DNA from: Phlegmacium glaucopus
Lineage: Eukaryota; Basidiomycota; Agaricomycetes; Agaricales; Cortinariaceae
Length of the DNA stretch: 64,000 nucleotides
Reading direction: 5' to 3'
Assembly (NCBI GenBank): GCA_015039465.1
Contig: MU129998.1
Coordinates: 19,100-83,099 of the forward strand
Below the pieces are notes generated by a model that worked only from the letters and a program-made list of their open reading frames with translations, did not search any database and was not told the DNA's origin. Position numbers and translations under genes: made by a program. Shown one piece after another: positions 1 to 64,000 of the stretch. Position 1 is the stretch's first letter. Every line of letters starts with the position of its first letter.

Positions 1-377
1 CCCTGTTCACAAACCCCTCAGACGAAAAGATAGGAGGTGTTTATGGTCCATTTGACCAAGAGACAAAGCTCGAGCTGGAGTTTTCCCATGGTAGAACGGA
101 GGAAGAGGAAGAAAAAGGTAAAATTATTACGAGTAAGATGAAAGCGGTGTGTTTTTTCTCTATTAGCTTATAAGTATACTAAATCCTGCGGTACTTTTTT
201 AGCTCATTGACGAAGATGAGACGACCCGTGTGGACATGGTATAGAGTTTTTTAACCTTTTTATTTCCAGCAACACTTTACTTAATAATTGTTCGAGTAGA
301 TTCCCTATGACAATGGTTACACCGAGGGCAAGGATGTAACTGACACACTTGCCACTGTTGTGCGTTGGTCCAGATGA
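1..377 (+). CDS. 3' end of an unrecognised gene, cut by the window edge
   Basis: An open frame enters at base 3 and reads an acidic tail (YGPFDQET, then a Glu run) up to a GT donor near base 118. A second short exon (DETTRVDM) ends at a GTATAG donor near 240. A last exon after the acceptor near 301 reads DNGYTEGKDVTDTL and stops at TGA 375-377. The first acceptor is my choice among two AGs, because it keeps the frame open. I do not recognise the family. The real gene could have other borders or be non-coding. Confidence 0.4.
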
Positions 378-2621
378 TATCTTTCACCGCTTCGGCGTCT
401 TCCGAGTCGCTTCACCAAGTCACGCCGCACGTTGGCTGCACGGTCATCGACTCATCTAACGATTCTAAGTAATCAATTTTCTTTTATATTTGTACTACTA
501 GCCTTCGTCTCTTGCTTACATTGATTTGTCTACCTGACCCGTTTTTTCTGTCGAATATAATACAAAATAACCAAGTTCTCATTTATCTGAGTCCGATTGT
601 GATTACGTAAAGATCACAAACGTGACCGCTGTGTATTTTTCTGGTATCCAACCACAACACATTTATTACGAGGAGCGATAAGCGCGAACAAGCATACGCT
701 CGAAGACAAAGATAAAAATATCCGACAATCACTCTGCTGCAACACTGACGTTCTAAGAAGCCACACGACACAACACAGGTTACGATACTGTCCAATCTTT
801 GTTCCAGGTATATTGCCAGTACGATCTTACTATGTATCTACGTCCGTCTAATCACAAATATTGACCAGCCCCACCCCCTTTGGTAAAATTCCTCATCCCT
901 CATCTGGCTCTGTACTCCAATTCATGTGGCTTGCACAGAACCGTGCGAGAACTGGGACGAAGATTTCGGGTTCCAACAATCTAAAAGAAGCACTGCACAA
1001 CGATTCGTCCTCCTCGCAGACTACCATCATCTTTGGATGCAGAGGCCGCGAACAAGAGGTCCGAACCATCACTGCGCGGTCCGGTCGTGCCCCACCCAAG
1101 CTGGTCTGCCTCCCACGTCCACGTAGTTCATGTTCTCGCTCAACACCATTCACACGGACGCTTCCACGGCGCCCACGTACCTGACCTCTTTGCCTTCGCC
1201 TCCTTCGTCTGCCGAGCCGGAGGTATGATCGTCTGTGCCTCTTCAAGGACATGCCCCCCTGAAAGTCCGGTGCGCCAGTGCATTGATTGCTAAGCATCGA
1301 AAGCGTCAAGATTGGGGTCTTGAGCGACAGGGAGGTTTCCAAGTGATATGTCAACGGTGTGTATTTTTTTTAAGCAACTTTATAGCTCCTTTTGTGTCTG
1401 TTTTAAAAAAAAGTTGAACTTTGATCCTTGTTTTTCTTTTTTTTTCCGTTCTAATCCATAGGCCTACCGCATCAGCAATCGGGGGTGCCCGTTTGCATTT
1501 TTTTTCGTCACCTCCGAGCACGATCCATTTCTATTCTCATTTTCCTGCTACTTCTATTTCAATTTTCGATGTCATGACCTTCCTGCGTGTCGTCTCTTCG
1601 TTCTCTGAAGCGACGGCCTCGAGGGCTGGCTTTGTGGCCGGTCGAATTTGGCGTTGATATATGTTTTCGTTGTTTTCATAATTTTTTGTACTAATCCTAA
1701 TTTTACTATTTCCTCTTCTATTTTCCGATGGCACGGTCTTCCAGGAGAAGGCAGTCTTCGGCAATCGGATTTCATATCATCTTTCTTTCTTGTATATCTT
1801 ATTTTGTTCGATGAGCAGCGCGCCCAGCCTATGTTTGGCTTATTGCATTCAGTCTCTGCGTTTATGGTCATCTCAACCCTCCCTCGTTGTCTCGCGTCCC
1901 GTTTTGCGGAGCGGTTTGAAGTTTTTCAGTAGCTTACGCTCTTGTCTTTGTCCCTTACACATTTTTGATCCCATCACTTTCCTCGGCGCTTACTACGCCG
2001 AACCCCGTCTCGCACCCGAGCCACCAAGACCGGCAAGTCACTCTCTATTCTCAATCTATGCTCTCTAAGATCTAAATTAGCTCAGATCCATTTGAAGAGT
2101 GCTTATGCGTTAGCACGATTTCAGGAGGCAGAATACGATTTTTTGACAACTTGAAGTTTTCTCCCAGATTCTGGAAGTACGAAGATTCGATTTCGCGCCA
2201 AGTCAGGTATAAATTGCTGATGTGCCTGTTAGTAAATGAATACGTTCAAGCACATTTCCCAAATCAATTCCTCTTATCTTTTACTCTCATCTGCCACTAT
2301 TTACTCATTGATGATAACCTGTTGGCGTCAAACATCAGTCTGGCCAGTCGCGGATAATGATAATAAAAGTACAATTTGTATTTGATGTAGAATTTACATG
2401 ACATATTCTTCCTTGACTACTTCCAAGTGTCAATCATAGCACTGATGGATTCCAACAGTCGAAGGTCAGTAGAGAGAAAGTCTCCTCATTTCCATGTTGC
2501 GGTAGGGGGATTCGAAGCATGCGAGTCATCGATTGGGATGGGATCATTGGCTAAAATGCAATAGATAAATTTTATAGCCATTTTCGCCAGATAAGATACT
2601 TACGGAAGAACTAGATTAAAT
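378..2621. other. Gene-poor stretch, no convincing gene
   Basis: Several overlapping open frames lie between 860 and 2070 on both strands, including an Arg-rich minus-strand one. None shows a domain, a consistent intron pattern or a conserved-looking sequence. Pyrimidine-rich tracts around 1430-1560 and 1680-1990 carry loosely similar phrases (tttcgatgtcatgacctt, ttttgatcccatcacttt), possibly a decayed local repeat. Nothing else is recognised. Confidence 0.4.
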
Positions 2622-3552
2622 TCATGCCAGTGCATTAGAAAAAGGAAACAAAGGAAGCCTAAAACAAAAGAAACACACCACTCCGACAAGTTGGTCAGTA
2701 TTTCCACTGGGGTAAAACAAAAGCCTGTCGCTGGTATAGTTGGCAACAGACGTATCCTTGAGACTATCGATCAAGTTGAAATGGAATACCCCGTTGATAT
2801 CTGCAATATATAGTACACTAAGCGGAGAACGTAAATGAGGATAGAAAAGCTTTCTCACTAATACCGGGCTTTTTGGAATTATCAATGACGTCAAAAGTCG
2901 CCGTTTTGCCAATGGGCTCGAGCGTAAGAGTCACAGTCTTGCTGCCAGTGACCTTGTACATGTTAGCAGAACAGGTGCCAATCTGTTGTTCACCCCAAGT
3001 ACCAGAGCCATTCTGAAGAAGGTTGGTTTCTATGTTGTTCTAAGCAGCCAAAGTTAGAAACGTGTAGGACTCAAATTGATTTTGCGTCGCTCACAGCGTC
3101 CTTGGTCAAGAACTGCGGTACAGAGGTCGTTAGTGAGCGCGAAATGTGGCGAAAAGGATCGACATACAGAAGCGAAGCGGGTTTCACTATCGTCTGCTGT
3201 AGTAAGGAAATCAACGCGAATGGCCATGGGAGTCTCGCTGTTGTAGAAGACATTATAATAGACAGTACCCACCTTGCTGCTTGTATCGCTCAAGGCACTG
3301 TAAAATAATATTCCCTCAGGATCTGCCGATATATGTCAACATTAATATTCTAGGAGGTTTATGAGAATCGATGTTACCTCTTCCAAACGAAATACCGTCA
3401 ACAAATTCTCTCATGATGGAGGTGGCATAGACGCGGAAGCCTTGCTTGTGGTTGTCATCCCAGTAGAATAGTGCAGCGGCAGCACAGCACAGATCAAAGT
3501 CATTGGCTAAGGCAGAGATCTGAGTGGCGTACGTGTCTGTGGTTGATGTCAT
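2622..3552 (-). CDS. Unrecognised short protein, five exons including an 18-nt exon
   Basis: Starts at ATG 3552 (MTSTTDTYATQISALANDF). A GTAACA donor follows FGRG. The second exon reads DPEGILFYSALSDTSSK and then YYNVFYNSETPMAIRVDFLTT, ending at a GTATGT donor after FAS. A 55-nt intron with a CTAAC branch site leads to an 18-nt exon (FLTKDA) between CGCAG and GTGAGC. Next come NNIETNLLQNGSGTWGEQQ and, after a GTGAGA intron, NGVFHFNLIDSLKDTS, with the stop at 2622. Spliced size is about 200 aa. There is no signal peptide, transmembrane segment or recognised domain; the alternating Thr/Val stretch (KVTGSKTVTLTLEP) suggests beta structure. The frame is kept through every splice, which supports a real gene. 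Function unknown. Confidence 0.55.
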
Positions 3553-6282
3553 TGCAATTGCTTGAACGAAGTGAGATAGGGCAGCCTTTAACCACCTTCA
3601 GCCAATACATCACAGAAATACGGTAAACTGATCCAAAAATGTTGCAAAAATGTGCGCTACCCTAATAGAAGAGGTGAAAATATTTTATTAAAAGATGACG
3701 TGGAAAATGGCGGTGAAGCTCGGTAATTCGAGGAAAAGGAGATAAATATATGTCAATTATTTCCAAAAGAAGATGGAGTGTCTTCGTATTATTTTTATCA
3801 TCTATGCAAAATCATCTCCCGTGTGCATCGTGTGCAAGTGTCACCTGAAATCCACCGACAGACACGGCATCCTTGAATAGGATCCCGTGAGAAATTCCGA
3901 GTCGGGCGCCTGCAGGGCATCCTGTTAGGCGCCTGATAAGATAGCATTCATAGAACACTCTTGTGAATAATTGTCATTCAAGGATGATCATGGGTCCGCA
4001 TTGCTTTGTATTTTTTGCTGATGGTAACTGTATTCCGGGTCCTATAGTTAGCAGGTGTTACCCTGTACCGCCCAATTCAAGAGAAAGGAACATTAAGTCT
4101 ATTAAGGCAGGAGTGATAGCCGAGATCTGTCGAACTATTACTTGAGGGTGGTTGGTCAGGAGACTCCATACAAAACCTTGCATTAAGGCTTCGTTTCTTC
4201 TATCAATGTCGAATGGATGAAGAAGCATTAGAATTATACAAACATTTTACTTTAAAAGGAAGAAAAGCAGGAAATGCTGGAGACCAGAGTTACGTACCTT
4301 AAAGAGCATCACTTTCCCATGTCAATGCCATTCAAAGGCTTTTAGACATTAATAAGTCTCAAGTCTGATTGGAAGGAACTCGTCGATAAGTTTCCACCAC
4401 TCTCAGCGCTTCCGACTTCTTTGAGCGGCAATCGGCGAGATCTGTTGCGGGTTCGAGGTTGTATTGTGTAGAGATTCCTTTCCACTAGTCTGATCATGGG
4501 TTCATGCGTGCGAGTTTTAATTTGGGGTACATGTCAAATTGGGTCTTCCTTGTTTTGGATATGTTTTGACGAGCACCTTCTGCTGTGATGTCCATAATAC
4601 ATTAGTTAGTCCGATGATCGTTCTTCAGATGACTTACAACATGTTCGACCACTTGTAATTCTGGTGCTTTGGACATGGGGGACCGTGATACATTTCTCAA
4701 AATCACACGTATTTTCGATGAGACGAATCGCAGCAAACTCTTGACAGAGCTATAAAAACGCTATGATGGCGTTTACTGGAGCATGCCGTATCGGCAATAG
4801 CCAACAGCCAACAGCGTGATTAATTAAATCCAAGTTTGGAGGATATGATAAAGTTATCGCAATTATTATTTAATACTACTGTCTCTGGTAAATGTGATCA
4901 TGTGTGATCAACCGATCCTCGATCAACGCATCCGGATATCCAACACAACATCCGATTTGATATGTACTCCAAATCAAATTATCGAAGCAAACACAGTGGG
5001 ACTGCATTAGAAACAGGAATGAACCCATGATAAGGCCGTTGAAAGGAATTTCTCTGCTCAAAGCCACCGATGAAGGCCTGTCATCTTGTGATAGATTTCG
5101 CCGATTGGGCGATATAGAAATGACAGCCTGCAACAGTCAGAAGCGCTGAGAGTGTAGAAATGAAACTTATTGGTATGTTCCTTCCAATTTTTGCCTCAAA
5201 CTAGAGTCTTAATTACGCCTAGACTTTTAGATTGTATTAAGAGTAGAGTGTGATATTATTTCTGGCTCGAGAGGAAAAATGGCTGGCAGTGCGTGCATGA
5301 GCGTGCATAGTGGAGCATGTGTCCGTGAGTTTTGTGTGCACTCGATCGGGTGGAGTGAAGTAAATCTGGGGATTTACGTTTTAATAGTATCATAGCAAAT
5401 TTATATAGTTGATCAGATTGTATATATTCTATACATATTCTGTGGCCTTTTGTGGGGGAGGAAGGTTCACTGTGTCTAAATCTAGTTTTCTAAGGCGTAA
5501 ACACGACGACGAAGCTTGTCTGGAAAGATGACCCTTAATGCATTCATGGGGGCAGACCGGCACGTCCGAAAGAAATTTTTAGATGCACCTTCCAGAGGCA
5601 ACAAAGTCGAGGTCGGGTAATATGAAGGGAAAAAACGCGAGTAAAAATTGTAGATATGAAAAACCAACCAAAAAAAATAGCAAGCCAGTATTCGTTACGC
5701 GAGGACGCGAAGTGTATTAGCAAAGAGAGAAAGAGCTGAGATCGATTCCACGAATTTCACGAAGTTTTCCTGGACATTCCGCGATGATGTATGCGGGCTC
5801 GTAGTAGCCTGAGTGTTTGAGTAACACTGCCAAACGAAAACACTTGAACTACGCTCACTAGTAGACAAACTATTCTGTCCTTCTTCTCCTCTGATAGCGT
5901 TGTGGGAAGTATGACTTGAACCGGCCTGAGCTATGAGTTGCAGCGTGTTAGCGTGTGCTGGCCAAGAAAACAGGATCTAGCTGCTGGTAAGACTCAGCCG
6001 ATGATGGTGTACCGCATGTGACTTGGCGCGTGCGGCGTGCCGCATTTCATAATCCAACAGTGTTGAGTATGAAAACGAAACGTAAATGCTCTTATGTCTA
6101 ACATACAGCTGTAACATACTGGGATGCTGCAGTGATTACCTTACTAGTCTCGGCACTCGTCAATAAACACTGTCTTCCGCATTAATCAGGTCTTTGTCTT
6201 GGACAGCAGTTGCAAATAAACAACGGCGACCAAGAGCAGTAATGCGAAACGCACGACGTACGACCGCAGAAGCCAAGATTTG
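3553..6282. other. Intergenic stretch with an imperfect inverted repeat
   Basis: No gene could be supported. The open frames at 3963-4145, 4876-5133 and 5482-5667 have no recognisable features. The main structure is the inverted repeat of 4345-4440 against 5085-5215, listed separately. 6000-6280 lies just downstream of EXO70 and shows nothing distinct. Confidence 0.4.
4345..5215. repeat. Imperfect inverted repeat, arms about 100 bp
   Basis: The left arm (4345-4440) contains gattggaaggaact, ctctcagcgcttccgact and caatcggcgagatct. The reverse complement of 5085-5215 contains the same phrases in the same order with scattered mismatches (for example agcgctgagagtg at 5141-5153). The spacer is about 650 bp. 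I see no clear target-site duplication or terminal motif, so it may be a decayed terminal-inverted-repeat element or an old local inversion. Confidence 0.5.
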
Positions 6283-8634
6283 TTATCGTTGGAATAAGTT
6301 CCTTAGCTGGCTTTCAACATCTTCCACAGTTCGTTTAATATCTATTAAAATGTCAATTCAACTCGACCGTCACGCAAATACAGTGGATTCGACTCACATT
6401 TCTGAGGATCTAAACGCACATAAAAGATCAAATGAGTTTAAAATCCAAGGAGACGCATGAGGAAGCAACATACTCTTGCTAAATTCCTTATCCTTTTGTT
6501 TCTGCGTAAATTTCTGGAACGAAGGTATGACAACCATGACAACTTCGTCTCTGATTGCATCTCTTCCATCAACATCGTCTTCCAACACTACTACCAGCTT
6601 ATGCCGTTCGACAACCTCATCTAACAGATCAAAGAATCGTGTGAATTTCTCCTTTGCTGCTGCCCGATTGGACTTGTCCCTAGGATCTTCCGAAAGGGCC
6701 TGCATCAAAGGTGAGAAGTTGGAGTCAAAATACCCGGCTTTTGCGATGCGGAAATTGGAGTTAAGTGCTTCTTCGGCGGGTTTCGGGACGAAAGTAGAGA
6801 GATTAGGGTCGCTGGACTCTAGTAGGTGTAGCCGCAAGTAAGATATGTTATTAAGGAGAAAGATGGATCCGAAAGCGGGGCGTCGTGAGGTACGAGAAAG
6901 AGTCACCAGGCTATTGATGGCAGTAAGTATAACGTCATCTACAACTGCTTTAGCTCGATAAGATATGACAAAAATGCGAACTTACGAACAAAATGTTCGA
7001 TAATATTTGAATGATCTGCTTCGTCCGTCTTGACACCCTTGCCCACCTGGATGCCCTCTCCCATCTTCCAATTTCCATCCCCGAGCGCAAGGAGGGCAGA
7101 TTCAACGGCCGTTTGAATACGTGGAATCTTCTCGATATATTTGACAGTCTGACATAAAGATATCGGCATGAATCTGCCGATGGAGAAAGAAGACTCACTG
7201 AAATAGTAAAATCCATTAACTTGGTACCCGTATCTGATCCTCTTGCCGTCGCTCCCAATTTCAAGTCAGCTAGAAACTCCGGAAAGCTGCGTAAACAAAG
7301 TGCACGGAGAGCAAGTACTCCTTCCTTAAGCCCGTTCTTATCTTCGGCATGGTCCGGTCCCCGTCGGGAGAGTAGGTCATTCCAGTGTGGTTGATGGGAT
7401 AACAAACCCTCGTATACTGACAAGGCAAGGAAATTATATTTGTGCAAAGATTTCTTGACGAGAGTGAGGAGTTGCGTCAAGACGAGGTTGAACAATTTCA
7501 GAATTGGAGCCATCAGAGTCCCATACGCGGACGCAACCATTTGAAGGCTTGACAAGGGACTAAGTTCTTTCAAAAGTTTGTACTCTTCCTGTTACACAAA
7601 TAATGAGAGTTCGACAAACGACATACTAACGATCGCGTACCTCCGAAGTACCCAATATGAACTCGACCCATTCTGTAAACTCCCTCCCTGTCGTCAAAGA
7701 GTCCGTTGTTTCTGCTCGCGCCACAAGCCTCTTTCCCTGGCCTTCCAAACATTTGACGGTCCAATTCCCTCTCATATCTGCATACCCTTTCTGAGCTTCT
7801 TTCAGTGTGGATAGGATAGCCGACGCTGCTGGATGAGAAGGATGTGTTGATGGCAGAGGCAAAGTACGAAGAAACAAGACAACTGGTGTCAACGTCTGAA
7901 TCAGAGATGATGGGAAAGACATCATCATCATTTCGGACCCTGGGGTAGGCATCAGCCCAGATGAGCCTTCTGCCACAACTTTGGTATAGAGCTGCGTTAG
8001 CTTCTTCGCGCCGGATTCAACTAGACGAGCCTGAATCGAATAAATGAGCGTTGAAGGCGTTGAGTTTACAAGATCGTACCGCCGTTCTTAAGTCAAGATC
8101 CGATGCATTAAACGCAATACCCGTATTCAATCGCTCCAAAGCATCTTTATAAACACCAATCTGTCCCGATTGTGGACTGTTAAACGACGGTCACCATGCA
8201 AATGCCTTTAGACTTGAGATATGACTTACCCTCGGAGAATCAGGGCTTCATCCGCTGCCAAGTCTGCCTTGCTATTCGAAGCATCCTCTATCTTGGCCAA
8301 CGTTTTATCGATATCTACAATCCCTGAGCATGACTCCACTGAACACCCAGATTACTTACTGCTCCTCCTTCTGTTTAAGACCTGAGTAGCGGTATACAAC
8401 GGCAGAATTGATTTCTCAAGCTTTGCAAGTCGCGTATCGAAGCTGTCAAGAATGTCTGGTTAAGTGAGTATTCGGCAGTTCAAAAGTTAACAAAACTCAT
8501 TACTGGTCATTCGCTTCGATAACTGTCGTGTTTTGTTCAGATTTTGCTGCAACTAAGAGCTTTCTGTCAGCCTTCTAACGTAAATAGCCATAATTCTTAC
8601 TCACCAACTCAATTTCTGCAGTCTCATCGTCCAT
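6283..8634 (-). CDS. EXO70: Exocyst subunit Exo70
   Basis: Exo70 tethers secretory vesicles to the plasma membrane as part of the octameric exocyst, binding PI(4,5)P2 and Rho GTPases through its C-terminal helical bundle. The start at 8634 gives the typical fungal Exo70 N-terminus (MDDETAEIELLQQNLNKT), followed by LEKSILPLYTATQVLN. I count about 11 exons. The central exons read LVARAETTDSLTTG and FTEWVEFILGTSEEEYKLLK; the C-terminal part reads SIFLLNNISYLRLHLL and FTRFFDLLDEVVERHKLVVV. The end is KDKEFSK, then a 12-nt exon at 6398-6409 giving NPQKY, then IKRTVEDVESQLRNLFQR and stop at 6283. The length, roughly 640 aa, fits the family. Upstream on the same strand is the 8907-10304 gene, with 272 bp between. 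Confidence 0.95.
6398..6409 (-). other. 12-nt microexon of EXO70
   Basis: The exon before it ends at 6474, followed by an intron at 6410-6473 (GTATGT to TTTAG). The 12-nt exon is followed by an intron at 6342-6397 (GTGAGT to TAATAG). Joining the three pieces restores codons for N-P-Q-K-Y-I-K, the segment Exo70 proteins carry right after KEFSK. Reading through either intron instead gives an unrelated tail and an early stop. Confidence 0.85.
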
Positions 8635-8906
8635 GTTGGTTGCTTGTACGTTCTAAATGATATTGTTACTGAATATTGTTTGGATGTGTGTATTTGGCTT
8701 CCCAGGATCATAAAGGTTCGTTACAAAAACTCAGAATTAGACTACAACAGAAAAAAGAGGGTCATAAAGATATTGAGCTAGATGAGTCCCAACAAATTCC
8801 GAGGAAAATAACTAGGATAGGTGCATATAAGTACTGTATTGACATGTAAAGGAACGTAAGGCAAAAGATGTAAGGTGGCAGTCGCAACGTAGAAAATTAC
8901 TAGAAA

Positions 8907-10304
8907 TTACAGCCGATTGGTCTCATCTTCATCTCCTCGTCTTGCAAGGAAAGCGCCAAGGTCTCCTGTTCGTTTCACACCAACACTAGTCAACCCTCTA
9001 AATCCTGTCATTGGAAATTCTCCTCCTCTTAACCTAGGAGTAGAGAACTCTCCTACAGGTTTCTTAACATCGTTTGGGATAGAAGGACCGACTGAGTCTT
9101 CGGCATCAAAAAGACCTTGGCCTTGTTCTACCGTGCTAGGGCTGACGATTCCATTGGAAAATGTGGGTGAAATAGGTGAAGGTAACGAGGGTGATTGAGA
9201 AATGGTTGATGAATCAGTAGTGACCGATGTCCTAGACGATTTTTTCCTTCGACCGGGCTGAGGCTGTAACGATGCTGCCTGTATTTGTGCGTGGCCATTC
9301 TTGAGAGGGGCTTGGTGTAGTCCACGGTCGGATGTCGACGTGGAGGTCCTACTGCGTGAATCTGAACCACCATGCGAACCTTTATCTCTGCGTCTTTTGT
9401 GGGCGTACACTCCTCCATCGAGATCAGCATTGTCGTGGTCATCTTCTGGTTGTGGGATGGATGGAGCCTGAGCGGCTACAAACCGTCCATACTCCTCTTG
9501 GGCAGAACCGGAGAATGCTGACCCAGAACCTGAGTCTGATGCAGGGGATGTGGCGTTAAGAATGTGAGAGTAACCTTTACGAAGTGGAGGTGCCATAAAT
9601 CCGCCGCTACCTTGAAACCCTTCAAAATCTTCCCCATCGCCTGGGGCTTCCATAGACTCGGCCAGGCGCTTTAATTCCTTCTTCTCTCGTCGACGCTGCC
9701 GGCGTTCTTCCTTCTCTTTAAGTCTTTGAGCTTCCATTTCAACCGAAGCCTGCGCAGCAGGGGCAACATTTGAAGAAGAAAGCGCAGCAATGGTATCAGA
9801 ATCGAGAGGTGCGGCATCTGAGTCAAAGGTAGCGGTAGAATGGGCTGTAACAATGGTGTTGGGAGTCATATCCCCATTTCTTCTATAATACAGGGCATCG
9901 TCTTCGTCCAAAAGTTGGACAGGAGGCCTTCCAAATAGATCATACCCAAAGAACGTGATTCGGCGGGGATTGTTATGGTTCTTCGTCCGTTTTTTCTTTT
10001 TCTTTCGTCGTGCCCGTCCCGGGTTAGAATGAAGGGACAGTGTTTCTGCATCCATGTCGGTATCAGTATCCGCTAATAATCCCTGGAGTTCATCTGGACG
10101 AGCTCGAGGTATCCGGTTTATAGCAGGGTTATGGGGTTGATCTTCGTGCTCGCTATGGTCATCTGAACCAGGCTTGAGACAGGGCAAACATGAGACGAAT
10201 GCGATTTTGACAGTATCAGACCATGAGAATGGACTCGTCATTGTCGTCAACAAGTGGTTGTAGAGCGAAGACGTCCAGTTGCAGGTGATTCCGAGTACCG
10301 GCAC
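8907..10304 (-). CDS. Unrecognised, mostly disordered protein with a short conserved-looking N-terminus
   Basis: An uninterrupted 465-codon frame. The likely true start is the second Met at 10241 (MTSPFSWSDTVKIAFVSCLPC), which leaves 110 bp to the upstream gene instead of 47. The N-terminal part has a CLPC pair that could be lipidated, a PRARPDELQGLLADTD segment, a Lys/Arg-rich run (RRKKKKKRTKN) that could be a nuclear signal, then RRITFFGYDLFGRPP. The rest is low complexity: a charged coiled coil (KEKEERRQRRREKKELKRL), Ser/Thr-rich stretches and Pro-Ser runs. It ends near MTGFRGLTSVGVKRTGDLGA. No enzymatic motif was seen. I cannot give a function. Direction and spacing fit a cluster with EXO70 and the NTPase, with separate promoters. 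Confidence 0.75.
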   Translation of the reverse strand: MPVLGITCNWTSSLYNHLLTTMTSPFSWSDTVKIAFVSCLPCLKPGSDDHSEHEDQPHNPAINRIPRARPDELQGLLADTDTDMDAETLSLHSNPGRARRKKKKKRTKNHNNPRRITFFGYDLFGRPPVQLLDEDDALYYRRNGDMTPNTIVTAHSTATFDSDAAPLDSDTIAALSSSNVAPAAQASVEMEAQRLKEKEERRQRRREKKELKRLAESMEAPGDGEDFEGFQGSGGFMAPPLRKGYSHILNATSPASDSGSGSAFSGSAQEEYGRFVAAQAPSIPQPEDDHDNADLDGGVYAHKRRRDKGSHGGSDSRSRTSTSTSDRGLHQAPLKNGHAQIQAASLQPQPGRRKKSSRTSVTTDSSTISQSPSLPSPISPTFSNGIVSPSTVEQGQGLFDAEDSVGPSIPNDVKKPVGEFSTPRLRGGEFPMTGFRGLTSVGVKRTGDLGAFLARRGDEDETNRL

Positions 10305-10351
10305 CGCACTGTGGGAATGCCGAGTTGATTTGATATATTTACATCTCCGAT

Positions 10352-10988
10352 TTAAAATCTAGCTAAGCCCATTATAATTCCAACTCTTTCTGGCAGAAAC
10401 ATTGCCTCCCTTCCCAATTCATAGTATGAGATATCTAGCTCCCCCAACAACCGCTTGTATATCTGCAAGCATTTATCTTGGTTTTCTGTGCTCCGAATAC
10501 CATCATCAACCAACCACTCTGCCACAGGTTTCAGAAGGACTACAATTGACTGCCGATAGCGTTGTAATACTTTCTGAAAGTTGGCAGAGCGTGTGAGATG
10601 ATGCTGCTTCCTTTTAGCTTCTTCTTCGTCGTGTGAGGTAAGAATTGCGTAAACGATAGGGTCGATGGCTGTCCTATCATAGACACGGACGGTGTGCCGG
10701 ACCACGCTCTTCTCTTCAAGGAGTAAATGGGCTTCCATAATGTCCTCTTGCATCTGCAATGAGCTGATGGTGTCTCGTGAATAGCCTTTCATCTTCATAA
10801 CATGCCTTGCAACTTCTGTCACATATGCAGACTCCTCGAGTTCGAGCTTTTGCGCTAAGGCGTTACAAAGTGTCGTTTTCCCTGTTGACTGTCCCTTGAA
10901 TTCAGTCAACAATCATCTAGGTCAACCAATAGCTCACTGATGGTCCGAGGATATAGATTGAAACCGAACGCTCAGGTTTCGCTGCCAT
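10352..10988 (-). CDS. Small P-loop NTPase (AAA_28/NadR-like ATPase)
   Basis: Two exons. Exon 1 (10938-10988) reads MAAKPERSVSIYILGPS; a 49-nt intron (10889-10937) follows, and exon 2 starts at 10888 with STGKTTLCNALAQ. Splicing therefore completes the Walker A motif GPSSTGKTTL, which the unspliced frame lacks; this fixes the start. Further on are VYDRTAIDPIVYAI (a probable Walker B-like or substrate segment, as in NadR/kinase-type ATPases) and RYRQSIVVLLKPVAEWLVDDG. It ends with GLARF. The product is about 196 aa, cytosolic, with no membrane segment. Fungal members of this family have no well-defined role; kinase-like activity on a small molecule is an inference. It shares a 140-bp divergent promoter region with the RdRP-helicase gene. 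Confidence 0.8.
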
Positions 10989-11128
10989 TTGTGTGGTGGT
11001 CTGGAACAAGAGGGAATAGCACGGGAATAAGCAGTCACTTAAACTTTGTTCACACAGACAAGCGCCCAGACTCTTCTTTTATCAGCCCCATCGATATCCC
11101 TGTCTATCGCCCTCATCCTCATACCACC
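10989..11128. promoter_or_regulatory. Divergent promoter region between NTPase and RdRP-helicase
   Basis: Only 140 bp separate the two opposed start codons, so both promoters must overlap here. Pyrimidine-rich stretches lie just before the plus-strand ATG. No canonical TATA box was seen. Confidence 0.5.
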
Positions 11129-14100
11129 ATGAGAGCCTTGAATCTAAGAGTTCCCGCCCTCGACGATGAATCTTGGGAATTCCAAGTTCCTCAAGATGTC
11201 CTTTCCTTTCCTCCAACCCCCAATAAAGTTCACGGCAAAGTTATTTCATTCAGTATCGAAGCTATCACTCTGAGGATCGAACAATTTCCATCCAACCGCA
11301 TCCTAAACTCGGATGATCCCTCAAAGTTTATACTAATGTCATTCAATCGAACGTTTAGGTTCCCTGAACAACCCCCTAAAGTGACGGTGGAATACATCAT
11401 CCGCATGATGAAAAAGGGTTTCTTTCTGAACGGCGTTCAATACCGGTTCTACCATCACAGCAACAGTCAACTGGTATCTCTTTCTAACTATTTCTCGACT
11501 CATACTAAATTTTCATTAAGAGGGGACGATCTTGCTTTCTAAGAGAGGCCAGGTCAGATGCAGAGCTAGACGCTCGAATCTACCGATATGGAGACTTTGA
11601 AAAGATCATGAATGTCGCAAAACGTGAGTTCTTTCTCGAACCTCCTTACAGATAGATCATACATTAAAATACTGTTTAGGCGCAAAACGAATCGGGCTCC
11701 TCTTTTCCTCTGCCCAGATCGACTATCACCTTGATCCAGTATGGATCGATGATATACCCGACATCAAGCTTGGCGATGAAGTTTTCTCAGACGGATGTGG
11801 ATTGATTTCCAAAAGGCTGTCCATTCAATTGAGCCGAGCGAAGAAGATCGTCTTCAGAGGAATTAGGTATACCCCAGTTGTCTTTCAGATCAGGTAAAGC
11901 GAACTACTAGTCTACTATTTGATCAATTCTCATATTGTTATTAGATACCTCGGTTATAAGGGTGTCCTGATGTTACACCCAGAACTTGACAAAACGACTC
12001 GAAAACTCGCTCAGTTTAGGAAAAGTATGAAGAAATTCAATGCAACCATCGATAATACCTTCTCCGTCGTCGGTCATTCAAGGCCTTACTCGTTTGGGAG
12101 ACTGAACAACGATATCATTGTGCTTCTATCCAGTCTTGGCGTCTCAAACGAAAGGCTCATCGCGAAACAAGAAGAATATTTCCAATGGATTGGTGACGCA
12201 TCGAAAGATCCTACGAAAGCTGTCGACTTTTTATCCTGCCTAGACAATTACCCTTTAGCCGAAAAGGTCCTCTTAAATGGCTTAGATGATCCAGGTGTCA
12301 TGAGAGAAATTCGTCGCCTACAATCTTCGGAGGTCTCCAGAGCACGAGATGAGAAGACAAAAAAATACAAATCGCGCATGATGATCCACAAATCTCGTCG
12401 GCTTTTCGGCGTTTGCGATCCATTCCAGGTTTTAAAGGAGGGACAGGTACATATTCGTATCACTGCTTCTCGAAAGGGGCCTGCAACGCCTATCCATGGC
12501 GATGTCATCATCATTCGGAATCCCTGCCTCCATCCTGGTAAGAGAAACAACTAAATTCTGAAGTCGATATATGAGTTGTTGACTATAGTATAGGCGACTG
12601 TTTGAAATTACGTGCAGTCGATCATCCTAAGCTCTCTCATTTGGTAGATTGTCTCGTCTTTGCGAGCGTGGCGCGGCCAGGTCACAAGGCGGCCCCCTCT
12701 ATGAGCAGTGGCGGAGACCTTGATGGTAATATCGCATTTTACACGACTTGAAGTATGGTTAATATCCCTTCAAAGGCGATGAATTCTTCGTATGCTGGGA
12801 TAAAGACATCATTCCTAGCCATGTTTTAGAGGTGACTTTCGTATTCTTTTGCCGAATATCTCACTCAAAAGCTTCGGATCGATAGTCCTACGATTATCCC
12901 GGTAATAGAGAGTTTAACAAGCCTAAGGTTACACGAGACGACCTTGTCCAACATTTTGCATCCTATAGCGGGTAATATTTCTATGTCTTGATCTACCACT
13001 TTTCATTCACGTCGCCGACTCTTTTAGTGCTGGCGTAGCACGAGTTTCTGTGCTTCACGCGAAGTGGGCACGTAGTAGCCCTGAAGGTGCTCTTTCTGTT
13101 CAATGTCAAGAATTGAATGCTCTACACTCTCAATGTGTCGATGGAGCCAACATCAAAATCCCTGATAAGCTAGCGGCACCACCAGAACAAAAAGAGCCTT
13201 TTATTCTTGATCTATTGGAACAAGCCTGCGACGAATTTTCGACTCGTTTCGCTGAATCAGCATCTCGCCGAACGGAAATCTTAACTATAGATCAACTGGA
13301 GGGGGAAAGACTTCTAAGTCAACTCTTGAAGAGTAGTCAAAGTGCTTTATCGGAATATGAGCTCTTCAACCTGGCTTACCGTTTGGCAACCAAATATTCC
13401 ATTGATATTCGTTCATATCTGGCACAAATCGACATGTCTGCTCTGACTGCAGCCGAGAAACACACGATTACCGCCACTCTATCCCTCTCTGCAGTGGATT
13501 ATCCATATATCTGGAATTCGTTGGTACGATCTGATATTCTCACACCTAGAGACCTCTATCAAAGGAATCTAAATCATCCGTTTGCTCTGCATCGACTGTA
13601 TTCTTCTCGCATCAACGGATTAGCTACTTTCTTTCAATTCCTGAGAATGGCTACTCAAGATTATACGAGGAAATTGCTGATCTTGCAGGTGTGTTCAGAG
13701 TTCGATTCTGGGTAAATCTTCCTGTCTCAACGTACATTTCAGACGGATCCTAGGTTTGCAGTTGGTGTTTTCATGCGAGGTGACATACCCTGGGACGAAG
13801 ATCCAGAGGTCAATGAGAACGTCGTAGTTTGTTCGTTCATGCCCAAAACATCCTCGATGGCTACTCTTCGACCATGCACGACAGGTTACAGGCTTTATTG
13901 TGGCGATGCTAGGCTTCAACTGTATAATAAACAGATACAAGACACCTTCATCTTCATAAAGCGACCACCTTCTAATTCCGGATTCGAATTATCGACTAGT
14001 ATCGCATTGCAAAAAATAACAGCTAAAGTACAAATGGTGACGATCTCTTTCATACTCAAGACGCGATTATCCCTAACAATTGTGATATCGAATCCATAAT

Positions 14101-17024
14101 AGCAACTTGGTCGGGTTCTGGGAACTCCAGTGACTGCAGCCGAATTGCATGTTGTGTCCAATCGTGACCGCGTTGCACATCAATTATTTGATCTATGGTT
14201 CGAACAGTATGTCCTTTTTTCATGGGATTTAGATGATCTCGTCTCACCGGAAACTAGCGTTCCAACGGAAGAGCACATTCGACGGTTCCAACGCAAACCC
14301 GTTCCTTATCGTCTTAATGACATTCAAGATGTTGACTGGCGCAAGCACTCGGATCCTTGGATGGAGGGTGCATTCTATCGCTACCCCGGTCAAACAATCA
14401 AGTTAATACAGCAAAAACATACCGCGGAGACGATGCAACAGTATCTCTCGGAAAGAACCATGCCGGAAATTGACCAAATTATGGCTTTTGCTATACAATA
14501 TCACGCAGAGGACGAGATTTTCCTCATCTTCGCTCATGTCATTAGTCAGCAACCGCTTTCGCAGGAATTTGCAACGACCTGGACTGAGCGATACCCCCCG
14601 TTGACATTTGCTCTCCTGAAAAGCTATCCGCCTGATGAAGAAGCTCAAGCTCATCCCGATATCGCGTCTCTCATACACCACATTGCACGCAATATCATCC
14701 GATCTGCCAACGACACCCGCATTGCTGCTCTAGTTGCATTAGAAAAGCTGGCGAAGTCTATTGGAACGATGGAACTTGATCAATATATTGATATCCTCAT
14801 GTTAACCGCTCTATCGGTGCGCTCTAAACAACTTGTCCAGGAAGTTCTACTGGTGCTGAACGATTGTCGGTTACAACACTCGCCCAAGTCAGCAGCAGCA
14901 ACTTACGGGCACAAGCACGCACTAGGCGTCGTTTTCGATCGAGCCGAAGAGGCTGCCGATGAATGTCCTTGCAACGATGATGGTCGACCCCGGAAAAAGC
15001 AGGGGGCACCACCGTCCCATGCGAAACTTACCCCTGGCCCTGATTATCTGGAAAATGGACAAGTCGTTGCGACTATTCGAATTGACGCAAAAACCAACAT
15101 TCGGTTGCATTCCCACGTTAGACTACAGGCAGCATCAAAGGCGGAGAACCGTTGGCTTGAGGCGCCAATCATGGATGGGGTTGTTACTCAGGCATCGAAA
15201 GGCGAATTGAAAATCAATATTTTCCACCCCGGACCACCTGAGATGGAAGCAATGGATTGGAATATCTACGATGCTGGAAGTATTGGTGTGTTTTCCGATT
15301 AGCGTTCCCGAGTACATATAATTTATCTATTTCCATCCTCTCTTTCAGCTACCACCAATGCGATGATAGATGCACTGAAGCGTTTATTAACTGATCGAGA
15401 AGGCTGTTGCATGTTTTATAATGCTGTTGTTTGTGAGGAAGGGCCTTCGATTCTCGAAAATATTGAGCCACCGCCGGAATCTACCACTCCTGCACCCGAC
15501 GGGTTAAACGAAAGTCAACTAATGGCCATGAACTCATGGCGATCACCTCTCTCTTTAATCTGGGGACCTCCAGGTAAGAACATATTCATCGCTTTCTTTC
15601 CATTTGAGTTTGATGGTCGCCACTGCAAATCAGGAACAGGAAAGACCACCGTCATGGTACAAATCCTCCGCGATATTATTAAGAGCTATTCCGATAATGT
15701 GCCCAAAATTCTTATGACTGCTTCAACACACAACGGTATTTACTTGAACGCTTCTTCCCTTCAGTGAAATGATATCTTGGCTGCTTTTAGCTGTCGACAA
15801 CGTTTTGGAACGCTTTATCAAAATAAACGCGGAAGAAGGACTACTCCTTGAGGAGCAAGTTCTGCGGGTTGCTACTGACGTTGCTAAAGTCAATCAGTCC
15901 CTCCAGAATTATACAATCAATGCGCGCGTTGGTGGTGATATGAATGAGAACAACAAACTCTTTAAGCAAGCACAAGATCGCGTTGAGAAAGCTAAATTAG
16001 TCTTTACCACCTGTGCAGGTATGAGTTTAACTTCATCAGTTCAGTTGAGATCGATCGCTCAGGCGAGAAATTTTGATATTTGGTCCAACTGTAGGAGCTG
16101 GGCTGGGCATTCTAAGGAAAGTGGACTTCGAGATCGCTCTAATAGACGAAGCCTCTCAAATTACGGAGCCTTGTGCACTTATCCCTTTGGTCAAGGGAAT
16201 AACCAGAGCCGTCGTCGTAGGAGATCAGTGAGTAACTTGTATTTTATTCCAGGCTATTGGCGGTCCTAACCTATCCCAGTGTGCAACTTCGCCCAACAGT
16301 AAGGAACATGGCAAAAGCGTTGGAATACGACGTTTCTCTCCTAGAGAGACTCTACACCTCAGGATCTGATGCTAGCGGAATGGAAAAAACGATGCTGGAC
16401 GTCCAATATCGCTCGCCGCGGGAGCTTAATGAATTCCCTTCGAAGGAATTTTACGAGAATAGGCTAAAAACCAGCGATGGAAATGCGGAAGTTGCTAATT
16501 TCCTAGCGCTGTCCAAATTCCCTTGGCCAATCAGAAATGGGACCATCATTCCAACAGTCTTCGTTCAATGCGGAGACGAAGAAGACATGGGTTCTCGCTC
16601 TAAAAGCAATGAAGGACAAGTGAAGGTCGTCCACGAGCTGCTGCCTCTCTTGTCATCACAAAGCCCTGATAAACCTCAAGAACCGAAATTATCCGATATC
16701 AAAATTACTGTTCTTTCACCGTATACAAAACAAATTCAAGCGCTCCGTCACCGTTTACCATCATCGGTAACATGTTCTACGATTGATTCTTTCCAAGGTC
16801 GAGAGAGCGACATCATAATATTTTCTACCGTGCGATGTAACGTGGAAGGTGACGTTGGATTCCTCGACGATCCAAGAAGACTGAATGTGATGTGGACGCG
16901 AGCACGTTTGGCCTTGATCATAGTCGGGGACCGAAAAACGATGAGTGGAAACCAGTTGTGGAAGCGTGCCTTGGATGCTTGCACAGAGGTAGTCCTTCCA
17001 GTGGATCCGCCAGTTGACGCATAG
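11129..17024 (+). CDS. RNA-dependent RNA polymerase fused to SF1 UPF1-type helicase
   Basis: An RdRP of the eukaryotic QDE-1/RDR family makes dsRNA for RNA silencing; here it is joined to a helicase. Fifteen exons sum to 5,100 nt (1,699 aa). Exon ends are 11473, 11623, 11893, 12537, 12725, 12831, 12971, 13688, 14036, 15285, 15573, 15735, 16018, 16227 and 17024. The RdRP part has SNSQLRGRSCFLREA (near 115) and the catalytic SGGDLDGDEFFVCWD (near 460). The helicase part has GPPGTGKT (near 1297), THNAVDN (Ia), DEASQ (II, near 1424), GDHVQLRP (III), DSFQGRESD (V) and NVMWTRARLALIIVGD (VI). All main motifs are present, so both halves look active. The RdRP N-terminus is short for the family because the divergent gene begins 140 bp upstream. 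The fusion rests on a clean GTGTGT...TTTCAG intron at 15286-15348. Two separate transcripts remain possible. Confidence 0.88.
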
Positions 17025-17480
17025 GGCTCTTTTAAGCTGAAAAAAGTAATTTACCTACCAGTTCCTTGGAATTGCAATTTCATGTGTTCTGTCTTCGATA
17101 TGGTGACTGAGGCGAATGAAGTCTGTGTGGGTGGTGTAAATGAAGTTTCAAGGCTCGTTAATTTAAATGGCCAGACATACATATATCAATGACTAAGCTG
17201 CCTCACGAGTTCTACTTCCTTTGCCAAGAAAATTTCAACGATTATATTTATAAGTAAGATGTTAACTGATGCCGTCTTTACTCAACTTTACCTTACAGAT
17301 AGAAACTTATTAAAGAATATCATTGGTGCTCAAACAAAAATACCTTTCAACAGTCTGAAATCCAGTTACATTTCGCCAAATAATTCTCCAGACAGTCACT
17401 ATCTGACAGCGCTCTCAATGAGGAACTTGAAGTGTCAATGCAGCACATCGGAATATTCCTCATTTTATCAACTTATTGAA
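17025..17480. other. Downstream of RdRP-helicase, entering the SSP cassette
   Basis: No gene. From about 17200 the sequence resembles 43480-43740 (for example attggtgctcaaac), which marks the left limit of the duplicated cassette outside the inverted arms. Confidence 0.5.
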
Positions 17481-17703
17481 AACTCGTAAACGAAGTTATG
17501 TAGTTGACACCTCTTCCATTATACCTCATAGATCACTCATTTTATATATTTTATAACACCATTTGACAGATACATTCTTTCCAAATCCTCAGACACATTA
17601 TTCCCAAGATATTCTATCATGATCCAATTGTCAGTGCAACTCGTATCGGAATAACAGAATTTAATAAACTTACGTCGATATGCGGACAGTTCAGCGTACA
17701 CGA

Positions 17704-18183
17704 CTAATTATTACCGACCAAAATCGATGCGGTGCCAGGAGTCCAGCAGAAATTGTTATCGAGGCGCGTTCCGCAAGTAGAAAATTGGTTGCAACTACCG
17801 CCACATCCGCCGCGGTCGCAAAACCCAACGTTCCCGGTAGCAGACAAACACTGAGTGTCAGGTGCGTTAAGGCACTTCGGTCCCCCATTGTATACGGTAC
17901 AGTCTCCGCCGCAGACACCGTCGGTTCTTCTGTTACAGTACGTAACCATTGTGTCTAACGCATTGCGTTTGCTGATGGGTTTGCCAATGAAAGTGAGTTT
18001 TGCATCGGTATGTGCGAGCCAGTCTTTGAACTGTTCGACGGTCACGACGTTGGAGACAACCTTCTCGTATAAAGTGAGTAAGCAGCAGTGATAATGGTTT
18101 GAATGACATACCGGGGCCGGGCTCGCAGCGGCAAAGAGAGTCAAAGCACTGATGATAGTCGAGGTTAAAACAATGAATTGCAT
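17704..18183 (-). CDS. Small secreted cysteine-rich protein SSP1
   Basis: The start at 18183 places a signal peptide first (MQFIVLTSTIISALTLFAAA, cleavage likely after ASPAP). The longer open frame from 18252 would bury it and is rejected. A 51-nt intron (GTATGT...GAGAAG) follows SPAP. It happens to be in frame and open in this copy, but it contains a stop in SSP3, so it is a real intron. The mature protein starts VVSNVVTVEQFKDWLAHTD and holds ten cysteines in its last 75 residues (CGGDCTVYNGGPKC, FCDRGGCGGSCNQFSTCG), so five disulfides are likely. The product is 142 aa. I do not recognise a named family; an extracellular defence, adhesion or host-interaction role is only inference. It differs from SSP2 by one visible residue (Lys/Gln in TDAK). 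Confidence 0.85.
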   Translation of the reverse strand: MQFIVLTSTIISALTLFAAASPAPVCHSNHYHCCLLTLYEKVVSNVVTVEQFKDWLAHTDAKLTFIGKPISKRNALDTMVTYCNRRTDGVCGGDCTVYNGGPKCLNAPDTQCLSATGNVGFCDRGGCGGSCNQFSTCGTRLDNNFCWTPGTASILVGNN

Positions 18184-21100
18184 ACTTGGGAATTGGCTTG
18201 GGATAGTGACCTTTCGCTCATTCGTGTGAGCTTTTATCGTTTTTCCATCCACCTATATTGCCTTTTCGAGGAGGTAGATGTAATGGAACGGTGAACGATC
18301 GTCGTTCTGAGCCATTAACTCAGTTAATCAGGTTAGCTGGGTTATGGAGTGAATAATTGCCATTATGTAACCTCGACTGTGGCAATGCAAAACGAGTTAC
18401 TCCGGCGACGTAATGAAAAAAACGCGGTTCTTTGACGCTCATCCCGATAGAATGGCACTTGCAGGGACGCGTTTCAATATGACACCAATGATGTTATGCC
18501 GGCGTGTGAATGGTTAAAACCGAGTTAAAACGACAACCCCCGAGGTTTCTGTTGTGCTACATTTGCACAATATCTACATGAGCAAAATTATCATACTTGA
18601 AGCTTGAATTTGCACCATTAGATCCTTCTAAGCTCGACTAAAAAAATCAAACTTTGTGCAAAAATTTCCTGTAATTATTTTGGCATTGCAGAAGTGTGGT
18701 CTTTTGTGTAAACATGTGATTAATTTTCACCTCACACTTACGATGATGGAGTTGATTTTTACCTACTCGGATCCTCATTTTATATTTGCCGAGGTCTCGA
18801 ATTATCCATATTCAAACCGGATAATGGAACCGTTACTAACGTAGTACGGATAATCTGCCAGCTACGGATCTGTGACTGAGTGAGTTGCACTGCCGTTTCC
18901 TCAACCTAGCAATTCGTGTTTCTTTTCGCCATCCTTTAAGCCTTTAGGCCTGCTCCCCGTCTTAGCGATGGCGATGCCAATCTTCTACATCCAGGGACAT
19001 ATGATCGACCCCCAGACGATATGCCACATATTTCCTAGGGAAGAGCGACGAGTCAGACGAAACCTACAAATTCACCTGGCATCAACCCTTTATCCAGCAC
19101 ATTCCATAAACGGCCTACATGTCAGGTGTGGAGTGGAGCGTGAAGGTCATTTGAGCCCAGTGCTTGTCCTTACTGATGGCTATAACGAGGCGAATGTGGT
19201 ATCAAGGCCTGAGACCCTTCCTCCGCAGGCACTCCAACTCTTAACGCCTGGTATCTGACCGTCTACTAGAGATCAGGATCCAGAAGAAGAAGAGTTGAAG
19301 CGCTGAAGGATTGTTAGGGAGGTCTAGTGAGCGTTGTAACTTGCATAGTCATCCCGCGCTATGGCCTTGACGGTCTCAGATTAAGCGTTTGTTGATTCTC
19401 CTTGTGGCCTTTCAAGTTTGTCATGCGTGAGGTGGTCCATGGCTTCCCTTATTACAACCTTCCATGTATTCTTGCTCTTATACATGTCCTTTTTCACGGT
19501 CGTTGCAGTGTCATTCCTAGTCAAAAGTCCTGTTTTTGGGAGAAAATTTCGGAACTTATATCCTTTGTCTATGTAATTGTGTTGGCTAGGGTGATTTTCC
19601 AATGACTCGCTGCAATCTTCGTTCCTCTCATCCCCACATTCATCATATACGGAGGTCGTACCCGGTACGGCGTGCAGCCCTCCCAGCTCACTTATCTAAC
19701 TTGTCAAAAATAACTCTTATCACAAAAATAGATGCGTCAATGGTCAAATTGATCATGTTCTGTCATAGCATGTTGGGATCATCGGCGTCGGACTCTGGTT
19801 CACCTGGGATGACACATGTCCAACTGACCAGAAGGGGTAACAACGTCATAGGTGGGCGCCAAAGCCTTCAGACATGAAGCGGTACTTGTCTAAGGGAGTA
19901 GGTACACTGGTCAACTATTCGCCATCATACTAGTATATGTATCCCGAACATCGGTCGATGCGCATGTAGTGTGACAACTGTGGACCATCTTCAATTGTAG
20001 AGAATGACTTGAGCACATGTTGCTCCGTTCTTCTACTCGGAGGTTACTCCACACTTCTTTTAATTCCGAGAATGATCGCAATCTTTGTGACATCTTGTCC
20101 CGTCTCGTTCAAGTACGGTGTTTCGCAAGGATCAGAACTATAGAACTTATGGAAACCAAAATAACCAACTTGAATGAGTCATGACAGTTGCGACATATTT
20201 CTGCCTCATGAGGCAAACAGATCGGTAGGTATAACAGATAACTATGATATAAAAATGATTAGGCTACAATAAGAATATCAAAAGTATGCGTGTCGCACAA
20301 CTGTGCATCGCATAGCCTCCCAATATTCCAACACATACTTGCATAGAACAGTGAAACGCGAGAGTTTGATGTGAGAAGTTCTTTATCAAGCATTCTTATC
20401 AAGCGCTCCGTTTCAGCGTTCCCCCGCCCGAAAAATGAACCTCGAAGGTAATTCATTATAGATTGTTGTTACGTATCTATGTCAATTTTTACGCCGATTC
20501 CATACCCATTGGTATAAAATTTGCTTAATTACTTCGTGAACCCCTTCCATTTGTGGTTAGAACCTCATAGGATGCTAAAATAATTTCCCCATGAATAGAA
20601 CCTGTCAAAAATGCTGTGACTGGTAATGTTTGAAGAATGAAAGTTCATCGGTGACTACTTGCCCGTGATAGTAAGGTTAGCCGCAACGTTCCCATTGACC
20701 AGAGAACTGACGATATTTTTTTATGTAGCACATACCACTCAGAATGGTTGATAAGAATAACGTCCACACAGCTCAGCCAGCCGCCCTATTATCAACCAAT
20801 AGAGATACCTTCCTGTCTCGAACACGTCCTTTCAACTTTCAAGTTTCGAAATGCTGTTGGTGGTCCGATGTGCCGGTTGGAGATAATAGAAGCAATTTGT
20901 CACCTACATTAGTACATATAGGTTTGGATAAAGATCGACATATGACATGCATGACAATGTATATTACTTTTTCCAGAATAGCTTTGTGAGAAAGCGTCTC
21001 AGATGCCAGTGGAGAGTTTGTTACACATGTAACATCTGATGTTGGAATCTGTCCGATCGCAATTTGATGCAACGGTTACTACATCCCATAATTCGACTTG

Positions 21101-22809
21101 GATTGCGCGGCTGCGCCTCCCTTTGTAATGCGAAGTTGCAAGAGTAAGGGTCTGTAACGCTACATCCTACCATGAGGATAATATCTCGAAGGACATTAAT
21201 TTGACCCAAAAAAAAAGAAAGTAACGCCAGTGATAGAACTTGTCAAGGGCAGAGATGCCGAACCATTGGATCCGGCTAGACCCCCAAAAAGTGACCAAAC
21301 CAGAGCTATTTTTGGCCAGGAAGCATTGTGTTATGTTGACTCTCGTGTTCAACTCGTGTTGGCTCAGTCTCCCGTAGTTCAGAACGTGTTTTCGTCGTTG
21401 AACTCGCTTTTTCATAATGGTATTTATCATTAAGATAACATGACAAAATATCACACCACGACCTTGGTAGAAAGAATTATTAAAGATCTGAAATGCCTAA
21501 TCATTCAAGTTGTCACCTCAGCCCAGAAAATCTTAGAAATCTCAGATTTTGCTCAGAACTTAACTCTCTCAGTATTTATTGGATAGCATATTATTTACAT
21601 CTCAATGCGAGATGTTGGTAGTGTGCGGAAGATCGGGAAATATCTATCTATGATTGATACGAATGAGTACAGCTGCTCAGCGTGAATTTAGTGACCAGGC
21701 CATTCAAAGTTGGAATGCCCTGAGCCAGGTAAAACACAGAAGTGGAATAAATTTACTTCAGCAGCGGAAGATGTCATATGTATAGATTTTATAGAATCAG
21801 AGGAGGACGAGGGCGAATTATTGAAGGATTTCTTTGGTGAATTTGCATGGTGGTGGAGGTTTTTAGAAGATATTTCAGGGCTTGCAGAGTTGAGTTGGGG
21901 GCTAGACCTTGCTAGTAGATTGCGAGGTCAAACCAACAAAGGTGAGCAAGACTATTTCTGTACACTGTACTTATGCCGGAAACATAAATGTGGATCCGAC
22001 TGAGTACAAATCAGCTCCCGTTACCAAGGTAAGTAGGGTGATTATGTAGACTCAAATATGTTAATATGTCTGCGTCGCCATAGATAAGATTGGGAACTAT
22101 GAAAAATTTCTGTGAGTCGGCAAAAGTACACATACGTACTGTACTTACAGCCATTTTCATATTGATAGGCCTAAACGCCAAAAATACACTTGGTCGGAGT
22201 CGGAATTTGAAGTTGTGCTAGGAGTACAGATCAACATAAAGGACATTGAAGCGGAGATAAGAGTCTGCTCTCGGCTTGCAAGTCGACTCTAAATCTCAGA
22301 GTCCCCTTGTATGTGCATTTCTTCAGTGTTTAAGAAAATGGTTGTGGTAATAGCAATCTTTGATAGATCGACTATGAAGCCTTAGGCGCTAGATGTCTAG
22401 AGCGCAGCGCTTTAGATACACACTTTGTCTCAGCCGTCATGTCGAAACGCGTCCGGCTGCCAGTGCTATTTTTATCAAACTGTTGAGTGAGTTGAAGAAC
22501 TGCCGCTTATTTTATCATTGGTTGACTGGAGTAGTATGGGGGTAGCAACTCCTTTGCATTGCTACAGTCGATAGAGCGATATAATTATGTTGAACGGACC
22601 TAGTTGTTAGTGATCGATAACCAAATCGATTATCCAACCTGAGTAAAGTAACCCTGATTAACTGAGTTAATGGCTCGGAACGATGACCATTCAGAGAATT
22701 TCAGCGTCGTTTCACTTCATCTATTTATCTCCTCGAAAAGGCAATGTGGGTGGAAAAACGATAAAGGCTGACACGAATGAGCGGGAGGTCACTATCCCAA
22801 GCCAGCAGC
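18184..22809. other. Spacer and promoters of the SSP1/SSP2 palindrome
   Basis: Both SSP upstream regions (18184-18510 and 22430-22809) are inverted copies of each other. The rest is AT-rich with no strong gene. A 96-codon frame at 18968-19258 is listed separately. 20230-20640 and 21200-21670 show nothing recognisable. 21710-22003 is an acidic open frame (FIESEEDEGELLKDFFGEF) with no support elsewhere. Confidence 0.45.
18968..19258 (+). CDS. Possible small protein, decayed in the sister cassette
   Basis: A 96-codon frame, MAMPIFYIQGHMIDPQTICH. The matching place in cassette 2 (from 45000) reads MARRIVYIKGYILEPQKIRH and then stops after about 27 codons, with later phrases shifted or stopped. 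The start region is alike at the protein level, so both may descend from a real gene or gene fragment. There is no domain or signal peptide. It could also be chance similarity of duplicated non-coding DNA. Confidence 0.25.
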   Translation: MAMPIFYIQGHMIDPQTICHIFPREERRVRRNLQIHLASTLYPAHSINGLHVRCGVEREGHLSPVLVLTDGYNEANVVSRPETLPPQALQLLTPGI

Positions 22810-23289
22810 ATGCAATTCATTGTTTTAACCTCGACTATCATCAGTGCTTTGACTCTCTTTGCCGCTGCAAGCCCGGCCCCAGTATGTCATTCAAACCATT
22901 ATCACTGCTGCTTACTCACTTTATATGAGAAGGTTGTCTCCAACGTCGTGACCGTCGAACAGTTCAAAGACTGGCTCGCACATACCGACGCACAACTCAC
23001 TTTCATTGGCAAACCCATCAGTAAACGCAATGCGTTAGACACAATGGTTACGTACTGTAACAGAAGAACCGACGGTGTCTGCGGCGGAGACTGTACCGTA
23101 TACAATGGGGGACCGAAGTGCCTTAACGCACCTGACACTCAGTGTTTGTCTGCTACCGGGAACGTTGGGTTTTGCGACCGCGGCGGATGTGGCGGTAGTT
23201 GCAACCAATTTTCTACTTGCGGAACGCGCCTCGATAACAATTTCTGCTGGACTCCTGGCACCGCATCGATTTTGGTCGGTAATAATTAG
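22810..23289 (+). CDS. Small secreted cysteine-rich protein SSP2
   Basis: Inverted near-identical copy of SSP1: same 480-bp gene, same signal peptide, same 51-nt intron after SPAP, and the same ten cysteines in the mature part. Only TDAQ instead of TDAK was seen at the protein level. The similarity continues upstream for several hundred bases and downstream past the stop (gtttattaaattctgttatt). The upstream region carries the shared gaatgagcgggaggtcacta block found before the other copies. Likely an expressed secreted peptide; function unknown. Confidence 0.85.
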   Translation: MQFIVLTSTIISALTLFAAASPAPVCHSNHYHCCLLTLYEKVVSNVVTVEQFKDWLAHTDAQLTFIGKPISKRNALDTMVTYCNRRTDGVCGGDCTVYNGGPKCLNAPDTQCLSATGNVGFCDRGGCGGSCNQFSTCGTRLDNNFCWTPGTASILVGNN

Positions 23290-24827
23290 TCGTGTAGGCT
23301 GAACTGTCCGCATATCGACGTAAGTTTATTAAATTCTGTTATTCCGATACGAGTTGCACTGACAATTGGATCATGATAGAATATCTTGGGAATTATATGT
23401 CTGAATGTGACTGGAATTTAGGATTTGGGGAGAATGTATCTGCGAAATGGTGTGATAAAATATGTAAAATGAATGATCTATGAGGTATAATGGAAGAATG
23501 AACTCAATTTGAAGCGTCGACGACATAACTTCGTTTACAGTTGAAGCAGCGATGATTTAGGGTTACGGTTATGTGAACCTTCGAACTTGCTTCTCAGCTT
23601 TGGCTTGCGTCTGTCTCGGTCCGTGGAGTGAGGTAGTTCGATGTGAAGACTACAATATTTTATCACACTCACCTCAGGTGTGCGATCGTTGAACTTCTCC
23701 TGCGAAGGTAAGAAAGTAGAAATCATGACAGCAGGTTGGAAAAACGGCACATATTGTTAGCTGGAGTACCGTTCCGCCTCCAACAGCTTCGCCCAAAAAT
23801 GTAACATTCCGCTGAATGTGTTGATTCACAAGACATTGATTGAGAAAGCAATGCATTCAGAGAATGTTGTACTCATTGCGACACAATTTTCTGATCCACT
23901 ATGAGAGAAACCGTCAGTCAGATTGAAGTTATGGAGAGGGTGAAGACGAGAGGCTACGTTGCAGGTTGCAGACAGACACGGAATGTCGCCCACTAAGCCA
24001 AGGGGCTCCACCATTGTATGCCGTGCAGTTGAAAGCCTGCTGTTGGTAAGTGAATACATGTGGAGCGTCGAGAACGAGACGAAGTTACAGCTGGGCAGTA
24101 AAAGGTTAGGAAGAGAGTGTTGTGGGGAAACCAGCTTGCTCCGCCGTAGATCCTCCCTTCATCGCTGCAGGTCTAACCTGATGACCATCGCGCACAATAC
24201 TGACGCAGAACTTTCAACTCGGCAATCCAGTAACCTCCTTCCTAAGTTCCAAACATACGTGTAACACGTTATACAGTCAAAGCTTGTAGCTCTCCAGGAT
24301 CGGCGACGCTGTACCATTTCATTCAATTCGTCAGGCCTTGTGACCCGTGACGGACTTGGCGGAAATATTTCGTCACTTGCCCACGTGACAATCGTGGATT
24401 TTGGAAGGCCCGTGACGCTCAGTAAAAAGTACTACTAAAAACGTTTCGTCAGGTTAAGTAACATGATAGTCACATGTAGTCATAGCTTTGTCATGGTATT
24501 GCACATTTTTCGACTACTCCTTGACCACAATCCACTCAGTTCCAAATGTCCATTCAATGCTCGCTAGCAGATCTAGATTCCCATCCTTCCCACAAGTTCC
24601 CAGCCCCCAAGCTCCAAGTCTGAAGATCTGACACGATCCTCCTCTCAATTTCAATCTGAAAGTTATACGCGCAAGCTTTGTGGGTGTGGTTTGCCCTTGC
24701 TCTCACCTCCTACAGGAGTCCTACTAAGGCTTCAACATATGGAATAGGAATTCTTCTATGCCACTCAAAAGAACAGAGTCTCTCATCTTCGAGGTCGGTT
24801 TTGCTGATGGACAATCTGGGTCTTCCC
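23290..24827. other. Right flank of cassette 1 and unclassified DNA
   Basis: 23290-23995 matches 47834-48550 of cassette 2. 24000-24827 has no gene that I can support; open frames at 23959-24264 and 24678-25028 lack any features. Confidence 0.4.
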
Positions 24828-24835
24828 CCCACCGA

Positions 24836-25416
24836 TAGTGATGTGCTGGCTTGGCTTTGGCCTGGCTTTCCTTGGCTTTGGCCTCACTTTTTCCAGGCCA
24901 AGGCCAAACCCTTGGTCTTGGCTTGGCCTGGCTCAAGCCATGGCTTGGGGTCAAAACTTGGCTTGACTCTGGCCTTGGCTTGGCCTTGGCTCAGGCCATG
25001 GCTTACACCTAAAAAAAGTGAAGATTAGTAAAAAAATAAAATACATAACATTTTTTCTGCCTAAATTCATGATTAATTCTAATGTCTATCCATTATTCTC
25101 TGCAGGATCAGGTAATTTCTTTATGAATTATCCTTAAATGAATAAAAATACCCTATATAAAATAATATAATCACCTATTTTATGATAAATTGTTTTTAGA
25201 AAAATCAAATTTTAACTTTTTATACCAATTTTATACATCATAATTTACCACTCAGTCCTATCAAAAAAATTTCCCAAAGCCATGGCTCAGGCCATGGCCT
25301 GTGGCTTTGAAAATCTCAAGCCAAGGTAAGCCAAGCTCATGGCTTGGCTTTGGCCTGGCCTATTTTGCTTGGCTTGGCCTGGCTTCTGGCTTCCAGGCCA
25401 AGCTGGCACATCACTA
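24836..25416. mobile_element. hAT-like non-autonomous element, GGCTTGGCC-word type
   Basis: The ends are TAGTGATGTGC and GCACATCACTA, flanked by the 8-bp target-site duplication CCCACCGA (24828-24835 and 25417-25424). Eight-base duplications and TAG-type ends are hAT features. Both arms are dense arrays of the word ggcttggcctggc; the 581-bp element has an AT-rich core and no transposase. Confidence 0.85.
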
Positions 25417-25424
25417 CCCACCGA

Positions 25425-26017
25425 TATACAAACTTTGTCATTGATCCTATACCTATCAAACCCATTGCCAGCTTCTACTCATAATTCAGCTTCTCAATGG
25501 ATATCCTTACCACCACCTGCCATGCGCGTACTCCTGAAATTGCTCTATGGAGCCACTCAACAATCATCACCATTGGGTCCAAACCCACACAAACCCTGCC
25601 ATCATGTATCCCAGCGTTCGAGGCCAAAGCCAAACCTTCACTGCCAAGTGTTAATAGCCCGTGCAAAGAAAGCTGCTGAGATGATCAATGCTCACCTTGT
25701 AACTGAGACTTGAGGTGGTGGCGGAGATGAACTTGATAGAGATGAACTTAATGAAGAAAATGAGTTGTGAAGTTGGGCACCGTTAATATATTGATAATTG
25801 ATAATTAGTGGTTTCCTTCCAGTATGAAATAATTACATCTGACTCAATTGAATATTACAACCTTAAGGCTTAAGGCTTGAAATGTGAAGCATAATTGTAT
25901 GGTCATTAATTGCAAAAAATTGAATACAAGATGTGTCTAACGCAATGCAAACAGAGCCTTGCCTACCAGGGCCAAAGGCTCATTATAGTATTGAGGGTTT
26001 GAAGACAGACCTTGCTG
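25425..26017. other. Unclassified DNA between hAT-like element and FunK1 pseudogene
   Basis: Overlapping frames at 25339-25713 end in RAKKAAEMINAHLVTET. With 24530-24835 they may be a fragment of an unidentified repeat split by the element at 24836. The AT-rich remainder is the 3' flank of the FunK1 remnant. Confidence 0.3.
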
Positions 26018-27149
26018 TTAGGCAGCGATGTGGACCTGCTTGAGTCTGATAGATGGTTTCCTGATCATTGGCTCAGACCCAATCATCAAGTCACCATCTT
26101 CATCGTCAAAGATACGCTTTTTCACTGCTGGCTTGGTACCGGTAGGTGGTCGTGACACAGCAGACTCTGGTGGGAGAGTTGAGAGGATGTTCTCAAAAAT
26201 TGTGATGAAAGCTTGGTGAGTGACAGCACTTTTGCCAGTGTAGTAATCTGGCGTAGTGAGTAAGATATCCATGAGGCCATCTATCAAAGGGCGGAAGCCT
26301 TGAAAGTAGGGAGAGAAGCCCCGGTAAATGACATCCTTAGTCTGTAGGTGAGCACGCTTGGTGATTCCAAGGTATTCTAGTTGTGTGACATTTTGATCAT
26401 TCCAAGACATGACAATGCTATTGATGTTTTTCTTCAAGACACCTGGGCCTTTGTAAGTGATACAGATCCATATTAAGACATAGAGAAAGGACTCTAGATT
26501 GTGTTGGTAGGCGTGACCTTGTGTCTGGTCGCCGCCAGGGCAAAGAATTTTGATTGCAATGAATGGGAGTGTACCCTAGCACATAAGAACAAAGATCAGC
26601 ATATGCGATACAGTATATCACTATTACATACCATTTTGTCATTTTTTGAGATTGTGTGGGAGGTGTTTGCCAGCCAAATAGCATAGTAAAGATCAATGAG
26701 AACACCTCTTCGAAGTGAATTGGGAGGACATTCTTCACCATGATTGTGTCGACTGGTGCACACCAGAGCAAGATTGCTCATACTTATATCATGGTGAAGG
26801 ATGCTGTTTTTAACCAATGCCTCATGTGCTATAATATACAAATATCAGCAGTAGCACAAGACTCTGAAACAATTTAAAACATACCTTTGATGCAGTCTAT
26901 GAATGCCTGGAGGAGCTCCTTTTGCGACTTGAAATGTTGAATTTACGTACAGACAGGGTCAAGCAGCAAGTGGCAGTGGACTCGATCTTCAATCCCCTCC
27001 CACAGAGCCAGAGGTCAACATAACCTAGTGGAGTCAGCCTTGCCGTTCACCACCACTTCTTCCATACAATGCAACTTCAGGACATTCGCGATCTGCCGCT
27101 TGGTGGACACTTCTAGAAATTCTCGCTCCTTATACTGACACTCAACATC

Positions 27150-27754
27150 TAGGGTTACCAAAGTTCAGTTCAGTTCACTTCTTCACCTCCTCAGCCTGAA
27201 CTGAACTGAACTGTTTGCATATGGTCCTGAACTGAACTGAACCATTTAAGAACTGGTTCAAACCAAACTGAACTGAAGAACCATTATAAAATCTGAAATT
27301 TGCCTTTTTCCAAAAAATTATTGTACAAGGACCTTCCTTAGCCCTTAGCCACTTGATTTCCACTCATATATGATCTCAGAACTCCTTTAGAACACAGAAA
27401 ACCATTGATTTATATTTATTTTCCTACATAGGCAGTACTAATCTATGGTGACATAATAACATCACATACCAAGTCTGGCTGTTACCTCCTTCCTTAGCCA
27501 TTATTTCATGCTTGCCAAACCATTCCAATGTTCATAAATTACTGAAGGATCGCTTTCCAGAAAATGTTAAGTCAAAAGAAGAGAATTGCCTGGCCTTCTA
27601 GGACCTAATGGTTCAGCAGTTCAGTTCAGTTCGAACTGCATGAACCATAAATCTCTAAATGCCTGATCCTGAACTGAACTGAACTGAATTATCAGTTCAG
27701 TTCAGTTCAGTTCAGGTTCATGAGTCAGTTCTGAACTGAACTTTGGTAACCCTA
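27150..27754. mobile_element. hAT-like non-autonomous element, GTTCAGTTCA-word type, copy 1
   Basis: The ends are TAGGGTTACCAAAGTTC and its reverse complement, flanked by the 8-bp duplication TCAACATC (27142-27149 and 27755-27762). The 605-bp element has arms of repeated agttcagttcag or tgaactgaactg words and an AT-rich core shared with the copy at 39708-40248 in the opposite orientation. It has no coding capacity. It sits inside the FunK1 N-lobe coding sequence. Confidence 0.9.
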
Positions 27755-27862
27755 TCAACATCCACCCAGGTGTCCTTTACTACGAACTGTCTGCCATCCT
27801 TTATAACAAGCCAGCAGATTTTCACTGGACCGATCTTTGTGGTTGGGACTGGTCTGAACTGG

Positions 27863-28443
27863 TGTTACATTCCGTCACACGTTACTCCGGTCCGACTCCG
27901 ATGGAGTCGTTTCCGGTAGTCCGTACTCCGTTCCAGTACTTTCCCTTGTCTCCGACTCTACTCCTCCTACGTCCGACTCCGAGACTTCTCCGTATCATTC
28001 CGACTCTTCCGACGATACCCCAAACACCTTACCACACCTTCGTCATAACAACTATTCCTTTGTCATCACTTTCCCACTATCAGTCAGCACACCAGCCATG
28101 GATTATTCACCCAAGAATGCAGGACCTTTTCCGGGAGCAGAACGCAGCACTTATATTTATATTTTATATTTCGGTTGCAATTCCTTTTATATTTAAAGTA
28201 CTCGAACTTGTATGTTTTCCCTTAGTTCGAATATCAACTTTGTTTCCTCCTCTTGTTTGTCCTCTAAGTCACTGAGGTCTTCCGTCTTATTACTTCTTCT
28301 TCCGTTCCGAAATCAGGACACCATAGGAGCTGGGCGGCACAGCACACACGCTGAGGCCAACGTCCTTTCCAGGTTACTGTTCCGGTTCCGTTCCGTCCGT
28401 TCCGGAGTAACTCCGGCGTGACTTCTTTGTTTTAAACTTAACA
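27863..28443 (+). mobile_element. Solo LTR, family A, copy 1
   Basis: Begins TGTTACATTCCG and ends AAACTTAACA (terminal TGTTA/TAACA), flanked by the 5-bp duplication ACTGG (27858-27862 and 28444-28448). Length 581 bp. Inside are word arrays (tccgactccg, gttccgttccg) and an internal inverted pair around gttactccgg. It is inserted in the FunK1 remnant. The sister copy is at 38541-39024, minus strand. Confidence 0.85.
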
Positions 28444-28986
28444 ACTGGCAAGGTTGTATCCCTAAACTACCTCTTTCCAATGACTCTAAGATCATAAAAA
28501 AAGTATAAATTGTTCTAAGTGATTATAGCCTAGACTGCTTGAAAAGCAATAAATACTACAAGGACAACCACAGAGTGTTGGACCAGTCGTTAGGTCAAAG
28601 GACTCCCTGTTATTTGTTTAGGGAAAGCTTAGCCTTAGACAGTATTTATACCCTAAATGAGGCTATGTAGAACAACAAAGAAGAAAGAAATATGTGCTGT
28701 CAAAGGAAGAAAGATGACAGCTTCAAGAAGAAAAGAACAATGGAAAAGAAGAAAGAACAATAAAAAAATCTGTAAGATGTCAAAGTGCAAGAGAAAAGAA
28801 GAAAAGGCAGTGTGCATGCTCCAATAGAAAAAATATATTAACTCCAAAGCTGTGTGGTCATGTCAAAATGTGAAAGGTCCTGAGTCAACACTTGAAAGGC
28901 ACACTGCAAGAATAATCCTCTGCTGCTGATTCATCTGCAACTCCTGCTTAGTTGTGATCCTTCTGGACTTCCTAAAGTGCAATAAA

Positions 28987-29313
28987 TGTTAGGGGACACT
29001 CATTGTGTCTGCCTCTAGGTATGCTTAGTATTACTTACTTTCACTTTCACTCTATGATAGTATTACATACCGTGTTCCCCTTCCTACCCTTTACAGACTC
29101 CCTTCCATTGTTGTAGTAGTTGGCCCTTTGCCAATGACATCGTACCAATGTCAGTATCTATTCTTGGTATCTACCTTGCCCTACCTTCTATTATGTACTA
29201 GCCATATATAGTCTTATTAACTCCCACGCTTCTAGTATATAGGTGTAAGGTGCTTATCGAAGATAAGCACCTTAGAATTCAACTTGATTCCCAGGTCCTT
29301 ACATTCTCTAACA
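28987..29313 (+). mobile_element. Solo LTR, family C, copy 1 (327 bp)
   Basis: Begins TGTTAGGGGACACTC and ends ATTCTCTAACA, with the 5-bp duplication ATAAA (28982-28986 and 29314-29318). It contains a hairpin, aggtgcttatc ... gataagcacct. It inserted at the very edge of LTR F inside repeat E. Confidence 0.88.
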
Positions 29314-29319
29314 ATAAAG

Positions 29320-29674
29320 TGTTGGGAACTCAAGCAAAGAGGCCACCAGGCCACCGAAGACCAAGCGAGTACCTGTGGCACTGGTCGAGGGCCACCTCCA
29401 TTGTTACAACCATATGTATATAAACTGAGATATGATAGATGCTCAACCTCAGTCTGTTGTATTGTGACTGAGGTGAGTAACCTATTACTTCCCTATTTTA
29501 CTCTCTTACTTACCATTACATAGTCCTGTGATATCCATCACATATATCTAGGTACGGTAACAATCTAAATATAGTCTGTTGTATCATGACTGAGTCCTGT
29601 GATATCAATCACATATATCTAGCTTTATTAAAGCACATCTAACCTCTTGAGTATAAGTGGTTCAGTTTTCTACA
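29320..29674 (+). mobile_element. Solo LTR, family F
   Basis: Begins TGTTGGGAACTCAAG and ends CAGTTTTCTACA, with the 5-bp duplication TAAAG (29315-29319 and 29675-29679). Length 355 bp. Inside, a block around cctgtgatatc-atcacatatatctag occurs twice (about 29522 and 29598). Removing it and LTR C restores the sequence of repeat E (gcaataaagatggtggg). Confidence 0.85.
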
Positions 29675-30110
29675 TAAAGATGGTGGGAAGGACCCAGGTA
29701 CCATGTGCATGTTAGTTCTGGCAGTGAATGATAAGATAAACAGTAGATAAGTGAGGATAGGGGACTGAGTGAGATCCAAGAGTGAGGTATGGCAAGGTAG
29801 ATAGCTGAGGGAAAAGGTTGTGGGTCCATAGCCACAACAACAATGACAAAGCCTTTTACATAATGGGAAATATAGTTTATGCATCCATAGGTGGGCCGTT
29901 CTTGGAATAATGGCCATAAATATGTTGAAATGCAAGCCAGTGACCAATGCAAATAGTAGATTGATTGTATTGTTGTATTGCTACATCAGGAAAAACACTT
30001 TTGCCCCCAGGACAGTCTAAGGATGAGATAACTTGTGCATTGTGTGAGATATTCAGGTGGAGGGGAAGGATATTTGATTGTAGTATAACACTCAAATATA
30101 AATACGAAGA

Positions 30111-30632
30111 ATTCTGGATATGAATTCTTCGTTTGTGCCTAGGGATCCTCTTTTTTGGATCTCAAAGTTGATCGGGATTGGCCAGGCTTGGGCCCAATCG
30201 CACTGAAAAGATTGGCCAGAATTCTGGGTCCAATCATGTGATCCAAATGCTTTCAGATTTCGATCTGAAGTTGATGCGAGGAAAACCAGGCAAGGCCTGA
30301 GCGTCTGGAGAGCTCGGTTGTGGCAAAACATGTGCCGAAACCAATCTGCTGTACCAGCTGGAGTGTAAGCTCAATATGGCAGATTGATGAGGCGCAGGTG
30401 AGTCAAACTGACAGCCCCAACCAAGCATCACTCTGATCAGATCCGAATAAACAGGTCATGCAATGAGTAAATTGGGTCGATGCGTTCTATGGAAGTGTGC
30501 TAGTTGAAAAATACAGATGGTGGACCAGCGAGATACGTGCAATACAGAGATGTGATCAGAAGTAAAGGTCATAATGTTTCTAAGTTTCTAATGCATGAAG
30601 CTGATGATAACAACATGCAGTGGGAAGGGAAG
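30111..30632. other. 3' part of the DIRS-like element 1, non-coding
   Basis: Follows the tyrosine recombinase stop. It contains an aagaattc...gaattctt palindrome at 30107-30131 and no gene. The exact terminus of the element is not clear. Confidence 0.35.
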
Positions 30633-31728
30633 CTACAGATTAAGAGTACCGTCGGAGGCAGTGATAAGTGCAGATGGGATGCCGTTATTGATACGGAACT
30701 GTTCAAAAATTGCAGCGAGGCTGTCTAAATGAGTCTTGTTATAAGCTTTTGATGTGTTCATTGGTAATATCTCCTCCATGCGACACCAGTAAAGAAGGAA
30801 GGCAAGGGAGGTCCAGCCGCCGGTGGCTGCGACAATTTCGGGAGGAACTCCTGCGAGGAGCAACTCGACGGCCCCACCAATACGGAAGCTGTGACCAAGA
30901 ACATGGGCCAGCTTAGCCGATGACCAGATGGCCTGTCACGAACTTGAGGAATTCGTGCTTCAGTAGGTTCTTGGGACTGCCAGATGGGGACGTGTAGGCA
31001 AATAAAGCAAATGATGGGGGGATTAATGTATTGACAGTAAGGTGGTTTTTGAGGGCGGTAACAGGGCAGAGGATGTCGTTCCTTGCAGTAAGGATAACGG
31101 TAGCCCCTTGCTCCTTAGTAGTCTTCATCCATGGGATACGGAAGCTTGCAGAGCATGAGCCATCACGCAGCTGGTGGAATTCGATACTGGAAGAAAGGTA
31201 AGTGTAAATTTGGGAGCAGAGAGTGTCATCGTATGAGGTAGATCATAGTACATTATGTCTCTCGTCGAACGCTGCTGCTGTTGTGATGACTATCTCGCCC
31301 AAGCGACGACAGCCGAAAAAGGTGCAGAGAGCAACCGCCCACAAGGCGGCATGGAACGGGTTGGATATATTGATGGCTCGGTAGAGAGCTGAAAGGTGCT
31401 CGATGGAGACGGGTGCACAAAGGGCTCTTTTATGACGGCTGCCTTCTTTGTTAGCTGATGTACAAGCCAAGTGGACCCACTCGTCATCTCCATGCCATGT
31501 AGCGTGATTAATAACATGCCAACAGCGCAAGCTGGATAGCCATGAGCAGATTGTGCTCCCGGCATGCTTGCCCTTGTGCTCCCCAATAAAGGCACAGAGG
31601 AGGGCATAGGATGCGGGCATCCATGCTTCCTCGGTGATGCCCCATTCGTCACAGAACTGGGTGAACCGCTTCAGGCTGGCAGCATAGGTGACTCTCGTGT
31701 TTGGTGCTAAGGCGCCTTGGATGGACAT
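30633..31728 (-). pseudogene. Tyrosine recombinase of DIRS-like element 1
   Basis: Would integrate the circular cDNA. It reads ALAPNTRVTYAASLKRF (core-binding domain), FFGCRRLGEIV (first catalytic Arg), an intron near 31190-31250, then FRIPWMKTTKEQGATVILTA, LLKHEFLKFVTG, HVLGHSFRIGGAVE (His-x-x-Arg) and ATGGWTSLAFLLYW (Trp and probable nucleophile Tyr). A one-base frameshift at about 30915-30925 separates FVTGHLVIG from KLAHVLGHSF. All catalytic residues are otherwise present. Confidence 0.75.
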
Positions 31729-32235
31729 GAGTGCTTTGTCGACGAGTGGTGTGGGAGGTGGACGTTAAGGTGGGACCTGTGACAAATACCATGAGGTGTG
31801 TCCCAGGAAAATAGACGGTTAGCAGCAGCAACATGTGGTCGTAGTATGTTTGGAGTGATAAGACAGCTGCTCTGGGGGTTTTGTGGGTGTATTACGCGAG
31901 AGAGGGCATTAGAGGTGTGGTCAGTAGTGTCTGGTGTGGGTGCGATGGGGGTCGTGGTGAGTTTGATATCTAGTAGGGTAGTGGTAGTGGGAACTGGGAC
32001 TGGAGCAAGTGAGGGGGCAGCAAGATTAGCGGAAGATGGACATCTGAAAGAATACAACAAGCTATGAGATCTGATGGGGCGCGGAGGAACTGAGTCGGTA
32101 GGCTCTGTCCCACCCACAGGTCTCTCGACAACACGTGCTGCCAATTTGAAAGGATAGAGTACCCTGAAAACGAGTAAGCTCAAAGACACAGACAGGCAGG
32201 AGATAGTATATAATGTTTCAGCAGATAGGACTAAC

Positions 32236-32710
32236 CTAGACATGAAGAAAGCAGAGATAAAGCTCTTCAGGGAGCTTGAAAGGTAAGAAGATCTGCTTTC
32301 CAGCTTTCCCTGGTTCTCCACGCGAGATAGGGTCGGCTGGATTAGCCTGAGACTCGATGTAAGCTGTCTGGATTATAATAGAAGAGCTCATAAGAGCAAG
32401 ATGCATGCGGCGGATGGCCAGATTAATATGAACATTGCCGCTATGTCCTTTCCCGAGAGCACCAATAGTACCCTGGTTGTCGGAATGAATGAGCAGATGT
32501 GTGTAGTGGAATCCTTTTGACTCCAGAAAGTAGGCGAGTAGTTCCACAGCAACGGTCTCGAGCCAGCATATATCACAGCCTGGGATCTTCCATGAAGGTG
32601 AGAGAGGGAAGGCAGCCCATTCATCGCCAATGATAATGCCGATGCCCCATGATGTAGAGGCGTCGATGTAGAGACCAAGATCTCTGAGTAGACCACAAGG
32701 GCATAACAGA
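32236..32710 (-). pseudogene. RNase H domain of DIRS-like element 1
   Basis: The frame reads LYIDASTSWGIGIIIGDEW (first Asp), WLETVAVELLAYFLE (Glu), LLIHSDNQGTIGALGKG (Asp) and ESQANPADPISRGEPG, the normal order of DIRS RNase H. The acidic residues are present. It is cut off from the reverse transcriptase by repeat E. Confidence 0.75.
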
Positions 32711-32713
32711 CGT

Positions 32714-34113
32714 TGTCGCGCACCAATACTGATTGGTAGCGTGAGAAGAAAGCTTAAAAGTCGCCATCATGAAAATAAGCGGACTTTGAATTTGATTACC
32801 TATTTTGGAAGCGGCCCTGAATCGCGTTCCTGGTCAACAAAACCATTCGTTCAACGATAACATCCCCATTGCTCATCATACTCTCAATGTCTCACACTAT
32901 GCTCTCCATTGTTTTCACTATCGACATGCTCCTAAGCATATACCATCCATTCGTTCCTTGGCTAGTGATCCAGCAAAGCGATCAATCTACTATTCGCATC
33001 GGTCATCGGCTCGCGTTTGATCGTATCTTTGGTCCATCATTTCAAGAACGGCCCCTTTATGGACGCATCAACTACATCTCCCATTATGTACAAGGCTTTG
33101 TCATTGTTGTTGTGGCTATGGACCCACAAGTCTTCCCCTCAGCTATCTATCTTGCCATACCTCGCTCCTGGATCTCACTCAGTCCCCTATCCTCACTCAT
33201 CTACCTCTTATCTTATCATTCACTGCCAAAACCATCATTCACGCGGTACCTGAAGCCTTCCCACCCTCTTTATGACAATTTAGGAAGTCCAGGAGGATCA
33301 CGACTAAGCAGGAATTGCAGATGAATCAGCAGCAGAGGATTATTCTCGCAGTGTGTCAAGTGTTATCAAGGCTGCGCGACATGGGACCATGGGCAAGTAG
33401 TGTTTTTCTCGGGAACAAGGCTGCGCCTTTCAAGTGTTGACTCAGGACCTTTCATATTTTTGACATGACCACACGCCTATGGAGTCGATATATTTTTGCT
33501 ATTGGACTATGTACACTGCCTTCTTTTCTTTTCTCTCGCACTTTGACACTTTACAGATTATTTTACTGTTCCTTTTTCTTTTCCATTGTTCTTTTCTTCT
33601 CGCAGCTGTCCTCTCTTTATCTTTCTTCCTTTGACAGCGCGTACTTTGTTTCTTTTTATTGTTTTACATAGCCTCATCCTTAGGGTATAAATACTGCTCT
33701 TTTGTACCAGGATAGGTAGTTCAGTTCAATTCATTCTTACCCCCCAACAATCATCATCTCAGTGGAATTCCAGTGAATTCCTTCCTTAAGTTCGCTTTTT
33801 CAGCCCCTTACTGTCACTGTCCCCTACTGTCAATCACTATAGTCTTGCTGAAGACTCTTCCTCTATCATCCTCATCCACATCCTCTACTCCCTTCGCTTT
33901 TTCAGCCTTTTACTTGTCACTGTCCCCTACTGTCAACCGCTGTAGTCTCACCAAAGACTCTCTCATATTCATCCTCATCCACCTCTACTCTTGCTCCCTA
34001 CCTCTGTGTGATACAAGTCAAGGTTACACCTTCCCTAAACGAACAACAGGGAGTCTCTTGACCTAAGGTCTGGTCCACTGCTCTCTGGTTGGTGTTTATA
34101 TACAACAACAACA
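32714..34113 (+). mobile_element. LTR-like repeat, family E, copy 2
   Basis: About 1.4 kb inserted between the RT and RNase H parts of DIRS-like element 1, which joins up again on either side (VARYK ... RLLCPCG). It starts near TGTCGCGCACCAATACTG and ends in a caacaacaac run near 34113. It has relatives at 28560-30110 and 37935-38200, all on the minus strand. I found no exact target-site duplication, so the ends may be off by a few bases. The stretch 33020-33260 has an open frame shared with copy 1. Confidence 0.65.
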
Positions 34114-36052
34114 ACGATTTATAACGTGCGACATCAGGTATGGACAATTTCTTGAGCCACCAGTGCAAGTCAGTGATCATGGAATGAGGAGGGCGTCAAG
34201 TGATAAATTCATCACCGTGGAAGGAGGCTGCAAAGTTGGAGAGGGAAGGGAGGTGGGAACGACCATCAAGGTGTACAAAGGCGACATGGCAGAGAGATCT
34301 GTGGATCTTCTCCACTTCCCACATTGCGCAGGGTTGGTTAGCAAAGCTGATAATAAATTGGCGAATGTGTTTGTGGACGTTAAGAGGTAAGATGCGCCGA
34401 AGCATCTCTTCTTGATCTTAGTCGTAGCGATAGTCTCCATCCAGAAAAGGCCCATCCGGTGTGGGAAAGCGAAAGACCTTCAAATCGTCTTCGTATTTAG
34501 GTACTGGACGGACCCCCTCGGCATCCCAGATGTCCACCACGGCGTTGGCAATCATGCCTGAGTTGCTGCTGGCAGAAGCGGCACCAAAAGGATGTGTGTG
34601 ATCAATGTAGAACTCTCCAGGATGACCCTGGAAGACGAGCCAAGGCTTGTGTGAGGGCAGGACAGGACAGGTCCTATGGAATTTCTCTATGTCAAGAGTG
34701 CATGCCTGTGTCCCCGGCAGGGCCAGTGCAACCTGTAATGTGAAACAGGTATAATAAGAACAGGGGTCATGGAGATAGTAGGACCGGTATGTGAGAAAGA
34801 CGAGGGCATGGGAAATGCATGCTCCGTAGCTTGTAGAAGATAGTGTTGATATGCTCAATGTATAGACATAAGATTGACACACTCAGCATGCGGAAAGTAG
34901 ATCGACGCACTCAATGTACGGAGCATAGCTCAACACACTCAACATGCGGAGATAGGGGATGTTCGACATCCAGGTAATGCATGTATTGCAAATACCTCAA
35001 ACCACGTAGATGGTGGAAGAAGAAAGCAGCTGTACGCGCGAAACGCAAAGGGGTGCATAAGAGAAGAGGAGAAAGTGTGGGGGAAAGGACAAGAAATTCA
35101 AACTCACAATTTCAGCGACTTTGGAAGCTGTATCAAATCGGGTAGGGAAGTCATCCTTACGGATGTGGGAGTTGACGGATGTATGGACCTTGGTGCTTTT
35201 GGACAGATGATGACAAATCCTGATCTTGTCAGGAGTACCCGGATCCTGAGGCTGAATAGATACGATGAGAGGAGATGAGTAGAAAGGGCCGTGCATGATG
35301 TCCTCAGTCTCCTCATGAGAGAAAGGTCTGGAAACCCTACTGGCTAGCAGTTCTTTATGTATGTACTCGTCGACTTCATCAGCGTAATGAGTAACCAAGG
35401 GATTATTGGCCAAGATGATGGTCTGCAAGAGTGGGGGCATATGTCCCAAAGGAAATCCAAATGTCAGGTTGTTGGGAAGCAGGGGGTAGTTAGACAAGAG
35501 ATTATGCTTGCGGAGTAGAATGTTGAATGCATGGGGGGCGTAAGGATGAATGATTCTATTAAAAATGAGCGAGTGCTCAGGGTGTTCAGAAGCAGGAGCT
35601 GGACAATCAACAATAGTGGATGAGAAGTTCATGTACGAGAGGAGTGGAGAGCGCGCAGCCAAGAGGAAGGCTTCAATTTGAGGGGGAGCGGCAGGTCCAG
35701 GAGAAGGCGTGGTGACCTTTCTGCCCGCAGAATGAGCAGAGATGTACCCGTTTGTCCTTGCCATGGGCTCATATCGCATTGCTTCCTCTAATGTTCCAGC
35801 TGATGCACAGGACCCGGTTGATGGATTTTGCCCATGTGGGTTTGCCGTCTTTGAATTTGACAGGCGTAGTACTGTCATTGTGTATGCGAGAGTTGTGGCC
35901 TCTTTCAGAGCATATAAGGCAGTCGGTAGTTGAGGACAAGGGCCTGCCGCTGCCAGATGGAAAGGGTGAGAAAGAGGGGCGATCGGAGTGACGTGAACAA
36001 GGGGGAGACCTGCTAGGTCTGGTGGGTTGAGACACCCCATTGTCCCTGCCAA
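34114..36052 (-). pseudogene. Reverse transcriptase of DIRS-like element 1
   Basis: From 35750 the frame reads HAFNILLRKHNLLSNYPLLP, GPFYSSPLIVSIQPQD and KIRICHHLSKS. A 375-nt GTGAGT...TTACAG intron (34733-35107) follows. It continues ACTLDIEKFHRTCPVLP (motif A Asp present), PFGAASASSNSGMIANAV and PVPKYEDDLKVFRFP (YEDD catalytic box). Thumb-region pieces follow at 34196-34405. A frameshift near 35700-35760 separates it from the Gag-like tail. The intron holds a minisatellite. Confidence 0.75.
34850..34960. repeat. Minisatellite in the RT intron
   Basis: Three to four diverged units with the core phrase acacactcaacatgcgga or acgcactcaatgtacgga, inside the intron of the DIRS-like reverse transcriptase. 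The intron (375 nt) is far longer than the 49-65 nt introns of host genes here. Confidence 0.65.
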
Positions 36053-36908
36053 GAGCAGACTTGTTAGGCGTAGCCATCATCTCACGAATTTTGGCCATCA
36101 TTTCGTGTTGTTTCTCGGAGAGAGCAAAGGCCTGCTTGTATCGGTATCCCTCGAAAGCACCGTAATTGGCCCAGTGTTCCTGGCAAAACTTCAGCTCATC
36201 CGATTTCCATGCATCATAGAGTTTGACTTTGGACCTTTGTGCCTGATAAAAGTTGAAATGGTTGTTGTACCACTCGCTGTGAGCATCTCCGCTGTCGACC
36301 GCATCTCGCTCCTTTTGGAAGAGATACATGTTACCCGCAGCTTCGGTCCATTGGCTGCATGTCAAGGATAACTCCTTGCCGAAGCGCGTCGAAAGTTTAT
36401 CGACATTGAGTATGGAAATTCCCTTAGTTTCTCCAGGGTTCAGGTTTGTTTTGACAGTAGGAAGTGTAGCGGCTTCAGCATTAAGAATTTGTAAGTTGTC
36501 ATTCAAAAATAAAGGGAGCGGAATGGCAACGCAGCCTTCAGTGTCAAATAGGCTCTATGGGAATCTGGCTTGCCACGGCACTCCCACGATCCAAGGCACT
36601 AGGTTTTTCCCATTCATGCATCATCGCTTGGCGATACGTGCTTCTTCCGCAGTCAATTTTGGTTCGTCATTAGTCTTTCGTTTTGACTTTATATCTTCTT
36701 TGTCTTTAATGTCTTCATCCACAATCCATTTAGCCAGACTAGAATAGATGTAGTCCCGGAAAGACAAGGCGAATGAAGGAACTCTAAATCGGTCCCGATC
36801 TTCAGGGTCAAGAGTAATAAGAGACGCGGCATCAGAACCAGGGTCCAGAAATGCAACGTTGTCAAGCGTGTGATTAAGGGTCTGCAAGGCCCTCTCAGCG
36901 TTTTTCAT
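35769..36908 (-). pseudogene. Gag-like protein of DIRS-like element 1
   Basis: Two frames: 36621-36908 (ALQTLNHTLDNVAFLDPGSD, then VPSFALSFRDYIYSSLAKWI) and 35769-36506 (LNDNLQILNAEAATLPTVK, then LSLTCSQWTEAAGNMYLFQK). A frameshift near 36500-36620 separates them. The tail has CLICSERGHNSRIH, a probable zinc-binding knuckle, and is Ser/Pro rich. This layout is common in agaricomycete DIRS-like elements. Confidence 0.6.
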
Positions 36909-36920
36909 CTCGATCTCCTT

Positions 36921-37783
36921 ATTCTTTTAAAGGATGGAGATCAGGGGGAGAGATTTTAGGATCTGGGTGACTGTAGGATTAATATGGGTGTGGGGAGCGC
37001 GTGGGAGGTGGGGAAGGGGGGGAGGTTATTTTGAGCCTCTTCGGTGGCATTACCGACATCGATAAGGATCTCTTGGACCATTCTGTCAGGGAAAAAAGGG
37101 GAAAAAAGGAGGTGTTGTGTAAAAAGGTGAATGGAATGTGTTTTAGGTGTATTCAGCTCGAAAAAACTCAGTGGAAACTAAAGAGACCCTTTTTCCCATG
37201 TCAGAATCAGATCCTGAGTTAACGAGAGGTTCTTTTCGTAGAACATATTATTATTCGTGTTTGTACTTGTAATGTACAAACCCAAAGAGGTCTGATTCTG
37301 ACGCGTTACATTATCTTATCCTATGATGAGCATGCACTCGTTCCTTGCGCTTGCTCATCGCGGAATGCTCTAAGATACTCCCAGAGCTCTTAGAGCATTA
37401 GAGCTCCAAGAGTGCTCTAAGAAGGTATTATTCCAATATCCTTTTTGTGAGCATATGGTGCTGGGTCAGGGTAGATTACATAAAATTCCAAAAAAGGAAA
37501 TTTTTAAAGATGGTAGAGAATTGTTTTAGGACCCTGAATATGTTTAAATTATATTAATAGCAGCTCTCCTTATTGAGAAAATTGCAAAATACTTTCCTGG
37601 ACACAGTGGTTGAATATTGTCTAGCAAAAATCATAAATTCTAAAGGACTCCCAGGGCCTCCTGATGTGATTTAATCCAGATGGTCAATGCACCAGGATAC
37701 ACTAAAGGTGTCCTGAGCAAATGTGTGACACTCAAAATTTTATCTATGCTGTCCTAGGTTGTCCTGAGGTGTCCTTGGATAGC
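36921..37783. other. Upstream of DIRS-like element 1, no gene
   Basis: G-rich stretch (36990-37030), then AT-rich DNA. At 37200-37300 a gtcagaatcagatc / gtctgattctgac inverted pair lies 80 bp apart. At 37370-37425 a cluster of gctcttagagc-like words forms several hairpins. 37560-37780 is AT rich, with ggtgtcctgag-like direct repeats. Confidence 0.4.
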
Positions 37784-37953
37784 ATCAGGAAAAACACTTT
37801 AGCTCTAAGACACTCTAACTACTCTGGGAGTCTCTCAGACCAACCTCATAAAAATAAATATGTTTCAAATGCATTTTTTAATGATTTGTACACTTAAATT
37901 TTTGAGGTTGCTCTGAGAGACTCTTAGAGCCAAAGTGTTTTTCCTAATGTAGC
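37784..37953. repeat. Small inverted-repeat element
   Basis: The ends read aggaaaaacactttagctctaa and the reverse complement of ttagagccaaagtgtttttcct, with gagtctctcagacc/gctctgagagactc further in. The inverted arms are about 45 bp around an AT-rich core. The same terminal phrase is embedded in repeat E copy 1 (29990), so it may have been carried within family E. Confidence 0.65.
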
Positions 37954-38200
37954 AAAGGGATAAAAGGATGGTAAATGTTTAGGATCATGTTGATAGTGTA
38001 AATGATAGAGTGCATGGTGAAAGACATTGAGAATAAGATGAGTGATGAGGAAGATAATGTTGAGTGAATGGTTTTATTGACCAGGAATGCAATTCAGGGC
38101 TGATTCCAAAACAGGTAAGTGAATTCCAAGTCTGCTTTATTTTCATGATGGCAACTTTTAAGCTTTTTATCCACACTACCAATCAATATTGGTGCACAAT
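37935..38200 (-). mobile_element. LTR-like repeat, family E, copy 3 (fragment)
   Basis: The reverse complement from about 38200 reads gcaccaatattgattggta and then the same order of phrases as the first 260 bases of copy 2 (32720-32980). It breaks at the small inverted-repeat element. Confidence 0.6.
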
Positions 38201-38379
38201 AGCAGATAAAACTGGCTGAGAAATAAATAAATCTGTAAAATATTCAATAAAATCAAACATTTTACTAATATTATTGTAGAAAATCCAAATCTTAACATAA
38301 TCAAATGTTCTTGGGCTCATTTTGAAGCTCTTATTTAGATAACCAAACATTTCTGATACAAAAATGTATATTTGTGAGT

Positions 38380-39065
38380 AGAAAACCAGTTGAAGACTGG
38401 TTAAGACTGGTTAAGACCAGGACTGGTCCAAAGACCACAAAAAACCAATGCAGACTGGTCTTGGGTGGTCCAGTCTAGTTCTTTGAGGTCTTTGGACTTA
38501 GGTAGACTGGTCTCAGTCTTGGTCTCTGTCCCTGGGGTCATGTTAAGTTTAAAACAAGGAAGTCACGTCAGAGTTACTCCAGAACGGACGGAACAGTAAC
38601 CAGTCGGAAGACCTCAGTGACTTAGAGGAAAAACAAGAGGAGGAAACTAAGTTGATATTCGAACTAAGGGAAACATACAAGTTTCAAGTACTTAAATAAA
38701 TAAAGGAATAGCAACCGAAATATAAAAGATAAATATAAGTGCTGCGTTCTGCTCCCAGGAAGGTCCTGCATTCTTGGGTGAATAATCCATGGCAGGTATG
38801 CTGACTGATGGTGGGAAGGATGATGACAAAGAATAGTGGTAGTGGCAAAGAAGTGGTAACGGGTTTGGAGTATAGATGGAGGAACTGGAATGACACGGAG
38901 AAATCTCAGAGTTGAACATAGGAAGAGTAGTTTGGGATATAAGGGAAGGCACTGTACGGAGTACGGACTACCGGAAACAGCTCCAACGGAGCCGGACCGG
39001 AGTAACGTATAACGGAATGTAACAGGTCAAAAGACTGGACCAGACCAGACTTTCAAGCACTACAC
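38380..39065. repeat. AGACTGGT-word repeat, split by a solo LTR
   Basis: 38390-38535 and 39030-39055 are arrays of agactggt, ggaccag and similar words, joined if LTR A copy 2 is removed. It resembles the word-array arms of the hAT-like elements. The right end may be the reverse complement of TAGTGCTTGAAAG; a left end and a target-site duplication were not found. 38200-38380 between repeat E and this array is plain AT-rich DNA. Confidence 0.45.
38541..39024 (-). mobile_element. Solo LTR, family A, copy 2
   Basis: Reverse complement of family A: its 5' end TGTTACATTCCG is at 39024 and its 3' end at 38541, flanked by the 5-bp duplication GGTCA (38536-38540 and 39025-39029). Length 484 bp, about 100 bp shorter than copy 1 through internal loss. 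The shared inner block is attattcacccaagaatgcag (reverse complement). Confidence 0.85.
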
Positions 39066-39296
39066 AAGGATGAGGAGAACCTACCCTGACCTGATTACAG
39101 TCATTTTTTAGTTCATTTCTATTGTATGTGTACATTTTACCCTAAATTCTATGTCCAATGAGCCTGTAGATGTCTGATAAGTACTGCAGACAGAAATGGG
39201 TCCATGTTAGAGGATGTATAACCTGAGAATCAAGTTGAATTATAAGGTGCTTATCTTCAATAAGCACCTTACACCTATATACTACAAGCATGGGAG

Positions 39297-39676
39297 TGTT
39301 AGAGAACACTACATAGGTACATACATGAACACTTACATACTCCATCATACCCTCCCCTAAGTATTGTACACAAACCGTTATCCAAGCATGGACTCACAGG
39401 ATTACCACCTGCCATCTGTTTAGCTTAGTACTGTACACATGTGCGTCCCTGAGTAGATACTTATCACACGTTCCTCATGGAACATGTGTCCTATTTCTAT
39501 TTTACCTATTTTCATGTTGTTACCTGGGCCCAGGGTAGTTACCTAGGTCCATCTTGTATTTAGTATAAAGGTAGCAGGTGTCATTCCTAGAATGACACCT
39601 TGATATTAAACTTGGTTCCTGGCAATAACCCTTCTCCTAAAGTCTCAGTGTATTAACATAGAAGCATCCCCTAACA
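39297..39676 (+). mobile_element. Solo LTR, family D, copy 1
   Basis: Begins TGTTAGAGAACACTAC and ends CATCCCCTAACA, with the duplication GGGAG (39292-39296 and 39677-39681). Length 380 bp. Contains gtatttagtataaaggta, a probable promoter-like AT stretch. Nested in LTR C copy 2. Confidence 0.88.
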
Positions 39677-39707
39677 GGGAGCTGATATGACTATATATGG
39701 CTAGTAC

Positions 39708-40248
39708 TAGGGTTACCAAAGTTCAGTTCAGGTTCAGGCATTTAGAGATTTATGGGTCATGCAGTTCAAACTGAACTGAACTGCTGAACCATTAGGTCCC
39801 AGAAGGCCAGGCAATTCTCTTCTTTTGACTTAACATTGTATGGAAAGTGATCCTTCAGTAATTTATGAACATTGGAATGGTTTGGCAGTCCTTTTGAGCA
39901 TGAAATAATGGCTAAGGAAGGAGGTAATGGCCAGACTTGGTATGTGATGTTATTATGTCAGCATAGATCAGTACTGCCTATTTAGGAAAATAAATATAAA
40001 ACAATGGTTTTCTGTGTTCTGAGATCATATATGAGTGGAAATCAAGTGGCTAAGGGCTAAGGAAGGTCTTTGTACAATAAATTTTCAGAAAAGGTAAAAT
40101 TTCAGATTTTATAATGGTTCTTCAGTTCAGTTCAGTTCAAACCAGTTCTTAAATGGTTCAGTTCAGTTCAGGACCATATGCAAACAGTTCAGTTCAGTTC
40201 AGGCTGAGGACATGAAGAACTGAACTGAACTGAACTTTGGTAACCCTA
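39708..40248. mobile_element. hAT-like non-autonomous element, GTTCAGTTCA-word type, copy 2
   Basis: The ends are TAGGGTTACCAAAGTTC and its reverse complement, with the 8-bp duplication GCTAGTAC (39700-39707 and 40249-40256). It is 541 bp, opposite in orientation to the copy at 27150, and shares its core. Nested in LTR C copy 2. Confidence 0.92.
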
Positions 40249-40470
40249 GCTAGTACATAATAGAAGGTAGGGTGAGGTAGATACCAAGAATAGATACTGA
40301 CATTGGTACGATGTCATCGGCAAAGGGTCAACTACTACAATGATAAGGGGGAGTATGCAAGGTGCAGGATGAATGGAGAGCAGTAGTGATACTATCATAG
40401 AGATGGTGAATGCATACACATACTAAGCTAACCATAAGGGTGGACACAATGAGTGTCCCCTGATAGTCCA

Positions 40471-41522
40471 AAAGGGTAGGTTGGATCCAAATGCAGATGG
40501 AACTGCTGAAAAACAATGTGTACATAAATGCCAAAATTTGGCAGCTTTAGATCATTCAACAGCATATTACCTTTCTGTAAAGCAAGGTCTCTCCAGGGTC
40601 TCAATTCACAATTTGTTTAAATACACATGATTCAACACAAATAAACAGACCACTGTGTTGTCCTGGGCTGAATTCATTCAAACCACCAAAAGTTAAACAG
40701 GGGTTTGTACTTATTTGTTTTTTTAAATTTTGATGACCTGTTTTACATGTTTGAACCCACCTGCCAGATGATCTAAACCTTGAGGATGGAACTGGGTGCT
40801 ATAAGTATCATCTCCTCCCCCAATTTCCCCCCTATTCTCAGAAAAGACACCTTGTAAAATCAAAAATTGTGACAGCTACAATGCATGTGAGTTTGAAGTC
40901 ACAATATTGCAATCACATTGTACTTGTTGAATAATGGCCATGAACACATTCCACCCAGGTAATATGAACTTATTGCTATGTTCCTTACAAAATTAATTTC
41001 AATGTTAACAGTTCTCCCTACAGGTGCATCAAATGTGTAGGGATTGTCACAGGTTTTTCAACCCCTGTGGGTTGGCAGGTAGGGTACAGTGGGGTATTGG
41101 TACAGGTACAGATTTCTGTACCTGCCACATACAAAATGAGCCCTATATCATTTGAAACAGATAGGAATTGGGGGAGATATGACCAAAACAATAGTAACTA
41201 TCATTTAGTACAGATCTTGCTCATTTCTGGGTAGTTTGGGGTGTTTTTGGGCTTGTTTTGACAGGTAAACCCATGGGGTCAGCAGACAGGTAAGGGTCAG
41301 CATTGAGATACCCCAGGGTTGCCCCCGACAACCCCTACAAATGTGGACCTTGCAAACAATGTCAATACTGAAATGAATAGACCAAGCTCTATGTCTGGAC
41401 AAGCTTTTACTCAAGAAGATGTCAGTTCCAATCTGTTGTTGAATGCAGACAGAAAAAAGAGAGTGATCAATGAAGATGCAGAGGCTACAGCAACTGAGGG
41501 ATAATCCTCCATTGCTAAAGGT
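40471..41522. other. AT-rich DNA without a recognised gene
   Basis: An open frame at 41319-41504 reads MPPTTPTNVDLANNVNTEMN and is preceded by a proline and glycine-rich stretch. I see no domain or homologue in the window. A gtacctgccac/ggtacaggtacag direct-repeat cluster lies near 41090-41125. It may be part of an older, unrecognised repeat. Confidence 0.35.
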
Positions 41523-41858
41523 TGTTAGAGGACACTACATAGGTACACCCATACACCCACTTACTCCATCACAACCTCCTGCTAGTATGGTATTTGAATG
41601 GTTACTAGTAGTACTAACAAATGTTCCTTAGTAGTGTACACATGTGCATCTCCAAGTAGATAGTTATCACATGTTCCTTATGGAATGTCCTCTATGTCTA
41701 TATTTACCATATGATTGTTATCAGATCCTAGGGTAGTTACCTGGGGCCTTCTGTATATAGGGTAGTTTACAGATGACACCTTTGTATTAAATGTTACTAG
41801 TGACTCCCTCTTCTCTAAGTTAGCAGAGTGTTATACACTTAGCCCACATCCCCCAATA
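41523..41858 (+). mobile_element. Solo LTR, family D, copy 2
   Basis: Begins TGTTAGAGGACACTAC and ends CATCCCCCAATA, with near-matching flanks AAGGT (41518-41522) and AAGGC (41859-41863). Length 336 bp. The match to copy 1 is clear at the start (ggacactacataggtacac) and end. The final CA has become TA. Confidence 0.75.
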
Positions 41859-43479
41859 AAGGCCCAGTTAAGAAGAAGAAGCAGAATAAATGGTAAATGT
41901 CTTTAATCCTACACTGTTCACCAAATGGCTACTGACTCAGATTCAAATCATTCAAAAAGATTAGAACTTTTTAGTACTTAACAATGGGTTTGTGTTATAT
42001 ATATTTAGTCTGATCACAATCAAGCACTGGTATGATACAATTTCAATCAATATCAACATGATTAAAACACAGCAAGGTGTGATGTCAACACAGTTGACCC
42101 CTAGTGGGTAGAGGTATTCCATATGCATCCAGTGTCACATCACAAAGCATGATAAAGAGTGACAAAATGAGTGAAATAGAAATAGAAATTATTGAGCAAC
42201 ACTTACTAAAAATCTGTTCCCAACCAAAATTTTAAAATCAGAATTCCAAATTTTCATTGGGAGCAGAATTTTGAGAACTGAAATGTAGTGATTTCTATTT
42301 AGATAAATTAGATTTAAAGGTCTGGAAGAGGACAGAAATGTCGTGGACATGTGATGCAATCAACAGGAAGCATCAGTGAAGTATTAAGACCCCTACCTTA
42401 GCCTGGTACCTGTTATGGTTCTAGAACTTCTGATACTGGGAGCCTCCAAAAGTTGGCATATTTAGTACTCTGACTGATTGCCACAGCCTTGGTGAGGCAT
42501 GTGGACATGTGATGCAACTGATTCAACAGAGAATCTCTACAAATCCTCTCAGTCCCTTACATGTAACATTTGTCCATCATTATTCTCCGAAGTTGGGAAC
42601 AAGTACATCAGGATTGTGTAGTATGAGTGGGAATTGGTATTTCTTGCAGCAGCTTCAGGTGATATTCCTATGAAGCAGGCAGAACATTCTCAATTTTATC
42701 TTGTGTCTGTTTGTTCATGATTGAAGGGTTAATGCCTTGAAATACATTTAAATTACACTCAGTGAGACTCATAGAGCCTGCATCACATTGGTTGATTGGA
42801 TGGCATCTCAGAAACCTGTTGGAGTATGAAATTTCTCAACTTTTGGAGGCTCCCAGTACCGCAACTGTAAGAGGCACCAGGCATTATATCCATGAATGTC
42901 AGCACATGCTACTTCCGGATCATGTGATCACCTGGCTGAGCGTACTAAAAACCAAAATAATCACGTGTTGCTTCCCACGACGCCTCTTTTTCTGTTATCA
43001 TAGACGCATTATCCAGTACAGAAGCTGTTGACTTCATACTAAGTCAGGTCGTCTATCACTCACGTGATACTTCTGTTCGTTTATCTCTCACCCTTCTTCT
43101 TTTCGTTCCTCAGTTGTCAACTATCACGTTCCTGACACTGAGGAAGTACGTTATACATTTTCATCCCTATAATAATGTATAACTAACTTGTATCCTAGTA
43201 CGCTCTTCGCGTCTAGGTGAATAAACTAGTTGTCAACTATCACGTTCCTGACACTGAGGAATACGCTCTTCGCGTCTAGATCCGAGATCAACAGAAGCTG
43301 TAAGTCGACCACAAGTCATCGTGCAAGAAAGCGAAAAAAAAGGTTAATTATGATCTCGCTTTGTCGAAGCCACGTGTTTTGGTAATCCGACCGGCGGTCA
43401 TCAATACGTTTCCTTCATTTTGCAGGCTCAGGTTTGTATAAGACCGAGTCCTCAATACTGAACCGAGCTGCCACCACCA
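41859..43479. other. Repeat-derived DNA, no gene
   Basis: 41859-42400 is AT rich and featureless. In 42432-42860 the phrase actgggagcctccaaaagttg at 42436 returns inverted at 42838, the ends of a possible decayed element of about 430 bp. At 43113-43150 and 43228-43262 the phrase ttgtcaactatcacgttcct is directly repeated, with an acgctcttcgcgtctag unit after each, a local tandem duplication. No coding frame is convincing. Confidence 0.4.
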
Positions 43480-43996
43480 GTTCTACTCCCTTTGCTGAGA
43501 AAAGTTCAAGGATCGTATTCAAGAGGTGAGTATTATTTTGGAGTGTCTACATCAGAATAGCTGATGCCGATTCAGTCCGAGTCTTCACTCAACCTCTATT
43601 TTATGGATAGAAACATGATAGTATGTCATTGGTGCTCAAACCGACAAATAATTCTTCAGATAATCACTTTATGACAGCGCTGTCAATGAGGAACTTGAAG
43701 TGTCAGTGCAGCTCGCATCAGAATAATTCTCATAGCTTCAAGTTATTGAACCTTTACACGAAGCTATATCGTTGAGGCTCCAAATTGAGTTCATTTCCCG
43801 AATCATTTCTCGTAGGTCACTCATTTTGTATATTTTATAACACCATTTCACAAATACATTCTTTCCAAATCCCAGTCAAATTGTGACATATAATGCCCAA
43901 GATATTCTGTCATTAGGCAATTGTCAGTGCAACTCGCATCGGAATAACAAAATTTAATAAACTCACGTCGATATGCGGACAGTTCAGCCTACACGA

Positions 43997-44476
43997 CTAT
44001 GCATTACCGACCAGAATGGATGCGGTGCCAGGAGTATAGCAGAAATTGTTATCGAGGCGTGTTCCACAGGAAGAAAATTGGTTGCAACTCCCGCCGCATC
44101 CGCCGCGGTCGCAAAAGCCAACGTTCGCCGTGGCAGACAAGCACTGAGTATCAGGCGCGTCAAGGCACTTCGGTCCGCCATTGTATACAGTACAGTCTCC
44201 GCCGCAGACACCAAACGTTCTTTTGTTACAGTACGTAACCATTGTGTCTAATGCATTGCGTTTGCCGATAGGTTCACCAATGAAAGTGAGGTTTGCATCG
44301 GTATGCGCGAGCCACTCTTTGAATTCTTCGACGGTCACCACGTTGGAGACAACCTTCTCTTAGAAAGTGAGTAAGCAGCAGTAATAATGGTTTCAATAAC
44401 ATACCGATGCTGGGCTTGCAGCGGCGAAGAGAGTCAAAGCACCGATGATAGTCGAGGTTAAAACAATGAATTGCAT
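43997..44476 (-). CDS. Small secreted cysteine-rich protein SSP3
   Basis: Same gene plan as SSP1: signal peptide MQFIVLTSTIIGALTLFAAA, intron after SPAS, ten cysteines in the mature part. The 51-nt intron (GTATGT...GAGAAG) has an in-frame TAA here, so an unspliced transcript would stop early; splicing gives 142 aa. The mature part reads MVTVEEFKEWLAHTD shortly after the join and ends ASILVGNA. It shares with SSP4 residues that differ from SSP1/2: VEEF, IGEP, RTF, CLDA, SATA, FCYT, GNA. Confidence 0.82.
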
Positions 44477-47353
44477 GCTTGGGATACTGACCTTTCACTC
44501 ATTCGTGGTCAGCTTTTATCATTTTTCCATCCACCCATATTGCCTTTTCCAGGAGACAAATAGATTTAGTGAAACGGTACTGAAAATTTCTGAACGATCA
44601 TCGCTTCCTGAGCCATTAACTCAGTTAATCAGGTTACTCAGTTGGATAATCGATTTGGTTATCTATCACTAACAGATAGGTCCATTCAACTTAGTTACAT
44701 CGCTCTATGGACTCTGACACTGCAAAAGAGTTACTACCTCGATATTACTCCAACTGTCAACCAATGATAAAATAAGCGGTTCTTCGACGCTCATCCCAGT
44801 TTGATACTGATACAATTGAACTGGAAGGGATGCGTTTCAATACGACGCCAATGATGTTATGCCGCGCGAATGGTTGGCGAATGGTTAAAACGACGACCTT
44901 AGGGTTCTGTTGTACACTACCTCCTAGTAAATCTTGAGTAAATCATCTTTCTTTTCGCCATCCTTTAGGCCTTGGTGCTCGCCTCCCGAGGTCTTAGCGA
45001 TGGCGAGGCGAATCGTCTACATTAAGGGATATATTCTCGAACCCCAGAAGATACGCCACACGTTTCCTAGGGTAGAGCACTAGCTAGACTAAACCTACGA
45101 ATTCACCTGACATCAGCCCATTATCCAGCACATTCCAGAAACTGTCTACAGGTACGTCGGGTGTAGAGTGGAGCCTGATAGTCATTTGAACCTTGTCCTT
45201 ACCGATGGCTATGACGAGGCGAAGATGTCCAGTGAGTGTTGCAACTTGCATACTCATCCTGCATTACGGGCTTGACGGTCTCCGTTTAAGCGTTTTTTTA
45301 TTCCTCTTTTGGCATTCTTTCATGTTTGAGGTGGTCGTATTCTTGCTCTTTTAGGTGTCCTTTTCACGGTCGTTGCGGTGTGATTTCTATTCAAAAGTCC
45401 TGTTTTTGGGAGAAATTATCCAAATTTATATCCTTTGTCTATGCGACTGTGTTTGTTGGCGCGATCTGCCAAACTCGCTGCAATCTTCATTCCTCTCATC
45501 CCCACATTCTTCCTATGACCGTCGATTATACGGCTGTACCGGGCACGGCGTGCAGCCCTCCCAGCTCACTTGTCCGACTTGTCAAAATAACTCTTGTCAC
45601 AAAAATAGACACGTCGACACTTAAATTGGTCGTGTTCTGTCATGTTGACCAGATGTCGGACCGGACATCTGGCGCACACATGTTCAACTGAATCACAAGG
45701 GGTAACTTCAACGTAGGCGCCAAAGCCTTCACGCGGTAGGTACTTTTAAGGGAGTAGGTACACTGGTCATTGGTCAAGTACTCGCCATCGTATAGTCGAT
45801 GTGCAGCGCATCATGATGCAGTGTGACGTTCTTCTACAGTTACTCCACACTTCTTTTATTATAACTTAATATAAGCTCCGGGAGTCTAACGCAATATTTG
45901 TGACATCTTCAAGTGCCTGACAAAATCAGGATAAGCAATGCATGCTATCGCCGGTGATAGTAAGGTTGGCCGCAGCGTTCCCATTGACCAGAGAACTGAC
46001 TATGCTCCATACCGCTCAGAGTGGGTGATAAGAATAACGTCCATAAGACGCAGCCAGCCGCCATATTTAGCACTAACACCAATGATCATAGATACCTTTC
46101 GATCAGTCGCACTTTTTGCGAGACACACATACTAGTAGTTCGACACACTCTTCCAAATGGGGAAGTTGTGAGACGCGACACGCCGCCCTTCGGCTGCCGA
46201 GTGTATACACTGTGGTCATTAGTTAACCACTGGAAATCCAAGGGTGTCCCCAACACGTCCTTTAAAAGCTGAAGTTGGTGACCCACTTATAGCTAATGCG
46301 ACAGTTACTACATCGCATAACAACTTGGATTGTGCCTTCCTTTGTAATGCGAGGTTACCAGAGTTGGGGTCTGTAAAGAAATTGTGAGGTCAAACCGACA
46401 AAGGGCGAGCAAGCCTAGTTCTGTGCAATGATGTAAATGATGCCCCTCGGCTCCTTACCACTAACCGAGGACCTCACGTAGAAGGAAGTCACCGAGTCGC
46501 GCTTCGATGCGGATGTTACTTTCAGGTTGACATCTATTACACTCAGATGACATGGACTCGACTATATAGTTTTCACTGTTGCGCCCAAAACCCTACTCTG
46601 TGCAACTAGGATACTTTAATCGCCCTGTCCGTTGTTCGACCAGTGAGGCCAGCTAACACGCAAGCCTTTCATACTTATGCAGGCAACAGATGTCCGGATC
46701 CGACTGGGTAACAAATCAGCTCCCGTTACCAAGGTAAGTAGGGCGATTATGTAGACCCAGATATGTTGATGTGTCTGTGTCTGTGTCGATAAGATTGGGA
46801 ACTATGGAAAATTTCTGTGAGGCTATAAAATTGGCAACTACTACTGGATACTATACGTACTGCACTTAATAACCGTTCGATCTAGCACTGTTCGATAGAT
46901 GATCACCTAGCACTGTTTGATAGATGGTCTGAAGCTTAAGGCGTTAGGACGTCTAGAGCGCTTTAGGTACACATTTTGTCTCAGTCGTCATGTCGAAACG
47001 CGTTCCTGCCAGTGCTATTTCCACCAAACTTATGAGTGAGTTGAGGAACCGCCGCTTGTTTTATGATTAGTTGATGGTGTAATATCGAGGGTAGTGTCTC
47101 TTTTGCATTCTCACTGGTACAGTCCAGTATGATGAACCGTTCGCTAACCAAACCGATTAACTCCATCCAGCTGGCCGCAGGTTGCAGTTAATTAATGATT
47201 AACTGAGTTACGTAATGGCTCAGAACGATGATCGTTCAGACATTTTCAGCACCGTTTCACTGCATCTATTTGTATCCTCAAAAAGGCAACATGGGTGGAT
47301 GGAAAAACAATAAAAGCTGACCACGAATGAGTAAAAAGGTCACTAACCCAAGC
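44477..47353. other. Spacer and promoters of the SSP3/SSP4 palindrome
   Basis: 44477-44850 and 46985-47353 are inverted copies holding the SSP upstream regions. Between them is DNA collinear with the cassette 1 spacer, with disrupted frames. An open frame at 46021-46272 and one at 45326-45691 show no supportable feature. Confidence 0.45.
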
Positions 47354-47833
47354 ATGCAATTCATTGTTTTAACTTCCACTATCATCAGTGCTTTGACTCT
47401 CTTCGCCGCTGCAAGCCCGGCGTCGGTATGTTATTGAAACCATTATCACTGCTACTTACTCACGTTCTATGAGAAGGTTGTCTCCAACTTGGTGACCGTC
47501 GAAGAATTCAAAGACTGGCTCGCGCATACCGATGCAAAACTCACTTTCATTGGTGAACCCATCGACAAACGCAATGCGTTAAATACAATAGTTACGTACT
47601 GTAACAGAAGAACGTTTAATGTCTGCGGCGGAGACTGTACCGTATACAATGGCGGACCGAAGTGCCTCGACGCGCATGATACTCAGTGCTTGTCTGCCAC
47701 CGCGAACGTTGGGTTTTGTTCCAGCAGGGGATGCACCGGGGATTGCAACCAATTTTCTACTTGTGGAACGCGCCTCGATAACAATTTCTGCTATACTCCT
47801 GGCACCGCATCCATTCTGGTCGGTAATGCATAG
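47354..47833 (+). CDS. Small secreted cysteine-rich protein SSP4
   Basis: Start at 47354 (MQFIVLTSTIISALTLFAAA), 51-nt intron after SPAS, stop at 47831-47833; 142 aa. The mature part keeps all ten cysteines but changes one loop: FCSSRGCTGDCNQFSTCG where the other copies have FCDRGGCGGSCNQFS. It also has IDKRNALNTIVTYC, so it is the most diverged copy. Its divergence from its inverted partner SSP3 is larger than that between SSP1 and SSP2. Confidence 0.83.
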
Positions 47834-48702
47834 TCGTGTAGGCCGAATTGTCTCCATATCGACGTGAGTTTATTAAATTCTGTTATTCCGATGCGAGTTG
47901 CACTGACAATTGCCTAATGACAGAATATCTTGGGAATTATATGTCGGAATGTGATTGGAATTCAGGATTTACAAAGAATGTATCTGTGAAATGGTGTTAT
48001 AAAATATATAAAATGAGTGATATATGGTATAACGGAAGGATTTGGGGAACTCAATTTGGAGCGTGGACGATATAACTTCATTTACAGTTTCAATAACTTG
48101 GAGCAGCGAGGAGGACACAGCTTGAGGGTTACGGTTATGTGAACCTTCGAACTTGCTTCTCCGCTTTGTCTCGCGTCTGTCTCTGTCTCTGTACCTGATG
48201 TGAAGTAATCCGATATGGACGCTACAATATTTCATCACACTCACCTCAGGCGTGCGGTGGTTGAACTTGTCCTACGAAGGAAAGAGAGTAGAAATCGTGA
48301 TAGCAGGTTGTAAAAACGGCACGTTTCATTAGTATACATGGGGTAGCGATCCACCCCCAACAGATATGCCCAAAAAATGGAACATTTCGAAGATTTCCGC
48401 CTGAATGTGTTGATCCACAAGACATGGATTGAAAAAGCAGAGAAGTGTTCATGCGTTGTTGTACTCATTGCGACACAATTTTCAGATCTACTATGAGAAA
48501 AATCTTGAATTTATGGAGAGGGCAGTTTGCAGACAGACACGGAATGTCGCGAGAATTCAATTTCAGTATTACATAATATTATTAATTGGCACGTGATAGA
48601 CTTATTGAGGGCCGGCTTTAATGAAGACCAACGTGTCATTTTGGGCTTACAATTTGCAGCGGACCTTCACAAAAGACTCACTATACGCGCTTTACATTTA
48701 CG
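47834..48702. other. Right flank of cassette 2 and SEC31 promoter
   Basis: 47834-48550 matches 23290-23995. 48551-48702 is the SEC31 upstream region; it has a CACGTG box at 48590-48595, about 108 bp before the ATG. The duplicated cassette therefore ends right at the promoter of an essential gene. Confidence 0.5.
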
Positions 48703-51700
48703 ATGAAGTTGAAGGAAATACATAGGACCTCCACATTTGCCTGGTCGCCATTTGCGTCTCTTCCTTTGCTGGCCACGGGGACTGTAGCAGGGGCCCTTGA
48801 CGAGTCCTTTAGCAACGAAAGTCAGCTTGAAATCTGGGCGCCGGACTTCCTTGATAGGGACGAGTTTTATCTGGGAGTAGAGGGTCAACATGGGCCCAAA
48901 GGACAAGTTACAGATACTGCCAGGTTCGTTGGCTTTGCGCTGGTAAAGATTTGTCGATATTATGGACTAACAGCCCTACAGGTTTAACCGTTTGGCATGG
49001 GGTCATGTCGATGCGAATCGCCCACACGGTGTTATTGCTGCTGGTCTCGAGAATGGTGAGCTGGCGTTGTGGGATCCTGCAAAAATTTTAGCGGGCGCTG
49101 GGTGTGTTGTCAGCCTATTTTGATCATGTCACCACAGTTCTAACACAGCCCGTTCTGTAGTACTTCTCAATCGCTCATTTTGCGAAATACAACACATACG
49201 GGCCCGGTTCGGGGGTTGGATTTCAATCCTATTCAAACCAATTTACTTGCTTCCGGTGGTATTAATGGCGAGGTAAGAGAACGACGTTGTCAATTCAAAA
49301 GCAACCCTGATCCTCTTCTACAGGTTTACATCTGGGACCTAAAGGACCCTAGCAAGCCCTATTCGCCAACCCCCGGTGCAAGGAGCACAAAACTGGATGA
49401 AATTACGTCCGTCGCCTGGAATCAGCAGGTTCAGTACGTACTCGCTGGTGCCAGCAGCACAGGCTATACTGTCGTATGGGACTTACGAGGAAAACGAGAA
49501 GTTGTTGCTCTGGCGTACGGTGGTGGAGCTGGGACATTGGCTGGTCAAGTTGGTTCTGGAACCGGGATGGCCGTTGGAGGTAGACGTGGGATGAGTGACA
49601 TCGCTTGGCATCCCGACAATGTAAGCCTTTGATCCCTTGCGCATATGTTTATTCTTAAGGAGATGTAGGCCACGAGAGTTGTCACGGCGTCTGAAGATGA
49701 CTCGTCTCCGATTATCATGGTTTGGGATTTACGCAACGCTCGAGCACCAGAAAAAGTTAGGCATTAATTCACGCTTTGTTGATCCTTATGCTAACAAAAA
49801 GTCATAATAGATACTGACCGGACACGAAAAAGGTGTCCTCTCCCTCTCTTGGTGTAAACAGGATGCAGACTTGTTACTCTCCTGCGGTAAAGACAACCGT
49901 GCTCTCTGCTGGAACCCTCAGACTTCCGAGGTTATTGGAGAAGTAAGTTGGTATATGGATGTTTATCCAAGTCGTTGACGCTGATTGTGAGCCACGTAGC
50001 TTCCTTCAGCCGACAATTGGGCTTTTCAGGTGGATTGGTGCCCTCGCAACCCTGATATGCTAGCTACTGCCTTTTTCGACGGCACAGTTGGTATCCATTC
50101 CCTACAATCGACGAATGAGCTTCCCGGATATCCTAAAGATGCTGTCACTCGCCCTGACGGTGCCGATATCTTCGATGCGCCAAGCTTTTCTGGTCAATCT
50201 CAATCAGGAACGCTCTCCCTCAAACAACCGCCAAAATGGCTTCGTCGACCAGCCTCCAGTTCCTTTGGCTTTGGCGGGAAGCTCGTTACAGTTTCCAACC
50301 TCGCTTCGTCGCAAGGGAAGCCTCAGAGCAGCGTTGTACATATCCGTAAAGTGGTCACGGAAACAGAATTGGTGAAGCGCGCGAAGCAGCTCCAAGCGGC
50401 TATTGATGGGGACAACTTGCAATCATTTGCTGAAGAGAGGATGGAAGGAGAAGGATGGAAAGCCTTGTTGAGTCTTTTCAAGGCTAATTCAAGAGACGAG
50501 CTGGTTACGCTCTTAGGGTTCTCCAAGTCCGAGATCGCCTCACGTGTGGCGGAGGCCGTTGAGAACCTCAAATCATCCGCAGAGGCTAAATCACCATTTG
50601 ACGATCAAGCTGCCGTTTACAAGCCCCATGAATCTGTTGTCTCTTTCGCTGAACCTGAGCGCGAGGAGCTTCAAAGTGATCCGGAGGAAGACGAGTCACC
50701 ACCTGCCGCTGTTTCTGAGGAGAAAACCCCGTCTGAAGTCAGTGCCGGCGTCACTTCTGACACAGCCAGTGCAGCTCTACCAACAGACGGCGAGTCCACT
50801 ACCACAGCGCCAAGTTTATTCGGAGATGACATTCCAGGAACACCGCAAGTTGATGCTGGACATGATTTCTTCAATACCGTTGGAGTAGCGCAGGACGATG
50901 GCGAATCGCACCCTGTTCACGTTCCCCATACGAACTATGGTTTGGATTCTTCAGTTGCGGCCACCATCGGATCGGGTCCCTCCTCTGTCACGTCAGAATC
51001 TGCGAAAAGCAATGGTTTTAGGATTTACCCTGGTGAAGAGTCTGATGTTGATCGATTAGTCACCAAGGCGCTCGTTCTTGGCGATTTTGACTCTGCGGTC
51101 GCCTTATGCCTCTCCTCTGATCGATTTGCGGATGCCATTCTCCTGGCTGTTCGCGGCGGTCCTGAGCTCCTCCAACGCACTCAAAAGGCTTACTTCGAAC
51201 GCCGAACAACCTCTTTACCATCTCTTCGGCTCTTCCAGTCCATCGTCACCAACGACTTGAGCGATATCGTGCAGAACGCAGACCTCCAAGAATGGCGTGA
51301 AATCTTCGTTGTACTCTGTACCTTCGCTTCTCAGGACGAGTTTTCAACTTTGGCGGAACAGCTGGGCAGGCGGCTTGAGTATGAGTTCACCGTTGCTCAA
51401 GGATCTGACGATCAAGAAGCAGAGTTCTATAGGAAAAATGCTATCCTGACATACCTTGCTGCTGCCCGCTTGGAGAGGCTCGTAAGCATCTGGGCTGATG
51501 AACTGGTTGAGGAGGAGAAGGCACGAGTTTCCAACGAGAAGCAACAGAACGACTCTTCTTACTCCGCCCATGCCCATGCGTTGCAAACCTTCGTGGAGAA
51601 AGTTACCGTTTTCCGCGCTGCTACTAACTACAAGGACCAGGCGTTGACTCAACCATCGGCTAATGGCGACGAGTCGACTCAAACATTCAAGTTGGCAGCT

Positions 51701-53553
51701 TTATACGACCGCTACTTTGAGTATGCGGATATCTTATGCTCGCAGGGATTAGTGAAGGATGCTGTCAGATTCTTGCAGTTAACACCCAGTGGTTATAAGG
51801 GTTCGGTATCTAGCTCAGATTTTAGTTCAGAACGAAAGAGAGTGATCGATGCTACCACAACGTCGACTACCCCTGCTTCAGCTCCTTCTGTGATCACGAC
51901 TTCGACGACTACTGCCCCTAGAGTCCCTGCTGCCGTTACTTTGACTTCTACTGCCAGGCCTACAGGTTACGGTATCGGATACACAGAACCCGTCCAGCCT
52001 ATCGTCCCTCAACAGCAGCAGTCTAAGAAGTACGCCCCTTACGACACTCCATCCATGAGCACCACCAATGCATACAGTCAGCCTGCTCAACAAGTTCAAC
52101 AAGTTCAACAGTCCCAGCAGCAACCTCACTATGGTCACGCCAATACATCTACCTACGCAGGTCATTACAACGCCCCTAATGCCTTGGCTCAACCACCTCA
52201 CCTTCGTCAACATCAGCAGCCACCAGCGCCAACACATCTTGCTCCTCCTCGTGCAGCCAATGGACCACCGCCCCCACCAAAGCGAGACAATGGAGGCTGG
52301 AATGATGCTCCGGCTAGTCTCCCTCCGCCCAGCCGTGTTCCAGCTGCGCTACCCTTGAACAAGCCACCACCCATCACGTCTCCTTTCCCAAACGCAGCTC
52401 CTTCTCCTGGTTATTCCCCGCAGCCCTCGCCATACCTAAGTCAAGGCTCGGCTACACTTCCTCCTCCGCCTAGACCAGGAAGTGTCGCACGCGGACAGGC
52501 GCCTCCTACTCAAGGCCCACCTCCAGGTCATAGATTGCCTCCACAAGGACCTTCAGGATCCTTCCCAGTTCGACCTCCATCACAAAATGTTGGACCTGTG
52601 GCTGCTCCTCCTTCTCGTATTCTATCGCCTCCGCAAGGTCAACCTTCCTTACCTCAACGAGAACCTACACCAAGCCAGTATGCAGCTCCACCTTCACGAG
52701 GACCTGCTTTAGGACAAACCCCGCCACCTGGTCCTGGTCAATTCCAACGTCCTCCTTCGGGTCAACCTTATGCGCAAGTCACTTCACCACAAGCTCCAAG
52801 TTATGGATCTGGTCCAATGGCGTCATTTGTGGCCCCTCAGCAACAACAACCAGGCCCTTACGGTCCTCCTCAAGGAATTCAACTACAACAGCAACGTCTA
52901 GCTCCTTCTCAGCCTCCGCCACCTCATCAAGGTGGACCTCCAGTTCTACCTGGCGGCCCTGGCGGCCCTGGAGGACCCCCACGAGCAGCCTCTAGAAGTG
53001 CTGCTGCTCCACCAGTCCGTGCACCCCCTGCGCCTCCTAAATATCGTAAGTTGTAAATCATCGGCCGACAATGCGTTAGCTAAGCTTTCTTGAATACCTT
53101 TTTCAGCGGCTGGCGATCGAAGCCACATTCCTGATCACGTCCGACCTGCGTATGAAATAATTTCTGAAAACCTTCACCGGATTAAGCAGATCACCCCTGT
53201 AAGATCTTCTCTTACACTTGATTTTTTTTGTTTGGCTGATTTGTGTGGATCTCATTAGGGTAATCAGCGACTGGTAGATGATCTCGAACGTCGAATCAAT
53301 CCATTATTCGACGCTTTGAACTGTGACACTCTCTCAAAGCCTGTCGTCGATCAGCTGCTCGTGCTTACCAAAGGTGTGATCTCTCATTTTCTATCCAAAT
53401 CTGTTCTAACTGATCAATCTCGGAGCAGCAATGGAAAGCCGTGACCGTCCCGCTGCGTTGGCCATTCATGTTGACCTTCTTACTCGTGGATCGCAGACGG
53501 ATGATATCGGTTTATGGATGTCTGGGATCAAGCAACTGATCTTACGACTATGA
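48703..53553 (+). CDS. SEC31: COPII outer-coat protein Sec31
   Basis: Sec31 pairs with Sec13 to form the outer cage of COPII vesicles leaving the ER. The start at 48703 gives [18 protein letters not shown], the usual Sec31 opening, then [12 protein letters not shown]40 repeats run over the first 350 residues ([76 protein letters not shown]). The large exon 50030-53055 holds [20 protein letters not shown], the alpha-solenoid ([20 protein letters not shown]) and a long Pro/Gln-rich linker that activates Sar1-Sec23 in other species. After two short introns the C-terminal helical domain reads [17 protein letters not shown] and [13 protein letters not shown], ending at 53553. About 1,400 aa and nine or ten exons. 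Intact. Confidence 0.95.
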
Positions 53554-54331
53554 AAAAAAAGGGGAATATGCACCATTCAAATTCTTTTTAACCAATACTA
53601 GAAACGTTTTACTTTGGTGACCCATATAAAATATATACTATGGGTTTTTCATTCTTCAACGACTCTAAGGAACCTTGCTTGTATATTTAGTAGAAGATAT
53701 AGTACAATAATATTTCTTCTACATACTGATGCTGCAGCTAATATGATCACTTCTGCTAAAAGGCCACTTTACCTTATCAATCCTATCTCCCAGATTGTAT
53801 CGCAACTTCATCGCTCCTTCCAAGTTCTATTTGACGGACCTAACTTGTACGAACGCTTTGTTGTCTCGAGTTTCAAAGTTGGTAAAATTTCTTCTAACAT
53901 TTAGAGTCCGCCCACAAGCCGAAAGCAACTAATAATAGCCTGTTATCTCCGCTTCAATGTGATCCCTAGCAAAACTTCAAATTCCGACTCCGACTAAGCG
54001 TGGCTTCGATATGGAAACAGCCTCTATGCAGTCGGAAAGTTATGTGTATTTAAAGGAGAAGATTGATCGGTATAATGAGATACTCGCTCAACCGTGTAGT
54101 CGGGTGATAGTAGCTATTGGGGCAAAGACCCGAAGGGTCTTTTGGCCGAAACAAGTGTCCTGAACTATTTATAAAAGAAATAAGGGGTCTAAGACAAACT
54201 GTGGCTCCCATGTGTAAGAAGCCCAGCGACGCGACAAGCGCAGTCTTAGGCACCCATAATCTTTAGGAGGTGGGCAGGAACAAATGAAAGCTGTAGTGGG
54301 CTCACCAGTATTGGGCCTAACGAGGCGGAGG
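53554..54331. other. SEC31 3' flank and 3' end of DIRS-like element 2
   Basis: 53554-54000 is AT rich without a gene. An 8-bp-stem, 3-nt-loop hairpin lies at 54124-54142 (aaagaccc gaa gggtcttt) in the presumed non-coding end of the retroelement. The native stop of the recombinase frame is at 54317-54319. Confidence 0.4.
54124..54142. terminator. Perfect short hairpin near the DIRS-like element 2 terminus
   Basis: Eight-base perfect stem with a 3-nt loop. It could be a structural element of the retroelement end; a transcription-terminator role is a guess. Confidence 0.3.
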
Positions 54332-54345
54332 CATGGTATTAGGGC

Positions 54346-54811
54346 TAGTGATGTGAAAGGCTCGGCTTCAAAGCCGCAAGCCGTCGAGCCGAGCCGAGCC
54401 GTGGGAAAGCCGTACCAACGGCTTTGACGGCCTACGGCTTGGGCTTCAGATTTTTCAGGCCGTGAGCCGCAGCTTAAGCACGGCCTGGGTCTGAGCCTCG
54501 AAATTCGCATTTTTGGCAGTCTTAAGGGGGGAATTTGAACTTTTGATGACTTAAAACAGCACTGTAACAGAGTGTAATTGATAATATCACCATTGATAGT
54601 CATTTATGGTCATTTTTTAGTTTGATTTCATACAAATTTTGTTGCCCTCATGTTCTCCCTTACCTTCTAACCGTGTGGGAAAAAGCCGCGGCCTGAGCCC
54701 CAGGCCGAGCCCAAGCCGTGCAAAGTTTTGGCCTACGGCTCGGCCTCGGGCCTGGCTTTGTAGAGGCCGTGTCAAGCCTAAGCCGAGCCGAGCCGAGCCG
54801 TAACATCACTA
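54346..54811. mobile_element. hAT-like element A, GCCGAGCC-word type, nested in element B
   Basis: The ends are TAGTGATGTGAAAG and CGTAACATCACTA, with the 8-bp duplication ATTAGGGC (54338-54345 and 54812-54819) that includes the first bases of element B. Arms are gccgagccgagcc-type words, AT-rich core, 466 bp, no coding capacity. It shares its TAGTGATG ends with the element at 24836 but uses a different internal word. Confidence 0.9.
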
Positions 54812-55199
54812 ATTAGGGCTACCAAAGTTCGGTTCAGCTCGGTTCTTCACTATTTTTGAAGAACCGAGAACTGAACTGAAAGGTTTCTGGCTGAACTGAA
54901 CTGGAACCGGAACCGGAACCGATAGAACCGGTTCTGTCAGTTCTGTTCGGTTCTAGGACTGGTTGTTGAACCAATGAAAAACCTCATAAAGCTGATACTT
55001 CAATTGTTTTTCATCCTGATTCCTTTAGTGGTAAATAATACTTGTTTATTCATTTACTAGTACATTACTAGAAATTTACCAGTATCCTAATCAAATAAGA
55101 TTAGTAGAGGGTGGTTATTGGGTTCATCGTCATTCATTCAAGTTGTTCATCTATCATAGCTTATATTAGAATTAAAATTAAAATGACTCCTCCGGTTGC

Positions 55200-55500
55200 C
55201 ATTCACTCATTACGGTTCATCCATCGTTGTGTTCGTTTGTCGTTCATCAGCATAATTGTTCATCGTCACCGTTTGTTCGTCGCTCGTCACCTTTCTTCGT
55301 CGTTCGTCACCTTTCTTCGTCATTCGTCACCTTTCTTCGTTGTTTGTCACCATTTGGTCATCAATCCTCACCATTTGTTCATCCTTCGTTACCGTTTTTT
55401 TTTCTGATGTACCGTTTGTTCGTCGATTGTCATTTGTGGTTCATCGTTGTTCGTTATTTATTGTTGTTTGTTCGTCAGTGTTTGTTCGTCGTTCTCTGTT
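55200..55500. repeat. Degenerate GTTCGTC/TTCGTCACC tandem repeat
   Basis: Many units of cgtttgttcgtc, cgttcgtcacctttc and variants, inside element B. The open frames it makes on the plus strand are by-products. Confidence 0.7.
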
Positions 55501-56377
55501 GCAGTTTACATTAGAATTAGAATTTGAAATAAAATTTAAAAAATACCCCACTGTTGTGTCTGTCGTCCATGTCCCTATGTGTTGTTGTTGTAAATGACAG
55601 TAAGTCATAGTCGTTCGTCCTTGTTTGTCATCCGTTGTTGTTCATTTGTCACCATTCATTCGATATCGTTCGTCTGTCGCAGTGTCCGTTGTGTAGCTCG
55701 TTGTTCCCTGAGTGGTGACATGGAGAGACGATGATATGGTGTAGGTGGTGTCAGGATGATTGTTCATCATTGTTTGTCCTCGTCATTCGCTGCCTTTCGT
55801 CCACGGGGGATTTTGGGGGATGTTATTCTAGTAGCACCTAGATAATAAAAATAGCAATTGTTAGTATTAAAAAAAAAGCAAGGAAGAAAAAAGAAAAAAG
55901 AAACTTAGTAACATCGTGTTGAGAGGCTTCTCAACACGAGTCGTTGTTGGTGGTGATGGTGGTTTGTTGTTGTTGTTGTATCTCAGCGTTGTGGTTCGTT
56001 GTTGTTGTTGTTGTGGCTGGCATTGTGGCTGGCATCGCCGTCGATGGTCGTGTTGAAACTTGAAGAGTGAAAAAAATAAGCGTGCGTTAATGTAAATAAT
56101 TTCAATCTCCGACTCCCGAAACGTTGCTGTGGGATCAAAACACAATATTTCATTGATAATTGAGTCAAATCTTTACAGAAAATTTATAAAAAAATATGTA
56201 TGGCTAGTTCAGTTCGAACCGGTTCGAACCCGGTTCTCAAATTTTTGGAAGAGCCTGAACCGTGAACCGGAACCGACGGTCCAAAAGCCTGAACCGGAAC
56301 CGGACTGAACCGAACTTTCGGTTCGGTTCAGCCGGTTCCGGTTCTCTGCATCGGTTCTGAACCGAACTTTGGTAGCC

Positions 56378-58120
56378 CTACATGGTATAGCGAGTGAAAG
56401 TCTCCATGACGGGGGTACCTTGAATGTAGGGAGCGATGATAACTGCATGTTGCCGTAAGTAAAGGACAAATGACTCGCTAGACCAGCGACCGATGGACTT
56501 AACAACGTCAAAAGGTATCCCACGTAGGAGATATTCTAACGTCGCGCCAATGCGAATACCATGGCCTTTTAGAGACGGGATGCCTAACTCGGCCGCTGCT
56601 AAGTTGATCCGTCTTAAGAACTCAGTGCGAGTCAGAGGGCAGACACCTTGAGGGTGTCTCCATGCAAAGAGGGGGTCATGAGCAGAGAGAGTGTTGACCG
56701 TGAAGTGATTTGCGAGAGCAGCTAGAGGATCGGACGGGCCAACTTGTGCAGCCCAATAGACATCTTCACCGGTAGCTGTAGTCTTTGTCCGAGGCAGATG
56801 GAAGACGGAAACTCGAAATCCATGGCGATCCTCATCGTGACGGACGTCAGAAGGTTTGACGTGGAGAGCTGAGTCGAAGGCTTTGAGAGAAGCAACAGTG
56901 AACTCACCGAGGCGTGCAGCCGAATAGAATGTGGTTGTGAGGCAAGCATACACCGCGGCGTCTAGGGGCATGGATAAATCGAGCCTCCCAGCAATAGAGA
57001 CGATAACGGGGAGGGTCAAGGGAAGGCGCTTTGGCCTTTTGGAGGCTGGGGGGGCAAGTATAGTCGCTCCGTCGAGAGCTGCCTTCATCTCAGCAGAGTT
57101 CATCCTCCACGGAGCACCATGTAGAACATGCCATGCCCGTACTGCATAAAAATAGTTGGCAAGGGTTTTACCGGAGTAAGAACCTGCACAACTCGATATA
57201 AAAGTCAGCATGAGCAAAGGATCAGCAGGACAGCATTGGGGCTCAGCGATGTTTCTCTGGTCACAAAACACGTGAAAGACGAGTAAACCGGCTCCATATG
57301 TCTCGCGAGTAGTAGGCTGCCAGGACGTATTGATAACGGTGATGACGCGGTCGAGATCTGCATCAGTTATCTCAAGATTGAGGCCATCCACATGGAGGTC
57401 AGACCTTGAGAAAATGGGCGTCCAGAGTCTTAAACGATCCCGAGCTGGACAGTGAGGACGAAGCTCTGAAATTAAGGGGATAAGGTCATTCTGATATTTG
57501 TGAGGCCTGACCGATGAAGTCAAAGGGCTATCAAGCGGCGTCGAGAAACGTGAAGAGAGATGAGCAGGGAGGGTGGTATTAACTGTAATAGCTGTTGTGG
57601 TCATAGGACGAGGCAGTGGGGTGTTCGTCGGAATGACGGCTTGAGATAGCGTCAGCAATGCGCTTTGCGAGAGGTGGGGGATATCGACCTTCCCTGAAGA
57701 GCCTGAGCTCAGTAGGGGTGTATGGACACGTGGCATCAACAATGAACCTGTCGAGATCAGGTGAGAACTGGATCTCTGGTAACAGGAGGTCGACTGGGGG
57801 GTAGATTCCCCTCGAAGGGCCATCGGCCGGGTTGGATTCACTGGGAACATATGCTGAATAGATGGAGATGGCGCCACTGAAGTCCTCAAGAAAGGAGTGT
57901 ATCCTCCGGAATACACCGTTAATGGTTCTGCTCCTACTCCTGTGGTTCTTCCATCCCTCGACGACTCCGATGTTGTCGCTGTGGACCTTAAAGTGTCCGC
58001 TAGAACCAATAAGCCGTGGGATGGTCCTGACGAGTAGCTCAAACCCAACGGCCTCGGCCCAGCCGATGTCTCTGCTGCCGTCGAGTCTGCCAGCCGGGAA
58101 TGAGATGCCACGCTCGCCAC
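56378..58120 (-). CDS. Tyrosine recombinase of DIRS-like element 2, 3' end altered by element B
   Basis: A long open frame whose first 180 codons overlap the RNase H frame; the recombinase itself probably starts at an internal Met (MTTTAITVNTTLPAHL). It shows WQPTTRETYGAGLLVFHVFC (core-binding), FYSAARLGEFTVASL (catalytic Arg), LPRTKTTATGEDVYWA, LKGHGIRIGATLEYLL (His-x-x-Arg) and IGRWSSESFVLYLRQHA (Trp and Tyr). All catalytic residues are present. The C-terminus now ends RYTM because element B supplies a TAG; without it the frame would continue PPPR to a stop at 54317. Confidence 0.8.
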   Translation of the reverse strand: MASVASHSRLADSTAAETSAGPRPLGLSYSSGPSHGLLVLADTLRSTATTSESSRDGRTTGVGAEPLTVYSGGYTPFLRTSVAPSPSIQHMFPVNPTRPMALRGESTPQSTSCYQRSSSHLISTGSLLMPRVHTPLLSSGSSGKVDIPHLSQSALLTLSQAVIPTNTPLPRPMTTTAITVNTTLPAHLSSRFSTPLDSPLTSSVRPHKYQNDLIPLISELRPHCPARDRLRLWTPIFSRSDLHVDGLNLEITDADLDRVITVINTSWQPTTRETYGAGLLVFHVFCDQRNIAEPQCCPADPLLMLTFISSCAGSYSGKTLANYFYAVRAWHVLHGAPWRMNSAEMKAALDGATILAPPASKRPKRLPLTLPVIVSIAGRLDLSMPLDAAVYACLTTTFYSAARLGEFTVASLKAFDSALHVKPSDVRHDEDRHGFRVSVFHLPRTKTTATGEDVYWAAQVGPSDPLAALANHFTVNTLSAHDPLFAWRHPQGVCPLTRTEFLRRINLAAAELGIPSLKGHGIRIGATLEYLLRGIPFDVVKSIGRWSSESFVLYLRQHAVIIAPYIQGTPVMETFTRYTM

Positions 58121-59793
58121 CTTCCGTCGATGACAATGCCGATACCGACTCCGGAGCTGGCATCTGAGAATGCTTTAGGGTCAACAAGACTGTGAGGGGA
58201 GGGAATAGGTCTGGAGACAGATGGACGGGCGAGTCTAGAGGACCACCACAGCAAGTCGTCGTTGACTCCTTTGATAGGCGAGTAAGCGACAAAGGGACGG
58301 TTATTACATAATCGAAGCATAGCTTCCAGCCCGGTGAGGTAAGCCCGGCCCATTGTAATAACAAGACATGCATGGAGTAGCTTACCATATAACTTCTGTA
58401 CATCATGTAGAACATGGTTTGGTGTGCGAAACCACTCCTCGATGTTGACAATATACTTGACTCTCTTCTCAGCGCTGAGGGACACAGTGAGAGACTGTAG
58501 ATCCCATTGGAGACCAATGTAAGCTGCAGAGAAGGAGAAGGGAACGTCTTTGGAACGTTCCCAGGGAATTCCGAGCTCGTCTGACAAGTGGTCAATGTCA
58601 CAGAAACTATAGGCATACTGTCGATCTTCGTCGGAGCGAGGAGAGCTAACCGATAGGTCACAACAGGGAAACTGACAGTCCTCGACATGTTCGTCGAGCG
58701 TACCGTCTGGGAAAGTGTCTCCACCGTACCAAAGACAACCTCCGTCTTGTTGCTGACCATGTAATGAGAGGTGTGAGTGTCGAGCATCACGCTGACGGTT
58801 GTACTCGTGAAGGTATGTAAGAAGGATGCGAAAGAATGCATGGTCGTCAACCCATTTGACCAAAGGGCCAATCCCCTGGTGTCTGAAGAGGTCCGTTCCA
58901 GCGTCGGCAACAACACCATAAACTCCAGATGAGGGTGAGACTCCAAAACAGGTAGCCAAATCGAGACAGAAAATGTCTTCTCCGATCTGTGCCACTGCCC
59001 CGGGCCATTGAGACGAGTGTAAAGGAATGGTGTGATAGGCTTCTGCAACATTGTGAGTGGCCATTTGAGAGTTTGGAGGAAGCTGATGAATGAGCAAGGC
59101 GACGATTGAGAAGGTACCCCAAGTCGTTGGAAAATCGTTGGAATCGACGAATGAATTAATGGAAGGGTTGGGATATAAGGCGGAGATATTATGAGGGAAG
59201 GAATAATTTTGTAGAATACGAAAGCAATTAGGCCTTCCAGGCTTTGGGATAATGGAAAAGGGGGAAGATTGGAAGGGGCCAACGAGAGCCTCGACTTCCT
59301 CTCGGTTGAGGGGTCCGAGATAGCGCTGTTTGGCGATCTCAAGGTCGACGATCTTATCGAATTGCTCTGCGAGGTCAGATATTGAAGTCTTATTAGGGGG
59401 GGTTTGGGTCTGAGTAATTCTGGGAATATTAAGGGTAAAGCCTGTCCGGAGGCTCTGGGGAAGGTGTGGGTACTTTTTGAGTAAGCCTGCTTTAGACAAA
59501 AGAAACTCCCAGGCATCCGGCTTATAGGGAGTGAGAGCTTGCAATTTTCTGAGCTTGAGGGCACTCCTGAGTGCCGTGAGACGAGGAAGCGCACCCGGAG
59601 CAGAGATGACGGTTGTCGTGACGAGAGCTGGAACAACTGACTGCTCGTTGCCAGTCTGCGCAGACTGGCCGGCCGTCTCGCATTGAAAGGGTCTTGTTGA
59701 TTCGGATTGAGAGAGTGGGGAACGAGTCGTCCCATAACGACGGCGAGCTGCAGTCGACGATCTTGTGTGGGTGACGGCCAAGGCAGACGGCAC
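57579..59793 (-). pseudogene. Reverse transcriptase-RNase H of DIRS-like element 2
   Basis: From 59793 the frame runs to 58039: LRSALKLRKLQALTPYKPDA, AKQRYLGPLNREEVEALVG, PFSIIPKPGRPNCFRILQNY, motif A region THNVAEAYHTIPLHSSQW, CFGVSPSSGVYGVVAD and LVKWVDDHAFFRIL (catalytic box, WVDD). RNase H starts KAFSDASSGVGIGIVIDGRW; after WHLIPGW the rest continues in another frame: DGSRDIGWAEAVGFELL, FKVHSDNIGVVEGWKN and SESNPADGPSRG, to 57579. One missing base near 58085-58100 explains the shift. In motif A an Asn stands where the metal-binding Asp is expected (codon 59050-59052). Confidence 0.8.
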
Positions 59794-59824
59794 AAGCGGA
59801 ATAGACCCTTCCGGGAGTGCTTGG

Positions 59825-61189
59825 TCAGAAATCCGACTTCTTTCCCTGAGTGGGCTTGTCAGGCAGAGGTTGTCTCATGGTAGAAGAGTGACGGGCTGGG
59901 GATACAGAGCGACGGCAAGACTCGCGAGAAACATCATGATTCCCTGATCTTCGTTGTGGAAGAGAGACGGGAGCCATTCCTCGACAGTCAGACTGGTCTG
60001 ATACAGCCGTGTATATACCAACACGAGTAGGAGATAGCAGGCGTGCAGGAGCAACAGATAGGCGTGCGATACGCAACAGATAGGCATGCATGGAGCAGGA
60101 GATGGGCGATGTGTAGCAATAGGGATATGCATGGGGGAAGGAACGGCATGCATGTAGCAAAAGATAGGCGTGCATGTCGCAACAGAGGTTGTATGTGGGG
60201 CAGGGGATGAAGATGAAAGAGACGAAGATAACATGGTCAAAAACAAGGCAAAGGAAACTTTTAGTCTCGTCTTTTACAGAAGGAAGATAGAGGATAGACG
60301 CACAATCTCTCTCGTTATCTTTCAGCCTATGATCATCCCAGTAAACGATCTCGCGAGTCTTACGAATAATTTCTTCATTGATTCGAGAGAGGTTATAAGC
60401 ACCGCGGGGAGAGGAAATAGCGAGGTGCCAGAGCCTCCTTTGTTCGGCTTGGTAGACAATAAGGACCCTTTGATCAAGGGGATCCCTAGATGACCGGAGC
60501 TCGTGAACCTGTAAGTTTCCCCAGAACTTGGCCAACATGGTCACACGGTCTTGTGGCCAGTCGGCTTCCTCCATGGCGACGATCATTCGGGGCGCTGCCT
60601 GACAAAAATCTTCCCATGAGATGTCTTTGTCGTCAATTACTGCCGATGCGGTCTTGGCAGACACTGCAGGAACCCAAGAAGTTACGTTGTTGGGTTGTCG
60701 AAGCATCACCATTGCCTCGTCATCTGTCGTGTTAGAGGTGCGAAAGGCTTCGTCTAGACCAGCGTTAGTATAGTACCAGAGTTCGACGTAAAGTCCTTTT
60801 TCCATCTTTCTAATTGCGTAGTTGGAAGCAATAACTGGAGCTATTGTCGGAACGTCTCTATCAGGGATCGGGATGTACTTCATTTTATTCCTCTTCATTT
60901 CTTCTTTTCGAAGGTTCTCCTCATCATCAATTGAGGCCTGTACCCTTAAGACGTCTGCTTCTGATTGTAACCAACGGCGTTCCGTGAGATCGGCCGCATC
61001 ATCAACGTTTTGTTGTTGCCACCTAACATTATCAGCTTCGTTACCGGCATGCCAGATGTCTTTTAAGAATTGGATGGCCTGGTCTTCGGTGGTATTAGGG
61101 TTGACGAATGGGGCACGGGCTGCAGCATAAACCGGGGAAGCAAAGTCAGGGCATTCTGACAGGGCTGGGTCAAACTGAAGTCTTGGCAT
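59825..61189 (-). CDS. Gag-like protein of DIRS-like element 2
   Basis: Starts MPRLQFDPALSECPDFASPV. A charged helical stretch (EADVLRVQASIDDEENLRKE) suggests a coiled coil; then WEDFCQAAPRMIVAMEEADW, then WGNLQVHELRSSRDPLDQRV. Around residue 320 a minisatellite-coded segment (60040-60190) begins, rich in Cys/His/Tyr by accident, and may be a spliced intron between ILYLPS and the tail SDQSDCRGMAPVSL. The tail is Ser/Arg rich. It packages the element RNA by analogy with other Gags; there is no clear zinc knuckle. The RT frame starts 32 bases downstream. Confidence 0.6.
   Translation of the reverse strand: MPRLQFDPALSECPDFASPVYAAARAPFVNPNTTEDQAIQFLKDIWHAGNEADNVRWQQQNVDDAADLTERRWLQSEADVLRVQASIDDEENLRKEEMKRNKMKYIPIPDRDVPTIAPVIASNYAIRKMEKGLYVELWYYTNAGLDEAFRTSNTTDDEAMVMLRQPNNVTSWVPAVSAKTASAVIDDKDISWEDFCQAAPRMIVAMEEADWPQDRVTMLAKFWGNLQVHELRSSRDPLDQRVLIVYQAEQRRLWHLAISSPRGAYNLSRINEEIIRKTREIVYWDDHRLKDNERDCASILYLPSVKDETKSFLCLVFDHVIFVSFIFIPCPTYNLCCDMHAYLLLHACRSFPHAYPYCYTSPISCSMHAYLLRIARLSVAPARLLSPTRVGIYTAVSDQSDCRGMAPVSLPQRRSGNHDVSRESCRRSVSPARHSSTMRQPLPDKPTQGKKSDF
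60040..60190. repeat. Minisatellite in the Gag gene of DIRS-like element 2
   Basis: Repeated phrases gcaacagataggcgtgc, gcatgcatg(ga/ta)gcaa and similar, with 4-5 diverged units. Like the intron minisatellite of element 1, it sits in a probable intron. Confidence 0.6.
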
Positions 61190-61230
61190 TATTGCGAAGT
61201 ACTTGGCTTATTTTAAAAAATTATGCTTGT

Positions 61231-62640
61231 GTTTTCTTAGAGACGAAAGAAAGAAAGAGGAGCTCGAATGTCGAGCCGGAATAATTAATTTTGAAGTTGT
61301 GGTGGTGGCAACAAGCAAAAGGGAATTGCCACGCCACAACCTCAACCGTCGCGTAGACAAAATTCTACGTTTGCAATCATTCTTTACGCTTACTTAGAAT
61401 AAAAGTAATCCTTGGGTATTTTACCCAATCAGCTAACGTTTACATAAAATTATTTCGGAATTGAGGAAATGAGAATCAACCACGAAAGGACTCTTCCCCA
61501 AGCTGAATGTAGTCCGACGTCGGATTGGACTTTTGGTAAGAATTCTCAAGTTGACTCGGATTAAGGTCGGCATTTACTCGGAATTCACTAGGTGACTAGG
61601 AACCGCTCAGAATGTGTGAGAGAGGTAAAGTATTGACAAAAAGAGAACGGCTTTCCGACGAGCATAACAATAGCGACCCCATCAAGCGATGTAATCCAAG
61701 GTGTCCCAGTCATCAACAAGCTCTGTCATAGCAAGCAACTGGCACGCTTGCCAACACATTTCGAACATTGTGCGTGACAGTCGGCATCGGCATGTATCTA
61801 TTACCACATGGCGCACAGTATTAAAGTAAATGTCGTCTGGTTATTATGTCACCACAGCTCAACTTGTAGGCATCCCTGGGTAGTATCCTTTTGGTTTATG
61901 GAATCTACAAGACATCTACTTTCATACACGACGAAGTGACTTCTCTATCGCGCGATATTCCCGGACCCCGAGCCCTAGTTTTCTATATGGAAATTTCAAA
62001 GAACTCTCCGCATCGGTGAGTCCATAAGCTCATACCGTCCGTAGTGATTATTGCTTGAACAGTGAAGGACACCTTCCGAATAGAATAATTCCGTCCTGCA
62101 GGAAGATTGGCTCAATAAATACGGAACAACAATCCAATTCAAAGGAATACTCGGAGTGCGTTGATCATCATCGACAAGTGCCAGATTGAACCAAGTGACT
62201 GACAACTCATTTCGTTTCCAAAGCCATCTTACCTTCTGACTAGCGATCTCAAAGCAATCAACCACATACTCTTCAATAATTATGACTATCCGAAACTCGA
62301 TGACCTCAATTACAACAATCATCAACTCTTTGGAAATGGTGCGTTTCCCGGTACATCAGCAAAAGTCCATCCGTATGGCATGGTCTGGCATGTCTGGCAT
62401 GTCTGGTACGTCTGGCAGGTTTAGCTGCCAGCAATCCATTTTTTGTCAGAACTTTTATATAGCCATAACGACATCATAATTTTTGTCCTCTCCCTTTTTT
62501 GTCAGAATCTTGATATAGCCACAACCACATCATAAATCCATAATGTTCCGAATTTGTGTTCTATCAGACAGTCAATTTCATTGCTGCCTGCCAGAACTAG
62601 TACACCCAAGTCTAAGCTACTGGCTCACAACTACATACAA
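61231..62640. other. Between DIRS-like element 2 and the right-edge transposon
   Basis: No gene. A 10-bp tandem repeat (gtctggcatg) lies at about 62380-62420. A direct repeat of about 50 bp follows: ttttgtcagaa...tatagccataacgacatcataa near 62444 and again near 62494 with substitutions. This may be the subterminal region of the transposon to its right. 61500-62300 shows nothing. Confidence 0.4.
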
Positions 62641-64000
62641 TTAAAAAGCAACCTCGTTAGCATGATGGTCAGCATACTTGTTTACAAAGAAAGCCCTAAA
62701 TGCATCTAGAGACCAGTAGTGACAAAAATGGGGGGGAATGAAACTGCTACCATAGACAGGAATCAAGTGAGCACCTCTAAGAATTGTGTCTAAATGTACA
62801 ACGGTTGTCAACCTCTTTCCATGGCAATCCTCTTCTGGTTTTACTACCCACATACCTGTTTGCTCATTGGGGGACCAGCCAACCTTCTTGAACCATTCCA
62901 CAAGAGCGCACAGATATTTCTCCCCCTCATAGCTAAACGAGAAAAATAATTTGATGCGTACCACACTCATACCCCGAAAGCCACGTTCATTTTGCTTCTC
63001 CACAACAAACGCACAGTCACGGCGAGGTCCTGTACTGCGCCAAGAAGGGGTGGACCAAATCCGTTCACGACGCATGCCCCGGATACCTGATGGATCGCTT
63101 GGAGCATAAAAAGAGGCAACGGCGGAGTGGTATACTGATATGGGAGATATGCCTTCCAGGAGGTCGTCATCAGAGTCAGAGTCAACATCTCCAAGTTCAC
63201 TTTCACGGAGTTGGTCATCGAGGAAGGCATGGAGGAGGCTGGAAAGGTTGGTGTCTCAATGTAATTGGCTAATTCATAGACGTCTGATGGGTATTTGTGT
63301 TCTTATTTAATATATTAGTGTATAACACAAGGAACGATAATAACAGCAGGCATACCTCTCATCCATGCCAGCTGGACATCGGCCATGACCTTCTCATCAT
63401 CTATAGGTCCTCCTTCATCGTCATTGGCATCCACGGTAGCTCCAGGCGGTGGCCCTCGATTAGGTGGCAGCATCTCACATGCAATGAAATCTGCTTGTGC
63501 CGCCGCTAGCTTGTCCAAACGTTGGTTGGTGATTAACATTTGACCCAGGGCTTTGAAGCGGCTTGAGCGTCTCCACGGTTTCTTGACAGCTGTGATGTGG
63601 CGAGATTCTGTAATCGATGAGCACAGTCCATTAGGTGCACCAAAATCCTGGATGTTGACACGGTAGTGGACAAGGGAATGCTGGCGTGGTAGCAAGAAGC
63701 CATTCTCACGCACACCCAATGATCGAAACACTTCACGATATGTATGGAAGCGATGTAGGGCATTGTCAAGGGAGTCAAGGGTATTGCGGTCAAAGTCAGA
63801 ACGCCGGGCCAGGTAGCAGAAATCAAGGAATGCGGAGACACATTTGACCACATCTGGATGCACGAGACCATGAATGGCTGGTAAGTACACCTTGTAATTG
63901 CAATATTAGTGAGATTGTAAATCACAAATCCCACAATACATACCTTCATGAGAGCTTTCGAGTCGTCTCCTGTCCACTGCTTGAAGCGACGACCTTGCTT
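62641..64000 (-). CDS. Probable Plavaka-like (CACTA-related) transposon protein, C-terminal part, cut by the window edge
   Basis: Minus-strand pieces in order: FLDFCYLARRSDFDRNTLDS, ALHRFHTYREVFRSLGVREN, LPRQHSLVHYRVNIQDFGAP, NGLCSSITESRHITAVKKPW and LGQMLITNQRLDKLAAAQAD (63315-63890), then after an intron near 63250-63350 AVASFYAPSDPSGIRGMRRE, then FFSFSYEGEKYLCALVEWF, TGMWVVKPEEDCHG, LDTILRGAHLIPVYG and NKYADHHANEVAF to the stop at 62641. These are typical of large basidiomycete transposon proteins of the Plavaka kind; the family name is from memory of the sequence style and is the least certain point. The catalytic part lies beyond the window. Confidence 0.6.

What the first reader, a model, noticed from the sequence alone, without database searches (positions are those of the whole stretch)
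11129..17024. RdRP and UPF1-type helicase in one polypeptide
Fifteen exons give one frame of exactly 5,100 nt containing both the RdRP catalytic DLDGD box and a complete set of SF1 helicase motifs (GPPGTGKT, DEASQ, GDHVQLRP, DSFQGRESD, motif VI). In Neurospora SAD-1 with SAD-3, and in fission yeast Rdp1 with Hrr1, the polymerase and a helicase of this kind are separate proteins acting together. A natural fusion would fix their stoichiometry and suggests the helicase feeds template strands directly to the polymerase. I do not know whether this fusion has been described.
Basis: partly seen in the sequence, partly recalled or inferred. Interest (0 to 1): 0.88.

Follow-up and report, generated by a model that had tools for sequence, protein, structure and literature searches.

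The report
Fused RNA polymerase and UPF1-like helicase
A mushroom gene appears to make one protein that joins an RNA-copying enzyme of gene silencing to an RNA-unwinding motor; the join is old and shared by mushrooms and moulds, and a version of it is already known in the wheat fungus Fusarium.

Summary
In detail: 15 exons, 14 GT-AG introns, 5,100 nt, 1,699 aa, with an RdRP domain and a complete SF1 helicase. A false join of two genes is very unlikely. The helicase fold begins inside exon 10, which also codes for the RdRP side, and 3 of 120 homologous models break at the doubted intron. Against this, Tephrocybe is annotated as two adjacent genes split exactly there.

The fusion is not new. Fusarium FgRdRp5 (FGSG_09076) is a full-length homologue (35% identity, 940 bits), described in 2015 and 2024 (PMC4515635, PMC11237814). 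Its deletion lowers exonic siRNAs and ascospore discharge. Fusions occur across Agaricomycetes and Pezizomycotina. Trees of both halves show the same Ascomycota/Basidiomycota split, so the join probably predates it.

The helicase is not the SAD-3/Hrr1 type. It forms its own clade near UPF1, and this genome keeps a separate ZNFX1/SAD-3-like gene. Template feeding sits badly with the 5'-to-3' polarity of UPF1-like motors (recalled). I prefer a motor that clears bound proteins and carries the polymerase to the 3' end; that step is untested.

The parts
11129..17024 (+). whole coding region, 15 exons, 5,100 nt CDS, 1,699 aa RdRP-helicase
   Evidence: spliced model; full-length homologues
11288..13160 (+). 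RdRP domain (PF05183), aa 54-554
   Evidence: E 1.3e-99; coordinates
12710..12786 (+). GGDLDGDEF catalytic box (split by intron 5, 12726-12775)
14103..15285 (+). exon 10 (aa 829-1223): open across the join of RdRP side and helicase side
14355..14840 (+). helical linker region, about aa 913-1074, between RdRP side and helicase
   Evidence: model of Aspergillus homologue P0169, residues 442 to about 600, mapped by alignment and offset
14841..15285 (+). start of helicase fold: stalk and beta domain 1B, from about aa 1075-1093 to 1223
   Evidence: the alignment starts at model residue 600-618 in 13 of the 14 listed UPF1/IGHMBP2 rows (575 in one); beta strands at model 649-706; mapping and offset
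   Evidence: in-frame stop if retained; 3 of 120 homologous models break here
15357..17021 (+). SF1 helicase core alignable to UPF1 from aa 1226
15564..15647 (+). Walker A GPPGTGKT, split after GPPG by intron 11 (15574-15633)
16145..16159 (+). motif II DEASQ
16220..16295 (+). motif III GDHVQLRP (split by intron 14)
16785..16805 (+). motif V DSFQGRE
16878..16907 (+). motif VI region (aa 1652-1661, NVMWTRA from aa 1654)

Best explanation
A member of an old Dikarya class of RNA-silencing polymerases, the FgRdRp5 class: one protein with an RdRP half, a helical linker and a C-terminal SF1 helicase from a clade near UPF1. Shown by sequence: one open frame, both sets of catalytic motifs, colinear homologues in Ascomycota and Basidiomycota, and the same deep split in both halves. 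Shown elsewhere for the Fusarium member: deletion lowers exonic siRNAs and ascospore discharge. Inferred: the RdRP half makes complementary RNA from single-stranded transcripts for Dicer. Inferred: the helicase moves 5' to 3' on the target RNA, strips bound proteins and carries the polymerase towards the 3' end, where copying starts. My own odds: identity 0.95, RNA-silencing role 0.75, this particular job for the helicase 0.35.
For: Gene model and domains. Full-length match to FGSG_09076: 35% over 6-1699 / 15-1717, 940 bits. Distribution. Helicase tree: 25 fusion rows one clade 99/99, Ascomycota 12 rows 99/99, Basidiomycota 13 rows 99/97. RdRP-half tree: 11 rows 96/94 and 12 rows 98/99. DLDGD kept in 87 of 93 and 75 of 77 long models, exact Walker A in 72 of 93 and 76 of 77. 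Spacing from DLDGD to Walker A: median 822 and 832 aa in models with all six motifs (54 and 55 models); 835 here. PDB: RdRP half nearest the RDR entries (187-198 bits) against QDE-1 (53-55 bits); helicase half nearest UPF1/NAM7 by sequence and UPF1/IGHMBP2 by structure. Fusarium genetics read in passages of PMC11237814.
Against: The Fusarium deletion has the mildest siRNA loss of the three tested (about 32% against about 70% and 80%), so the class may not be a core silencing enzyme. Ribosome-biogenesis genes are also affected there. Three species have gene models that end or start at intron 10. I saw no biochemistry for either half. The polarity argument rests on recalled UPF1 knowledge. No RNA evidence for this locus was available.
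Confidence: 0.6

Rival explanations
1. The helicase works: it opens folded RNA and feeds the template strand directly into the polymerase of the same molecule.
For: Both active sites conserved in one chain in most long models; similar spacing between them; SAD-3 and Hrr1 as silencing helicases in other fungi (passages of PMC11237814 and PMC5384783).
Against: UPF1-like motors run 5' to 3' (recalled), while a polymerase travels towards the 5' end of its template; pulling the same strand, the two oppose each other. It could still work if the motor tracks the other strand. The helicase is not nearest to the SAD-3/ZNFX1 type.
Confidence: 0.2
2. The fused helicase mainly serves mRNA surveillance: it marks aberrant transcripts in a UPF1-like way and the attached polymerase turns them into double-stranded RNA.
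For: Nearest solved relatives are UPF1/NAM7 and IGHMBP2; the Fusarium paper reports a predicted interaction network with NAM7 and nonsense-mediated decay factors.
Against: No UPF1 zinc-binding (CH) domain family among the Pfam matches; two ordinary UPF1 genes exist in this genome; the Fusarium network is a prediction.
Confidence: 0.2
3. Two adjacent genes wrongly joined by the gene model.
For: UPF1 homology as detected by sequence starts at aa 1226, next to the end of exon 10. Tephrocybe has two consecutive locus tags (P0089, ending at aa 1220; P0128, starting at aa 1229), Mycena capillaripes P0088 ends at aa 1225, and Mycena chlorophos P0133 starts at aa 1222.
Against: The helicase fold starts inside exon 10, so such an RdRP gene would end with an orphan helicase domain 1B; P0088, P0089 and P0133 end or start with what look like intron residues. 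3 of 120 models break at intron 10; 23 of the 27 models under 1,480 aa run past the join to the GPP of Walker A. Fusion models in two phyla.
Confidence: 0.04

Closest known systems
FgRdRp5 (FGSG_09076), Fusarium graminearum
   Same: RdRP followed by a C-terminal DEAD-like/AAA helicase at 1277-1677 (PMC11237814, passages), colinear along the whole length, 35% identity; in the fusion clade of both trees
   Different: Ascomycete; 1,721 aa; its genetics are known, this gene's are not
SAD-1 with SAD-3 (Neurospora), Rdp1 with Hrr1 (fission yeast), RnhA (Mucor)
   Same: An RdRP and a helicase act in RNA silencing (PMC5384783, PMC7763443, passages)
   Different: Separate proteins; helicase of the ZNFX1-like family (family link recalled; RnhA has an NF-X1 zinc finger); here the helicase is nearer UPF1 and a ZNFX1-like gene exists separately
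UPF1/NAM7 and IGHMBP2 (SMUBP-2)
   Different: No RdRP; the fused helicases form a separate clade; no UPF1 zinc-binding family among the Pfam matches here
Dictyostelium RrpA, RrpB, RrpC
   Same: Helicase and RdRP domain in one protein (PMC3661229, passages)
   Different: Helicase lies before the RdRP (from the construct description); it is a Dicer-like SF2 helicase (recalled), so an independent fusion

Membership tests
FgRdRp5-type RdRP-helicase | RdRP domain with DLDGD box | tested here: met
FgRdRp5-type RdRP-helicase | C-terminal SF1 helicase with complete motifs in the same spliced frame | tested here: met
   (by sequence; no RNA data)
FgRdRp5-type RdRP-helicase | end-to-end homology to FGSG_09076 | tested here: met
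   35% over 6-1699 / 15-1717, 940 bits
FgRdRp5-type RdRP-helicase | role in exonic siRNA formation | not testable with these tools
   known to me only for Fusarium
SAD-3/Hrr1/ZNFX1 helicases | helicase core nearest to ZNFX1 among solved structures by sequence | tested here: not met
   UPF1/NAM7 164-173 bits, SEN1/SETX-type 127-144, SMUBP-2 119, DNA2 106, ZNFX1 82; (FGSG_09076): 177-183, 126-137, 150, 124, 100. SAD-3 and Hrr1 sequences themselves were not at hand
UPF1 (nonsense-mediated decay) | groups with UPF1 in a tree | tested here: not met
   five UPF1 rows form their own clade 100/99, the 25 fusion rows another 99/99
UPF1 (nonsense-mediated decay) | zinc-binding CH domain | tested here: not met
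   not among the 7 Pfam families at E 0.001 or better; PF09416 is listed for UPF1 hits P0214, P0215, P0216 and P0218
QDE-1-type RdRP | RdRP half nearest to QDE-1 among solved structures | tested here: not met
   RDR entries 187-198 bits, QDE-1 53-55 bits

The most novel reading that the evidence does not exclude
A fourth, overlooked class of fungal silencing polymerase, as old as the Ascomycota/Basidiomycota split, in which a UPF1-related motor clears a transcript and delivers the polymerase to its 3' end. In mushrooms an intron that cuts the Walker A motif, followed by an exon of 102 nt that can be skipped in frame, could also yield helicase-dead or RdRP-only forms.
Probability: 0.2. Interest if true: 0.75.

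Novelty: new member of a known kind. Interest (0 to 1): 0.42.

Why it matters
A protein with a polymerase and its own motor in one chain gives a direct way to ask what the helicase does in small-RNA amplification: one point mutation in the motor leaves the polymerase in place. The class spans Agaricomycetes and Pezizomycotina, yet in the passages I read the helicase half was noted only in Fusarium. The Neurospora and fission-yeast models work with separate helicases, so they may have hidden it.

Tried and rejected
Considered and set aside: (1) two genes wrongly joined (but see Tephrocybe and two Mycena models). (2) A SAD-3/Hrr1 helicase captured by the RdRP. (3) A recent fusion private to this mushroom. 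(4) A UPF1 orthologue.

Led nowhere: the first structure job, of metagenome fragment P0121 without an alignment, gave pLDDT 34 and was not used. The first RdRP tree held four own-genome fragments (L032, L033, L036, L037) and left the fusion groups weakly supported (62/99 and 44/0). I dropped those four rows, took a longer cut and a stricter column filter, and support rose. Three further own-genome RdRP loci (L034, L035, L038) gave too little sequence for the tree. No search of the helical linker alone was made, so its fold is open. SEN1, DNA2, L030 and ZNFX1-like rows have long branches (2.2-5.5), so their places are unsure. In one search, 380 of 450 gap runs of 8 or more residues lay at no intron position, so gaps are also made by divergence and alignment. 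Not tested: Pucciniomycotina, Ustilaginomycotina, Tremellomycetes, Mucoromycota, Neurospora, fission yeast. The two protein lists show only the best 120 of 584 and 120 of 166, so absence from them means nothing. Paper searches (all ten; word matching only) gave me no description in mushrooms; two mushroom papers, in the passages seen, describe their RdRPs only as holding the RdRP domain. The library lacks most subscription journals. One table (PMC6764512, passage) files FgRdRp5 under the SAD1 entry, against the separate branch of PMC11237814. In one search my motif VI pattern was too strict; one search corrects it.
Full report
WHAT IS THERE. Fifteen exons with 14 GT-AG introns run from 11129 to 17024 on the plus strand and give 5,100 nt with the stop, 1,699 aa. 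Pfam finds RdRP at aa 54-554 (E 1.3e-99), AAA_12 at 1468-1670 (E 2.8e-46) and AAA_11 (E 7.3e-39). The catalytic DLDGD box and SF1 motifs I, II, III, V and VI are present. Eleven of 14 introns would put a stop in frame if retained; introns 1, 11 and 13 would not. The splice pattern is a prediction; no RNA data were at hand.

WHERE ELSE. One search found 584 homologues and listed 120. Of these, 93 are at least 1,480 aa; DLDGD stands in 87, the exact Walker A in 72, motif II in 81, III in 84, V in 89, VI in 89. By the species names they come from Agaricales, Boletales, Polyporales, Russulales, Hymenochaetales, Auriculariales, Cantharellales and Sebacinales (lineages looked up only for Serendipita and Rhizoctonia; the rest recalled). 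A second search started from three ascomycete proteins found (alignment A1). It found 166 and listed 120: 77 of these are at least 1,480 aa, with DLDGD in 75, Walker A in 76, II in 76, III in 72, V in 73, VI in 61. They include Eurotiomycetes, Sordariomycetes, Leotiomycetes, Dothideomycetes, Lecanoromycetes, Pezizomycetes and, by a shorter model that starts at aa 496 (P0158), Orbiliomycetes (looked up for Letrouitia, Ascobolus and Dactylella; rest recalled). Spacing from DLDGD to Walker A has a median of 822 and 832 aa in the 54 and 55 models with all six motifs, 835 here.

ONE ORIGIN OR SEVERAL. In a tree of the helicase halves (40 rows, 415 columns) the 25 fusion rows form one clade (99/99) with Ascomycota (12 rows, 99/99) and Basidiomycota (13 rows, 99/97) apart. 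UPF1 (5 rows), IGHMBP2-like (6 rows) and own-genome SEN1, DNA2, L030 and ZNFX1-like rows lie outside; the last four have long branches. In a tree of the RdRP halves (25 rows, 894 columns, RDR outgroup) Ascomycota (11 rows, 96/94) and Basidiomycota (12 rows, 98/99) again separate. A first RdRP tree with own-genome fragments left these groups weak (62/99 and 44/0); I dropped four fragments. The simplest reading is one fusion before the two phyla parted, passed down as a unit. Transfer between phyla early on is not excluded.

ALREADY KNOWN. One search returned FGSG_09076 of Fusarium graminearum (P0268). It aligns to this protein over 6-1699 / 15-1717 at 35% identity, 940 bits. PMC4515635 (2015; [quoted passage not shown] PMC11237814 (2024; passages) gives them as 1277-1478 and 1475-1677, puts the protein on a branch apart from SAD-1, QDE-1 and RRP-3, and reports for the deletion ascospore discharge of 47.6% of wild type, abnormal ascospores, and about 32% fewer 21-25-nt 5'-U reads (about 70% and 80% for the other two polymerases). 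The authors say they will explore whether the helicase domain matters. PMC4870495 (abstract and passages) lists FgRdRp5 among predicted targets of virus-derived siRNAs and calls it closer to Arabidopsis RDR2 and RDR6; a table in PMC6764512 (passage) files it under SAD1 instead. A figure legend for F. fujikuroi names RdRP, DEAD and AAA domains without saying which protein holds which (PMC11130915). My ten paper searches gave no paper that remarks on the fusion in mushrooms, in a library that lacks most subscription journals.

HOW IT LIKELY WORKS. The RdRP half is nearer the RDR entries (plant enzymes, recalled) than QDE-1 (187-198 against 53-55 bits). It should copy single-stranded RNA into double-stranded RNA for Dicer; the Fusarium deletion agrees. 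UPF1-like motors move 5' to 3' (recalled). A polymerase moves towards the 5' end of its template, so a motor on the same strand would pull against it. I therefore prefer a model in which the motor moves along the transcript to its 3' end, strips proteins, and brings the polymerase to where primer-free copying starts. Tracking of the opposite strand, and release of product, are other options. All of this is inference.

SCORE. Very probably real, old and conserved, but already described in one fungus. New here, as far as I could see: its spread across Dikarya, the same history of both halves, the UPF1-like and not SAD-3-like motor, and the join inside one exon. Interest 0.42.

Noticed in passing
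15574-15633 (intron 11) and 15634-15735 (exon 12), and homologous models: An intron cuts the Walker A motif after GPPG. 25 of 120 homologous models break there, more than at any other intron (next 12 each at introns 8 and 13). In 11 of them (8 genera) the gap is exactly the stretch of exon 12, which is 102 nt and can be skipped in frame; others end in read-through residues. Copied annotation errors, or helicase-dead isoforms; here the intron is 60 nt, in frame, without a stop.
   Followed up: partly
P0089 and P0128 (Tephrocybe), P0088, P0133 (Mycena): Gene models that end or start at the intron-10 position: Tephrocybe's two have consecutive locus tags.
   Followed up: partly
L024 (G000:C131:9500-18500): Two very similar UPF1 genes lie in opposite directions within 9 kb.
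   Followed up: partly
L026 (G000:C35:84500-91000), about 2349-2973 minus strand: A decayed fragment of the fused helicase's C-terminal part, 53% identical over its best stretch to this protein, with internal stops; no RdRP part found in the locus.
   Followed up: partly
L028 (G000:C148:877500-883500): Separate ZNFX1/SAD-3-like helicase gene in the same genome.
   Followed up: yes
10355-10912, minus strand: Open frame with an AAA_28 match (E 1.5e-16), on the opposite strand about 217 nt upstream of the fusion gene: a possible shared promoter region.
   Followed up: no
50000-53056 plus; 56378-61207 minus: Long open frames (1,018 aa; overlapping 598, 759, 611 and 460 aa). The 1,018-, 598-, 759- and 460-aa frames were scanned: no Pfam family over its cut-off.
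   Followed up: no
P0115, P0238: Unnamed-source proteins of 1,720 and 1,754 aa whose longest contigs are only 5,416 and 5,483 nt: their size suggests spliced transcripts covering the whole fusion.
   Followed up: no
P0152: A record named Salix suchowensis (willow) carries a mushroom-type helicase half (matches aa 1093-1610): probably fungal contamination of a plant assembly.
   Followed up: no
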